Source: Incurvaria masculella (Eukaryota > Arthropoda > Insecta > Lepidoptera > Incurvariidae). From it: a DNA stretch of 64,000 nt. The position numbers and the translations under genes were made by a program. Location of the stretch: positions 10,416,001 through 10,480,000 of the forward strand of contig OX335655.1 in the NCBI GenBank assembly GCA_946894095.1, read 5' to 3'. Numbering within the stretch: position 1 is the first letter of the stretch; each line of letters opens with the position of its first letter. The notes beneath the pieces are model-generated. The model was not told the origin of the DNA. It saw only the letters and a list, made by a program, of their open reading frames with translations, and did not search any database. Positions 1 through 64,000 of the stretch are shown here, one piece after another.

Positions 1-68
1 CAAACGGACGGACGGACAGCAAAGGCTTCGTAATAGGCTCCCGTTGGCACCTTTTGGATACGGAGTAG
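1..68 (-). repeat. GGGTTCCGTACCC-type interspersed repeat, partial copy
   Basis: This is the 5' end of the repeat family, read on the minus strand and cut by the window edge. It contains the (GGAC)n run and the degraded CCGTTGGCACC block seen in other copies at 8530, 35679 and 51960. A second, nearly complete copy starts immediately after it, so the two lie head to tail. Confidence 0.7.
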
Positions 69-364
69 GAAAAACCAGCCATGCGCGAGTCGGTCTCGCA
101 CACGAAGGGTTCCGTACCATCGTACAAGATATAACACCAAACAATCCATTTTTTGTATGGGCCCCCCTTTAATTTTTGTATTTTTTTATTTTACCTATTT
201 GTTGTTATACCCGAAAAATAAATACAAACTCTGTGAAAATTTCAGCTGCCTACCTATTACGGTTCATGAGATACAGTCCTGTGACAGACGGACGTACGGA
301 CGGACGAACAGCGGAGGCTTATTAATAGGGTTCCGTTTTCGCCCTTTGGGTACGGTACCCTAAA
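69..364 (-). repeat. GGGTTCCGTACCC-type interspersed repeat, near-complete copy
   Basis: Read on the minus strand, the copy starts GGGTACCGTACCC, passes the GTCCGTCCGT run and a segment reading TGAACCGTAATAGGTAGGCAG, and ends with CGAGTCGGACTCGC-like bases and GGTTTTT. The same order of blocks appears at 35679-35957 and 51960-52222 on the plus strand. It has no coding capacity. It is a short non-autonomous element common in Lepidoptera; its class is not clear from this window. Confidence 0.75.
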
Positions 365-2617
365 GAGTATCCAATTAATTCAAAGCCAACGAATTCGTTT
401 TTTTATAAAAACAACTTTTTGTGACCACTTATATTTTGCGAGCGTTACAATTATGTTACCTCCCAGTATGTTTTCCTACCCGACGGGGCGCATAACATCT
501 GATCATCCCTCTTCAAACGTATTCACATGCGGTGGGGGCTCTCATATCGGATTAAGTTTGAACAAGTTGGGCGGTTGTTAGCCGTGTTAGCTTCATCGAC
601 TAGCAATTTGACAAGCGACAAGATTCGTCGGAAGGGGCCCGGTTGCTTTGACATGTTGCCAACCGACGACGTGGACATATCCCGACCTATGTACACATTT
701 CCATAAAGTTACTTGTGTAGTTAAGGTCGTAATATTTTTATGGCATATAGTCGATATAGGCAATAGCATGAATATTTGTTTTACCACACTTTCGTGCTTT
801 TTTGTGGACGAAATGGTTAAGTATCAAATGATCACTAATCATGGTGTGACGAGAATCGAGTAAAACTATTTGGACATAACGAATGGGTGACGAATGACGC
901 AACTTTACAGAGCAGAAGTGAACGGAAGTGTCGTGCCCGGTGGTCTAGGATGACAGAAAAATATTCCTCAATATTGAAAAAAAAATTAAAACTAATGGCA
1001 CGAGCCATTGTATGGAACTTGATCATCTTGACAAAAATAATACTTTTAATAGCATTCTGTCTTGGCAGTGCCTTTAAAATTATATGTTAACTAACCCTAT
1101 CTAGTCTTTACGGCTGCAACTAAAATTTCACTAAATTTAGCTACAAGGAAACTTGAAGTCCGGAAAAAGCAGAATGTTTTTGAAAAACATCCGAATAATA
1201 TTTCTTACTTGAAGCTCAGTCAACTCCTGGCTAATCACAATCAAATGGTTTCAGACGACGCATCTTACTTAAAATATAACGTAATGTAGGTATTTATTGC
1301 ATATGCGACGAGCATGCTAAATTTTGCGCGCTACCCTAAAAGGTCGTTAAAAATAATTCTCTTTTTAAGTCCGCTGAAATTATTTCGTGGACCGGAGAAT
1401 GTTTCGGTTTCGCTAAAATATTGTAAAAAACGAGCTTTTGTAACATTATTAAGAGGTTAAGTAGCGAAGCCTAAATGCGAGACTCAAGAGCCACAGATCT
1501 CATAACAATAACGCAGGAATGTCTAATTCTAAGTGTAATTGCTGCAGGAAGTATTTCAATTTTATATTGAATGTTTTAACTATTCTTTTGGCACAAATCT
1601 ATCACAAGACTAGATCCTGTGACCTTCGGATTACATGATTGCTCTATGTTCACTCATCGAATAAGCTGGCTCAATATTGAATCCAACAAAATCACTCATA
1701 CAGACTGAATTTTTCAGTGTGCCTTCATGGCGAAATCCGAAACTATAAGAAATAGCGTAAAAACACTCATACTAGTCATGAGGCCGATTTTAATGAAAAC
1801 TGAAACAGCATAATTATATTTTGGAAAAAACATTTTTGCCAGAAATCGAATTTGTTCATTTTGAGAAAAATAACACGAGCATTGCACCAATAGTGTCGCT
1901 TATAAAATACAAATTCTGCGAAGTAATATTATACGGCAAACTAAAAGAAAGTGTGAAATAAACTGATTCATATCAGTTATTTTACATACGAGTATCATTC
2001 ACCAAACTGGCCGCTGATAAAGCAATTTGGACATTATTCCAACTAACATGGCGAGATTTTGACGGAAACTGATTGATTCATTATCTTGTGTATGTTACAA
2101 GATATCCTTAATTGAAGCGATATATTTAGCCATTTTGCCTCAAAAAATCAGCCCGATTTCGTGTGAAGAGCGAATCATCTCCGTTTCAGCTTGATCAAAA
2201 AGCTTAGACAGCTGTCTGTCGGGCTGTTCTCCTCTTCAAGTCGCATTTCTGAACCGATCGGCGTGAAATTTTGTAATGCATGGATTATTTTGTCGATTCA
2301 GTTTTCGGATTTTTTTTGAAAATTGCGAAAATATTTCGAAATTTTTTTAACCTAAATACGGTGCGAAAAATTCCAGGAGTGTATTAAATTTTATTTAATT
2401 CTCAGCTATCAAATGACATACTCGCGAGGCCTACAGCTCAGAGAGCCACTAGTGTAGGGTGTAGGTAGATAATTTTGGTTTTTTTTTCCTACGAGTTAAC
2501 GTGAAAATATTTAAATCAATTGACAATACAGTGCTTGATAAAATTATTAATGTGTCACATGCATACCTTCAACATAACTTCAAAGTGACAGCAAACATTT
2601 AGTTCAATCTAAGTTTT
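365..2617. other. AT-rich stretch without recognisable genes
   Basis: Only short, stop-riddled frames occur here. Around 2220-2310 there is a phrase resembling tails of lepidopteran repeats (ACCGATCGGCGTGAAATTTTG), suggesting an old repeat fragment. Nothing else is recognised. Confidence 0.5.
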
Positions 2618-2619
2618 TA

Positions 2620-3037
2620 TGCGATTTTTTTTTTTATGCGACCTGACATGGATGGCTAATACCACACAACTACCGTTATGATGTTAGCCCAATACACCAC
2701 ATTCCCGAAGGAATTAGGTGCCATGCCAGAACCTTCCCTTTATGAGCACGGCTACATTGAACTGGATGGAAAACACGGACAATTTCTCATTGCCGCTTCG
2801 ACCATCTTTTCATCCAATGCGATGGTACCAACCCGGGCGGGCTTAAACCCTACCACCTAGTAGGGGAAGGGGACCTACAGTTTTACATGGATTCCGAACC
2901 ATGGAGCAGCTCGCATTCGTGACGAAATGCACTTATCGAACTCTGAAAGAGAAAGACAGTGGTGCAAGTTGGTATTGAACCCGGGCCTCTGGTACGCCAG
3001 GCCAGTCCCCGCGCCACTAGACTACGAGCCGCTCAAT
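2620..3037 (-). repeat. tRNA-derived SINE, near full length
   Basis: On the minus strand it starts TTGAGCGGCTCGTAG with a Pol III A-box-like TAGTCTAGTGGCG and a B-box-like GGGTTCAATACC. The shared body follows (GGTTCGGAATCCATG, GGTGGTAGGGTTTAAGCC, GATGGAAAAC). It ends TAGCCATCCATGTCAGG followed by an A-rich tail, seen as the T run at 2625-2636. At about 418 bp it is one of the most complete copies in the window and can serve as the reference for the family. Confidence 0.85.
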
Positions 3038-3142
3038 GCTGATATGGTTCCTTTTCCCCACTCTTAATAGACAAAAATCAATAAATGAACAATAAATTCA
3101 TGTGATATTATTTATGGTCAATTTTAATGTCTTTGTTTTTAG

Positions 3143-3401
3143 GTTACAACCGCGCATAAATGCCGCATCTAGCACCGAGCAAGCCCCCGGTGAAGGCACA
3201 CCGGAGGGACCGCGGCCGTCTAATGAGATTGTTAAACATTCATGCCTCATGATCCGACATTTGTATGCATATTATAGTCGTCAGGGGAGCGGGAGCACTG
3301 GCGCCTCCGGCTCTTTCAACCTACACCCCCCCCCCCTCACACCCCGCACACCTACCCCTCTCACCCCGCCCCCACCCCCGCCGCCCGCCGCGGAGAATTA
3401 A
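3143..3401 (+). CDS. Possible terminal coding exon of an unrecognised host gene
   Basis: A good 3' splice site (pyrimidine-rich CTTTGTTTTTAG ending at 3142) is followed by 86 open codons to TAA at 3399-3401. The first base completes a codon split by the intron. The peptide begins LQPRINAASSTEQAPGEG, contains a well-behaved segment SNEIVKHSCLMIRHLYAYYS, then Gly/Ser-rich and finally Pro-rich sequence ending PPPPPPPAAEN. Base composition is much more GC-rich than the flanks, as expected for coding sequence. No domain is recognised. The frame also continues upstream to an ATG at 3102, but that part is AT-rich and looks intronic. Alternatives are an internal exon with an unseen donor, or a chance open frame in a GC-rich patch. 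Confidence 0.45.
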
Positions 3402-4258
3402 ACAGTTGGCGAATTAACTTCACAACGTTGATGAATTCGTCGAATGCCTGAGCTCAAAGGATTCAAATACCTGTTACCTGAGGGATTCGAGAAGATCAAA
3501 GGGTTGAGATATTGAGATGTGGCTGTGCGTGACCTCTAAAAGAACCTTGATGACTGAATATGGAAATGTTTAAAAACTTCTTTTATTACTTTTCGCACAC
3601 GGCATTACACGACTTTTCGAGCCAAACGTTTGATCAGTAAAGGAAGTGAATTCCAACAAGAGTGGATACGTTCAGGTACAAACCACTAGATTAGGTTCGA
3701 TCAGATCGAAATTCTCACGACCTTCGCGTTATCCGTGAGTCCGTTGAAATCGCCAAGCACGCTAACTTAAACCGAGAAACTCGTTAAAGTTACCTCCAAT
3801 GTAGAATCCGGTACTTGCTCCTCTGATGTCAAGATACGGTTAGCGCCTTTTGCCTTTCCCTGGATCTCCGAAATGCAGCTGCTCAAGATCTTCAGGCTAC
3901 CCACAACTAAAATCTTCGCGGAACACGTCAAAACAGTTCCCCGTTGGCCGCCGCAGGACCCGAGAGCTTATAGAATTTCCCCGTATGACTTGGAAAATCT
4001 TTTACGCTCACAATCATAGCAGTGTCTCTTTCTCCCGTCCCCGAGCTGCAGCGCAGTGCAGGTTAATCCCACCATCACATTGGATGAAAACATAGTCGCA
4101 ACGCTAACAAATAAATATCCATGTTTTTCTTCCAGTTGTGTTCATAAAGGGGAATGTTCTAGCATGGCATCTCATTTCTTCAAGAATGTGGTCTGTTTGA
4201 CTAATACCATCTCGATGGGTATTTGGGTAGCAATTTGGACCGGCTAAATTTTTCTGGT
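3402..4258. other. Unannotated stretch, possibly 3' UTR of the preceding exon
   Basis: Moderate GC content and no convincing reading frame. If 3143-3401 is a last exon, its 3' UTR should start here, but I see no strong AATAAA signal close to the stop. Confidence 0.3.
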
Positions 4259-4756
4259 ATGCAGTCTCTAGAAGGTCGTCGGAAAATCGCTGATCTAATG
4301 GTTATACAAAATTTTAAATGGTAAAATAGATTCTGCAGCAATAAATGATATAAGCTTTCACGTTAACATTAGGTCATTAAGAAATCCTGAATTCTTTAGA
4401 ACTAGTTTATATAAATCAAATATTTCTTCTACCAATCCTGTCGCAAGAATATGCAGTCCTTATAATAATTGTGTAAATATTTTCCAGGATAATCTCGATG
4501 TATTTCACGACAGTTGTTCATGTTTCAGAATTAAATTAATAAAGGTTTTCAAATAGTGTTCTCCAAACAGTACAAGTATATCTACATCAATCGTTTAGCG
4601 TCCTATTAGAGTTAATTATGTTTTTGCATGCTGTGCAAACTTTTAATCGGAGCACAGTCACTTACTCTTGTATACTTTTATTCATTTACCTGTTGTTGTA
4701 TTGTCTGTGTCCTGTAAGATTGCCAAATAAAATAAAATAAAAAAATAAAATAATAT
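4259..4756 (+). pseudogene. 5'-truncated LINE, C-terminal end of reverse transcriptase ORF
   Basis: The first frame reads MQSLEGRRKIADLM. After a one-base shift it continues LYKILNGKIDSAAIN and runs to a stop at 4554-4556, ending FRIKLIKVFK. The order 'RR..A.LM / LYKI.NGK.D / R..CS.YN / FHDS...FR' is the conserved tail of non-LTR retrotransposon ORF2 proteins of the Jockey/CR1 type (family knowledge). A 200-bp 3' UTR follows, ending in an AAATAAAATAAAA tail near 4720-4756. The 5' truncation and A-rich tail fit target-primed reverse transcription. The frameshift makes it dead. Confidence 0.7.
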
Positions 4757-5029
4757 AAGCTATCTATTTTCGGTTACATAAAAATTTATAAATACTGTTA
4801 ACTTTACGATTCATAAATTACCGCGCAATATGGTTGCATGTTTTCAATATTTTATATATATTAATTTTGCAGCTATACACCTAACTGTTAGCCAGATATT
4901 GCGACGAACTATCATTTTCGGCCTACCTTTTGGACCAATATGTGCACCGTGATAGGCAGGGACGCTACCAGCGAGCATGGAAGGATGTGACTTGGAAGAA
5001 CTGGAAGAATTGGAAGAACTGTAGAACTG

Positions 5030-5398
5030 TGTGCAACTGTTTACCTACTGTTATAGCACAGTTCAAATTCAGTCATTTAGGGTAAAGTATTTCTCATTAC
5101 TATTAATGTATGTATTACGGTAAGTATCTTAAGGAGCCAAAACAATTAATATTAAACAGTTATTTCAGTCGATTGAACAGTTCTGCTTGGTAAAAAAAGA
5201 ACGTGGGACAGATCAGATGATTTTGAAACAGTTTACTTAACTGATTGAACATTACGGCTGTACAGTATTTTTTACAGATTGGACAGTACCTTTTCACTGA
5301 ATATGAGACAAGTAATAATTGAAAAATTACTACAGCTTGAAATAGTTTTAACTCAGTTAGGGAAACAGTAAGAGACAGTTATTGCACACAGTTAAACC
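5030..5398 (+). repeat. Dispersed repeat rich in ACAGTT, copy 1
   Basis: This block shares a long, ordered set of phrases with 46725-47062: AATTCAGTCATTTA, TATTTCTCATTACTATTA, TATTACGGTAAGTATCT, GAGCCAAAACA, AACAGTTATTT, TTGAACATTA, ACCTTTTCACTGAATA and TTATTGCACACAGTTA. It is non-coding here. Just upstream (4994-5025) is a triplicated GGAAGAACT motif. The family is not recognised. Confidence 0.6.
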
Positions 5399-6319
5399 AC
5401 CTAAAACCAACCAGCCCACGCAAACCACTTTCGGTGGTCGCTCCCGTCCCTCCATGCTCGCTGGGCGGTACTGACAGAGTCCTCCGGGCTTTGAGAGTAC
5501 TTACCGTACAGGCAGCACCAAAGATTTTCGATCTCTGGGCAGCACACACGTTGCAGCCGCGTTTCGTACTCTGGCAGACTAGGAAATGTGCCGACCACAG
5601 AACCGATTTTGTGACAGGACTGAGTATCACCTCTACCCCCTCACAAACACATACATACATTCGCTTCCCTGCCGCTTGATTTGATTTGATACAATTTCGT
5701 ATCAATAATGACGAGGGCTCTATACATCCGAATTTTATTTTATTTTATTTTAGTTTTTATTTTAGTTAAGCATTATTAGTTTCTCGGTATTGGTCAAAAT
5801 CTCATATAGGAATCTATTATTACTTTATTGATAGGGATGCTCTCAAACCATTATACTCTTAATTTTCTGTAGGTGGTAGCATTTAAAGGGATATGTAATT
5901 ATGTGATCAGCTGACAGTAGTAGTTTATGACAAAACTTTTAGTATTAAAACCTAATGTGCAAGTGTTTCACAGTGTTGTGTTGCCACTGGAGCAGTGCAT
6001 CGCTTAAGGGTCCTTGCTTACGGTGACGCTTGGCTCGGGTTATCTCTTTCCCTAAAATATGGTTGAAAGAGGTAATGGCTGTGCACGGCATGATGCTCGT
6101 GAACGGGTGCTGTTTGTGGGGACTGGCCTGCTCCAATTGGCAACATATTAGTTGGAGGGGATTGTCTTTGCAAATAAAATGATATTTGTCATGAACTGTT
6201 GCATACGGCATGAATTGTAAATTTTGTGTATTCATGTGAATTTAGTGTTTTACCTACGTTTTTGTTGAAATAATTGACAAACACTTTTGTAAACTTAGAC
6301 TAAGTGGACGTTGAATTAA
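5399..6319. other. Unannotated stretch with unrecognised short frames
   Basis: Contains 80-108 codon frames on both strands (for example 5379-5705 and 5945-6235, both minus) that do not resemble known proteins and lack supporting splice or promoter signals. A TTTTA-type simple repeat lies at 5728-5765. Confidence 0.35.
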
Positions 6320-6445
6320 AAAACAGCGGAGTTTCTTTCCAGTTCTACTTCGTTGTGTTTTGTTTTGCTGAACTGGCCAATGCTAAAATATGACAAATCC
6401 GAGTGCAGTGTACTGTCTATGGATGATGAATAAACAATACAATAC
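6320..6445 (+). repeat. LINE-like 3'-end fragment
   Basis: The segment GGAGTTTCTTTCCAGTTC through ATATGACAAATCC and GTACTGTCTATGGATGATGAATAAACAATAC is repeated in inverted orientation at 40480-40620. The phrase GGAGTTTCTTGCCAGTTC is common just before the 3' end of lepidopteran non-LTR elements (recollection, not checked). It ends in an ATAAACAATACAATAC tail. Confidence 0.5.
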
Positions 6446-7648
6446 ACTGACTAGTTACCCGATTTTCATGCGGTTTATATCTACGTGATGCTTGATTCTT
6501 CCTAACAGTTAAATACTACTTTCTATTGCCCTCAGTTTACTCAGGTCAAGGTCCGGGAGGTCACGAAATGTTTGGTCACGATAAGGTAAATGGCTGAATC
6601 GGGGTTTACAGATGAGAGACTAACCCACTATGTTGGTCTGCCTGCGCCAAGTGTTTTCGTTAACTAGATTGGCTATACAAAAAAGATGTTGGTATTTACC
6701 TGCTCATGAATATACGGATTATCTGGACAGATTGATACCTATTAATTATACAACAATAACCAGTCGGTTTTATAATTAAATAATTAAATATACCTAAACG
6801 TATATGTTGTACCTAAATGGCCTATAACTACGAAATGCAACCACAGTTTTGTTCAGTTTTGGTATTATTAAGCAAGTATGTACAGTCGTTTCCTCTCAAT
6901 TGTATACAGTGGAATGAGGAGGAATTCCTAAATCCCTTTTACTCTATGGTTGACTTCAGCATGACAAAAAGAGATCTCAAAATTGTCTATTTCCGGTGTA
7001 TAGATTTCAGACGAAACAACTGTACTAATACTCTCATGGTTCGTTATGCAGCCATTTATATTTTCATATATTTTTTTGTCACGATAACTTGTACGTTGTC
7101 TTTTTCAGGCGCCTTATTTAGGTAAAACAACCACTTAGCGCAGGCAAACCGACACATTTAGCTTCAGAGGGTTGGTATTTATCCGGTGAACCCAGTTTCA
7201 GCCATTTACGTCTATATGGCTAGACTTCATAAAAGAAGTCAGGGACGTTTTAAACAAAAAGCTATATGTATTTGTACATTATGTTCTTCAATATTCCTTT
7301 GTTTATTCTAAAAGCTACTACATTGGTCTACCCACCGTCTACCCTATTATTAAATCGGCTCATATCATACAAAGGTCAGTATTTTCGAGATAGTCCGCAA
7401 AGGGACGGGTAAGGCGAAACCAGAGTACATCTCTAATTGGGTTTAAGAGTGCCCGCATCGCTGACTCAATTCATTTATTTCATACGCCTTGGTAGGAGAA
7501 ACCATAAAAGAAAAAAAAATATAAAACTGGTTTTAACCTTTCTTAAAATATTTTATTTTTAATTCATGAGAAAAGGCTTTATTTTCGCAAAAATAGAAAC
7601 ATTAACCCTTAAATAACCTTTGTATCGTTGTGCAGTGTGGGCGATTGA
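6446..7648. other. AT-rich stretch without recognisable genes
   Basis: A 102-codon frame at 6817-7125 (plus) shows no recognisable domain and no gene-like context. Nothing else stands out. Confidence 0.4.
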
Positions 7649-8050
7649 TTGAGCGGTTTATCAACTGCTTTGAGTAACTCAGGGGCGTGGCGATTTGTCT
7701 TGCATGCCAGAGTTCATGGATTTAAAAACCCCGCCCCGTTCATACACCATTTTATTTCTCTCTCTCAGTTGGATAAGAGCATTTCGGCACGAATGCGAGT
7801 TGTTTCATGGTTCGGAATCCATATTAGACTGTAGGAGGTACTTGGTGGTAGGGTTAATCCCGCCCGGGCTGGTACCATCGCATCGTAGGAAAATATGGTC
7901 GGCATTGTCTTTAGAAATAGTATTTTTTTCCCATCTAGTTTAATGTAGCCAAACTCGAAAGAAAAGATCCTGACATGGAACCCAATTTCTTCGGGGATGT
8001 GGTGCGCTGGGCTCATGCGATGACGGTGGGTGTGGTATCCATCCATGCCT
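7649..8050 (+). repeat. tRNA-derived SINE, diverged full-length copy
   Basis: Plus orientation. It starts TTGAGCGGTTTATC, where the A box is eroded, and has the body blocks CGAATGCGAGTTGTTTCATGG, GGTTCGGAATCCAT, GGTGGTAGGGTTAATCC and GGTACCATCGCAT. It ends GTGGTATCCATCCATGCC. It is clearly older than the copies at 2620 and 62216. Confidence 0.75.
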
Positions 8051-8529
8051 ATTAGCACAATATTGAGCTCCATTTTCATTCTTAATAGGTCCGTACATCG
8101 GATTAGCGTCTAGTGCACCCTTAAGTATGCGGCACGGCCGCCCCCGCACCCGGCGGATTACGATATTTACGTTCCCTTACAGCCGGGAAAGCTGGTAAGC
8201 TGACGCGGGAAGCTAGGAAAGTCGCTCGGATATGGCGTTCTCGGAATCAAAGAGGTCGCCATTCAATCCCGATCTTAGCGCGGGCCGCGATAATCCGGCG
8301 GACGGCGCATGAAGGAGGCGCGTAGAGAGGGAGGCTGGATGTAAACACAGACACATCCCCATTCAGTTAATACGATATTAAGACAAAAAAAATACAGACA
8401 GAGAGTGTGATATGTACATGTGTAGAATCGACCGTGTTGCAAGGGCACATTAATTAAAGAAATATAGCTCTAATGAGAAATATAGTTGTGAACATACGGC
8501 AAGGCAGGACTCGAACCAGCGAAACCTTT

Positions 8530-8607
8530 TTTAGGGTTCCGTACCCAAAGGGTGCCAACGGAACCCTTCTAAGCCTCCGCTGTCCGTCCGTCCGTACGGT
8601 TATATCA
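8530..8607 (+). repeat. GGGTTCCGTACCC-type repeat, 5' fragment
   Basis: Starts GGGTTCCGTACCCAAAGGGT and contains GCCTCCGCTGTCCGTCCGTCCG, then stops abruptly before the central part of the family. Confidence 0.7.
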
Positions 8608-8897
8608 AATCGATGGTAGAGCACAAAATAAATTTCATTTCATTTCATTTTGTTTCATAGGTTAGAGGAAAGACACCCACGCACCCGCCTGCAGTACATA
8701 AATAAATGTGTATTTTTTACAGCTATATTTCTTCAATTATTGTGTACTTGCTTCACGGTCGATTTTACAAACATATCACATTCGTTGAAAAAAACGACGT
8801 GCTTGCTTAGTACGAACATTTTATTTTTAATTTAATTTCATTCAGAAATATAATTGTATTTATATTAATCCTTCATTACGTAACCCTGCGCTCCTTA

Positions 8898-8950
8898 TTC
8901 AAAAGACGGTAACTACATATTAGGCACATGTGTAGTTACCGCCTTTTGAA
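8898..8950. repeat. Hairpin-forming inverted repeat 1
   Basis: TTCAAAAG.CGGTAACTACA at the left is matched by TGTAGTTACCG.CTTTTGAA at the right, giving a stem of about 20 bp around a loop of about 11 bases. It lies 28 bp before a second unrelated hairpin. Confidence 0.7.
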
Positions 8951-8978
8951 TGTAGAGGGTAGAATTATGTTTCATCTT

Positions 8979-9026
8979 AATACCACGGATGCCATTTACG
9001 GCCCCTGAAATGGCATCCGGGGTATT
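8979..9026. repeat. Hairpin-forming inverted repeat 2
   Basis: AATACC.CGGATGCCATTT and AAATGGCATCCG.GGTATT form a stem of about 19 bp with a loop of about 10 bases. Its sequence is unrelated to the hairpin at 8898-8950, so the pair is not a simple duplication. Confidence 0.7.
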
Positions 9027-11800
9027 CAAATGCAACATATCAAATCTCAATGTAATTTAAACACGCGTATTCAATAGGAAATCCCTGTGCAGTACGTCAT
9101 TGGCTAATACTCATAGAAGCACTATTCCTGCGGATTTTCCGACTGCAAATGCCATGTCGGTTCGTCTCCACATGAGGGGACGTATTAAAGTAACTTTTTA
9201 ATAAAACTCTCTCCGGCAAGCAACGCAGTCACTGGAGCGAAAATATTTGAGCGCTACAAAACCGAAGCGCGCTGCACTCCCGCAGGTCGCAGGACGCATG
9301 CGCCGGGCGCCCCGGATATTGCCGCCCCAGAGCTGTCAACTGTCATGTTGCGTGCAGCGGCGAGAAAAGTCAACAAGTTTCAGAAAAATATATCCGCACT
9401 GCAATTTACAGGTTTTTTTTTCATCTTTAAGGCTGAAATTATTATGTTGATAATTTATACTAATTCCATAAAAAAACTTTTAAATTTAATGTAAACTTTG
9501 TGTTAAATGGAAAGATAATTGAAAATGCGTTTTTTCTGGAATGCAAATCATATCTTTTGAAAAGATTTGAAAGCCCTTTCTTGCTTAGAATATTTTTTAT
9601 TTTATTTTATTTTATTTTATTTGCGAAACAAACAGTCTTATCTTAAACAATAGTAAACACACATAATAAAAATTCTTAGACCAATAAAGTTTCGACATAT
9701 AGTAAAAGAGATCAATTACACTTGCAGTGAGAAGAAACGTAATAGACACACAACTAAAACTAAAATTTAAAACGAAAAAAATACGATTAAAAACAAACAT
9801 CTAAAGCTTTCTTGCATATCCGAGCCAAACGCTCCCGATTGTTGGCGAATACCGGCGAAATTTACCGAATTTAATTGCTCATGATCACTGTTCTGTATAA
9901 CTTTTGTAATACGATTTTAGACTAAATTTTAATAATTTTTGCTTACGACAATACATACGACAATAAAGAACACTTGAAGTTCTCTTTTGGATGTGTGATC
10001 AAAAGAACAGGGTGAAATCCCCTGTTCATTAGTTTAGCAGCAGACGCAGCTCATTGCCGATTTGCAAGTTTTTTAATGCAATTGAGCCTCTAGATCGAAC
10101 GATTGCGCTTTCAAGTTATCTCGAGAGACCTACCTATATATATAGCTACCTACTTATATTCTCGTTTTCGTACTTGGTGTAAAATTGATATAATTTTCAT
10201 CGCATGATCAGCTAAAGAGCAGAAAAGAGCAATAGCAGATAAATGAACATGCTCATAATAATTTTTGAAAAGAGCAGTGATCACCTATCGCTAATTCATC
10301 GACCATAAGAAACTGAAAACCTTAAAATCATGACTGAGTACAAAAATCTTTATAAGTAATATCAATAATTTCAGCAATTAAAATATCAACTAGCAGGGAA
10401 GATATGTAGTTCATATAAATAAACCCTAATTAACCTGTTTTCCTTGGTAAAATTTAATATTATGAATACGGAGGAATTATACTTATAATATTAATTAAAG
10501 TTGACCTAAATGAAATCTACGTAAATATTAGTCGACGGTTTCATTTAGTTTGTTTTGTTTTATTGACATAATAGCAAAGGGAATAATAGAACCCCCGTTG
10601 GGTTCATCCTTATTGATGAAAGTAAATGATCCTCAAGTCGAATTGAAACTTGCTATTATTTTATGTAAATGTAACTCCCTTAAGTCACCAGCTCGGTGCT
10701 TTATGTAGATCGTTCAATATTGATTTTAGTAAGCGGAAACGGAATTTGAATATTTCCCTAAACTACAAAATTATGAAAACTTCAGGAGCTTATTAATATT
10801 TATTGTATTATGAATGCGATATTACCCTTTTCCATTCAGGTAGAATATTAATATTTATTATACTGTCATGAGATCTGAAAAAGTGAGATTTTTTTCGGTA
10901 TTGAACACATCTGTCAAAATTTAAAATTGAGTATTCCATACATTTTTTTAATTAAAATACAAACCATATGCTTGACTTTAAAAATGAATATTATTCTAAC
11001 TGATTAGTTAAAACTCCGTCAACTGCAACAATGTTAATAAATACATTTTAGATTTTCCTTGTAAAAGTAAAGTATAACCAAAGCGTTTGAAGAGGAACCA
11101 CATATCTGATAAGAAAATATCTAAACTTAAAAATGAGTTTAAAGATCAGCCCGTGCATATTTTATTCTAAGAAGAGGAAAAGCGTGCCTGAAAGGGCAAA
11201 TTTAACTTAAAGTTCTAATCAGCAAGCAATTCGTAGAACAATGGATTAATGAACAACAGTTCAGCTAGTACTTGTAGCTCTAGTATTGCTTGAGGAGGAC
11301 CGAGTGGGTAAAGACTTTGGAGAGTTCATTAGTGATGGCACTGATGACAACAGAAAGCACTTTGATTGCAATAACATTTTATTATGAGTACGTGAGTTTG
11401 TATTATGCATGCTTCATATGTGTTATTTTCAGTTATGACTCGTTACGTTTATTCTACATTTTTTAAATATTTAGATATTCGTTCAAAATTAATATTATCA
11501 GGTTAGTCGAACAAATAACAGATAAATACAAATATGGTCGATGAAACCCTACTAAATCTAAATATGTCTGTTACATGATCAGATTAGTTAACGATTTTTT
11601 TCTATTCCTCTAAAATTGATGGCACCTAAATTCGTAAGTATTATATTATATATAAGAATTTATGTTCCAATAACGTGTATTTTATAAGCTAGTAAGTTTT
11701 TCGTAGCTTCTATACAAGTGAACATAGCTATTTTTGCTTCGACACTCCTTTTTTATCTACGAACATTTTTTCATCTATGATCCATGACATCTGACCACAG
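9027..11800. other. AT-rich stretch without recognisable genes
   Basis: Includes a GC-rich patch near 9250-9370 and a (TTTTA)n run at 9594-9622 that may be the inverted tail of an old LINE. No coding sequence is recognised. It may be intron or intergenic DNA. Confidence 0.4.
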
Positions 11801-11841
11801 ACATCGATTTGCACATTCTCCTAAAGTTATAAAAACATAAT

Positions 11842-11850
11842 TATAAAAAG
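11842..11850 (+). promoter_or_regulatory. Possible TATA box
   Basis: TATAAAAAG lies 116 bp upstream of the candidate first exon ATG at 11966. A similar TATAAAAA is at 11828. Position and sequence fit an RNA polymerase II core promoter, but such strings are common in AT-rich DNA. Confidence 0.2.
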
Positions 11851-11965
11851 ACAACCAATAGGTGCTGATACTAGACGCGTAAGTCACAACCGTCCACACC
11901 TGGGAGAGACCGCGGACTGCTGTGCTCTACTAAAAACTCTGGGATTCCTCGGGGCTATCTACAAG

Positions 11966-12023
11966 ATGCACAGCATGGCGCTGTATCGCCTCTTAGTAGT
12001 TCCAATACTAACTATTTTCATCT
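11966..12023 (+). CDS. Possible first coding exon with signal peptide
   Basis: The ATG has a favourable context (CAAGATG). The reading frame gives MHSMALYRLLVVPILTIFI, a short positively charged start followed by a hydrophobic core, which is a typical secretory signal peptide. The frame runs directly into a strong 5' splice site: the exon would end at T 12023 before GTAAGA, leaving an intron in phase 1. A signal peptide exon ending in phase 1 is the usual arrangement for secreted or cell-surface proteins with Ig- or EGF-like modules (established knowledge). The following exon is not visible in the window, so the product cannot be named. A chance hydrophobic frame is the main alternative. Confidence 0.4.
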
Positions 12024-15000
12024 GTAAGAATATAACTCTTCATTTTGTGACAAATATTTCATTTATACTTTCTTTACAGTGAATAAATTTAACCTCTTAA
12101 TTGAAGTAGTACAGAAACCTCCAGATACAAACTAAATTAAGGTAAACTTGGTATAACATTACACTTACAGCTGTAACCAAATACGAGTTACAGGTTCATA
12201 CTGCTGCTAGCGGCCCGGGCGAAGGCAAAGTCAATTTAATTAATCTACTTCCCTTAATTATTCTGACTTGATAACGAAATGCAAATACGTATTGGATTGG
12301 CCTTGAACGAGGCTTGCCTGAAACGTGCTTTGTTTCCAGCGAGGGCCTTTTTCATGTTACGTTACCTCAATTTTCATTTTACCCTAAAACGCCCGAATTT
12401 GCGTTCCAACTTAGGTATTCCACATTTTAATTTGCTCACAGTAAATAAATAAACAATCGCACAATTCAATATTTTTAATCTCCTATTATAGTCTCCTGTA
12501 TATGCTACCCATACTAAACGGATAGAACAAATAAATACAAAAAACATCGGTGAAACATTTGAACTGCTACGATGGCTTGTACAGATGTACCATGTACAGA
12601 TACAAATAAAGAGAAGCAGCTCATCACCTTGAGCAAGGGGCAGGGGGGCGTGGACTGCCCCGCATTGTCCCGCTTCATACTGCTCAAATGCATCATGCTG
12701 TTTCATACTTAAAGCTGTCATGTTAGGTAAACAAACGACATAACTATTAATCGTTCGATCGATCGATCGAGAAGGCCGACTTTACGCCTGGATGAAGGCG
12801 GTTTCATAGCGCCATTCATTCGTGCTGCAAATTATCTATCTCCGTGATGCCAAGTAAGAAATTGCGGCAGGGATCTGTGCGATGTGAACACTTCGCCATT
12901 CATTTCAGGAAGGTTGCTCTGATATTGTTCTAAGTTGATGTCGAAGGTATGTGTTCCATAGTCAACATACCTTTTATTTTACCCTCACCCTTAACTGCCT
13001 GAAGAATTCTACTGGATGTAGGCCCGTTGCTTGCACGGCCTTAGACCAGCCCGTGCATAAAAAAACGATCCATCAGAACGTGTCAACTACCGACCAATAT
13101 CCATTAGCTCTCTTGATCTCCACGTTCATTCAACCTTCAGTTGATGAAGCGTCTGGAGAGCAATGAACTGCTCAGCATCCACCAATATGGTTTTCGTTTG
13201 AATCGATCTGGTGAGAATATGTTATAGCCAACGTCTCACATGAAAAATTGTCAATGAGATCTCCAGAACCTCGTCGAGCTTAACGTGACTACGATACAAG
13301 CGTGACGCGTGGCGTAAACATTGTCGACAGTTTGCTTTTTATATCTCGTGTTCATCCTTATGTCCATGTGAACCCAAACACAGTAGTCAAGCCTGCAGAC
13401 ACTGTAACAACAAATATCGCACCAAACTTGTCTCATTAGCAATGGTATTTCGTTATAAGAATAATTCCTGCTTGTGCAAACATATCCGTAAACTTTTTTA
13501 ATGATAAATTGCGATCAGTTGTGATTTAATTGCAACAGAATTTAGATTTTCACGATTAAAAAAAATAACCAATGCATATTTAATTAGCAAAGAAAGGAAA
13601 ATTAATTTGCCCGCGATCAATAATATCTTAATGGTGTATTAATTTCGGCTTTTCATGCATCACAAGAACATCTTCGGATGTTCCATCACGTACGAGAACG
13701 CCATTAGCATAGCTTACCCGGCTTATAAACTAAACTCTAAGTTTCGCTCTGTCATCTAATTACTCCGTAGCGGCCTTCTCTACATCCAACTAATCTGTCT
13801 CCATCCGTGCTGCCCCGCGTGTGAGCTATGAGACGGTAGACACGTATGCGCAGGTATTATTGGATATTGTCCGGGGGAGCGCTCCCAATATGTCTCCCGC
13901 GTAATTGATGTTGGCTCAACCGAGGTGGCTTACCTGAGCGACTGCATTGGCCGGGTTCGTCGGGCCCTGTCGGCGTACTGTTGAAGTTGCGTCGCAGTAT
14001 TAATCTTGCTGAAACTATGGGGAAGATTAGGAGTTACCTCCGTCGTATGGGCGACGGTGCAGACAGCTCGTATCGGTTCATTGAGTGAATAGTTTCAGCG
14101 TATTGGTGTCGTTTCCGTGTATATTAAGTCTCGTATTAAGTTATTTTTCCCTGTAATTGATGATAGATTAATTGATTAGAAATTTTGAATTGAAACTCAG
14201 ATCTTAAAAAAAATCAATCATTAAAACAATAAGATAGTTTGCAGGGTATAGTTAAGTACGCGGTGGGGCAACTGGTAGTAGAAGAGAGTGTCTAAGGCGC
14301 ATCTATTCTCTAATGAATACGATAGTGAGGAAGTGAAGGCGCTGGGTAGGAAGCAGGGGAGAGGGTAGGTACATGCGATATTCGATAGATATTTGTACAC
14401 TCTTTGTAAAAGTGTATATCTTACTACTATTACAAAGAGAGAGAGAGAGCAGATTTTGTATGTTCGTCATATGGAGCGCAATCTTCGCAACCACTCAATC
14501 TGTGTATTTGGAAAAGGATGACTATTAAAAAAAATATTATAAAAATTGTATTAAAAAATTCTCCCATTATTGAAAAGTACTGCGATAGCACAGTTATTTT
14601 TCCTATTTAACGTTAACTCACAATACCCATTTTTGTGTCTTTAAGATGTTGATAAAAATTATAAATAATTTTCAAACGTGTTACAACCGATATAATTTTA
14701 ATCTGTATCACAAGAAATATATTTACTATCTAAAGTATTGAATTTACAATATACTTGCCCCTTCTTAATCTATAAAAATCACGTGTCACTATTTTTGTAA
14801 ACGCTAATGTCTGAACCCACCCAACCGATTTCAATAAAATAGTGAATGTGTATGGTTTCTTCCCGCTTAAAAGAAAAGGTACTATTATCCCAAAAAAGGT
14901 GTTTTCGATGTTGACGATGGTACGTGTCGGTAGACGTAGTTGACACGGAATCAAAAAATAGACATACCATGAAGTTTTAAAATAATATACAGCCCCCTTA

Positions 15001-15287
15001 TCGCTTAATACTCCTTCTAACATATGATTCGATGGAAAATGATTATTAATTATCATTTCGAGAAACTTACTTTTTATAAATCAGAATTTAATATTTCAGT
15101 AAAGCCGTGCTATTAATTATTCAGAAAAAATAATTACACCCTAATGTCAAGCACAGTTCATTCATCATCTCAAAATGGTTGAAAGTCCGATTATTTCATA
15201 ATTGTTTTTAGGGATATTAATTAATATTTCTGCCTCTTAATAAAGACTGTATCAGACGTGTTAATTTAAAACGTTCTCTACAACGAA
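12024..15287. other. AT-rich stretch, intron-like if 11966-12023 is an exon
   Basis: No recognisable coding sequence. Contains an ATCG microsatellite at 12751-12769, a GC-rich segment at 13780-14060 with no recognised product, and a GA dinucleotide run near 14436-14450. Confidence 0.4.
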
Positions 15288-15414
15288 CAGGGCGTGTATT
15301 CTTGGCATTCAGTCATTGCGGATTCAGTAGAATTAACAGTAATGTCAAAGTAAATTCTTCTTCTGTTAACTCTACTGAATCCGCAATGACTGAATGCCAA
15401 GAATACACGTCCTG
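15288..15414. mobile_element. 127-bp hairpin MITE, copy 1
   Basis: Almost the whole element is an inverted repeat: CAGGGCGTGTATTCTTGGC at the left and its complement GCCAAGAATACACGTCCTG at the right, with about 50 bp per arm. A short asymmetric centre reads TAATGTCAAAGTAAATTC. A second copy of identical length lies at 45936-46062. The DNA class is not certain. The RNA would fold into a long near-perfect hairpin. Confidence 0.8.
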
Positions 15415-15643
15415 AACTGAATAGGAGAAACAGCGTTGTTTCACATCGGCAGTAGTCTAAGGGTAATGCCAGTTCGTCGCTTTTGTAGGCCCGTGTGGGT
15501 CCCATCGTATTGAATTATAGTGTATCGGAGTCGGAATGAGAGATAACACAACATTAAAAATAAAAACGTGCTCATATAAAGAGAATATTCTGTCATGGCG
15601 CCTAGTTTCTGCAGTATTATATTAGCCATCTATGTATCTGTAA

Positions 15644-15760
15644 AAAACCGGCCATACAAGATATAACACAAAAAAAAACAAGATTTTTGTATGGGACCCC
15701 GCTTTAATTTTTAAATTTTACCTATTTGTTGTTATAGCGGTAAAATAAAAAAGCACTCTG
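15644..15760 (-). repeat. GGGTTCCGTACCC-type repeat, half interrupted by an insertion
   Basis: The 3' half of the family (GGCCGGTTTTT end) on the minus strand. The sequence stops at CACTCTG and resumes at 17161 with CTGTAAACATTTCAGCTGCC, exactly where the family consensus would continue. Confidence 0.75.
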
Positions 15761-17160
15761 CATGGCGATTCCCGACACTCTATTGACTTTACAATCGAGT
15801 CGATCGATTGCTAAATTTCAATCCAGTTGCGTTTGAATTTGGTATTCTTGAGTTCAACTGTGTTCGGATTTTGCGATCGAATAGCATGTTAGTAGACCGA
15901 AGTAAAGTTTGCAACAGTGTCGCAGCAAGTTAGTAGTCCGACAAGCAACGCTTTTCAAGCAAACTTGGTTGTTTCATATTTTCGGGTGCAATAGAGAGAG
16001 ATAGTAGATTGAATATATTTAGGGCACGGTTGCCGAACCCATAACACAACGCGCACTTCATAAATAGAACGTTCTTTACATTTCCCGCGCTTTTGTTTTA
16101 TGTTGTTTGTCGGAGTTGATAATTTTATTTCGCTATAATTTGATAACCTATTACGATTGGTTTTCCTACAGTTGGAGCATTGTACTGACAACTTAGTAAT
16201 AAACTATAGAGTTTTCTTAAAATATCTCCTCACTACGTAATTAAAAGATGTGTGTTAAATCCAAATATTGTGTTACATAAACAAATAATTAATAAACATA
16301 GCCTTAATTTCTTTTAATGTGAAATTAAAGGCATATGAAAAATGTGGGATGGTTTACCTATCCGATAGAACGTGAGACCGATGCCTATGACATTGTTGCC
16401 TAACATTGTTTGATTACGCCCCGAAGCATAAAATTATAATTATGTGAGTACATACATAAAATAACATTTATTAATATCTAATCCGTTTATTTTGTTATTT
16501 TCATTGACATTAAGTATGCATTGAGTTAATAAGTAAGGATTCCAAATAATATTTTGCACGAGGCAGGTTGAGACAAAGGAGCCGGGACGAGCTGAGTGCT
16601 CGAAGCGCCAGTGGTGCGCACGTAGTATCCAAATCTGATTCAGTTTTGTTTCTGCGCAGCCGATGGTGCCGCTTATAAAGGGAATTACTTAATTTGAAGT
16701 GAGATTTAGATTTTTTTTAGAGGTTTTGAATTTAAATTAATTGAAGTGAGTTTATGTTGTATGCAAAGACATTTCCTTAGAGAAATATTGTTTTTGTTGA
16801 ATTCAAAGTCATAGAATATTTTCCATAGGTGTTGTAAAAGGGATGCTATTCAAATATCGCACATTGATTGCATACAACAATCCAACCGGTCTCAAAAAGT
16901 ACCTCCTTTATAAACTGGAAAGAAATTGACTGTAACTCGATCCTAACCCAGTTCCAATCCAGCTGAATAACGTCGGGAATACCGATTCTGACGTTTCTCC
17001 ATACATTGTGATGACAGTTCGATCCCAAACTCGCTCGCAATTAATTCCGCTACTACTCGCTGGATCGAGGGCGCTGCTTTCATTTTCAAGAATACCAAAG
17101 AACTGTCTGTCAACTTGCTAAGGATAGAGTAAGTTCAATCGAGTGTCGGGAATCGACATG
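15761..17160. mobile_element. 1400-bp DNA element with terminal inverted repeats, nested in a repeat
   Basis: The left end reads CATGGCGATTCCCGACACTC. The right end, read inward on the minus strand, is CATGTCGATTCCCGACACTC, so the termini are inverted with one mismatch in 20. The host repeat resumes directly after it with a 3-bp duplication, CTG (15758-15760 and 17161-17163). Weaker inverted similarity continues inward (TTTGGTATTCTTGA on both sides). A 47-codon frame starts on the minus strand near 17083, but no transposase is recognised, so it is probably non-autonomous. A 3-bp duplication fits several DNA transposon superfamilies; I cannot choose among them. Confidence 0.75.
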
Positions 17161-17289
17161 CTGTAAACATTTCAGCTGCCTACCTATTATGGTTCATGAG
17201 ATACAGCCCTGTAACAGACGGACGGACGGACAGCGGAGGGTTAGTAATAGGGTTCAGTTTTCACCCTTAGGGTAAGGAACCCTAAAAAA
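17161..17289 (-). repeat. GGGTTCCGTACCC-type repeat, second half after insertion
   Basis: Continues the copy broken at 15760 through the TGAACC and GACGGACGGACGG blocks to AAGGAACCCTAAAAAAC, the outer end of the family. Confidence 0.75.
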
Positions 17290-19330
17290 CGTATTTTATT
17301 ATATTTAATAATCAAACGTATTAATTCACTGCCGAAAATTATGCTGTCCGAAAGCAAGCGAAGATATCAGTTTATAAGACGTACAAATATACGTCATAAA
17401 TCTAGAATCGGTTCTTTGTACATTTTATTTAAAATTATCGGGTACTGATGCGTTAGAGCTCTCTGTTTGTATCAAGATGGTACCTAACAATCACAATCTA
17501 CATCAAAAATATCAATTGTAACAACAATCAAGTCTCTCCAAGTCTGGTCTTTCTACTGCAAAACGTTTTGAGTTCCTACATAAAACCTAGTTAGTTAATT
17601 TTCTTATTTATCAACTTAATTATAAATTGCCCATATTTATAGTGACCATATCAAAACTAGACATATATTTTTTAATATAAATACATATATGTCTTGGCAA
17701 TCCCACTGCAACATAAGCACATAATAACAAGTGTTATATGTGAACCGAACCATGAAATATTCGCATTTATATTGAAATTCCCATTTCAAATCCCTTCAAA
17801 AACACTAACTCATATGAAATTTAACGTCTCACGTCCGTCCGTCCTAGGAATCACTTACTCGATTTCGAATGCAGTATGCATCTACGTCGAGGAACAAGGC
17901 AGTATGCAAAAGCAGCAACAATCAAATTCTCAATCGCCCTTGGCTTTATTTTTGAATGTGTAACAACGTGCTACATCCGCTCCCCGTGCTCGCAGAATGC
18001 AATTGCTATATCGGCCGTAAAATGGTAAAATCGACGTGCAGAACGAGCGAGCGGCGCGCTAAACCTACCAACACCTGCGTCTCTACTCCCCTCCGTTTTA
18101 GAATCTGAAATTTTATCCTCCACCCGTCCCGGTCTCCCCTTCGGTAACCGAGTGAAACGCCTGTCCGTCGTGACGCTCGTCTGCCGATCCATTCCGCTCG
18201 TTGGGAATGGAAAACGAAAAATTCTGCAGTGTTTACTATTTGAATTGCATTTCAATCGCGTCCCCTATTTAGTGCGTCACACGGCCGACCGCCCTCGCCG
18301 CCGCTGCCGCATCCAGTCGCCGTTTCGAACGAAAATAGAGCCATGGCGACGGCGAGCAAACGGGTTGAACAAAATTGTAGAACACGCCATTGGCAAGTTT
18401 CAGTGCAAAACAATGGCAATCGGTTTTTATTTTTTCTGGAAGAGTACTGGTTAGTACTGGCTTCACAAACATGGCTGTAACCATTGGGAAACATTCGAAT
18501 TTTAAAAATGGAACTCTTTGCGTAACAAATGCCAATAAAATATTCAGAGCTATACTTCATTTTATAGCGGCCACGTATAACACGCATTAAGATAATAAAT
18601 CGGACTATTGGAATAATTTTCCCTCGGGCTTGCGCTAATATTTATTTTATAATTTAATATTTGAGCTTTTCTTTTGTCCTCTGTTATATTCTCATTGAAA
18701 TTCTAACAACTTCGACAGAATCCCGGCCTATCTCGCAGTCCTTTGCAAGTTGAGCCCTCAGTCTACATAGTTCTCAAAGTGGATTAAGTGAGTGGAACTG
18801 TTTTGTGAAAAGCGCTGCTGTTTTCAAAAGGAAATTCTCAGATAAAATGGCTGTACAGTTTTAGGTTTATGACGAAGGATATTTCAAAGGAATTCAACAT
18901 TATCCAGAAACACGATTCCATCACAGTCCGGATAAACTGTATGCACCCAAGATTAATTTATATTTTCAAAATTGTACATCCAATAACCCTTTTCCTGAGA
19001 ACAGAAGATAATGCAATAGAAATTCTTGATTTGTGCAATTATGTTACCAACAATAAAACACAGTAATTAAGTCCAATATATGGAATTGCAAAAAGGCGGA
19101 CTTATCACTAAAAGTAATTAGGGAGAGCTGGAAATATACAACGTCCGATAAACAAAGGTCATCGTTTTAGGGCTTTTTGCGATCTCTCAAATAACTTACG
19201 AACATCCGGAATGACACTAGAACAAACTAGAAAGAGAAAGACAAAACAAACGTTTTACTCCAAAATCGAAATCACTATGACTGAAAGAGTATTATAATAA
19301 TTTCTTGCAAGAACGAAATAATAGCACGTA
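17290..19330. other. Stretch without recognisable genes; GC-rich patch at 17975-18370
   Basis: Several overlapping 60-110 codon frames on both strands around 17970-18590 follow from the GC-rich patch and show no known domain. The rest is AT-rich and featureless. Confidence 0.4.
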
Positions 19331-20610
19331 TGGTTGGGGAAAAAGTTTCTTCGCATTTTTTAAGAAAATTCAAAACATTTTTTAATATGGTTTATTTACA
19401 TTTAACTAAAGTATGTAGGTACCATTTTGTTCGATAACTTTTTGCCATCTTGTAGGTAGGGACATGATCCCATTGCTATAGAAATATTGGGACTTCTGAT
19501 CAATATACCGCGACAAGTGGTTTTGGCAGTCCTCTCGTGATGTTAACCTGACACTGCCTAAAGAATTCTGAAGAGACCTAAACAGGTGGAAATCTGAAGG
19601 TGCAAGGTCAGGACTATACGGCGGATGCATTAACACCTCCCAGCCAAACTCTCTTAGTTTTTGCTGAGTGGCTAAAGATGTGTGAGGTCTAGCGTTATCA
19701 TGATGAAAAACCACACCCCTTCTGTTGATTAATTTCGGCCGCTTTCTCTCAACTTCTTGCTTTAATCTCATCAGTTGTTCGCAGTAGAGTTCAGAATCGA
19801 TGGTCCTGCCTGGTGGTAACAGCTCATAATGAATAATGCCCTTCCAATCCCACCACACACACAGCATCACCTTGTTGCGAGTTAACCCGGGTTTCGCCAC
19901 AGTCTGTGAAGCTTGACCGGCCTTTGACCACGACCTTTTTCGCACGTTCTTGTCGTACGTGATCCACTTTTCATCACCAGTTATCAGCTTCTTCAAAAAT
20001 GGTTCGGTTTCATTACGTCGTAATAAAGAATCACAAATGAGTACACGGTTCATTAGGTTTCTTTCAGTGAGCTCGTGAGGTACCCAAATATCGAGCTTTT
20101 TTGTGTACCCAGTTTTTTTCAAATGCGCCTAAACTGTTTTGTGGTCAATTCCTAGTTCTTCAGCTACGTCGTAACTACTGATATGCCGATCTTGCTCCAC
20201 TTTTTCAAAAATGCCATCCATTTTATCCGTAATAGGGCGACCAGAGCGACGTGCATCTTTGACATCAAAATTTCCGGATTGAAAACGCTTAAACCAAATT
20301 TGTGCTACTCTCACAGACACTGCACTAGGTCCATAAACATCGCAATTTTTTTTCGCGGCTTGCGTTGAATTTTTACCTTTTTTGTAGTAAAATTTTAAAA
20401 TGTATCGAATTTCTTCATTAGATTCACTCATTTTGACAGTACGAAAAACAAATGAGAATCACACATTTTCCTAATTTGAATTTGGAATTATGTTCTTTAA
20501 AATTTAAACTTTCAATGATACCAAAACCAGCCAGATACAAATAGTATAGCCAAAGAGATTTTATTACAAGTTCATACATACTATAATGCGAAAAGACTTT
20601 TCCCCCGACC
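19331..20610 (-). mobile_element. Mariner transposon, near-complete
   Basis: About 1280 bp, the usual size for mariner. Terminal inverted repeats of about 28 bp: left GGTTGGGGAAAAAGTTTC, right (read inward on the minus strand) GGTCGGGGGAAAAGTCTT, both continuing TTCGCAT. TA dinucleotides flank it at 19329-19330 and 20611-20612. It encodes the transposase described separately. It resembles mellifera-type mariners from memory, which is not a verified subfamily call. Confidence 0.85.
19406..20431 (-). pseudogene. Mariner transposase interrupted by one in-frame stop
   Basis: DD34D transposase that would bind the element's inverted repeats and move it by cut and paste at TA sites. The frame starts MSESNEEIRYILKFYYKKG at 20431. 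A helix-turn-helix region follows (AVSVRVAQIWFKRFQSGNFD, then SSYDVAEELGIDHKTV). A TAG stop lies at 20129-20131, after which the same frame continues to 19406. Signature motifs are intact: WVPHEL, the first Asp in GDEKW, the second in HHDNARPH and the third in YSPDLAPSD, with 34 residues between the second and third. Total length of 342 codons including both stops matches the family. Only the single amber codon breaks it, so inactivation appears recent. Confidence 0.9.
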
Positions 20611-20825
20611 TATTATAATAAAACGAATAAGCCGAGACGATTTTAAACGGGCTGACAGTGAGGCAAAAGTCTCATGTCGATTTGAGTCGATCAAAGGCAG
20701 GATCAGCGAAAAAGACTGTTGCTGATGGGAAAAATAACAAATACAAGAGAACAAATAAATACATTACATAAATATATTTACCATTCGCTATTGAGACCCA
20801 AGGCTCAGTAGCCAAAATGTTTTTG

Positions 20826-21639
20826 AATAAAACAAATTATTTAAAAATATAAAAAACCCGACAGCGTAAAAAATTGTAACTTAAAATTGACTTAGTAAAC
20901 GAACTGAAAAGATAGAAACAAGTTGAAAAATTAAATATTTGTTGTGTTTGAATGATCATGGTTGACAATGTTTACAAACGCAGTCGGAGGCATCAAATAG
21001 CCCCAGTACGTTCCATAGTAAATGACTAGCGATTTTATGGATTACTTCGGTGGAGCAAGAAAATACGTGGTGGGGGAAGTTCCAATATCCTATCTTTCAT
21101 TTTTATGTCTAAAGTGAGGTTTTTTTTTCTCGTTCTCGGTGTCACCGATCATCATGAAATTTACATGGGTACACTTTCAATGAATTTAATAACAAACAAA
21201 ATAATATAAATAATAGTTAAACTATTTGATGCACAATATGAATTATATAATGATATATTATATATTTCCCAATACATTCCATTATTAATGACTAGCGATT
21301 TTCTTAGTGATATGGGTATAGCAAAAATAAACTTATTGAGACAAATTATAATCTCCTAACTGTCATATAATAAATACGAAAGTAAGTTTGTCTGTTTCAC
21401 GAACTCAACCGACCATCGTGAAATTTGCATAGGCACACCATTGAAAATATAAATCGTAGTTAATGTATCTTATGCCTCCGACTGCGTTTGTAAACACTGT
21501 CAACCATGATCATTCAAACACAACAAATATTTAATTTTTCAACTTGTTTCTATCTTTTCAGTTCGTTTACTAAGTCAATTTTAAGTTACATTTTTTTACG
21601 CTGTCGGGTTTTTTATATTTTTAAATAATTTGTTTTATT
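20826..21639. mobile_element. 815-bp fold-back element with 168-bp terminal inverted repeats
   Basis: Left arm 20826-20993 and right arm 21472-21639 are reverse complements with only about two differences. The outer ends read AATAAAACAAATTATTT and its complement; the inner ends are GGAGGCAT and ATGCCTCC. The interior holds two diverged direct copies of one block: AATGACTAGCGATTTT at 21020 and 21286, each followed by an ACCGA.CATC.TGAAATTT phrase. No open reading frame of note. Probably non-autonomous. Confidence 0.8.
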
Positions 21640-21731
21640 TTAATTATTTTTAGTTTTCGTAGAGCATGCATTTATCATTTAAATATCTGCACGTTAATAA
21701 ATTCCAACGAAAGTAAGGTTAGGTATTATTA

Positions 21732-22070
21732 TGGAACCTGACATGGATGGCTAATGTAACACAACTACCGTCATGATATAGGCCTAATTCAACAAATTCC
21801 AGAAGGAATTAGATGACAGGTCAGGACCTTCCTTTACACAGAATCACGGCTGCACACGGATACCATGGGTGGAAAATACAGACAATGATCTATTGCCACT
21901 TCGTCCATAGTTTTTCCTAATGCGGTGATACCAACCCAGGCGGGATTAACCCTGTCACCTAGTAGGGTAGTCGCAAGATAAAGTGGTGTATAACAGATGC
22001 GAGGATTTGAGCCCATAACCTCTTGCATAAAAGGCAATATTTTAGTCCCTACACTACGAGGTGTAACAAA
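21732..22070 (-). repeat. SINE with shared body but a different tRNA-like head
   Basis: The minus strand begins GTTACACCTCGTAGTGTAGGGAC with an A-box-like TAGTGTAGGGAC and a B-box-like GGGCTCAAATCC. It then enters the common SINE body (GGTGACAGGGTTAATCCC) and the common end TTAGCCATCCATGTCAGG. The head is not alignable by eye with that at 2620 or 57981, although the tail is the same family. Confidence 0.65.
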
Positions 22071-22210
22071 TAGAGTTTTTTGATTGATATTAAAACAAAA
22101 CTACATTTTCTAAAAGTTTCTTCATGTTATCTTTAAGGCTTTAATGAAGTCATCAGTTCATAGAATGAGATTCCCTCATTCAACGAATTTTGATCATATG
22201 CCGATATATA

Positions 22211-22419
22211 CAAGGTTTTAGTGGAGGTATGGTCCAAACGTTAACGTATTCCTTGGCATATTTGAAACAAAAAGCATATACATTTTATTTGTAGGTATTT
22301 AAAATGTATGGGGAAAATCTTTTTCAAGTCGTACAACAAAATATCTTCTACCTTTTTAGCTCCAAATATGCCGAGGAATACGTGGTTAGCTTTTGGACCA
22401 TATCTCCGTTAACACCCTA
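22211..22419. mobile_element. Short MITE with imperfect 58-bp inverted termini
   Basis: Left TTAGTGGAGGTATGGTCCAAA...TATTCCTTGGCATATTTG is mirrored at the right by CAAATATGCCGAGGAATA...TTTGGACCATATCTCCGTTAA. The flanks are TATA-rich, so a TA target duplication is plausible. Non-coding. Confidence 0.6.
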
Positions 22420-22516
22420 TATATGTTTTTTTAGAATCTCCCTCTCATCATCGTTGATTACAGTTACACTAAATTTATAAGCGAACAGTTCGACACTCAA
22501 ATCCTGTGGTTATATA

Positions 22517-22985
22517 CAGGGTCCGTCACTCGAAGTGTTACCAATTGAAAATGATGTTATTTAGTTAATTGAAGTACGGTTCGTTAAAAATTATATCACA
22601 ATAAAACATTTAATTTTAAGACAATAATTGTTATTGTTCGATATAGCCTTTGATCCATAGATAAGAGCTTTCTGAGACGATCCTGAGTGTTGTTGGAACG
22701 TCCAGCGTTTCGTACTGCATTGTTTATACGTGCACATGGTATGAGCGCCTCATTTAACACCAACACTTGCTGGTTGACTTTGACGCCCTTCTCGATAAAC
22801 ACGAGTGAATAGCGACCATTTGCGGTCACTGCAGCCGAGACCATAACAGAAGCGGGCGCTTGCTTACGAACGGGAACTCCTTCGTCTAAATTCTCGTTGG
22901 ATTTGCCCTGTAGCCAAACACGAAAATGTTGTTTGTTTATATACTGTTAGACAGTAAACATTTTTTCATCAGAAAAAACAATGTT
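22517..22985 (-). pseudogene. Degenerate mariner, 3' half of element
   Basis: Outer end reads CAGGGTCCGTCACTCGAAG at 22517, next to TA at 22515-22516, and mirrors the far end at 34211. The minus strand carries the middle of a mariner-type transposase: VFSDEKMFTV (first catalytic Asp), a stop, then VMVSAAVTANGRYSLVFIEK and GVKVNQQVLVLNEALIP. The expected second and third catalytic Asp region is missing, so there was an internal deletion as well. The element is split from its 5' half (33663-34211) by the gypsy retrotransposon. Confidence 0.75.
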
Positions 22986-23894
22986 TGTAGCGTCGCCGTG
23001 CCGCCGTGTTCCGTATCCGTGTGAGCAGCCGGGCGTGATCTACTTCGAGGCCACACCCACGCCTTCCGATGTCTTCAGCCCGTGGACCAGCAGCCACAGC
23101 TTCCGCCGTGCCCTGTCACAGTCGCCGGTCCGACATCTTCAACACGTAGACCCACCACCACAGCGTCGCCGTACGCCTGCTGGATCCCCGCACGGTACCT
23201 ATACTCTAACGCCAGCCCCCCCCGTAGAAATCTACGATGAAACCGCAAAGAGCGTCTATCAGGATCACCCATTGAAGCAGAACACCGCCCATTCGACTAC
23301 GCACGACCTCGGACCCACCCCGAGCTCCCGGCATGGAACCCCGGCCATTTGGATATTAGGATAGGCTAAGGCCGTGTTAGAACACCGCCTTGATTGTTAA
23401 TTATTTATAGTCTTCTTTGTGCTTCTAAATATAGGCTATTTTAGGTAGATGGTTAGATCGCCACAGCCCAATTTTCTTAATTTGTAGGTGTCTTAAATAG
23501 GACAATGCCAGGGTGTATTTTTGATTGTCTGTTTGTGTTTTGTGCCTCAAATGGTCTATAATTTATTACATCTTTTTTTGTACCTACTGTAGTCTGTTAA
23601 TTCGCTATTCATCGATTCCCTACAAATTCACCCATTCCCAACCTGTGAACAGCCTCCCCCACACGCTGCAGAGCTGCCACCAAGTACATTCATGAGATCC
23701 CTCCTCTACACATCACACTTTATACACCGGCGTAACCACCTGGATATCTTGTAGCCTAATTAAATTACAACGAACCACCGGAAGATCCCTGGGCCCTTGA
23801 AACCCTATATATGTCTGTCGGTCTGTCCGTGGCAACCACTCCTACTTACTCATTTCTTCTAATGCATCACACCCTTTAAATTAACAAGGCTACA
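22986..23894 (+). repeat. 5' LTR of gypsy element
   Basis: Starts TGTAGCG and ends GGCTACA, the canonical TG...CA termini with a 6-bp inverted match. 909 bp, the same length as the 3' LTR, and no differences were found on reading both copies. The GC-rich first third gives an open frame on both strands that I regard as non-coding. A TATATAT string at 23806-23812 lies close to the end of the LTR. The start of the R region cannot be set from sequence alone. Confidence 0.95.
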
Positions 23895-23896
23895 AT

Positions 23897-23911
23897 TGGC
23901 ACCCGAACTGG
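23897..23911 (+). other. Primer binding site, tRNA-Lys-like
   Basis: TGGCACCCGAACTGG lies two bases after the 5' LTR. It differs at two of 15 positions from the well-known tRNA-Lys(3) primer site TGGCGCCCGAACAGG. It would pair with the 3' end of a tRNA to start minus-strand DNA synthesis. Confidence 0.75.
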
Positions 23912-24682
23912 TTTATTTTAATTTCCTATTTGTATATATTAATTATATTTATTTTATTATGGTACGCCTCACTTGTTTTATACACTACAAATTAACTCTC
24001 CATTTCAGCCCTGACGGTAAGCAAATAGCGAATTAACAAAACTGAATATTAAATGTGTCAATAACGAGTTGTGTCCACCAACGTAATAGGTATATAGGTA
24101 CTTACGCACGTTATTTCATTTTAGAATATCGAGTCTTGCAATAGCGCACGAAGGCGGTAACTCTCGCTCTTATAGGTGTGCACTGTTTCCTTAGGTTTTT
24201 AGGTCATCATATATTGGAAGCCGAGAGCAGAGCATATTCTTTGTCTTTCTCTCATTTCTTATAAATATAGCTTATAGCACGTTGCGCGTGGACAAATCGC
24301 GAGCACGTGAGCACGCGACCGGCCAGTCCCGCGATCCGGAACTTCTTGGGTTAGTATGAAACAACGAAATATAAAAAACTGAAATGTGCTGTTTCATTTA
24401 AGTGTATAATTTTATGTGTTCTTGATGCTTATGTATTGTGTGTGTAAATAACGTGTGTGAAATTTTTTTTTCTTCTCGCTTTATTCTCTTGCGTTGAACA
24501 CGTAGGTTATATTTGGAAGTCAGGTTAACTACGTGCTTATTGTTAATCACTCGTTAAAACAAACCTTAATCTGTAGTTATCAGGCTTTCGTCTCGTTCGA
24601 TCTAGTCGCGTGTCGCGTTAACGGAAATTTACGTAATTTTTTTTTTAACTCATTTTAAGTAAGTTATTATAGGTACTACAAA
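23912..24682 (+). other. 5' leader of gypsy element
   Basis: About 770 bp between the primer binding site and the gag ATG. AT-rich with no open frame. Expected to hold the packaging signal, which I cannot locate by eye. Confidence 0.6.
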
Positions 24683-26026
24683 ATGGAAAGCCAGGACCAT
24701 TCCGTGTGCATTGACATGCCAGAGGACCAATTAATGATGTATGACAATCAATCCATAAATTCACAGTCGGAGGTTAATGTTGTAACACGTAGTGGTGGTG
24801 ATTATGGACCCAGTTTTTTTTCCTTGGATAACGATTCCAACCAGTCATCTTCAAGTACCGTGGTAAAACCAGAAGGTCTCCACGAAAATTGTGTGTTCAA
24901 CAAACATTACTACAACTTATCGTCCTGGAATCTAAAATATAGTGGTGAAACAGATGTACGTGAATTCATTGCCCGTGTCGAAGAGCTTACTTATGCGCGG
25001 AAATCTAACTATGACATCGTACTGAGATGTTTCATTGATTTGTTGTCGGGCACTGCTTTGAAATGGTTCCGTACCGTGAGGGATGGAGTTACGAATTGGG
25101 ACCAGCTTAAGAAAGCCTTGTTAGAGGAGTACGATAATATCGACTACGTTTTCGACACGGAATCCCGTATTCGCTCGTTAAAACAAAAACCTAACCAGAA
25201 GTTGTCAGATTTTGTAACAGATGTGAATGATTTGGCAAATAAAATCAAGGGTCAAATTTCCGATATCATGCTTTTCGAAATAATAAAACGAAATATGTTA
25301 CCTAAGTACAATCAATGTCTGATTTACGGTACGATTAAAAATACTTGCGACCTTCTGGCGTATGGTAAGAAAATTGAACGTTTTAATAATGAGGCCCCCT
25401 TCAGTAATATCAAATCAGAGGTGTCCAAAGTTAACAGTTATATTCCTAAAGCCGAGACAGTGTCGACTTCAAACGCAAACGCTTGTCTCAAATGTAAAAA
25501 TACGGGCCATTCTTTTAAAAACTGCCCGAATATTTTAATACCTATCTGCTTTGACTGCGGCAAGCTAAATGTCACGTCCAAAAATTGTCCCACATGTGCC
25601 GCGAAAGGTAACCAAAATTCGAGGTCTACGCCTCAGCCCCACTCTCGGTTCACATCTCGTGCTGAAGCGTCACACCAACGCAGCGGACAACAATACCCGC
25701 CGTGGTATAACAATAATGCAGGCCAATTTAGTGTTAGGCAACAGAATCCTCCAACTTATATTAACAACGCCAACAATAACAATTTTAATGGCGGTCAATA
25801 TCCTCGTTTTAGGCCAGTCTATTCAGGCCAATACAATAACTCTTACCGCCCTAGGGGTCAGCAATACCGACCTTATTTTCCGAACGCGAGTCACCCCCCG
25901 GCGACTCACTTTCACTCATCGAACTACGCCGATAGCGCGCGCGAGCTGCCGCATAACAATATTCGAGCGATCGAGGCCCCCCCATCCCCCCCTCAATCTT
26001 CCGCTTCTCATACAAAAAACGGGTAA
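24683..26026 (+). CDS. gag: Gag polyprotein of Ty3/gypsy element
   Basis: 447 codons from an ATG in good context (ACAAAATGG). Gag forms the cytoplasmic particle that packages element RNA. Residues 80-235 match the retrotransposon gag/capsid pattern (WNLKYSGETDVREFIARVEEL, then ALKWFRTV and EEYDNIDYVFDTESRIRSLKQKPNQKLSDFV). A zinc knuckle follows: C268-x2-C271-x4-H276-x4-C281. A second CCHC-like unit at 289-302 has Val at 297 where His is expected, so it may not bind zinc. Residues 305-447 are rich in Gln, Asn, Tyr and Pro and look disordered. The frame ends TAA at 26024, four bases after a -1 slippery heptamer, and pol is in the -1 frame. Confidence 0.93.
   Translation: MESQDHSVCIDMPEDQLMMYDNQSINSQSEVNVVTRSGGDYGPSFFSLDNDSNQSSSSTVVKPEGLHENCVFNKHYYNLSSWNLKYSGETDVREFIARVEELTYARKSNYDIVLRCFIDLLSGTALKWFRTVRDGVTNWDQLKKALLEEYDNIDYVFDTESRIRSLKQKPNQKLSDFVTDVNDLANKIKGQISDIMLFEIIKRNMLPKYNQCLIYGTIKNTCDLLAYGKKIERFNNEAPFSNIKSEVSKVNSYIPKAETVSTSNANACLKCKNTGHSFKNCPNILIPICFDCGKLNVTSKNCPTCAAKGNQNSRSTPQPHSRFTSRAEASHQRSGQQYPPWYNNNAGQFSVRQQNPPTYINNANNNNFNGGQYPRFRPVYSGQYNNSYRPRGQQYRPYFPNASHPPATHFHSSNYADSARELPHNNIRAIEAPPSPPQSSASHTKNG
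26014..26020 (+). promoter_or_regulatory. -1 ribosomal frameshift slippery site
   Basis: A AAA AAC in the gag frame (codons aca aaa aac), followed by GGG and the gag stop TAA. This is a classic X XXY YYZ heptamer. Slippage moves ribosomes from the gag frame (positions 2 mod 3) to the pol frame (1 mod 3), which is open across this point. A downstream structure would be expected but I did not identify one. Confidence 0.8.
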
Positions 26027-29000
26027 ACGCACCGGCGACTTATACCTCCTCGGAAGAATGGCATGACTGGTTAAAATTTGTTCATGACTTTCCGAAAGTT
26101 AGCCCGGTGCTATCAAACCAACATGGCGATAGGAGGCCTTACGTTCATTTCAAGTTAAATAATAAGGATTTTACAGCTCTATTAGATAGTGGAGCCGAGA
26201 TAAATGTGTTTGGTAATAATTCACATCTTGAAATACTGAATATGGGATATACTTTAGACAAGTCCAAAATTTGTTCCGCCTCTACGGCAGACGGGACTAA
26301 ACAATTTAGTCCAGGCTCAATCCATTGCAATATCGTGGTCGACGGCATTGAAATTCCACTTACTTTTGAAGTTATTCCAGAAATTAAATCTGATTGCATT
26401 TTAGGCACAGAATTTTGGGAAAAGTCCGGTCTATCAAAAAAAATTTCCGGCTGTATAAATAAAAAAATCACTTTCTCCATTCCGTCAGAATTTCAGATTT
26501 CTTCATTAAACATTGATGGGGCCATTAAAAAAATTAAAGATATTATTTCCAGCTTAGATATCATTAAAAGTAAAATTTCTAGCTTTAACAGCCCCCGTTC
26601 GAGCAAACATTATAAGTTGTTGGATGAATCACTTACTAAGTTATTGTTAGCTTTGGACGACATTCCGTCTAATAATAACCCGGACATTAAGTCGGCCCGC
26701 AAAATAGCCGTCGCTTCTGTGCAAGAGTCAATAGATGTCTTAGAACGCAAAGCGTATCGGCCGAATTCTCCCCCGCCCACCCTCCCTACGTACGTGCCGC
26801 TCGCGTCGGTCGGTGAAACCAAGCCTTCTTCCGGAGCGCTCAATGCCACACATCGCGCTCAGAGCGCACAGCCCCCGCATTCTGTTTCTAACGCGCAACA
26901 GCTGCATTCTATTTCTAACTCGAGTAATTGTAAACTTTCTCCAGATGAACAATTAATATTAAATAAAACGATAGAAAAGTTTGAGTCCATATCTTTTGAA
27001 AAATGTGGCCTAGGTCGAACGCATCTTCTTGAATATGAAATTGATACGGAAGGTCCTCCAATCAAACAAAGGTTCTATCGCATGTCACCCTACAAACAAA
27101 AGTTAGTGGACCAATTAATAGATGAAATGATAGACTTGGATGTTCTGGAACCATCATCGTCACCCTGGGCCAGTCCTGTGTTAGTAGTACCCAAGAAGGA
27201 CAACTCCTTCCGCCTTTGCATGGACTCTCGTAAACTAAACGCTGTTACAAAAAAATGTAGTTATCCTCTCCCTCGCATAGATAACATTCTTGATAATTTA
27301 AAGGACGCAAAATATATTTCTTCCATTGACTTATCTAAGGCATTTCTTCAGCTCCCTCTGGCAGAATCGGCTAAGGAAAAGACAGCGATTATCTCACAGG
27401 GCCGAGGCTTATTACAATTTAAGGTGGTCCCTTTTGGGCTATCTAACGCACCCCAGAATTTACAGCGCCTGGTCGATGCGTTACTACCAGGTGCAGAATT
27501 CGATGACCATGTGTTTGGTTATCTAGACGACCTAATTATAATTTCCAACAATTTTGCAGACCATATTTCTTACCTTGACAAAGTTTACGAACGTTTACAT
27601 TTCGCTAACCTAACAGTTAACCTAAAGAAGTGTGAATTTCTAAAATCTGAGCTGAAATATCTTGGTTACGTTATAAACGAGTTCGGCTTAAAGACTGACC
27701 CAGCCAAAGTGGAGGCAGTGAAAAACTTTCCAACACCCAAATGTGTCAAAGATGTACGCAGTTTCTTAGGACTAGCTTCCTACTACCGCCGTTTCATCAA
27801 AAATTTCTCTACTATTGCGGCGCCCCTGTCCAATCTCACAAGTTCCATCTCTGAAAAATATTCAAAATTTAATTGGACACCTGAGGCAGAGGCAGCCTTC
27901 GTAAAATTAAAATCCGCCCTCACTTCAGCCCCAGTTTTATGTGTTCCCAATTTTGAAGCCCCCTTTTTCCTCCACTGTGATGCAAGTTTAGTGGGAATTG
28001 GTTCAGCAGTTGTACAAAAGGACGCAAATTTTCAGGAACACCCCGTAGCTTACTATTCGAGAACGCTAACAAAACAAGAGCAAGGTTTTTCTACCACCGA
28101 AAGGGAATTACTTAGTATTGTGGAAGCTACCACACATTTTAGACATTACCTAGAAGGAACTCATTTCACGATTGTGACTGACCATGAAAGCTTGAAATGG
28201 TTATATAAACTCGAGAACCCCACGGGCAGGCTCGCCCGTTGGTCTACTAGGCTCTCGCAATTCTCCTTTGATATCGTCCACAAGAAAGGCAAACTCCATG
28301 TTGTCCCGGACGCGTTGTCACGTATTAAGATCGAAAGTGTAAACTCATCCAACCCAAACGTTCCTATAACTGATGAGTGGTTTTTGAAAATAAAAAATAG
28401 TATACAAAAATCACCCGCTAGTTACCCGAACTTTAGGTTGGAAGACGATAAGCTCTTTCGTTTTTGCAAACCTAAATTCAATCTTTTAAATTCATTTTCA
28501 TGGAAAGAAGTTATTCCCGCTGACCATATTAAACAGCTAGTAACTGCTACTCACGAGAGCCCTCTATCGGCACACCTTGGCCCATTTAAATGTTTTAAAA
28601 AGTTACAACTGAATTATTACTGGCCCAACATGTTTCCTTCAATCAAATCAATCTTAAGTTCGTGTGAAGTTTGTTTAGCATTTAAAGCTAATAATCAGCT
28701 ACCCCATGGTAAAATGTTATTTCAGAAGAAGGTCTACGCTCCAATGCAAACATTAAGTTGCGATCTCATTGGTCCTCTGCCGAGGTCTTATTCAGGACAC
28801 GCATACTTGCTTACTGTAGTTGACATTTTCTCCAAATTTGTATGGTTATGCCCACTTAGAAAAGCCAATAGTAAGTCAATAATTAAATTCATTGAAAATG
28901 AGATTTTCCTAGTCTATGGCGTGCCATATTGTATGATAAGTGATAATGGCGTGCAGTTCGTCTCTAACGAGTTTCAGGCACTTTTAAAAAGGTATAATAT

Positions 29001-29595
29001 CCCTAAATTTTTCAAAAATTGTGTCTATTTCCCACAAAACAATCCAGTGGAAAGACACAATCGTACCATTGAATTAGCCATTGCTTCTTATGTTGAGACA
29101 GACCATAGAAACTGGACTAAAAATTTACCTAAGATTCAGGCAGCTTTAAATAGCCATGTCAGCTTAGCCCATGGGTTTTCACCCAATTTTGTAATGACAG
29201 GTAGAGAACTCATCTTCGATGGTCGATTCCATAAATTTGCAGATTTCACTAAATTAGAGGAGTTAATTATCGATGGTCGCGACGAATGGACCACTAGCTT
29301 AAAATCATTGGCAAGCGTTTTTCATCAAATCCAAGCGAACCTGACTCAAGCATATCAAGCTAATGCCAAACGCTACAACCTTCGTCGTTCAGTGATACAT
29401 TTCAATGTAGGTGACATAGTCTGGCGTCGATCCCATGTTCAATCGGACGCCGCTAAATTCTTTTCAAATAAATTAGCCCCTCGTTTTATTAAATCTGTGG
29501 TCCTTGAGAAAAAATCTGAAAATACATACATTTTGGGCAACATGGATGGTTCCAAGGCAGGCCTAATACATGTGAGTGATATTATTAAATACTAA
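26020..29595 (+). CDS. pol: Pol polyprotein (protease, reverse transcriptase, RNase H, integrase)
   Basis: Entered by -1 frameshift from gag. There is no ATG near the start, and the codon at 26107 is GTG. Residues here count from 26107. The aspartic protease motif LLDSGA has its Asp at 27. Reverse transcriptase spans roughly 320-520, with SPWASPVLVVPKK, the catalytic Asp in SSIDLSKAF, and YLDD at 472-475. RNase H has HCDAS (Asp 625), TTERELL and VTDHESLKW. Integrase has a zinc-binding HHCC region at about 790-860 and catalytic D886 (SCDLIGPL), D946 (ISDNGVQF) and E982 (NPVERHNRT), a D,D-35-E arrangement. The frame ends at TAA 29593-29595. All key residues are present and no stop or frameshift is seen. 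The usual NAPATFQR motif reads NAPQNLQR. Confidence 0.95.
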   Translation, partial: RVNAPATYTSSEEWHDWLKFVHDFPKVSPVLSNQHGDRRPYVHFKLNNKDFTALLDSGAEINVFGNNSHLEILNMGYTLDKSKICSASTADGTKQFSPGSIHCNIVVDGIEIPLTFEVIPEIKSDCILGTEFWEKSGLSKKISGCINKKITFSIPSEFQISSLNIDGAIKKIKDIISSLDIIKSKISSFNSPRSSKHYKLLDESLTKLLLALDDIPSNNNPDIKSARKIAVASVQESIDVLERKAYRPNSPPPTLPTYVPLASVGETKPSSGALNATHRAQSAQPPHSVSNAQQLHSISNSSNCKLSPDEQLILNKTIEKFESISFEKCGLGRTHLLEYEIDTEGPPIKQRFYRMSPYKQKLVDQLIDEMIDLDVLEPSSSPWASPVLVVPKKDNSFRLCMDSRKLNAVTKKCSYPLPRIDNILDNLKDAKYISSIDLSKAFLQLPLAESAKEKTAIISQGRGLLQFKVVPFGLSNAPQNLQRLVDALLPGAEFDDHVFGYLDDLIIISNNFADHISYLDKVYERLHFANLTVNLKKCEFLKSELKYLGYVINEFGLKTDPAKVEAVKNFPTPKCVKDVRSFLGLASYYRRFIKNFSTIAAPLSNLTSSISEKYSKFNWTPEAEAAFVKLKSALTSAPVLCVPNFEAPFFLHCDASLVGIGSAVVQKDANFQEHPVAYYSRTLTKQEQGFSTTERELLSIVEATTHFRHYLEGTHFTIVTDHESLKWLYKLENPTGRLARWSTRLSQFSFDIVHKKGKLHVVPDALSRIKIESVNSSNPNVPITDEWFLKIKNSIQKSPASYPNFRLEDDKLFRFCKPKFNLLNSFSWKEVIPADHIKQLVTATHESPLSAHLGPFKCFKKLQLNYYWPNMFPSIKSILSSCEVCLAFKANNQLPHGKMLFQKKVYAPMQTLSCDLIGPLPRSYSGHAYLLTVVDIFSKFVWLCPLRKANSKSIIKFIENEIFLVYGVPYCMISDNGVQFVSNEFQALLKRYNIPKFFKNCVYFPQNNPVERHNRTIELAIASYVETDHRNWTKNLPKIQAALNSHVSLAHGFSPNFVMTGRELIFDGRFHKFADFTKLEELIIDGRDEWTTSLKSLASVFHQIQANLTQAYQANAKRYNLRRSVIHFNVGDIVWRRSHVQSDAAKFFSNKLAPRFIKSVVLEKKSENTYILGNMDGSKAGLIHVSDIIKY

Positions 29596-29787
29596 AAAAA
29601 AAAAAAAATTAATTAAAACTTTTGTTGAACTGGTTTGCATTTCTTTGATATATTTGGTCATAAATTTAAACAATAACTTTAAGTAACAATAAGTTACAAA
29701 ATTTTTAAATGGTTAAATTCTCTATTAAATTGTATCTTGTGTCACACGCCCAAAAAAGGAGCCAGGTGTCAAGGGATACATGGATGA

Positions 29788-29834
29788 CGGTAATTCTTGG
29801 AGAAGTTTTTTTAGTAAAACAAGCTATACTCCAA
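29788..29834 (+). repeat. Module 0 of array (degraded)
   Basis: CGGTA at 29788, loop segment TTGGAG (29797-29802), AAGCTATA (29821-29828) and CTCCAA (29829-29834) keep the long-range pairing, but no first stem is visible. Confidence 0.45.
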
Positions 29835-29853
29835 TAGTTAGGTTAGGGTCGGT

Positions 29854-29925
29854 CGTGCGCGGTTGTTTTTTTGGAATATTTTTCGAACGCACGTTAATAT
29901 CTAAAGCCTTATTGAAAAAATATCC
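29854..29925 (+). repeat. Module 1 of array
   Basis: Stem CGTGCG (29854-29859) with CGCACG (29888-29893). CGGTT in the loop, AAGCCTTAT at 29904-29912. Loop segment GGAATATTTTTC pairs with the downstream GAAAAAATATCC (to 29925), allowing one bulge. Confidence 0.65.
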
Positions 29926-29981
29926 CGTGAACGGTATTGGCAAGGGAATTCACGTTAATAAATAAAAAGCCCTATCCTTGC
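29926..29981 (+). repeat. Module 2 of array
   Basis: Stem CGTGAA (29926-29931) with TTCACG (29949-29954). CGGTA loop start, AAGCCCTAT at 29967-29975. Loop GCAAGG (29940-29945) pairs with CCTTGC (29976-29981). Confidence 0.7.
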
Positions 29982-29982
29982 T

Positions 29983-30032
29983 CACGGACGGTTACGTGGG
30001 AATCCGTGTTATAAATCTAAGCCTTATCCCGC
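29983..30032 (+). repeat. Module 3 of array
   Basis: Stem CACGGA (29983-29988) with TCCGTG (30003-30008). CGGTT loop start, AAGCCTTAT at 30019-30027. Loop GTGGGA (29996-30001) pairs with TCCCGC (30027-30032), including one G-U. Confidence 0.7.
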
Positions 30033-30228
30033 ATCTAGGTGTTCGGTCACAAATCATGCCGACACAGTACTTAGGTTAGATTCGTTTTGGTATGTTTATT
30101 TAAGTTTTAGTATATGTCTTGTTCTTGGAAAATGTTGTCTTTGAAAAAAAATATATATATTTTGTCTTTTAAAAAATGTGCTTGTGTCACAATGTACTAT
30201 TGGGTACACGTGTGTCCTGGGCGATATG

Positions 30229-30279
30229 GAACGCGGTCGAGTTAACGTTCTTTGTTATAAATTGAAGCCTTATCGACTC
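30229..30279 (+). repeat. Module 4 of array
   Basis: Stem GAACG (30229-30233) with CGTTC (30246-30250). CGGTC loop start, AAGCCTTAT at 30265-30273. Loop GAGTT pairs with GACTC (30275-30279), including one U-G; the weakest long-range helix of the set. Confidence 0.6.
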
Positions 30280-30283
30280 ACCG

Positions 30284-30348
30284 GTGCGCGGTTTTTTATG
30301 GTATTTTTGAAACGCACGTTAAACGCCCAAGCCTTATTCAAAATATCC
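30284..30348 (+). repeat. Module 5 of array
   Basis: Stem GTGCG (30284-30288) with CGCAC (30313-30317). CGGTT loop start, AAGCCTTAT at 30329-30337. Loop GGTATTTTTGAA (30300-30311 approx.) pairs with TTCAAAATATCC (30337-30348) with a bulge. Confidence 0.65.
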
Positions 30349-30403
30349 CGCAGGACGGTTGGTTGAGAATCCTGCGTAGCAAAAATAAAGCCTTATCTCT
30401 CAA
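30349..30403 (+). repeat. Module 6 of array
   Basis: Stem CGCAGGA (30349-30355) with TCCTGCG (30370-30376). CGGTT loop start, AAGCCTTAT at 30388-30396. Loop TTGAGA (30363-30368) pairs with TCTCAA (30398-30403). Confidence 0.7.
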
Positions 30404-30438
30404 ACTTATGTGTACGGTCACTCTTGTGTCGTCACAGC

Positions 30439-30484
30439 TGGAGGCGGTTGTAGAACCTCCATATAAATATAAGCCTTATCTACA
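30439..30484 (+). repeat. Module 7 of array
   Basis: Stem TGGAGG (30439-30444) with CCTCCA (30456-30461). CGGTT loop start, AAGCCTTAT at 30471-30479. Loop TGTAGA (30449-30454) pairs with TCTACA (30479-30484). Confidence 0.7.
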
Positions 30485-31961
30485 CTCCACATTGTTCGAA
30501 TCCGTTAAAATCAGTTCGACAAATTCTTAGTTAGGTTAGGGTCTTTCACAGACGTCCGCGAAGCAAACCAGCCTCGCGTTCGTCGGGTTTTTTTTCTTCT
30601 CTCTCTTTCTTTTACCTCCACCTCACTTAACCTCACCCCTCACCCTATTCCCTAGCAAGCTTGCGCCCTCCCACCCTAACACCAACCACCTCACCCAACC
30701 CAGTATGATAGATAATTTAAAAGAAAGGATACGACAGGATAAGTGAATGATGATGTAAGCAAGTGGTTCCTACCCTTTTCCCCATATCTGTCCTCTGTCA
30801 CTAGTAAGTGGTCTCAACCGAGTCACTTACGTAGACAAGGCATACAGCGCATTCACCGCGCTTTATTTTATGTTAGTTCTTTTGGTTATTCTCTATTTTT
30901 TTTTCTCTTTTCTTTTTTTTTCTTTTAACAGCTATAGTGTACTGTAACGGGCAACACGTCGCGTCAGACACGTTCAGCTGAAAACACATAATGGTGTATT
31001 TCGTGATAGATGCCGCCTCCCATGAGGGGGGCAAAATTCTATAGAATCTCTAGGTGCAGGCCATACCCCATTTAACGCTTCTCGACAGGCGGTGCACTAG
31101 GCACCTACCTAGGGCCAAGATGAGACACGAGACAGTTCGCGTGTCTTGATCTGAAGGGGTTTTACGAGTTCTCACTCTGAGGCTCACCAATTACAACCAG
31201 TTTTTTATGTTAAGTCGGCATAATAAGACTGGTTGGGTTGCATTATTTAGTTTTAAGTTCCAAACAACCATACCCTCCCAACACATGTTCTCTGTACATA
31301 CCTGTATATAAAAATACTTATAAGTCGTATTTAGATAAAATTTACTCTAGGTAAGAACAAGGATATGACATTTATAAAGCGTCCCTTATAAAAAGGCACT
31401 TATTATTTTGGATTTTGAGCGTCTACGGGTTAAATGTTAATGACGTTTCCCATAGGATTCTATTCGGTTAATGTAAACCATTTTGAAGACTGCTGAGTCT
31501 TATTTGCCAAATCATTTCATGTGTCTCAAAACGCGTTCGTGAGTGTTGGTAAAACTTTCGTATTAATTGTACAATTGTAAATATTGCTAATTTTAGTTTA
31601 AACTTAAAATTAATTTATAGGCGCACAATAGCGACCAATAAGAGTAGGAACTCTAAATAAATATGGCATAGTGAGCCACTGAACATATAAACTCTCGGAA
31701 AGACAAAATTAAACACGGATTTTGAGAAAATTCAAATTGTATTAAGATATAAACATGCTAATTATATAAATACAATTAAAATACTTAAGCGTAGGTACTT
31801 AGTTAGTTAGTTAGTTAGTTAGTTAGTTCGCGTTCAGAGTGACACATCTTAAGTAGGATGTCGCTAGACACATTATAGTATTTAGAAAGTATACGGAATG
31901 TTAGAAATATAATGTCCGGAACACACAGTGGTTCCTACTATCGCTTTAATAATGCTGGTGG

Positions 31962-32330
31962 ACACAACTTCGCTTAATAATGTTTTCTCATACTTGTCTT
32001 AATTTTTATTATTGAAAATACACTCAAGGACAAAACTTCCTTTATTGATGTTTTTTTTCTTAAATTATTTGTCTTAATTCTTATTATCGAAAGTACACTC
32101 ATAGATACAACTTCTTTAGTGATGTTTATTTTTATACGTATCTCAATTTTCCTTATTATTGAAAGTACACTCAAGGACACAACTTGTTCTCTTTATGCCT
32201 TGCTTTTCTTGTTTTTATTTAAAAAAAAAAGACATTCATGAATATAATTTCGGCTAGTAATGTTTCTTCTCATACTCGTCTTATACTTTTTATTAATAAT
32301 GAAAGTCAACTTAAAGGATATAAGTCATTG
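31962..32330 (+). repeat. Imperfect direct repeats of about 70 bp in the gypsy 3' region
   Basis: ACAACTT-type starts recur near 31963, 32033, 32107, 32179 and (weaker) 32243. Each is followed by a TTA.TGATGTTT block, a GTCTTAAT.. block and then TTATTATTGAAAGTACACTCA. On the minus strand this yields a short repetitive frame that is not a gene. Confidence 0.7.
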
Positions 32331-32753
32331 GGCTGTGGCTTCCATAGGATTGTAAATATGTGTTAGCTTGTACATGTGTGTAAATATTTTACTGATTGAT
32401 AAAAATGTTACTTATATGTTAATGTCATAACACTGTGTTCGATATTAATTCTATTTCTGTTGTCATTTAGATGTTTTAGCATTCCATTGGGCTTGGCTTA
32501 TAGTATTGTAAACCTGTTGAATGTCTAGAAATTTAAAACAGTTTTGCCAATCGATATCACATTGATGTAAAGATTATCATTAGTAACATTTTGGTTAGCT
32601 TCAGTATTAATTATTACTTTTGCACTGTCAATTATAGTTCAGCAATTAATGTTATAGTCACTGTGACATTCTGGTCACTTTGTTAAATGTCTAGGGTACT
32701 TAAATTCTTTTTTTTTTTGCTTGTTTTTTTTTGTTTTTTAAGTAACCGGGTAT

Positions 32754-33662
32754 TGTAGCGTCGCCGTGCCGCCGTGTTCCGTATCCGTGTGAGCAGCCGG
32801 GCGTGATCTACTTCGAGGCCACACCCACGCCTTCCGATGTCTTCAGCCCGTGGACCAGCAGCCACAGCTTCCGCCGTGCCCTGTCACAGTCGCCGGTCCG
32901 ACATCTTCAACACGTAGACCCACCACCACAGCGTCGCCGTACGCCTGCTGGATCCCCGCACGGTACCTATACTCTAACGCCAGCCCCCCCCGTAGAAATC
33001 TACGATGAAACCGCAAAGAGCGTCTATCAGGATCACCCATTGAAGCAGAACACCGCCCATTCGACTACGCACGACCTCGGACCCACCCCGAGCTCCCGGC
33101 ATGGAACCCCGGCCATTTGGATATTAGGATAGGCTAAGGCCGTGTTAGAACACCGCCTTGATTGTTAATTATTTATAGTCTTCTTTGTGCTTCTAAATAT
33201 AGGCTATTTTAGGTAGATGGTTAGATCGCCACAGCCCAATTTTCTTAATTTGTAGGTGTCTTAAATAGGACAATGCCAGGGTGTATTTTTGATTGTCTGT
33301 TTGTGTTTTGTGCCTCAAATGGTCTATAATTTATTACATCTTTTTTTGTACCTACTGTAGTCTGTTAATTCGCTATTCATCGATTCCCTACAAATTCACC
33401 CATTCCCAACCTGTGAACAGCCTCCCCCACACGCTGCAGAGCTGCCACCAAGTACATTCATGAGATCCCTCCTCTACACATCACACTTTATACACCGGCG
33501 TAACCACCTGGATATCTTGTAGCCTAATTAAATTACAACGAACCACCGGAAGATCCCTGGGCCCTTGAAACCCTATATATGTCTGTCGGTCTGTCCGTGG
33601 CAACCACTCCTACTTACTCATTTCTTCTAATGCATCACACCCTTTAAATTAACAAGGCTACA
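32754..33662 (+). repeat. 3' LTR of gypsy element
   Basis: 909 bp, starting TGTAGCG and ending GGCTACA, with no difference from the 5' LTR noticed on reading. Followed by TGTT, the target duplication. Confidence 0.95.
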
Positions 33663-34211
33663 TGTTTTCCAGATCGCCACGCAAGACTTTCATTGCTTGA
33701 GCTCTTTGTAGTCGAACTGCCTTCTGCGCTGAACTAAGATGCTGTAAATTTTGTATCTTGTTGGTAGGGCTTCCGTTGCATTTCTTTTTGTTTCAGTATG
33801 CGCCGACTACTTGAGTCGGGTATTGTCTGACTTTTCGCAAATTTTGCAGAACACTGGTGAGGATTTCCTTGAATTCGAGCCTTTACCTTTCGAACCATAT
33901 CATGTGATACTGCTATTTTCGGATGACCGCCTCTATGCCGTTTAGCAATGCTAGGTTATAACGCTTAATGGTTCGATGCACTAACATTTTGTTCACATGT
34001 AAATGTCGGAGCTCCCGAACGATGACTGGTTGTGACTTTCCGGTCAAATACAAAACGATCACAATGTTAGGTTTAATATCCATTGCGAAAATTTATTATA
34101 CAATTCAAATTTGTTCCCACTCTTTTCGCCCACTTAAAAACAATGAAACAAATTGACGTTTCACCAAAATTATTTTGAAAATAGAAGTAACAGTTCAAGT
34201 GACGGACCCCG
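33663..34211 (-). pseudogene. Degenerate mariner, 5' half of element
   Basis: Ends at 34211 with GGGGTCCGTCACTTGAAC (minus strand), the partner of the inverted repeat at 22517, flanked by TA at 34212-34213. The minus strand carries an N-terminal transposase portion starting MDIKPNIVIVLYLTGKSQ near 34085. It then passes through frameshifts (RGGHPKIAVSHDMVRKVKARI is in another frame) to LSSAQKAVRLQRAQAMKVLRGDLEN at the break. The first four bases duplicate TGTT of the other half. Combined length without the retrotransposon is about 1.0 kb. Confidence 0.75.
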
Positions 34212-34213
34212 TA

Positions 34214-35429
34214 GTAATCGCTTTGATCACAGGATTTCATCCATGTAGAAACTAACTGCTAGTTAAAATTCAATAATCTCCATAATAACCATGATTATAA
34301 TATTAATATCCACTACTTCATAAGACTGGAAGTTGTCTCCTGACTGACAGCTTTGAATGTGAGTCAAAAACATTGTTAAAGCCATTTTTATTTAATTATT
34401 GAGCTAGTTAAGTTCCAGTTTCACAGTTTCGAACTTTAACTGGATGCGGCGAAAGAGACCTGGATTCATCGTTTGCAAATATATGTGGGCCCGAGGTCCA
34501 CAATCGCCCGATCGAATGTGTTACCTTGGAGCTTATAAACTGTTACATCCCAACTGAGCGTTTATTGTTTTTCTTGCCTCCAAAGCCCATCAAAATATAA
34601 CGTTCATGATTTAATCCGTACATGAACTCCTGGTTTATTATTTTGAATAATATAACGTGTTAATAATATGTGATATATGATGATAAACCCAACTTTGGCA
34701 AAGCCGTGCTTTTCCTTCCCACTGCTCCCAAGGACGCACGGTTAAAGATCAGCGATATTATGATGACGATCATATTTTATGTACCCTATGTAACATAGGT
34801 CCTCATCAGGGGGCTGACGACATCTTCATGGAAAGTTTTCCTATCTTTGGTAAAGCTTTTAGATATTATCAGATTGATACCAATTTTGGGCACCACAGTA
34901 TCTCGGCACTGTAGGGTCGCCCTCTTGTGGAACAAGCGGACCTTCCCCAGCGTGACACCCATTGACAACGGAAGTATGGATTTATGAGCTGTGCAGGTGC
35001 AGAATGCTGATAGTAAAGCAATGATGGTGATATCGGTCTATGCGGCGACCGAGAATGTCGAAAATCTATCTGACTATCGCCCGGATCCACCACTTCCAGT
35101 TATAGTCATCCCAAAGTTATCTTTCGGTTACACCATATAAATATGCAATGTTACCGAAGCTACATTCCATATAGCTGGAGGTAGTGAAAAGAGGAGTATA
35201 TGACCTGAGTTGGTGTGACCAGCGCGCTTGCGTAAACAAAAATCATTTGAATTAATTTTAACGTTGAATATTTTGATGTTTTCTTATTCCAAATTACATT
35301 TAAACATATAAGTTGCATACCTTTTTGTAAACTATTTAAAAAACCCTTTAGTTTGATACCCCACTCGATAGGTTTCAAGAAAAAATATATTTGAAAACAC
35401 ATAATTTGGCGCCAAAAATCAGCCATGAT
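34214..35429. other. Stretch without recognisable genes
   Basis: Short frames only. The segment 34780-35110 has frames of 60-74 codons on the minus strand without recognisable similarity. Confidence 0.4.
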
Positions 35430-35605
35430 TTTTTTTTATGATTTTGATATACCCAGTGTCACTCTCACAATTAAGGCGAATGTAACGACACCTCTCAAGC
35501 TAAAATCCATCAAGCCGTTTAGGCTGCAGGGGGCGACAAAGAAATATACATACATACATACACTCGAAAAACATAACCCTCCTTCTTTCGCAGTCGGGTA
35601 AAAAG
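35430..35605 (+). repeat. Repeat fragment ending in a CATA microsatellite and GTCGGGTAAAAAG
   Basis: The phrases CCATCAAGCCGTTTAGGCTGC, ATACATACATACATAC and CCTTCTTTCGCAGTCGGGTAAAAAG are familiar from a common lepidopteran interspersed repeat. This rests on recollection and would be settled by a repeat-library search. Confidence 0.5.
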
Positions 35606-35678
35606 GTGGGCAGTGGCGTGAGTGGTCCGGAGACAAACGTGCCGCTGTTCACAGTTCAAAGAGCAAATGCCGCGTTTT

Positions 35679-35957
35679 CAGGGTTCCGTACCCAAAGGGG
35701 GCCAACGGAACCCTATTACTAAGCCTCCGCTGTCCGTCCGTCTGTCCGTCACAGGGCTGTATCATGAACCGTAATAGGTAGGCAGCTAAAATTTTCACAG
35801 AATGTGTATTTATTTTGCCGCTGTAACAACAAATTGGTAACATTAAAAAATTACAAAAATAAAAAGGGGGCCTCCATACAAAAAATGCTAAATTGAATCT
35901 TGTACGATGGTACGGAACCCTTCGTGTGCGAGTCCGACTCGCACTTGGCTGGTTTTA
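35679..35957 (+). repeat. GGGTTCCGTACCC-type interspersed repeat, full copy
   Basis: Runs from GGGTTCCGTACCCAAAGG through GTCCGTCCGTCTGTCCGTC, TGAACCGTAATAGGTAGGCAG and GGTACGGAACCCTTCG to CGAGTCCGACTCGCACTTGG and CTGGTTTT. This is the most complete plus-strand copy. Confidence 0.8.
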
Positions 35958-37699
35958 AGGTCTAGGAGTGAGATATATTTCAGGAAATGTCTTACTTTAT
36001 CAGTTGTTCTCATTTAGTTTAGTTTGATATTTTGTATTTTTTATGTTAATTAATAGATAATATTTCTAATTGTTTAAATTATCAACTCAATGCGTTGAAA
36101 GTTGCATATGAATATTTTTTTACTTTTACTGTAACGATATTAAACTATGTGACTAAACAATTGAATTGGAAATATTATTGTCTTGGTGATACTTTCAATA
36201 ATGATATGTACTAAATATTATTGTTTAGCAGATTATCATATATTTTTGTAGATAGTGAATAAAGATTAGATAGAAGAAGATGCTGTAGTCCCACTGTTGC
36301 GTCTCACAAAGAAATCAATGAGGCAGATTGTGGGAGCAGGTTCGGATTGTGGAGCGGATCTGAATCTAAGAGTAACTCTTTATTTATCTGCCTTCTTAAA
36401 AAAACAGTATAATAACTAGCAGTCGTATTCAGAGAGGACCTGTCAAAACTTAGTACGAGATTAGCATCGGACTAACCGTACAAAAACCTGTTTAGTCCGA
36501 CCTTAAAACGCGTACTAAAGTTCTTTTAAGCTCGTTTTTTAAACGTTTTTCGTTATTATTGATTACATTTTCTTGTTCGTACGTAATGGTAATAAATTGG
36601 AATTGTTTTTGGGGGTAGCATAAGCATAAATAATATGTCTTAATATTTGAATGTGTTCGTATGTACCTATGTTACCGCTGTTAATTCTCTTAAATAAAAA
36701 TTAATAAATAAGTCCGCTCACTCTGAATAGTGTTTAGTGAAAAAATATTTTTTTTTTTATGTTTGTCTTCGAAGCAACAGCAATTATGGATACATTCCCC
36801 AAATTCTCATTGAACCGAGCTTTTGTTCTCGAAACTTGGGGTGGTTTTCGTAACAAAACTTCGCTGAAACAGTCATTGCGACGGATCACTAAAGATTTTT
36901 ATAAACAAAATCAAATAATCATTTCTAGAACGAGAGTTAAAGTGTCTTTATTGGGATTGAGGTACTTTTGTAAGAACGATGTCTTGTACTATTTTGTATG
37001 GCTCAATACCGTCACAAGTTAGCTGAGCTGTTGAGCCACGCCCTTGCCAATACGAAACGGCACGGATGCAGCTAGCGCGACAGGCCAAATCCACACCGGC
37101 TGAGTTGACATCGAGACGCATGCCGCGAAATGTCCCACAAATACCCAATTCCAAAAGAATACTTCGGCGCTGCCTGTTTATTTTATTGTACCGTATTTAT
37201 CATCCGGACGTGAAGGCGCAATGTATGTTACGAGCACTGCGGGAAATATTACCTACTCCACCTTCTCTCGTACGAGAGACAACGCTATCTGTCTTGGGGG
37301 CTTTTAACTCGATTTATTTTCGTTGCAACTTGTTTGATCTGTGGGACCGACGGCGGTTGCTGTGGAGAGGAAACTTTTGATTTTCGCAACATGCGAGTAA
37401 TCAAGCACTAGGGAGCAGTGATATTAGGTATGGACATGGCCTTTCATACAATTCTGTCGCCCGTTGCGGTATTCCGATATTCCGTCTTTCTTTGCGTTTT
37501 TCATGTAATTCTTGCACGGTTTTACCACACAATTGGCTATTTTTGGGGCACATTATTTGCCAGAGGCGGCGCACACGCGAATGACGACAGCGAGCGGCTG
37601 TCTGGCGACAAAATGGTCTCCCCGCAAAGCACGGAACACCACTTTTTTTTGCTCAATTTATTTTGTATAGAAGGGCCTGTCCTTACGTAGTAATATACA
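35958..37699. other. Stretch without recognisable genes
   Basis: AT-rich. Frames at 36759-37022 and 37066-37380 (plus) are unrecognised. TATTCAGAG at 36428 and CTCTGAATA at 36721 could be the ends of a degenerate MITE, which is weak. Confidence 0.35.
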
Positions 37700-39276
37700 G
37701 GTGGTGCATTCTAGCCAAACTTATGTAAACACTTTACTGAATCATAGCTGAATCATAGCTGAATCAGTTAATTACTTCCGACCTATTCCTGCGGCATTTA
37801 CTGAATCGCATACGGAAACGAATATGCTATTTTTCGTTATTCCCGAGGTTATTCCTCAACTCGGAAAGTATGATTTTAAATAGGACTGTGGCAGTGGGAG
37901 CTAGTGTAGTGCTATCTCTTTCTGTTTTTCAGTAATAGAAGTGCTCGCTCTAAGCTGCTAACGAATGGTAGCGCACGAAAACAAACACGACTCGGAGATT
38001 CGACTCATCGAAGATTTGTATTTTAGCTTATTCTGTGTTTGTTTACTGCTTATGGTGAACCTCACTGAAGTTTCAATTCTAAAAGTAAGTAACTAACGGA
38101 ACAGTGGCCGTGAGGATATATTATGAACTACATATTAACATCTTCTTATTCTAACGTTTCGTTTGCCAAAATATTATAGCGTAATGTTTATAAATGCGTA
38201 GCGACACCGCGGCGGGACGGGGAGGAAGTCGCCGCTTCTTTCTGAGGTCGGAAATTTCGGAGGTCGGAATGCCAAGAATACATGCCCTGGGCATGTATTC
38301 TTGGCATTCCGTCATTGCGGATTCAGTAGAGTTAACAGAAGAAGAATTTACTTTGACATTACTTTGGCATTCTAGAAACCGATCGCAGCGCCACACGGAA
38401 TGAGTGGCCACGGAATTAAACGTTTACATATGTAATAATTGTTATTTGTATGGACGATGAAAACTTTGGCATTCTGGGAAGATTTTGACAGCTGCGTTTA
38501 CTGATTCATTCGTGGAATAATTTCGTACTTGTTTCCGCAGCTGCAATGACAAAGGTTGCCAGGCATTCGGCTTTAGCCAGTTATGTTTGGGATTTTAGGA
38601 AACATTTTTGGAAATCATTTGCGGGTCTGGCCTGTCCGGCATTTGTTAGGCTTTTCATCGTTCGTGGTGTAACTCGTCACACGCCTGCTGGTTAAGCGGG
38701 CGAAGAAATGCAGAATGACGTCGACACGCCGACCCCAGAAAGAAGCGGCGACTTCCTCCCCGTCCCGCCGCGGTGTCGCTACGCATTTATAAACATTACG
38801 CTATAATATTTTGGCAAACGAAACGTTAGAATAAGAAGATGTTAATAGTTCATAATATATCCTCACGGCCACTGTTCCGTTAGTTACTTACTTTTAGAAT
38901 TGAAACTTCAGTGAGGTTCACCATAAGCAGTAAACAAACACAGAATAAGCTAAAATACAAATCTTCGATGAGTCGAATCTCCGAGTCGTGTTTGTTTTCG
39001 TGCGCTACCATTCGTTAGCAGCTTAGAGCGAGCACTTCTATTACTGAAAAACAGAAAGAGATAGCACTACACTAGCTCCCACTGCCACAGTCCTATTTAA
39101 AATCATACTTTCCGAGTTGAGGAATAACCTCGGGAATAACGAAAAATAGCATATTCGTTTCCGTATGCGATTCAGTAAATGCCGCAGGAATAGGTCGGAA
39201 GTAATTAACTGATTCAGCTATGATTCAGCTATGATTCAGTAAAGTGTTTGCATAAGTTTGGCTAGAATGCACCACC
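37700..39276. mobile_element. 1.58-kb palindromic element with arms of about 550 bp
   Basis: Left arm 37700-38251 and right arm 38729-39276 are reverse complements almost base for base. Differences include a 4-bp indel near 38132 and a T/C change near the outer end. Outer end: GGTGGTGCATTCTAGCC. Each arm contains TGAATCATAGC repeated. The 477-bp centre holds half of the 127-bp MITE and its own small palindrome (38270-38312). No transposase is visible. A fold-back or large MITE-like DNA element is likely, and no clear target duplication was found. Confidence 0.8.
38259..38378. mobile_element. Rearranged copy of the 127-bp hairpin MITE inside the palindrome centre
   Basis: GTATTCTTGGCATTCCGTC and GCGGATTCAGTAGAGTTAACAG match one arm of the MITE at 15288. 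The asymmetric centre (GAATTTACTTTGACATTA) is in the opposite orientation relative to that arm. A 20-bp mirror GAATGCCAAGAATACATGCC precedes it, forming a short perfect palindrome. Confidence 0.65.
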
Positions 39277-39445
39277 AGGTGTCGTAACGGCCAGTACATT
39301 AATTTTGCCAGCGTAATCCTCATTTTTTTCCGAGACAAAAATGTTTTTTTTGTTCTCTACAGTGTCAAGTTACCAAGACATACATTTTTGAAATTTATGT
39401 TCTTGTCTTGTGTAATTTGATAAGGAATGTTTAGTTTAGCTAAGG

Positions 39446-39537
39446 AAGGTCTTGGCATGGAACCTAGATCCCACGTGGCGTATCAGGCTAATGTCATGAC
39501 AGCCGGTGTGGTATTAGCTATCCATGTCCAAGCACAC
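39446..39537 (+). repeat. SINE 3'-end fragment
   Basis: GGTCTTGGCATGGAACCTAG through GTGGTATTAGCTATCCATGTCC is the terminal part of the SINE family, with head and body absent. Confidence 0.6.
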
Positions 39538-39953
39538 ACAACACTACCACGTTCTTAGATTCCATTAGATTATTTTTACACTAAATAATTGAATTACTTT
39601 GTATGGAAAGTCTAACTTTTTATTTTGAATATATTCGGCAAAAAATATTAAACCTTTTGGTTTGTTTCAATCCCAATAATCATTTTCCAAATTTAATGTA
39701 CTGTCAGTTACGACAACCTGTATATGTCAATGCTAGGGAGCGAGATATCGGTAAGTTCGTGAAATGTTTGGGAACTGATCTGAAAAGGGAGGTAGATTAA
39801 TTTTAGTAATTGTTCCCATATTATTTGAGTACCTTGTTTGTCCTAATTGGACAGGACTCTGTTCCTTCTCGGAGCTTGAGAAGTTAAGAAACTTTCTTGT
39901 GGTAGCCTGAGGCCGAACATTGTCCACGGCGTGTTTATATTTTTTTCTTCTTT

Positions 39954-40289
39954 AACGATCCTATTAAATTCTATTAATTAATTCGAGATATCACGTTTTT
40001 TTTACAAAAACGAGTCCATCGTCATGTTACATCTCTTGGTATTTATCAGGTTAGTTGCACATTAGTTTTATTAAGAAAATAATTTCATTAAATATTTATA
40101 TTAGGTTTATTTTATTCTTTAAACGATCCTATTAAATTATAATAATGAATTCGAACAAAAAACGAATTAATTAAAAAAACGAGTCCATCATTATGTAAAC
40201 ATCTTTTGGTATTTATCAGGTTAGTTGCACAGAATTTTAATGAGAAAATAATTTCATTTAATACTTCTCTTTAGTTTCGAGATACTTTA
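39954..40289 (+). repeat. Tandem duplication with a period of about 168 bp
   Basis: AACGATCCTATTAAATT occurs at 39954 and 40122. Each is followed by ACGAGTCCATC, TTGGTATTTATCAGG and GAAAATAATTTCATT in the same order. The two units have diverged moderately. Confidence 0.7.
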
Positions 40290-40297
40290 TAATGTAG

Positions 40298-40412
40298 CTG
40301 GACACATATTAGCCCAACCATGCCAGGACCTTCCTATTTTCAGACTAGATGGAAAACACGGACAATTTTTCAATGCCGCTTCGACCAACACGGGCGGGCC
40401 TAAGGTATACTT
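40298..40412 (-). repeat. SINE 3' fragment with internal deletion
   Basis: Contains TATTAGCCCAACCATGCCAGG and GATGGAAAACACGGACAATTTTT, then GGGCGGGCCTAAG, all parts of the SINE in minus orientation with segments missing. Confidence 0.55.
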
Positions 40413-40479
40413 ACTTAACTGGACATACCTACCGACATACGTAATATTTAAGTTTAGTAGGGCCTAATATAAGTAAAGG

Positions 40480-40620
40480 TACCCTGTTATTTATTGTTTA
40501 TAATATTCATCATCCATAGACAGTACAGTGCGTTTGGATTTGTCATATTTTATCATTAGCTAATTCAGCAATTCCAGCGAAGGAGAACTGGCAAGAAACT
40601 CCCCTGGTTTTTATTTTAAA
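40480..40620 (-). repeat. LINE-like 3'-end fragment
   Basis: Inverted relative of 6320-6445: minus strand reads GGAGTTTCTTGCCAGTTC, ATGACAAATCC and TGTACTGTCTATGGATGATG, then an A/T-rich tail. Confidence 0.5.
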
Positions 40621-41145
40621 TTTTAGTAGGGAAGGTTTTCTAACGTCATACAAGTGTTGAATAGGGATAATAAAAGTCAACAGATGGCGTTACAATTCAC
40701 ATTTGAGAGTACATTAAATACAAACCAATGAATATCAATTATATTTTTAATTTGCAATAACATTACTTAATTTATAGGTAAAATGTAATGTTTTCATCAT
40801 GCATGCCTAGAAAAAAATTGTTATTAAGCTTAGTTTAATAACGGTGTAACTAGTTCTGGCGGTGACATCAAATGTCATAATACCAGCGAAAATAAAAAGG
40901 ATTTAGCGAGTTTTGTACATTGGATCACGTTTGCAGTCTATTCCTACTATCCTTTGTCTATGGTCAAAGTAAGTTGAAGAAGCTAAAAGTTTGGTGTCAA
41001 CACTGAATATTTTAATGAGAGTGCTGCTTTGAGTAACTATATCCGTGCAAAATGTACTAGTTGCAGCCCTATTTCCTATACTTTACTTTTACCACCGATA
41101 TAATTTACGCAGTGTAGAGGTAACCTCTTTTTACTCATTCAGTAG

Positions 41146-41537
41146 TTTTTTTATGCAACTTGACATAGATGGATGATACCACACAACTATTGTTATCATG
41201 TAAACCCAAGTGGTGTATTCCCGAAGGAATTAGGTGCCATTAAAGGACGTACCATTTACGAGCACGGCTACGATGAACTCTCTGGAAAACACAGAAAATG
41301 TTTCATTGCCTCTTTGACCATCTTTTCATTCATTGCGATGGGCTCCAACCCTACTACCAAGTAGAAGTCCTAAAGTTTTACATGGATTCCGAACCATGGA
41401 GCAGCTCGCTTTCGTAACGAAATGCTCTTATCCAACTCAGAAAGAGAAAGAAAGTGGTGCATGAACTGGAAGAGGATTTCAACCCAGACCCCTGAAATGC
41501 TAGGCAAGTCCCCGCGCGACTAAACAACGAGCCGCTG
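41146..41537 (-). repeat. tRNA-derived SINE, near full length
   Basis: Tail end at 41146 (T run, then ATGCAACTTGACATAGATGG), body with GGAAAACACAGAAAATG and GGATTCCGAACCATGGAG, and head ending GAGCCGCT at 41536. The tRNA-like promoter boxes are eroded. Confidence 0.75.
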
Positions 41538-41719
41538 TTCCGTACAGCCTCAGCCGTACTTCAGTACATGTTAAATTTATTAATAATTACCAATTCTTTC
41601 AATAACATCTTGTATTGCAAATAAGTGAGGGAATTCGATCAAATCTGCACCAACCGAAAGCATAACATCTGCGCTCTTACTGGTGAAATAATAGGCCATT
41701 AAAATTGGAAATATAATAA

Positions 41720-41920
41720 ACAGCATTTTCAGAATGAATTATATGTGGATTGGCGCGCAATTCGAAATTAAAAGAAATTTTATTCGAAAGCCATGTGATT
41801 CGAATTTAGAATATAGTCATTTGTTTTTTTTGAAAATTGTGGTAGTTTTTGGCGCCATGGATAAACTGAAAATTTGTATAATTTTGGAATATCAGTTCTT
41901 ACGTACACATACCGCTGCGC
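41720..41920 (+). repeat. Dispersed repeat shared with 55580-55760
   Basis: ATTCGAAAGCCATGT, AGTCATTTGTTTT, GGTAGTTTTnGGC and ATGGATAAACTGAAAATT recur in inverted orientation at 55580-55760. The 107-codon frame overlapping this repeat is therefore not a gene. Confidence 0.55.
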
Positions 41921-42084
41921 AAACCACACGAATTCATAAGCGAACTCGCTCGCCGGCGCTGCCGCCATCGTATGTAACAGTGGCTACGCAGCCGCCCCAA
42001 AAAATAGTTTCGATTCTTACTCCCGTCCTTCCATGCTCGTTGGACACAGCAAACTGAACGCCGCGCCACTGGGGCTGCGGCGGA

Positions 42085-42388
42085 CGGCTAGGGCGGCGGG
42101 CGGCTAGGGCGGCGGGCGGCTAGGGCGGCGGGCGGCTAGGGCGGCGGGCGGCTAGGGCGGCGGGCGGCTAGGGCGGCGGGCGGCTAGGGCGGCGGGCGGC
42201 TAGGGCGGCGGGCGGCTAGGGCGGCGGGCGGCTAGGGCGGCGGGCGGCTAGGGCGGCGGGCGGCTAGGGCGGCGGGCGGCTAGGGCGGCGGGCGGCTAGG
42301 GCGGCGGGCGGCTAGGGCGGCGGGCGGCTAGGGCGGCGAGCGGCTAGGGCGGCGAGCGGCTAGGGCGGCGAGCGGCTAGGGCGGCGCA
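42085..42388 (+). repeat. 16-bp minisatellite, 19 copies
   Basis: Unit CGGCTAGGGCGGCGGG, in perfect register from 42085 to 42388. Copies 1-15 are identical by eye, 16-18 end GCGAG instead of GCGGG, and the last ends GCGCA. Each unit supplies two GGG runs, so any two neighbouring units meet the G3 quadruplex pattern. The variants sit together at one edge, as expected for expansion of a homogeneous core. Confidence 0.95.
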
Positions 42389-42904
42389 TAGGAATTCGGC
42401 GGCGGCGCTATTCGGCTGCAGTCACCCGGATAATCCCTTACATCGTCGACTGCAGAGCTCGCCGTTTATTTAGCATTTACAATTCAATATTCATCGCTGA
42501 ACTTTAACTGCAGCGGCTTAGTGTAGCAGCGCTGTGTGAAATATTGCTTCAGTCCGCTGGAGAGGGCTAATCTATTTGTTGGATAATGGGAAGTTTCGCT
42601 CAGCTGCCTCTTGATCCCTTGGCGCCGAAACGGGAAGTCTTGAGTTAATCCTTAAGGATTAGTTGGTAACGTGAAGCTGTCTAAGCTAATATTTCTTGTG
42701 TCTATTACTCGTATCTTCATGAGTATTATTAATTAATACAAAATACTCCTCGAGCAATAGAATTGATTTTACCTTTTGTAGCCTTGCACCCTATATGTAC
42801 GATGCAGACTTGGTTGATTTCCTTTATGTAGTTATGGCTAATAATTAGTCACAATAATTTGTAAGAAAATTCACGGTTTACGAGTGCGAGTTTTTATTTT
42901 AAAG

Positions 42905-42967
42905 TAACTGGACATATATAGGTAATACCATGTCATGATATTAGCCTAACTTACCACATGGGAACTA
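42905..42967 (-). repeat. SINE 3'-tip fragment
   Basis: GTAACTGGACATATATAGGTAATACC and ATATTAGCCTAACTTACCACATGGGAACTA match the terminal 60 bp of the SINE family. A second scrap is at 43074-43095. Confidence 0.5.
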
Positions 42968-43446
42968 AAAACTCACGGCAGCAAAGTCAGCACTTAAGAA
43001 CTTATATAGAATATAGATATAATAAGTAAAATTAATAATTTCGATATGAAAATTTCGTCACGTTTATTTTTTAGTTACTGGACATGTTATGTAACTCTCG
43101 TTATTTCTTACTTTTTCAAGCGCGTATTCGAATTGCTCCTACATAGGTTCGTCAGGTTAAGTGGTTTTTTTTTAAGCAATATAATTATACTTTAATAGCA
43201 AAAATCAGCCATGTTCAGATCACTATATCTCCGAACGGACAACGATTTGGCCGAAATGGTGTAATTATTTTATTATTTATTATTAGTAATTATTAATCGA
43301 CTTTAAAAACCCAATTCAACCATGTAATACTCGTGGCTATTGGAGGGGTGTACTAAAGTGCCCATCCTCCTTTACGTTATGTGTTATTACTTAATTCGTG
43401 TCACACCCACGGTGTATTGTGTCAGTTGTAAACTCTCAGGAAAAGA

Positions 43447-44060
43447 TAAGTTTATTTATTTATTTATTTATGGAGAAGAAAAAGAAAAATAGACCAAATG
43501 ACATAGTAAAAAAGAAATGTTACAAATGTAACAATAGCCTATATCCTAAATATTTCTCACTAAAACACAGGTAACAGATTATATAGTTCAGATGAACTTA
43601 CTACAGTAAGTAATTAAAAAACACATGACAGTAAGTCAATACATAGAAAAAAAAACATAAAAACACGAAAAAAGTTACATATAAAGTGAAGTGATACACA
43701 CAGAACAAACAATGACATTGTATAGCAGGAGTTTCTCTTAGGTTAAATATTTAACTTTAACATGTTTCTTAAATTTAGCGATGGAATCTTTAATAATATC
43801 ATATTCGTCTTGCCCTTCATTGTAAATTTTACACATTCTGTACACTGGGTTCCGTTGACCAGCCTTTGTTCTGTTTCTACTGAAATGGAAGAGAGCATTC
43901 GATCGTGCCGTATATGAAGGAACTCTAATTGAAATCAGATTTAGGAGTGGCGTGCATTTTATTATATCATTGAATATTTTATATAATGTTATTAAGTCGA
44001 AAACGTTCCGTCTGCATGACAGACGCTCGATTTTAAAGTTCGAAGTTAAAGTGATTACCC
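43447..44060 (-). pseudogene. 5'-truncated LINE, C-terminal end of reverse transcriptase ORF
   Basis: The minus strand is open from about 44058 to a stop at 43738-43740 and reads FKIERLSCRRNVFDLITLYK, then IRVPSYTARSNALFHFSRNR, NPVYRMCKIYN and FKKHVKVKYLT. 'RRN..DL..LYKI.N', 'RVP...R', 'R.Y.MC.IYN' and the final 'F' helix are the typical end of Jockey/CR1-type ORF2. There is no ATG because the copy is 5'-truncated. A 270-bp 3' UTR ends in an (AAAT)n tail (43447-43470). This coding tail has no stop or frameshift, so the copy is rather young. Confidence 0.75.
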
Positions 44061-44689
44061 AACTATTTTATTTTTAAAATGTAAAAACACATGTGTCTGA
44101 ATATGTTACTTAGCATCTTCGTATGATTTTCTCAAATTATTTATTCATTCATAGAACACGAAGTAATAAAAATATTTAATAGATTATAACAACAGAGAGT
44201 ATGTACTCGATGGAAGAGGATCATTGTAATATTAAATAGATGAATAAAGAATGAACTGCGGGTGGCGCGATGCTAGCCGGCCATCTTGAATTCCTAAACC
44301 ACCAAAATGTGTACAAAAACCGCTCTGCTCAAATTTACTGAAACGACTCTAGAGATGAGGTAAAGCCGCCGCCAAAATGTGAGGCGGAAAGTGAAGAAAA
44401 TTATTTTAATGTTCAATAAAAAAAATTTCTTAAAATTTAAGGGACAACCATAGATTCACTGGGTCGCTGCTCTTTCTCACGGGTGCAACACTTCTTGTAT
44501 CGAAATATTAAGGTACAGTTAGGAACTGATACCTATTTAAAGATGTTAATCTTGTGAAAGAATCATCTTTATGGGGACTTTTTATTATTAATGTATTAAA
44601 CGAGTCTTCCTCGAAGTGGGCGACACCTACAGGGGGGCGATAAAGGGCTCAGAGAAAAGAAATTTAACAAAAAAAATAAGCGACTTCAA

Positions 44690-44925
44690 AGGAAAAGCAC
44701 TAAAAAGTAAAAAATAATTTTCATTTTTGTAGTTACGATTTCTGTTATTTTTTGAGTCGCCGTCAGCCGGGCACGCGCTGCGCCAATCAAGAGAACCTAA
44801 CCTAACCTAACCTAACCTTGGCTGACACCGACTCAAAAAATTACAGAAATCGTAACTACAAAAATGGAAATTATTTTTTACTTTTTAGTGCTTTTTCTTT
44901 GAAGTCGGTTATTTTTTTGTTAAAT
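44690..44925. mobile_element. Fold-back element with internal CCTAA repeats, copy 1
   Basis: The left arm TAGTTACGATTTCTGTTATTTT and the right arm TACAGAAATCGTAACTACA are inverted. GAGTCGCCGTCAGCC and GGCTGACACCGACTC close the stem. The centre has a GC-rich segment (GGGCACGCGCTGCGCC) and four CCTAA units (44806-44827). Outer boundaries follow AAGTCGGTTA-like ends. Confidence 0.75.
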
Positions 44926-45284
44926 TTTTTTTATTTGTTTATTTTTAGTGAATCTGAAGTACACTTACTAATTAGTACACGTCCTTTCCAATAAAAAAAG
45001 AATCACTGAAATCGGTTGGCGTTATATTGAGTTATTCGTCGATTTGTCGCGCACATCTTAATACAAATTTAAGACTTTTATGATTTTCTCATGGATATCA
45101 TTGTCAGAACTTAACCAAATTAAAATGGGACCACTTGGGAAGCACTAGCTATCATTTAAAAAAATAATATAATCATCAAAATCGGTTCACCCAGGCAAAA
45201 GTTATGAGGTAACAAACATAAAAAAAAAACAAAAAAAAAACATACAGACGAATTGATAACCTCCTCCTTTTTTTGAAGTCGGTT
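44926..45284. repeat. Composite lepidopteran repeat between the two fold-back copies
   Basis: Contains CACTGAAATCGGTTGGCG, AAAATCGGTTCACCCAGG, AAAGTTATGAGGTAACAAAC and ATTGATAACCTCCTCC followed by TTTTGAAGTCGGTTAAAAA. These are familiar from lepidopteran non-autonomous elements; exact class not determined. Confidence 0.5.
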
Positions 45285-45525
45285 AAAAAGTAAAAAATAA
45301 TTTCCATTTTTGTAGTTACGATTTCTGTTATTTTTTGAGTCGGTGTCAGCCAAGGTTAGGTTAGGTTAGGTTAGGTTAGGTTAGGTTAGGTTAGGTTAGG
45401 TTCTCTTGATTGGCGCAGCGCGTGCCCGGCTGACGCCGACTCAAAAAATTACAGAAATCGTAACTACAAAAATGGAAATTATTTTTTACTTTTTAGTGCT
45501 TTTTCTTTGAAGTCGGTAATTTTTT
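45285..45525. mobile_element. Fold-back element with internal TTAGG repeats, copy 2
   Basis: Same element as 44690-44925 with its centre reversed: nine TTAGG units (45356-45400), then TCTCTTGATTGGCGCAGCG. The arms again are complementary. TTAGG is the telomere unit of most insects. The array is interstitial and short, inside a mobile element. Confidence 0.8.
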
Positions 45526-45736
45526 TTTTCTTAATTTTTTTTTCTACTCCTAAATACTCTCTCTTCACTGGTCAATCACATAATCAATACAGTTTTAAAA
45601 CATAAGTTTCTGAAGGTTCATAGACGTTACTCGCAGTGGGATGAGCCAAAGTATGTCTTTCGACTGCCGGTTTTGACATAAAATGTATGGACCGAATGTC
45701 AAATTTGACAGTCGACCTGTCAATTTGGTCATCAGC

Positions 45737-45900
45737 CAGCCACTACCTGTGCCCGCGCCACCATCTCCGCCTCGCTGCGCCGCGCTACACCGCTGCCCAC
45801 GCCGCCGCCCGCCGCGTCCCTCACCGGCGAATCCGCCGCCGCAAAGCCTTGTTGATTGAAAAGCCACAAAGCGGCGGCGGCGGCGCGGCGCAGCGGTCCG
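45737..45900. other. GC-rich inverted segment
   Basis: CGCTGCGCCGCGC near 45772 is the exact reverse complement of GCGCGGCGCAGCG near 45884. Just outside lies the palindrome TGTCAAATTTGACA (45698-45711). No gene is recognised. Confidence 0.5.
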
Positions 45901-45935
45901 TGCATGATATTGCAAATCGGAAATTATTTCTAGTT

Positions 45936-46062
45936 CAGGGCGTGTATTCTTGGCATTCAGTCATTGCGGATTCAGTAGAGTTAACAGTAATGTCAAAGTA
46001 AATTCTTCTTCTGTTAACTCTACTGAATCCGCAATGACTGAATACCAAGAATACACGTCCTG
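45936..46062. mobile_element. 127-bp hairpin MITE, copy 2
   Basis: Same length and nearly the same sequence as 15288-15414, with CAGGGCGTGTATTCTTGGC at the left and the matching right arm ending ACACGTCCTG. Flanked by TT on both sides. Confidence 0.8.
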
Positions 46063-46724
46063 TTCGAATGCTCCGTACCATGCGCACGGGTGCATTTCGT
46101 AAATATTAAACCGAAACCAATATGGAGTTTTACCTGGCAGCTTCTGGATAGAGCAATCAGTGAGGATCATTATTAACAGGAGACTTGAAATGTATACATT
46201 CAGCCAACACTGATCTGATACTACAACGGAAGGTCAGTCATAATACCATCGCTTTTCCGTCAAATTTTAAGAAGCAATACGTATAAAAATCATTTAATTT
46301 CACCTTGGTTAGTAGAGCTTCCAACTTTGTAGAAATTTACAAGTTTACTGTAAAATAATATTTGTGATTTCAGTTATTTTTAAATGTATAAAATATTTAC
46401 TAAAATATGAATACTTTTCATAAGTCAATGCATAAATCAGTCCGGATTGTTTTGCATTACTCTTTAAGTAATAATAAGGGTTAGTTATTGCGTTTTACGA
46501 CAGGCCTGTAATCAGCTCTGAGTAGCAATTATTCTGTGGTAACAACAGTAAGGTCATGTACACGTGTCGAAAACAATACATAATATTCTGCATTTTTAGT
46601 ATCTTTCATTTCGGCCTCATTTCTCCAGTATTATGTTTTCAGTTTATTTTTGTACAATATGAAATATGATAAGACATCGAACACTAATAATATTGTGTAC
46701 ACTGAAAAATAAAACTGCTACTGT

Positions 46725-47062
46725 TTACTGTTTAAGCACGGTTAAAATTCAGTCATTTATTAGTATTTCTCATTACTATTACTTAATGTATTACGGTAAG
46801 TATCTATAAATGAGCCAAAACAGTTAGTGACAAACAGTTATTTTAACCGATTGAACATTATGGCTGACTACAAATTAGGCATGGAACTGTCCAGTTTCAA
46901 GAAGTACAGGAATTTTAACAGATTAGACAATACCTTTTCACTGAATACTAGTAATAATACAAGTAAGAATGGAAAAAAAACTAAAGCTAGAAACAGTTTT
47001 CACACAGTTAGGGAAAATGTAAGAGAAAATAGTTATTGCACACAGTTAAAAACAATCAAAAG
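46725..47062 (+). repeat. Dispersed repeat rich in ACAGTT, copy 2
   Basis: Matches 5030-5398 in order and orientation. It contains an 83-codon frame (46827-47078) that is not open in the other copy, so coding function is unlikely. Confidence 0.6.
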
Positions 47063-47488
47063 ATACAGTATCAAATAATATTTAAAGCTATGTAACTGTT
47101 TTCGCTCAGTTAGAGTAACAGATTTATTTAGTTGGCTCTATTTAAACGTTACAAGACGGTTGTTATTATTGTAATTACAGTTAGATTTACTGATATTTTT
47201 TCCACTGTAATTATACAAGATTATTCGTCTTATAACGAGTCTACAGTCGAAAAAGAATCTCACGTAACATTTCCTTTGAAGAAAACGTTAAATTCCATTG
47301 AAGAAATATATTATGCAAATGTAAGTAAAAGAAAGACCCCGAGAAATAAATATTGAAAGAGAGATAACATCAATAATTATTGTTTTGTAGGTGAGCACAT
47401 TGACGATTTATAACAACATAAAAGTATTTAATTTCTTTTCTTACTAACTTCGAGCACGTTTTATTTCAATAAAGATTTTTTAAGCAGC

Positions 47489-47630
47489 TTTACATTGATG
47501 GCTAATACCGTTTAATGTAGTATCTCTTTAAACCTTGTTGGTTATTTATATTAGCCCAAATCACCGCATTTTTGAAGGATTTAGGTACCATGCCAGGTCT
47601 ACTTAGAACTGGATGGAAAACAATCTCTCA
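47489..47630 (-). repeat. SINE 3' fragment
   Basis: TGATGGCTAATACCGTTTAA, TATTAGCCCAAATCACCGCAT, AGGTACCATGCCAGG and ACTGGATGGAAAAC place it in the SINE family, minus orientation, broken by an extra segment of about 40 bp. Confidence 0.6.
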
Positions 47631-49368
47631 AACGATATAATTACTGTGGCACTACTTAACCTGGTCGACCCAGTTTGGCGACCGAGATTTCGACCCAACG
47701 CTAAGTCAGTGTTAGTGTCAGTGCCAATTAGTGTCAACATTGAACCAACCCCCTTATTCATTAATTTGGCTTCCTGCACACAAACCCTGAAAAATTGCAA
47801 CATTTCGCTTCATGATCGACTCAAACCTAGTGTAGAATTGACTGCATCGGCGAACGTTACTCGGCGAATTCGAAACGCGGAGGAGTTGTGTGCACGGCGG
47901 CACCGGAGCCGTCGCGTCGTGCCTCACGCGAGCACAGCGCCCCCTCCGTCACACCATACCCACCCGTTCCCCCGCAACCCTCCCGCCCCACAGCTGTGGC
48001 CGTGGTAAAGATCCATCAATGTGCGAGGGAACTTCCTTTTGGGACATGAAATTCCACCATGGCTATAGAGTTCGTGTGGACCCACCCCGACTTTCACACT
48101 CAAACAAATACGACACACATAAACGGAAATTTTATCGGGGGGCTTAGCGTATCAATGCCTCCTACTAACACCGTGTTTAAGATTATACCTACATACATAG
48201 ATTTAACGCCTCACCTGCTGATTGAAAATTCACACATATTGCCGTCGTTGGAAAAAGCGACGTACAAACGGTATGACCCTAGACGCCACACATTGGACTT
48301 TGACACACATACAATTTCCTTGCAAATACCAATATCTACTGTGGCGCCGAGGCTGACGCGCTCTGTACATGCTTAGTACGAAAAAGTATATTTACTTAAT
48401 ATCATCACGGTCGTTGTGTGGTATTAGCCATCCACGTCAGTGGGGATATAGAGTTCGAACTTTCGATTGAAATACCTTTTGCAAGGCTGGTTGCCAGCCG
48501 CGTCCGCCGCCCTGCCCATAAATTGATGAATTTATACGGCGGCGGCTGTGGAATTTGCAATTTTTCCGATTCAGCCCAGATAACTGAACGCTGAAACTGT
48601 CGAGTGATTATTTTTCATTCGCTGTTGTTTTTCATCCGAATCTGCGGTTCACTCGGACCATTGTTTGTCTACAGTGACCACTCACTTAGAATGTGAGTGG
48701 AATGTTTTCTTATTTTAGTGGTGGACTAACACGCATTTTGGCACATAAATAATGTAGGTATGAGCACAGCAAGAAACAATGTTTAGGAAAAATTATATGA
48801 TTTTATTCAACTAATTAGATGTATGTAACGACCACCACCTGGTACCAGATATCAATCAAAGGATTAAAGAAATTACGACATTTCAAAATCATCCAGGGGT
48901 CATGAGATGCAGCGGCTGGCACTTTTGCAATGGTATGGCACTCCTTGAATCTATCTGATAAATTAATAAAAACCGGCCAATCGTGAACATGTTCACGTAC
49001 CGAGGGCCACGTCACTGTTGCCGTCGCCCTCGCCTGATGATTTTTTTGTAATTTAAGGGTGTGAAAAGAGCCGAGAGCGTTCAGATTGATAAGGACGTAA
49101 GAAAAACATCATTTAATGATATTTAAAAATAATCACGACGAATTTCGATAATCCAAAAAGTAAATATGTAGATTGGTGGTCTAGCTATAATTTTAAGATA
49201 AAACTCTAAGTCTCTAGTGCATTGTGTTCTTAATTTAGAAAAATATTCATAAATTTACATAAAACAAGTTTGAACACTGAATTTAAGCGTCCGTTATTTA
49301 CCGTTATAGGTTTCAAATATAGCTAGACCATCAATGCATTTTTTTTTCCTTTTTGAAATTATAAAATA
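47631..49368. other. Stretch without recognised genes; includes a SINE tip at 48407-48440
   Basis: GC-rich part 47870-48070 yields several frames (for example 47613-48008 and 48059-48376, plus) with no recognised domain. GTGTGGTATTAGCCATCCACG at 48417 is a SINE 3' tip. Confidence 0.4.
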
Positions 49369-49639
49369 CTAGCGGCCCGCTCCGGCTTCGCACGGGTATA
49401 AAATATATATAGAGTATGTCACTTACTGAAAAAATGATTAACATCGATCCATTAGTTTTGATTTATTCATTACTGCCCGTGGCCCGCACGCGTTAAATTT
49501 GGAGTAAAATAATTCCCCTTTCCTTATACCATGAGTATTTCCTGCTATCTTTGGAATATCTAAATTCATACACTACATTTTTACTTATTTACTTTTTAAA
49601 TTTTTACCTATTTATTTTATTTTTACAGCAATTAATATA

Positions 49640-49858
49640 TTACAGAATGTCATTATATACAACGTTCACAGCTTTATTGTCATTAGACAATACAAACATG
49701 TTTTCTCTAGAGTTTACTCTTGAAATAGCGACATACAGTTGGCCATGTGAAAAACAGTCAACGCTCAAATCTAAACCTGCAACGTTGAAGGTTTGACCCT
49801 GCGATTTATTAATGGTCATTGCAATTTTTAAATATGTAATATCTTCGAAAATATTCAT
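49640..49858 (-). pseudogene. C-terminal end of Helitron Pif1-like helicase
   Basis: The frame reads IAMTINKSQGQTFNVAGLDL then DCFSHGQLYVAISRVNSREN and ends NVVYNDIL. MTINKSQGQT and HGQLYVA.SR are conserved helicase motifs V-VI of the Pif1-type domain in Helitron replication proteins. The full protein is well over 1000 residues, so this is a small remnant of about 70. Confidence 0.85.
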
Positions 49859-50159
49859 TTAAATCATATGCTGTAACGGGCCATATAGATCCATATTAAA
49901 TCAACAATTTATTTAAGGTATTTAATTGGATAAGGATTAATGCTGTATTGGTTAAAATCACTTCGAAAATTAGCCATTATTTGTCGTAAAAAGTAAATGA
50001 CAAAAAAATGTAATTGTGGGATATCCATAAGAGATAGACATATACCATCGCGGAGTTTTCTGTAGACCTTTTCAATGTGTACAATACTTAGTACGTTATT
50101 TTGACAAATCTCGTAGGGTTCAGCCTGCGTTTGCAATGTAAGCGGAAAAATGATTTTTT

Positions 50160-50366
50160 AAGCTATTGCATAGCTTCTATCGAGGGCCTTGAGCGCGGGG
50201 ACCGAATCCAGAAATTCCGTAACGAAAAAAAACCTCACGCTCCCCACTCCGACGGGCGATGCCGGTAGTGCTACTTCACACCAGGGGGAGCGGGGCCGGG
50301 GGCGGCGGCGGGAGCGGCGGCGGAGGCGGGGCGGCATAAGTTGATACAAAATGCTATGCAATAGCT
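50160..50366. mobile_element. GC-rich MITE-like insert within the Helitron
   Basis: AAGCTATTGCATAGC at the left and GCTATGCAATAGCTT at the right are perfect inverted repeats. The interior has a dense G-rich tract (50286-50334) with several GGGG runs and quadruplex potential. Confidence 0.65.
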
Positions 50367-50884
50367 TTACCGCGGCAGTCCCCGAGTGCCACACGTCTTT
50401 TTTTATGACATCACATTGGAAACCTCAAAAATAACAGTATTTCTCCACTATTTAATGGATGTTATTATACATATAAACCTTCCTCTTTAATCACTCTATC
50501 TATTAAAAAACACCGCATAAAAATCCGTTGCGTAGTTTTAAAGATTTAAGCGAACATGGGGATATAGGGACAGAGAAAGTGACTTTGTTTTATACTATGT
50601 AGTGAAGTAGTAGTTATTTTATTAAATAATAAAATATCATTTCGCGTATCGTTATCGCCCACTTTGAGAAAGACTGCCTTATATCCTTATACAACTGAAT
50701 GCAATCGGGTGTACAAAATAAGCGCTTCAGAAATCTAGCTACTTCTCAAAAAGTATGACGTTTTGAGCAATAGCAATCAGTTGGTGCTACATAATGCGCT
50801 ACGCTACATGCATAATGTAATAAGCTACATAAGTGTCCCCAAAGCATATTTTTGTTTCAGAATATTCAAACAACCAATTTCGAA

Positions 50885-51367
50885 AAAGCAGAACAATTCC
50901 GAAGGTTCTCTGTGTTCTATCATCTTTACTATGGAGAACGCTCGTCAAAGCTGCATATCGCTGTCCCTCCAACCCCTTTCTACCATCGCACAACGCGGGA
51001 CAGGCAGGAAATGCACCCGTTCACTGTCGATATTCCAAAAATCAGAACCAACCGATCCTCTTGGTCCTTTATCTATAGGGTCGGTAAACTATTGAATGCA
51101 CTCCCTGCCGAGTTATTTCCCCCAAAGTACAACCTGGGATCCTTCAAACATGGTGTTAAGAATCACCTAGCCGGCCGACATGGTTTTCGCAGCCTCGTTA
51201 AAAGTTCGAAAGCTCATGGTCGTCGTCGGGCACCTAAAGTGGTCCTGGCGTACGCCATATGCCGCGCTTTAGATAAAAAAAATCGGTACAAAATGCGTGT
51301 GACCAAGAGATTTCATCGCTTATGCGATGCCCACGGGACCCTGTACCACATTGTATTGAAAATGTAA
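50885..51367 (+). pseudogene. Non-LTR retrotransposon remnant, end of reverse transcriptase ORF
   Basis: In the frame 50852-51367 the segment EQFRRFSVFYHLYYGERSSK...VPPTPFYHRTTR, then VGKLLNALPAELFPPKYNLG and FKHGVKNHLAGR follows the ORF2 tail pattern of CR1/Jockey-type LINEs (LYYGE, HRTTR, NALP...FP..YN...FK..V...L.GR). After about residue 115 the similarity ends and the frame continues without recognisable sequence. Upstream coding sequence is missing. Confidence 0.7.
51205..51300 (+). repeat. Short repeat shared in inverse with 57238-57310
   Basis: CATGGTCGTCGTCGGGCACC and CCTGGCGTACGCCATATGCC recur on the minus strand near 57243-57300. Confidence 0.5.
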
Positions 51368-51959
51368 TAAAATCACAATATCCAAGTCAAGATCTAAAAA
51401 TTTATTAATTACTAGAATTAGACTACTTCGTGCCTAGACTAATTGGCTTTATTCAAGCTTAAGCCGTTTTAATTTAGTTTGAGAGCAAAGCAAAATCTTT
51501 AATTACATTATCTCGAGCTGTTATCAAATAGCGCTACATGACTTTAGGGAAAGTTGAAGCTAAGTTTCGCATTATTTGACTCAATTTGAAAAGTCGCAGT
51601 GAGAAATACAAAATAAGCCTTTCTTCTGCAAAGCTTTCATCAGAGTAACGAACGCAATTTTATTATCTCGGCTTTATGACGTCCAATTTTCTGCGAGATG
51701 GGAGCGGCGACAAGAGAAGAGGCAGCTTGGGCGGAATACCTTCCCAATCACATTGTGTCGGCTCGTCAGGCTCTGAAATATATGTGAGGAATCGTTTTGA
51801 AGCATCCAATAAAAACTGAACAGAGTACTATCGGGTTGCTGTTGTATTTTTTTCAGGCCTTCGATATTATACATATCATTGAGAGGAATTCGTTAGCTTG
51901 GAAACTTGATATGGACCCAATTTAATTTATTCCTGCAGAGTTAGGGCTGTTTTACCATT

Positions 51960-52222
51960 TCAGGGTTCCGTACCCAAAGGGTGCACTAAGCCTCCGCTGC
52001 CAGTCCGACCGTCTGTCCGTCTGACTCCGCTCATGAACCGCAATAGGTAGGCAGTTAAAACAAATATAAACAAAATAGGTAAACCAAATAGTTTAAATTA
52101 AAAAAAATACTAAAAGGTACCCCCGTAAAAGAACCTTAATTTTTTCGTATTAAATCTTGTAAGATGTTATGCAGTGAAATTCCTTCACGTAAGAGTCCGA
52201 CTCGCACATGGCCGGTTTTTAA
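51960..52222 (+). repeat. GGGTTCCGTACCC-type interspersed repeat, full but shortened copy
   Basis: GGGTTCCGTACCCAAAGGGTG to GAGTCCGACTCGCACATGG and CCGGTTTTT, missing several internal bases. Confidence 0.75.
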
Positions 52223-52305
52223 TAATCAATACTTAACTACCAATGTGAATTAATCTAATAGGAATCTTGATCTACTATGGTAAAAGTGTCATTATAGGAC
52301 GCAAG

Positions 52306-52672
52306 TCAGCCTCGGTAGTCCAGCAACGCCTTGCAATTCGATAAGCTTGGTGACACACCTCTGAGCGCGGGTAGGTTCTGGATGGGTGACAATTTTCAAC
52401 CGTTGAAGCTGGCCGTGGTTCGGATTCCATGTAAAACTGTAGGTCCCCTTCCTTTAGTTACTAGGTGGTAGGGGTAATCCAGCCGGGTTGGTACCATCGC
52501 ATTGAATGGACGATGGTCGAAGCGGCAATGAAAATTGTCTGTGTTTTCCATTCAGTTCCATGTAGCCGATCAATATAAAGAATGTCCTGGCATGGCACCA
52601 GTTCCCATGTGGTGTGTTAGGCTAATATCAGACCATCAGTTTGGTATTTGCCATTTATGCCCAGTTAAAAAA
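52306..52672 (+). repeat. SINE with 5S-rRNA-like head and the common SINE tail
   Basis: The head contains GCGCGGGTAGGTTCTGGATGGGTGAC (split here as GCGCGGGTAGGTTC and TGGATGGGTGAC), which resembles the internal control region of 5S rRNA genes ending GGATGGGTGAC. The body and 3' end (GGTTCGGATTCCATG, GGTGGTAGGGG, TATTTGCCATTTATGCC, A-rich tail) are those of the tRNA-headed family. 5S-headed SINEs are known as a class; whether this is one needs alignment. Confidence 0.6.
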
Positions 52673-53587
52673 AAGAAGGTCTTAAACAGCCTATAACAAT
52701 GATTGGTCGCCGTTGAAATAAAATTGATTGGCCTTGCACTGATAAGTCGTACTTCACTTAAGGTCTGTCAACAGCGGGAGCACAAATAATTGTATCCAGC
52801 CGACAAACTTACATACACATCCTTTATCTTGTGTCCGGAACACTTGTCGCCAACCGGTAGCATAAACAATGTTATGTCGAGTGAGATTTATGAGTTCATC
52901 ATAAATGACAATTGAAAATATGAAAATATCGTCACTTGAGGGCGTACCTGGAGGATCTACCTCACATTCATATTAGCAGAATTTCGGGCCACACTGTACC
53001 CTCATCGCCAACCGGCAGTGGTAATATCCGTTAGGAAATTAAAGGCTTCCGTGAAAAAAATCTTTTACACGTTTTTTCCTATCGCAATTCCTCAGTGAGT
53101 CCCCCGAGCGCCACTTATATGTATTCACGCCACGAGGAGACGTCAATCGGTTGATTCGCGGACCGCTGACTTGATATTCCTCGCCCGGAGACGGATCTAA
53201 ATTTATGACAGCTTTGGAAACCTGATTCGACGAAAAGGTCCTCCCAACGATAACCGTTACCTGTGAATGTTATAATGTAGATATTCTGATACTGTGGCTC
53301 TGTTCTTACGAATTAGTGGGTTTTGTTTAGCCTTTCATAGGTGAGTAAGTGCATATTTTATGACTGTACATATAACTTCGAAATACGGGTTTAAATATGA
53401 AATTGCCGTTTTAATTAAAATGCCCTTTTAAATTAAAATTTAACCTGCATGATGACAGATATCAGAATGATCACACGAAAACTATACCTAACATTATTAA
53501 TTTTAAAACGATATTACATTAGATTGTTCGGCTTTCAATTGTTTTAAAACTCAGCTTTTAAAGTGAAAATCAGGGTTATTTTCGAAT
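52673..53587. other. Stretch without recognisable genes
   Basis: No coding sequence or repeat family recognised. Confidence 0.4.
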
Positions 53588-54140
53588 ATGAGTTCTGCCG
53601 TGGGACTAACGCAGCAGAAACGGCTCGTAAATTCAATCAATGGTATGTTTGGAGAGGATGCGGCTAATGAACACACCGTGCGTTTTTTGTTTCACCGCTT
53701 AGACATTTATTTTTTGGATTTTGGGGGAAACATAGACACAAAAATATACAGGAAGAACAGAAAACTAGAGAACTTATTTATATCTTAACCTATTTATCAC
53801 TAAAAGGCTTATATAATATTGGAAGTAATGATGGAAGGCAATATGTGTCAATGTATCAAGGAATTAGCGGCATGGTTTTACGTTGGCACACCCACAATAT
53901 TGACCATTTGCAGCAAATCAGTAAAAAACTAAAACTTGAAAATTTGGTACTATATGATTTCACTGATGTAATTAGCAGTGCAAATTGAAGCTAGCCTGAC
54001 CCTGTCAGACCGCTAGAAAAAATTAGGGATTTTGGACCGAATTGGGACGTGTGACGAGAAGTGGATTATTTCCGTTAATCGCAAGCGAACAATTTTTGCC
54101 AAGATTTGGTTACTTGATAACTTGACTACAAGTGTGTTTT
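53588..54140 (+). pseudogene. Mariner remnant, N-terminal half of transposase
   Basis: Just inside 53588, one frame reads EFCRGTNAAETARKFNQ and another continues MFGEDAANEHTVRFLFHRL, the mariner DNA-binding start split by a frameshift. Farther on come HLQQISKKLKLENLVLYDFT and LDRIGTCDEKWIISVNRKR (about 54030-54093), the first catalytic Asp motif. Several frameshifts and stops. Similarity ends soon after the first Asp. Confidence 0.65.
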
Positions 54141-54992
54141 AACAAGTTATTTTAACGCAAAAAAAATATGTGGGATTCTACCTACAAGGATAAAACAGAA
54201 AAGCAGAGCCAAAAAACAATTTTCTTATAGCACAGACTAGTTGGATGAATATTTAAGTAGCTAGAGTAAAAACGAATAAAATAAGCGTCCCTCTTGGAAT
54301 AAGTAAGAAATCCTCCCCGAGGAGCAAGAACATAAACAATAAGAGTATTTAACCTCAGGACGATGTCGTTAAGCGAATCACGGATGTTAAATGCAATTAA
54401 AATTCATTGTTTCGTTATAAAAGATTCATTTTGAGCGATGTCACGTCCGCGAGCCTACGTGCCGGGAATGCGAGCGTCGCGCCTCCACCGCTGCCGCGCC
54501 GCCGCGCCGTCCCCGCGCGGCTGCCACCCCTACGCAATCCAGACGTTTTCATTTCATTTTTTTTTATTTCTTTTAATTCATCCACACATAATTGTTTCGT
54601 AAATTTACATTGAAGATATATTTTTCAAGTACGTAATCGAAACTATCTATAACTACGGACGAACACATGTACAAAGAGTTACGCTATTTGGTTTACAAAA
54701 TTAAATAAGTAGCTTTGAACAGAAAGTCAATAAAATAAATAATTCGTAAAAAAACATAAGTAACAAAAACTTTAAAAAAAACTAAGAACTTGGCAATACA
54801 AAATAGGTATAAGCCGATTCTTAGGACGGAACCTAAGGACGGAACACCCAGACGGAATGCAAGGAATGCAACACTAAGCCATAGCGTAATAAGTACATGC
54901 ATTGCACGCCCTGTCACATATTAGAGAAACACGCCTTTTACGCACAAACGTGAATGTTTCATGAATTAGCTGGAAATTTATTTAATAATAAT
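54141..54992. other. Spacer between two mariner remnants
   Basis: AT-rich apart from a GC-rich patch at 54437-54540. No recognised gene. Confidence 0.35.
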
Positions 54993-55540
54993 AAAAAGTG
55001 GATCTTCTACGACATGCGTAAACATTCGTCTCATTGGGTGGACCCGGATCAGCACCTAATCAGTGCGCTAAATAAAATATTACTCATAGGAAAATGACGG
55101 TGACTGTCTGGTGGACCAGTGCCGGACTTGTACATCACAGCTTCTTACCGAATGGCACAAAAGTGACGGCAGATGTGTATTGACAATAATTGCAAACAAT
55201 TATAGAGAAGCTCACAACAATTCAACAATCAAGAATGGTCAATCGCTCTTCTCCATGGCTTCTCCACGGCAACGCGCGAGCTCAAACTTCACGACTGATC
55301 ACCGCAAAGCTACAAGAGTTAAAGCTGAAAGCTCACCGGACTTTGCCCAGACAGATTTCTACTTTTTTTTTTTATTAGAGTAGTCTAAGTTAACTTTTTA
55401 AGTTAGAAAATAATTAACACCCTAGAGTACAAAACGCTTTCCCTGACTTCATCACCTCCCGTCCGGCAGACTTTTACAATAAAGGTATAAACAAACTGCC
55501 ATCAAAATGGCAAAATGATTTTGATAATTTTGGACAGTAA
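54993..55540 (+). pseudogene. Mariner remnant, C-terminal half of transposase
   Basis: Frames in order: KKWIFYDMRKHSSHWVDPDQ, VTVWWTSAGLVHHSFLPNGT, LLHGNARAQTSRLITAKLQE, SPDFAQTDFY, and FITSRPADFYNKGINKLPSK ending FDNFGQ and TAA at 55538. The second Asp motif (HDN) reads HGN, a lost catalytic residue. It restarts at the same motif where the preceding remnant (53588-54140) ends, so the two overlap and derive from different copies. Confidence 0.7.
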
Positions 55541-55579
55541 ATGCGAGAAGTGTTGGTCCTGTACACGTCGTTAATGTTT

Positions 55580-55760
55580 CGTCTTTCGTGTAGGAACTCA
55601 AATTCGAAAATTGTACGAATTTTCAGTTTATCCATTTAGCCGCCTAAAACTACCATTTCAAAAACAAAACACTATCTTAAAACAAATGACTGAATTTGAA
55701 ACTAAAATGACATGGCTTTCGAACAAAATTTATTTGAATTTGCTGTTTATAAAAGATTAA
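55580..55760 (-). repeat. Dispersed repeat shared with 41720-41920
   Basis: Inverse of the block at 41720: TTTTCAGTTTATCCAT, GCCnAAAACTACC, CAAATGACT and GACATGGCTTTCGAA. Confidence 0.55.
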
Positions 55761-55875
55761 ATTTCATAGGTAAAAACCTATAATGACTGTTTGTAAACCT
55801 CTATGATTGACAAGACACGATATGGGTTTAAAATATGATGATTGAACTGTTTATTTATTTCTTCTTATTTAACGG

Positions 55876-55985
55876 GTCGTGAATGGCTATAATCCAGGCC
55901 TTATGTCAAGATATTAGCCATGGGAAACTAGGTGCTACTCCAGGACCATTTATTTATTGACCTGAATGGAAAACACCAATCGAGC
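55876..55985 (-). repeat. SINE 3' fragment
   Basis: TGAATGGCTATAATCC, GATATTAGCCATGGGAAACTAGG and CTGAATGGAAAACACC match the SINE 3' portion in minus orientation. A further tip lies at 56546-56592 (GAACATGGATGGCTAATACC). Confidence 0.5.
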
Positions 55986-57980
55986 ATAATTCATTAAATG
56001 AGATGTTTCAGTAAATTCCGTGTAAATTTCTTGTAAATAAACCTTCTAACAGAAGTTCAGTTTTATTTTATAACTTACTTGTACTAACTCGAATTTCTTT
56101 CGTGTGCAGTGAACGGCAAACGTTCATTAATTGTGTATCTTATTTGTACAACTACATCAACGTCATGCTTAAAGTTAGATTTTTTCGTATCCTGTATTCG
56201 AAATAAATGCACTAAATCCTCGTTATTCAGAGATCGAAATCGGGATTGCGCGTCTAATGCCGGCAGCGAATTCGAGAATGGGACATAAAATGTTTATTTC
56301 TGCAAAATGGGCATTCATTTATTGGCTCAATTGCCAGAAAGATATTTCGGTCCCGTAACGGGCAGGTAAGCATATTGGGCCGAACAGACTCGTCCGAACT
56401 TATTCGTGGAATAAACCTATGTCGCTCCGACGAGTTTTCACGAATAGGAAAATACAAATCGATGAGCAAGTCATAAATAGCAGCAGGGGAATAGGCTCGA
56501 TCGAATGTAGCCGTTTCATAGCATTTTCATAGATTTTGTATCATGTAACTGAACATGGATGGCTAATACCACAACCCAGCGTTAGCCTTGTCAGGGCGTC
56601 TAGGCCGCGGCGAGGAAAAGTAGAGTAAGTAAGTGAAGAAGTAAAACCACAGAATATCTAGTAAAAACTTGTATGGAGTTTGACGTTTTTACGGAAAACG
56701 TCAGTCGATCAATCAGTCAGAGCCAATTTAGGCGAGAACTTAGACTCTGGCCACGTGAACTTTTTTTTACTGTCGAAAATTTCCGACCATTCTGCTCCAA
56801 CTGGCTACGCGATTTGTTGTACCGCTACTTCGCAACGTCCTTCGAGGACCATCCATCTGTTTAGAAAAACCTAGTAAAAAAAGTGGTTGTCCTCGTGCAC
56901 ACATTGCTAAGACAAGGTGTTAAGTTTAGTTAGCATTTCGTACTTGTTGGTCACTATCCTAGTGTAGCATATCTACACTTTTATATAAAGAGGTTTGTTT
57001 GTTTGTTTGTACAGGGTAATCTTTAAAACTACTAAACCGATTTTAAAAATTATTTCACGAGTCGAAAGCTACATTTTTCCTGTCTAACATATAAAGCTAT
57101 ATTTTATTTTAATATTTAAACGTTTTCATTTATTAATTGCTATATTTATAAACGAAGTCGGAAAAAAACCGTTTAATGAGCGCTTCATCGGCGTACGCTG
57201 CCCAAATGGTTTGAGATATCTGCAATTTATTTTTATTTTAATCTTATGCGCGGCATATGGCATACGCCAGGATCGGTGGAGGTGTCCGACGACGGCCATG
57301 GCATTGAAATTTTCAGTAATATATTCAGTTATATGTTGCCTCTACTATCACGGGTTTTTTTTATGAAACTTGAGATAAATTCACAAAATAGGTGATGTCG
57401 GTTATGTCACACGTGATCTAATTCGTCCTGAACAATAGGTATGCTGATTATCAAAGTCATATTTGATCACTGCATGGTGCTAGTAAACCGTATTTACTAG
57501 GTTCTAAGAGGACAGCCTTAAATGCGATCCAGACGTGTAAGTAGTGCCTACCTTTCCACGGAGGTTCAGCGCGTAGAAAAACAGACCGACATAAATATCT
57601 TGGTGACAGAAATATGTCATTAATCTCTATTACCTTCACCGAAAATACCCTCACGCGAGCCGAGTGTGCCGGCCATACACCCACTTAGAAATACTCCACC
57701 CTAATGCGCCATAACCTACCACATACACAACACGAGTTGGGCTATGAACCACAGAGGAGGGAGGTAGAGACGAGATGTTGTTAGCTTATATTTTTCGAGA
57801 ACACAGTGTATCTAGTGCGGGGGAAGCGGGGAGAAAACTTCATGGTGGAGTCATGATCAGCATTTTTTTGCTTTTACATCTACCGGAAGAACCGGAAATG
57901 TTATTTTGATTTATAATTCCAGTACTGGTACAAGATGGCGCGTTTGCGTTTGACTATTTGTTTTCTTAATAAAAAACCCT
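55986..57980. other. Stretch without recognised genes
   Basis: Includes a TTTG microsatellite at 56993-57010 with flanks (AACTACTAAACCGATTTTAAAAA) familiar from lepidopteran repeats, and the 57238-57310 block shared with 51205. No coding sequence recognised. Confidence 0.4.
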
Positions 57981-58215
57981 TTGAGCGGCTCGTAGCCTAG
58001 TGGCGCGGGGACTGGCCTAGCGTACCAGAGGCCCGGGTTCAATACCAACTTGCACCACTGTCTTTCTCTTTCAGAGTTCGATAAGTGCATTTCGTCACGA
58101 ATGCGAGCTGCTCCATGGTTCGGAATCCATGTAAAACTGTAGGTCCCCTTCCCCTACTAGGTGGTAGGGTTTAAGCCCGCCCGAGTTGGTACCATCGCAT
58201 TGGATGAAAAGATGG
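57981..58215 (+). repeat. tRNA-derived SINE with intact Pol III boxes, 3'-truncated
   Basis: Starts TTGAGCGGCTCGTAG. A box TAGCCTAGTGG at 57993-58003 and B box GGTTCAATACC at 58036-58046 match the Pol III consensus well. The body continues to GGTACCATCGCATTGGATG and stops at about 58215, lacking the 3' third and tail. Confidence 0.85.
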
Positions 58216-60579
58216 TTGAATTTTAGGAAGTGATATAGCTCATCTGGAAAACCCTATGTAAAGACAGATTATAGCTCTTAAATCATGTACATTGAATTAT
58301 AATTGCGAATCATACTATTTTTTTAGATACATTCAGCGAGAGTGAAAGAGCTAAACTATTTTGCTTTGTTGTCAAATCGGTGACACGTTCTAGGTTTTTT
58401 GCCCAATCTTCCAATTATATATCGCTGGGTGTAAGGCCGTTCGGCTTAGGCACGTTCGTGGGGCTAGGTTACCTTTTTCAACTAATTACAGGCCACGTTA
58501 TTTTTATCTGGTTTGATAAATGTAAAGATGATGTTGATATTTGTGTGATCTTATCTTACCTTCTGGTCATTTTCAATGGAGTCCGTTTATCCCCATTGAG
58601 CATGAATATAAGTATATTATTAGTTTTCTATTGTACCTCGTTACCTATATTCAAAGAATACGTGAATCCACGAATATCGTAAAAGTCCATCACTCGCCGC
58701 TCATACAAATGTGTGCATGAAGCACCCGCAAAAAACTCGCAATTAATTCTTTTATGAATATACAGTACGCCGTTTCTTATAGTAGGAGTAGTCAGGGGTA
58801 GTCAGAAATAATTGAGAGTCTTATATACGATTGCATCATTCTACGGCCCGGATACTTGCATGCCTCTCTTTTATAGGTAATTTAATTTATTTGACATTTT
58901 CCAGGAAATTTTACCTTTATCCGTGACCATGTTGGGCTATTCTGTACACTGTTCTTGGTATTAATCTTTTTTATCATTACTCATATATTCTATGTTTCAA
59001 AACCATGATTATCAACATCTTTATCATTGTTTGTATTTTGATTACAATTATCTCGCAACTTTTACTTCTTTTCGAGCAACCCACAGTCAATACTTAAAAT
59101 ATCATCTGAGTTACTATCCAAGTCATAAGGACATGACCATTTTGGTCATGGTATGTTGTTTTTGGTCATGTTATGTTGTTCTCGGTCGGGTGTGCGATTA
59201 CCACACACGTCCGCTTTACTTTGCTTCGCGATTCTTTCATCACATATTTCTTCAACATAACCTTACTATCGCCCGGTCTCTATCATCTTCACTACATTTT
59301 CATTTTGTTTTAAACCCTCTCTAATCCAACTCGCATGTACCTATCTGGAGTGCAACAAAGATTGCAACTGATAAGTTATTATGTACACAGAAAGGCGAAC
59401 CGTGTCGTCTTCGTAAGCCTGTAGACTCTGTCGAGGCCACGTGTGCTATCAAACTAGAATACAGAGCTAATACGGCCGGCTCCATTAAATAATCAATGCA
59501 AGTGAAAGCAAAATCTCAAGCGGAGACTGCGGTGGCTGGCTCCGGGCCACGCGCCGACCCGCGCCAGCCCACACTCGCCCGCCGCTGCATGTTTAATGAA
59601 CAAGGGGATATATACGGCGCCGACAGGAAATGTGTACAAACATAACATATTCATGGCGCGGCTCGTTATGAATCCGCGGGCTCAAAGAGAATCCGGTATA
59701 AATGAATGGGCGCGCGCTTTATTAGGAGAGGCGAAATATTGAGAGCGCACGAGCTTGCTTCGGGTTGAGATTGGGGCTTCCCGCGAGATTGCGCACGGGC
59801 TGCTTGTTAAATGAATGCTGGCCGAAGCCCGCGGCTTTGCTCGCGTGAGACAGGGAACTTTTAACTTAGCTTAGAACAGATAAACAATATTAAGGAGAAT
59901 GCCCATACATTTTGGGCCCCTCAAAAATGTTAGCGTCTTCTATCTGCCAAACCAGTGTTGTATGTAATTTAGAAAACGAAATAAAATTGTGACATATGAA
60001 TTTTGAAGATCGAATTCATTCCCATTTTAAAGCTATTGACGAAATGCGAGTTTGAGGTCATGATTTTGTTGGAAACACTAGAGACCTCGTCGTGGAGCAA
60101 AATGCTCCATTCCATGTCCATTCCAAACGCATCGATATAATCTATCTGAACACAATAAAAAGGACTGGAAGTACTAGGACTATAAAAAGACTAGGAAGGA
60201 AGGAATAAAAAGGATCATAAGCATCAATCCTTCACATAAGTCCATTCTTTTACATACGTATTTACTTAGTTCTTTTTTTACTCCCTTACCGAACGGAACG
60301 GTACGAGCAGGCTGCCCGAACACGTCTTGTCTTGCGATGTTCTGTGGTCTTATTCATATTGAGAGTCGGAAGAGAAGTAATTGTGAATGATTTATTTTAA
60401 ACACGTAAGGAGTAAACGGCATTAAAAATGGGGATTCAGATAGTTACAATTATGTATAAATAATCTCAGATGCAGGCGGATTTAAAAAGGAAACGAAATA
60501 AAAATACTATTTAACTAAATTTAAATGTGTGCCATCTCGCTGCTTCCCTGGGGAGTCAGCAGATAAAATAAAGCAGTCA
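58216..60579. other. Stretch without recognised genes
   Basis: Frames at 58380-58682 and 58992-59324 (plus) are AT-rich and unrecognised. GC-rich patches at 59510-59600 and 59650-59840 show no gene. A (GTCA)n microsatellite lies at 60572-60591. Confidence 0.4.
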
Positions 60580-60593
60580 GTCAGTCAGTCAGC

Positions 60594-61015
60594 GTGTTTG
60601 CGTCCACTGCTGGACATACGCCTCTACAATTTTTCTCCAGTCCTGCCGGCCCTCAGCAGTACGGAACCACTGCTTTCCGCCGACGCACTTGATGTCGTCG
60701 CCCCACCTGGCGGGTGGTCTTCCCACACTTCCTTTTCCTGTCCACGGCCGCCAATGCAGGACACGGTTACTCCAACGGTCGTCGTCTCTTCGGCTGACGT
60801 GACCAGCCCACTGTCATTTGAGCTTAGCCACCCGGTGTCCAATATCGACTACTTTGGTACCTCGTTACGCACCATATCCCGTAGCGATATTCCCAGCATG
60901 GCTCGCTCCATTGCTCGCTGGGCAACTTTTGAACCTTTGGACAACGGCGACCGTCAGAGTCCACGTTTCACACCCGTACGTCATAACCGGGAGGACGCAC
61001 TGGACAAAACCAAGG
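60594..61015 (-). pseudogene. RTE-type LINE remnant, C-terminal end of ORF
   Basis: The minus strand reads QCVLPVMTYGCETWTLT. After a frameshift it gives AQRAMERAMLGISLRDMVRN, then KVVDIGHRVAKLK, a stop, QWAGHVSRRDDDRWS, GRPPARWGDDI and finally EAYVQQWTQTR with a stop near 60594. This order (LPVMTYG.ETW, AMERAMLGI, QWAGHV.R, GRPP.RW.DDI, EAYVQQWT) is diagnostic of the region after reverse transcriptase in RTE-clade LINEs. One frameshift and one stop make it dead. Confidence 0.8.
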
Positions 61016-61040
61016 TCATGGCGACCGAGGGTATGACAGG

Positions 61041-61190
61041 AGGACAAATCGTAATCGACGGAGAAGTGATCGAACAGGTTGAAGAGTACGTATATCTCGG
61101 TCAAATTCTGCGGCTTGGTAGACAAGGACTAAGGAGGTTGAGCAACGGTTTCAACTGGGTTGGGCTGCCTTTGGAAAAAAATAAAGCGCT
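61041..61190 (+). pseudogene. RTE-type LINE fragment in opposite orientation
   Basis: The plus strand reads IVIDGEVIEQVEEYVYLGQI, the block that in RTE elements lies about 45 residues upstream of LPVMTYG. Here it is on the strand opposite to the 60594-61015 fragment, with only about 30 bp between them. The 268-codon frame spanning 60529-61335 joins the antisense of one fragment to the sense of the other and is not a gene. Confidence 0.7.
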
Positions 61191-61852
61191 CAGTAAAGAA
61201 AGTAGTAATTTTTTTAGCAGTAATGTTTTACCATTTCATCATGGAATAGTATGTATAGGGGAAAAAATTGAAGATAACTATGACGGTGTTACTAAAATGA
61301 GTATGAAAAAAAATTTGTTTTCTTCCACTCTCTAACGGTATAATTTGCGAGGACCTTAGTAAGGTAAGCTTACCTTTAGATTAATTTTGTTTTCTTTTAA
61401 TAATAAGTATACGCTAACAGAAACTGAATTGTCAAATAGCTACATTAGTCCTACTTATATTATACCTTCCGCTACTACACACCAAGTGACTGAATATGTA
61501 TGAAGAGTAACGCGTGTATTAATCTTGCTCTATCGTCACGCGTTGCCTAATGCCGTCCGAGCCAGGTGTGAGGCATGTGTCGTATTGTCGGTAAATACGG
61601 AAGTGCCGGAACACCTGATCGCTCTGTATTGTCTTGGCACGGAACACTGCTACATAGTTAGCAGTAATTAAGCTGTACGTAAATACATGGCGGCCTGCGA
61701 CAGCTTTGACTGACACCTTGGTAGATAAGGTCTCTAGGTTTTGATTAATCTCTTAAGCGTTAACCGTCAAACACGGTGATTAAGATGGGAATATTTCTGC
61801 CTTTAAATTCAATGAAATTCAGATGCTGTTTTTGCTATAGAATTGATGCACG

Positions 61853-62045
61853 CAGGAAGGGGACCTACTGTTTTACATGCATTCCAAACCATGGAGTGCT
61901 CGCATTCGTGACTCTCAGAAACCGACTCGTGACTCTCAAAATACAACTCAGAAAGAGAAATAAAGTGGTGCATGAATAAAGCGAGGATCGAACTCATGAT
62001 CTCTGGAATGGAAGTCCCCGCGCCCGTGAACCACGGGCCGCTCAC
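61853..62045 (-). repeat. SINE head and partial body
   Basis: The minus strand begins near AGCGGCCCGTGGTTCACGGGCG with B-box-like GAGTTCGATCC, then CACCACTTTATTTCTC and CATGGTTTGGAATGCATG. The 3' half is missing. A duplicated GACTCTCA segment (61909 and 61930) is private to this copy. Confidence 0.65.
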
Positions 62046-62215
62046 TGTACGTCAAAACGAGTATTAATTTCGCCAAACTTTTTCAGAAAGTGGCGCCGGA
62101 GATTAGATAACGGGAAGAGCTATACAGGCCTAAAGATATTTATTATGGCAATCTTTAAGCGTATTTAGCATTAGAAAAAAAGTAAACTTTTCATTTCAAC
62201 GCGTGATTCAACTAG

Positions 62216-62624
62216 TTTTTTTTTTTTTTATGCGACCTGACATGGATGGCTAATACCACACAACTACCGTTATGATATTAGCCCAATACACCTCATTCCC
62301 GAAGGAATTTGGTGCCATGCCAGGACCTTCCCTTTATGAGCACGGCTACATTGAACTAGATGGAAAACACGGACAATTTTTCATTTCCGCTTCGACCATC
62401 TTTTCATCCAATGCCATGGTACCAACCCGGGCGGGCTTAAACCCTACCACCTAGTAGGGGAAGGGGACCTACAGTTTTACATGGATTCCGAACCATGGAG
62501 CAGCTCGCATTCGTAACGAAATGCACTTATCGAACTCGGAAAGAGAAAGACAGTTGTGCATGTCGGTATTGAACCCAGGTCTCTGGTACGCTAGGCCAGT
62601 CCCCGCGCCACTAGGCTACGAGCG
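62216..62624 (-). repeat. tRNA-derived SINE, near full length
   Basis: Very similar to 2620-3037 over its whole length, including T run, TATGCGACCTGACATGG, body and GCGCCACTAGGCTACGAG. Only the first few head bases are replaced by TTAGCTC. Confidence 0.85.
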
Positions 62625-62749
62625 TTAGCTCAGCCAAAGGGCTTCAGGCCAATCGCGCATCCCGTTTGCAAGTTTTGATTTTAAGGATTTCAAGTAGCTT
62701 TAATTTCAAAGAATACTCAACGATCTTTATAAGTGATGTAAAGTTTTTT

Positions 62750-62868
62750 TTTTGTAACTGGACATGGATGGCTAATACCAAACTGACCGTCAGATATTAG
62801 CCTAACACACCACATGGGAACTAGCTGCCATGCCAGGACCTTCCTTATATAGCTCGGCTACTCAATCA
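62750..62868 (-). repeat. SINE 3' fragment
   Basis: T run, GTAACTGGACATGGATGGC, ACACCACATGGGAACTAG and CATGCCAGGACCTTCC; truncated after GCTCGGCTAC. Confidence 0.65.
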
Positions 62869-63219
62869 ATAATCAAATAGTAGTATTGGAAATAATAATC
62901 AGAAACTCTAACTCTTCAGGATTCCGAATTATCATCAATTCTTGAAGGTCGCCCAGTTAAGGACAAAATAACATTACAAAGGATCTTAAATGATGAGACA
63001 GACGGAATATCTAATGGGTCCGAACCCGGAACCATTTGGAGCTTTACCCTCTAATCAGCTGAGATCCTGGAGTCGATAGAGAACCCAGCGGGATCACGAA
63101 CAGCCCCTGGATCAACTTCAATAAGAAAGAAGACATAGAAAGCCAGATAAACGATTCACCAATAAGCTGTTCGGTCTAAACCACGGAGATCGGCCGTGAT
63201 CTACACAGATGTAATTTAA

Positions 63220-63450
63220 GTATGTGGGACTCAGATATTCTTACTGTATGCTTAACAGACACCTTTATTTGTTAGCAGCCCGCTCTGCAAATTGATCTAG
63301 AAGCTGAGGAAACAACATCCCACGAGCTGCTAGTGGAGGAATCCCTGACAAAAAATGCCTTGAGTTGCCTCTCAGTGGGGCTAGAAGAAGAAGAAGAAAA
63401 TGAATGTATATCTGAACCGCCCTATCCCAATGCGGACTTGGCTGTTTGAC
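63220..63450 (+). pseudogene. Possible LINE remnant (post-RT region)
   Basis: One frame reads LNRHLYLLAARSAN and the next continues LEAEETTSHELL. This resembles the 'LN.HL..L' and 'C..C.EEEET..H.L..C' region near the end of some LINE ORFs. Key cysteines are not preserved by eye, so the call is tentative. Confidence 0.35.
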
Positions 63451-63508
63451 TTAGCAATTTGTCCTAATAGAGGTATGGGGGTCCGAGTAAACGTACGTAG
63501 CTAAAACA

Positions 63509-63874
63509 TTTTTTTTTATGCGGCCTGACATGGGCCACACAACTATCTTTATGATATTAGCCCAATACACCACATTCCCGAAGGAATTAGGTGCCATGCC
63601 CTGACCTTCCCTTTATGAGCACGGCTTCATTGAACTGGATGGAAACACTGACAATTTTTCATTGCCGCTTTGGCCATCTTTTCATCCTATGCGATGGTAC
63701 CAACCCGGGCGGGCTTAAACCCTACCACCTAGTAGGTGAAGGGGACCTACTGTGTTACATAGATTCCGAACCATGGAGCAGCTCGCATTCGTGACGAAAT
63801 GCACTTATCAAACTCGGAAAGAGAAAGACAGTGGTGCATGTCGGAATCGTCCCAGACCTCTGGTACGCTAGGCC
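63509..63874 (-). repeat. tRNA-derived SINE, head-truncated
   Basis: T run then ATGCGGCCTGACATGG. It lacks the usual ATGGCTAATACC block (12-bp deletion). The body is very close to that of 62216-62624. It ends in GGTACGCTAGGCC before the promoter boxes. Confidence 0.8.
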
Positions 63875-64000
63875 TGACCTTTCCACGGCTTTTTTATCCT
63901 ACCAGTAATCGTAATGATATTTGTTGCTGTTCCATCTAATATGATCTATTTATACTCGAATTAGATCCCTCAAAGGATAAGGTGTCAGCTGAGAACGTTC

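Follow-up and report, generated by a model that had tools for sequence, protein, structure and literature searches.

Described RNAs of similar design

The exonuclease-resistant RNA of plant viruses in the Tombusviridae and Luteoviridae, xrRNAD, has been described as a stem-loop whose conserved loop pairs with its 3' flank, its helices covarying and the nucleotides just ahead of the pseudoknot's 3' strand conserved (PMC6299227). Insect-specific flaviviruses are described as carrying several duplicated and diverged class 1b xrRNAs in a single 3' UTR (PMC8917146), which shows that such arrays can arise and persist. The pistol ribozyme is defined by a P1 loop that pairs with a downstream junction (PMC4604425). 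Pseudoknots are also reported from the 3' UTR of the tobamovirus TMV, where the upstream pseudoknots domain acts in replication and translation (PMC4683447), and from tmRNA, in which functionally interchangeable pseudoknots are arranged in series (PMC1168896). In simple retroviruses, export signals can be situated 3' of the last gene and ahead of the 3' LTR, that of MPMV (the CTE) lying just upstream of the PPT (PMC11379458).

Here we describe seven modules (29854-30484, + strand), accompanied by an eroded copy (m0), in the 3' noncoding region that follows pol in a Ty3/gypsy LTR retrotransposon. Coordinates refer to the window, which is the whole 64-kb stretch of DNA that was analysed. To our knowledge, functional RNA structures in insect LTR retrotransposons are little charted. 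Because the seven copies have diverged side by side, a single element displays the covariation, and a structure can be deduced from it even where orthologues are lacking. Should orthologues bear this out, the array would give an RNA signal of a genomic parasite that can be tested directly, be it for packaging, export, translation or decay, and it might represent a new RNA motif. With the tmRNA pseudoknot domain, as published accounts present it, the array shares several pseudoknots of similar design; tmRNA is a bacterial small RNA, whereas the array belongs to the 3' noncoding region of a retrotransposon. The likeness to constitutive transport elements (MPMV CTE, MER11), which are defined by export of unspliced RNA without a viral protein, is one of position only: they too are cis-acting RNAs that follow the last gene and precede the 3' LTR. 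The passages of PMC11379458 that describe them do not mention a pseudoknot array.

The host retrotransposon

The element spans 22986-33662 on the + strand and was assigned to the Ty3/gypsy group from its LTRs, its target-site duplication, its gag gene, and a pol gene in which the reverse transcriptase (RT) precedes the integrase. Its parts are as follows.

22986..23894, + strand: 5' LTR (TG...CA), from LTR-LTR alignment
24683..26026, + strand: gag ORF, 447 aa (PF03732, E 7.5e-10)
26107..29595, + strand: pol ORF, 1162 aa, with (aspartyl) protease, BAG domain, RT, RNase H and integrase, from the ORF list and Pfam
32754..33662, + strand: 3' LTR, from LTR-LTR alignment

The two LTRs align over 910 bases with 100% identity. 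The element begins with TGTAGC and ends with GCTACA, and copies of the target site TGTT lie immediately before the 5' LTR (22982-22985) and after the 3' LTR (33663-33666). Since the LTRs are identical, the target site is duplicated and both gag and pol are open, the copy is young and intact in appearance, and a recently mobile copy therefore carried the array. A CCHC motif was seen by eye in the gag ORF. The initial annotation had placed the array in the 3' region of a gypsy retrotransposon, and the LTRs, gag and pol identified around it agree with that placement. Between the pol stop (29595) and the 3' LTR, a distance of approximately 3.1 kb, the ORF list holds no ORF of at least 150 aa, and the array itself ends approximately 2.3 kb before the 3' LTR.

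The BAG domain, a domain of Hsp70 co-chaperones, lies within pol between the protease and the RT (26563-26748, + strand; pol residues 153-214). It was detected with Pfam (PF02179, E 3.4e-10) and with phmmer (BAG4 1m7k, 2.4e-10; BAG3 1uk5, 5.6e-10), and looks like a captured host domain. Among the matches listed for the open-licence PMC literature, no title or abstract opening reported a BAG domain in a retrotransposon.

Three further features were observed in and around the element. Just 3' of the 5' LTR is TGGCACCCGAACTGG (23897-23911), a putative primer site resembling that for lysine tRNA. In the 3' region of the element, a direct repeat about 52 nt long also occurs three times, at a spacing of 72-75 nt (31991-32189). 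Upstream of the element, a 238-aa ORF on the - strand (19406-20122) presumably encodes a mariner-type transposase, judging from its translation.

Organization of the array

Each module follows the order S1 - CGGU - gap - S2 - (G)AA - S1' - 9 to 14 nt - AAGCC(U/C)UAU - S2'. Helices S1 and S2 cross, and the H-type pseudoknot order that had been proposed was read in all seven modules; the stems listed in the initial annotation are all present in the sequence, each at its place. All seven modules were evaluated by arm swap, shuffles and pair listing, and m5 also by comparison with m1.

29788..29834, + strand: m0, eroded; CGGT and S2 (TTGGAG/CTCCAA) kept, no S1, core AAGCTATAC (by eye)
29854..29925, + strand: m1; S1 CGTGCG/CGCACG, A/U-rich S2
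29926..29981, + strand: m2; S1 CGTGAA/TTCACG, S2 GCAAGG/CCTTGC, core AAGCCCTAT
29983..30032, + strand: m3; S1 CACGGA/TCCGTG, S2 GTGGGA/TCCCGC
30039..30065, + strand: hp1, second hairpin type, block A (z -1.51; 21/200 shuffles fold as well)
30228..30279, + strand: m4; S1 GAACG/CGTTC, weak S2 GAGT/ACTC
30284..30348, + strand: m5; S1 GTGCG/CGCAC, A/U-rich S2, resembles m1 (76% over 55 nt)
30349..30403, + strand: m6; S1 CGCAGGA/TCCTGCG, S2 TTGAGA/TCTCAA
30409..30436, + strand: hp2, second hairpin type, block B (z -2.74; 1/200 shuffles folds as well)
30439..30484, + strand: m7; S1 TGGAGG/CCTCCA, S2 TGTAGA/TCTACA

With module ends as we set them, m1 abuts m2 and m5 abuts m6, while 1 nt separates m2 from m3 and 4 nt separate m4 from m5. 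An eighth, eroded module had also been noted, and this holds in part: m0 keeps its CGGT and S2, but its S1 is missing by eye.

Three near-invariant segments, CGGU, (G)AA and AAGCC(U/C)UAU, are carried on variable helices, and CGGU and AAGCC are the same in every one of the seven. CGGT stands directly 3' of the S1 5' arm in 7/7 modules, and AAGCCTTAT is exact in six of the seven, with a variant in m2; the earlier claim of a shared loop start and a shared downstream core is thus borne out. The dinucleotide AA directly before S1', which is absent from the initial annotation, occurs in all seven modules and is extended to GAA in five (m4 has TAA and m5 has AAA); the G and the A next to it are part of S2 in some of the modules. 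S1 appears by eye as a single stem of 5-7 bp. The stretch from S1' to the core is 9 to 14 nt long and mostly A/U-rich, and the spacer from S1' to S2' measures 17 to 25 nt. The gap from CGGU to the scored S2 pairs is 0, 1, 3, 3 and 4 nt in m7, m4, m3, m6 and m2, respectively; it is 12 nt in m5 and 15 nt in m1, whose A/U-rich helices are longer and were counted here by their six inner pairs only. AAGCC[CT]TA anchors are found on the + strand at 29904, 29967, 30019, 30265, 30329, 30388 and 30471, with no others on that strand of the window, and three scattered matches occur on the - strand.

Covariation of the helices

At the five S1 positions next to the loop, Watson-Crick pairs fill 35 of 35 cells, and the positions show 2, 3, 2, 4 and 3 pair types. 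As m1 and m5 have an identical five-pair S1, these represent six independent S1 stems and not seven. When arms were swapped between modules, the true score was reached for S1 by 2 of 5040 permutations (the identity and the m1/m5 swap, which ties because the S1 arms of these two modules are alike) and for S2 by the identity only (1 of 5040), in keeping with the original observation that the helices change in sequence and stay complementary. Shuffling segments within modules reached the summed helix energy in 0, 0, 0, 2, 1, 0 and 0 of 400 cases for m1 to m7. Between m1 and m5, an inner S2 pair shows a double change from C-G to G-C (TTTTTC/GAAAAA versus TTTTTG/CAAAA). The per-position listing of S2 pairs uses a register chosen for each module, so that listing is descriptive and not a test. 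Arms that vary from one copy to the next, while remaining complementary inside each copy, point to selection for an RNA shape.

With at most one core mismatch allowed, a descriptor scan of the 64-kb window on both strands returned seven modules, all of them in the array, whereas none of 20 shuffled windows (one strand each) contained a module. With up to three mismatches, two more were found on the + strand and three more on the - strand, similar to the 1 to 8 in each shuffled window (one strand).

Folding of the array

A nested-folding program cannot form both crossing helices, and the case for structure therefore rests on covariation. Single modules showed no excess stability over shuffles in nested folding (z -0.21, 1.04, 0.90, 0.51, 1.41, -0.08 and -0.42 for m1 to m7), nor did the whole array at 29780-30490 when compared with 20 shuffles (z 0.65). 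In the minimum-energy fold of this 711-nt segment, S1 is complete in one of the seven modules (m3) and S2 in one (m2), and the mean S1 pair probabilities are 0.01, 0.00, 0.46, 0.03, 0.00, 0.62 and 0.38 for m1 to m7. S2 is weak in m1, m4 and m5 (-2.8 kcal/mol each), being A/U-rich and interrupted in m1 and m5 and limited to four Watson-Crick pairs in m4. The 82 pairs of the helices rise to 92 if G.U is allowed and to 93 if A.C is allowed, so this comparison does not tell the folding strand.

Searches for relatives and known families

A two-module pattern matched 17 loci in a viral contig collection and 79 in a genome contig collection (96 in total), and 5 of the 17 viral loci (L001, L003, L004, L005 and L008) look like CRISPR repeats by eye. 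Structure scoring of the 142 candidates in these 96 loci gave three with both helices. As an outside null, both helices were thus present in 3 of 142 core-bearing places from 96 unrelated loci, compared to 7/7 array modules, at cut-offs (S1 <= -4 and S2 <= -2.5 kcal/mol) that were set to include all seven modules; the unrelated loci were picked by sequence core alone, and the 142 places may include repeats of CRISPR-like arrays. A one-module pattern added 31 further viral loci. Re-scanning all 127 loci produced 12 loose matches, four of which lie in L010 (a GGTTCCA repeat by eye), and the other eight were judged to be chance by eye, not by test. No relative was found in the viral contig collection for pol, its RT/RNase H part, or gag. 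In the open-licence PMC literature, titles and abstract openings among the matches listed did not include tandem pseudoknots in an LTR retrotransposon.

Rfam includes a model of xrRNAD. Searching all 4227 Rfam families gave no match in the whole window at gathering thresholds and none at E<=10 in 29740-30560, consistent with the first impression that no described motif has this consensus. HDV-like, twister and hatchet ribozymes were considered, also through the Rfam scan, and were dropped.

Possible functions of the array

It is quite possible, if short of probable, that the retrotransposon's genomic/messenger RNA carries a structured module in tandem array and that this array acts as a multivalent cis-acting signal, through Gag or host-protein binding, in packaging, export or translation. 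Precedents in its favour are the place of the MPMV CTE in the retroviral RNA and the interchangeable pseudoknots that tmRNA has in series. Such a recognition signal fits best because conserved nucleotides and variable helices are combined in tandem copies within a 3' noncoding region, in an RNA that is both translated and packaged. The conservation of core nucleotides rather than of helix sequences suggests a recognition site. The fixed nucleotides would make up a tertiary surface that is specific, and on the full-length RNA the seven modules, some of them directly abutting, would serve as a multivalent binding platform. The likeliest ligand would be the element's own Gag, given its CCHC motif, or a host RNA-binding protein; this link from the core to Gag or a host protein is a prediction. 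Such a platform could serve packaging, nuclear export or translation of the unspliced RNA.

Somewhat more doubtful is the broader proposal that S1-CGGU-S2-(G)AA-S1'-AAGCCYUAU-S2' defines a functional RNA class that had not been described before, that this class has a conserved tertiary core of its own (perhaps including an extra CGGU/AGCC contact), and that the retrotransposon multiplied it sevenfold. The array might then be the first exonuclease-blocking or catalytic pseudoknot array in an LTR element.

The main rival to a multivalent recognition signal, which we consider unlikely, is an array of tandem 5'-3' exonuclease-resistant RNAs, where in each module the loop of the stem-loop would pair downstream and so form a ring that would stall Xrn1 and leave stable 3' fragments or protect decapped RNA. 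Class 1b flavivirus xrRNAs have a three-way-junction fold. The array resembles them, as they are described, in that a single 3' region contains several pseudoknot elements that are homologous and have diverged, and differs in its LTR retrotransposon setting, its seven copies and the lack of an Rfam match. The duplicated, diverged xrRNAs in the 3' UTRs of insect-specific flaviviruses (PMC8917146) speak for resistance, as does the description of xrRNAD (PMC6299227), with which the modules share the order of parts and a covarying stem-loop with a loop-to-3'-flank pseudoknot; this likeness was judged from the published description. The modules depart from xrRNAD in their S1'-S2' spacer of 17-25 nt, in their tandem sevenfold arrangement in a retrotransposon, and in showing by eye one S1 of 5-7 bp where xrRNAD has a stem in two parts, P1 and P2, an internal loop, and conserved L1 and L2B sequences. 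The number of copies, seven, also exceeds the three or four of the viral cases in the available descriptions, and Rfam gave no match at E<=10.

Less likely again is that the structured array is kept for translation, in the manner of the pseudoknot domain of the tobamovirus 3' UTR. The two are likened by description only, as pseudoknots in a 3' UTR. In TMV the upstream pseudoknot domain is followed by a tRNA-like end. The reported role of that domain in replication and translation (PMC4683447) would favour such a function, but the array lies approximately 2.3 kb before the 3' LTR, and the comparison was made by the Rfam scan alone.

We regard it as very improbable that the modules are self-cleaving ribozymes, belonging to a class not yet described, whose predicted activity would cut the 3' region of the transcript. 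A conserved core, variable covarying helices and a pseudoknot are the pattern of small ribozymes, and S1 and S2 match P1 and the pseudoknot of pistol as described (PMC4604425). The loose link to pistol drawn in the initial annotation was not supported at the level of membership, as the P2/P3 arrangement was not seen consistently and no Rfam ribozyme matched. P3 plus P2 across a two-nucleotide junction was no better than shuffles in 5/7 modules (m1, m2, m5, m6 and m7); a pistol-like P2 is possible in m4 (9 pairs; 2/200 shuffles) and more weakly in m3 (7 pairs; 15/200 shuffles). Ribozymes active downstream of pol and upstream of the 3' LTR would moreover cut an RNA that must be copied, and the loss of this reverse-transcription template makes a ribozyme array less likely. 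The nine P2-like pairs of m4 span the following hairpin with a two-nucleotide junction (30265-30360), an occurrence in one of seven modules that is possibly due to chance.

Finally, a chance or mutational by-product, namely unselected tandem repeats with inverted-repeat arms, would suit an array that grew by duplication and folds in nested form without excess stability, but is hardly credible when arms that differ between copies match within them and both helices occur in 7/7 modules against 3/142 unrelated places.

Growth of the array and the second hairpin

Comparison of the modules indicates that the array grew by duplication. The m1 and m5 modules are 76% identical over 55 nt, and the m1-m2 pair resembles m5-m6, each block having an m1-type module followed directly by m2 or m6. 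Because the blocks are alike and an inner S2 pair is C-G in m1 and G-C in m5, duplication was followed by divergence under a pairing constraint. The second hairpin type also occurs once per block, as hp1 and hp2, each with a bulged U, and the centroid helices UCGG/CCGA (hp1) and ACGG/UCGU (hp2) show a compensatory difference. In addition, TTAGGTTAGGGTC-like 16-mers, which we take to be close to the insect telomere repeat TTAGG, are located at 29835 (before m1), 30068 (after hp1) and 30528 (after m7).
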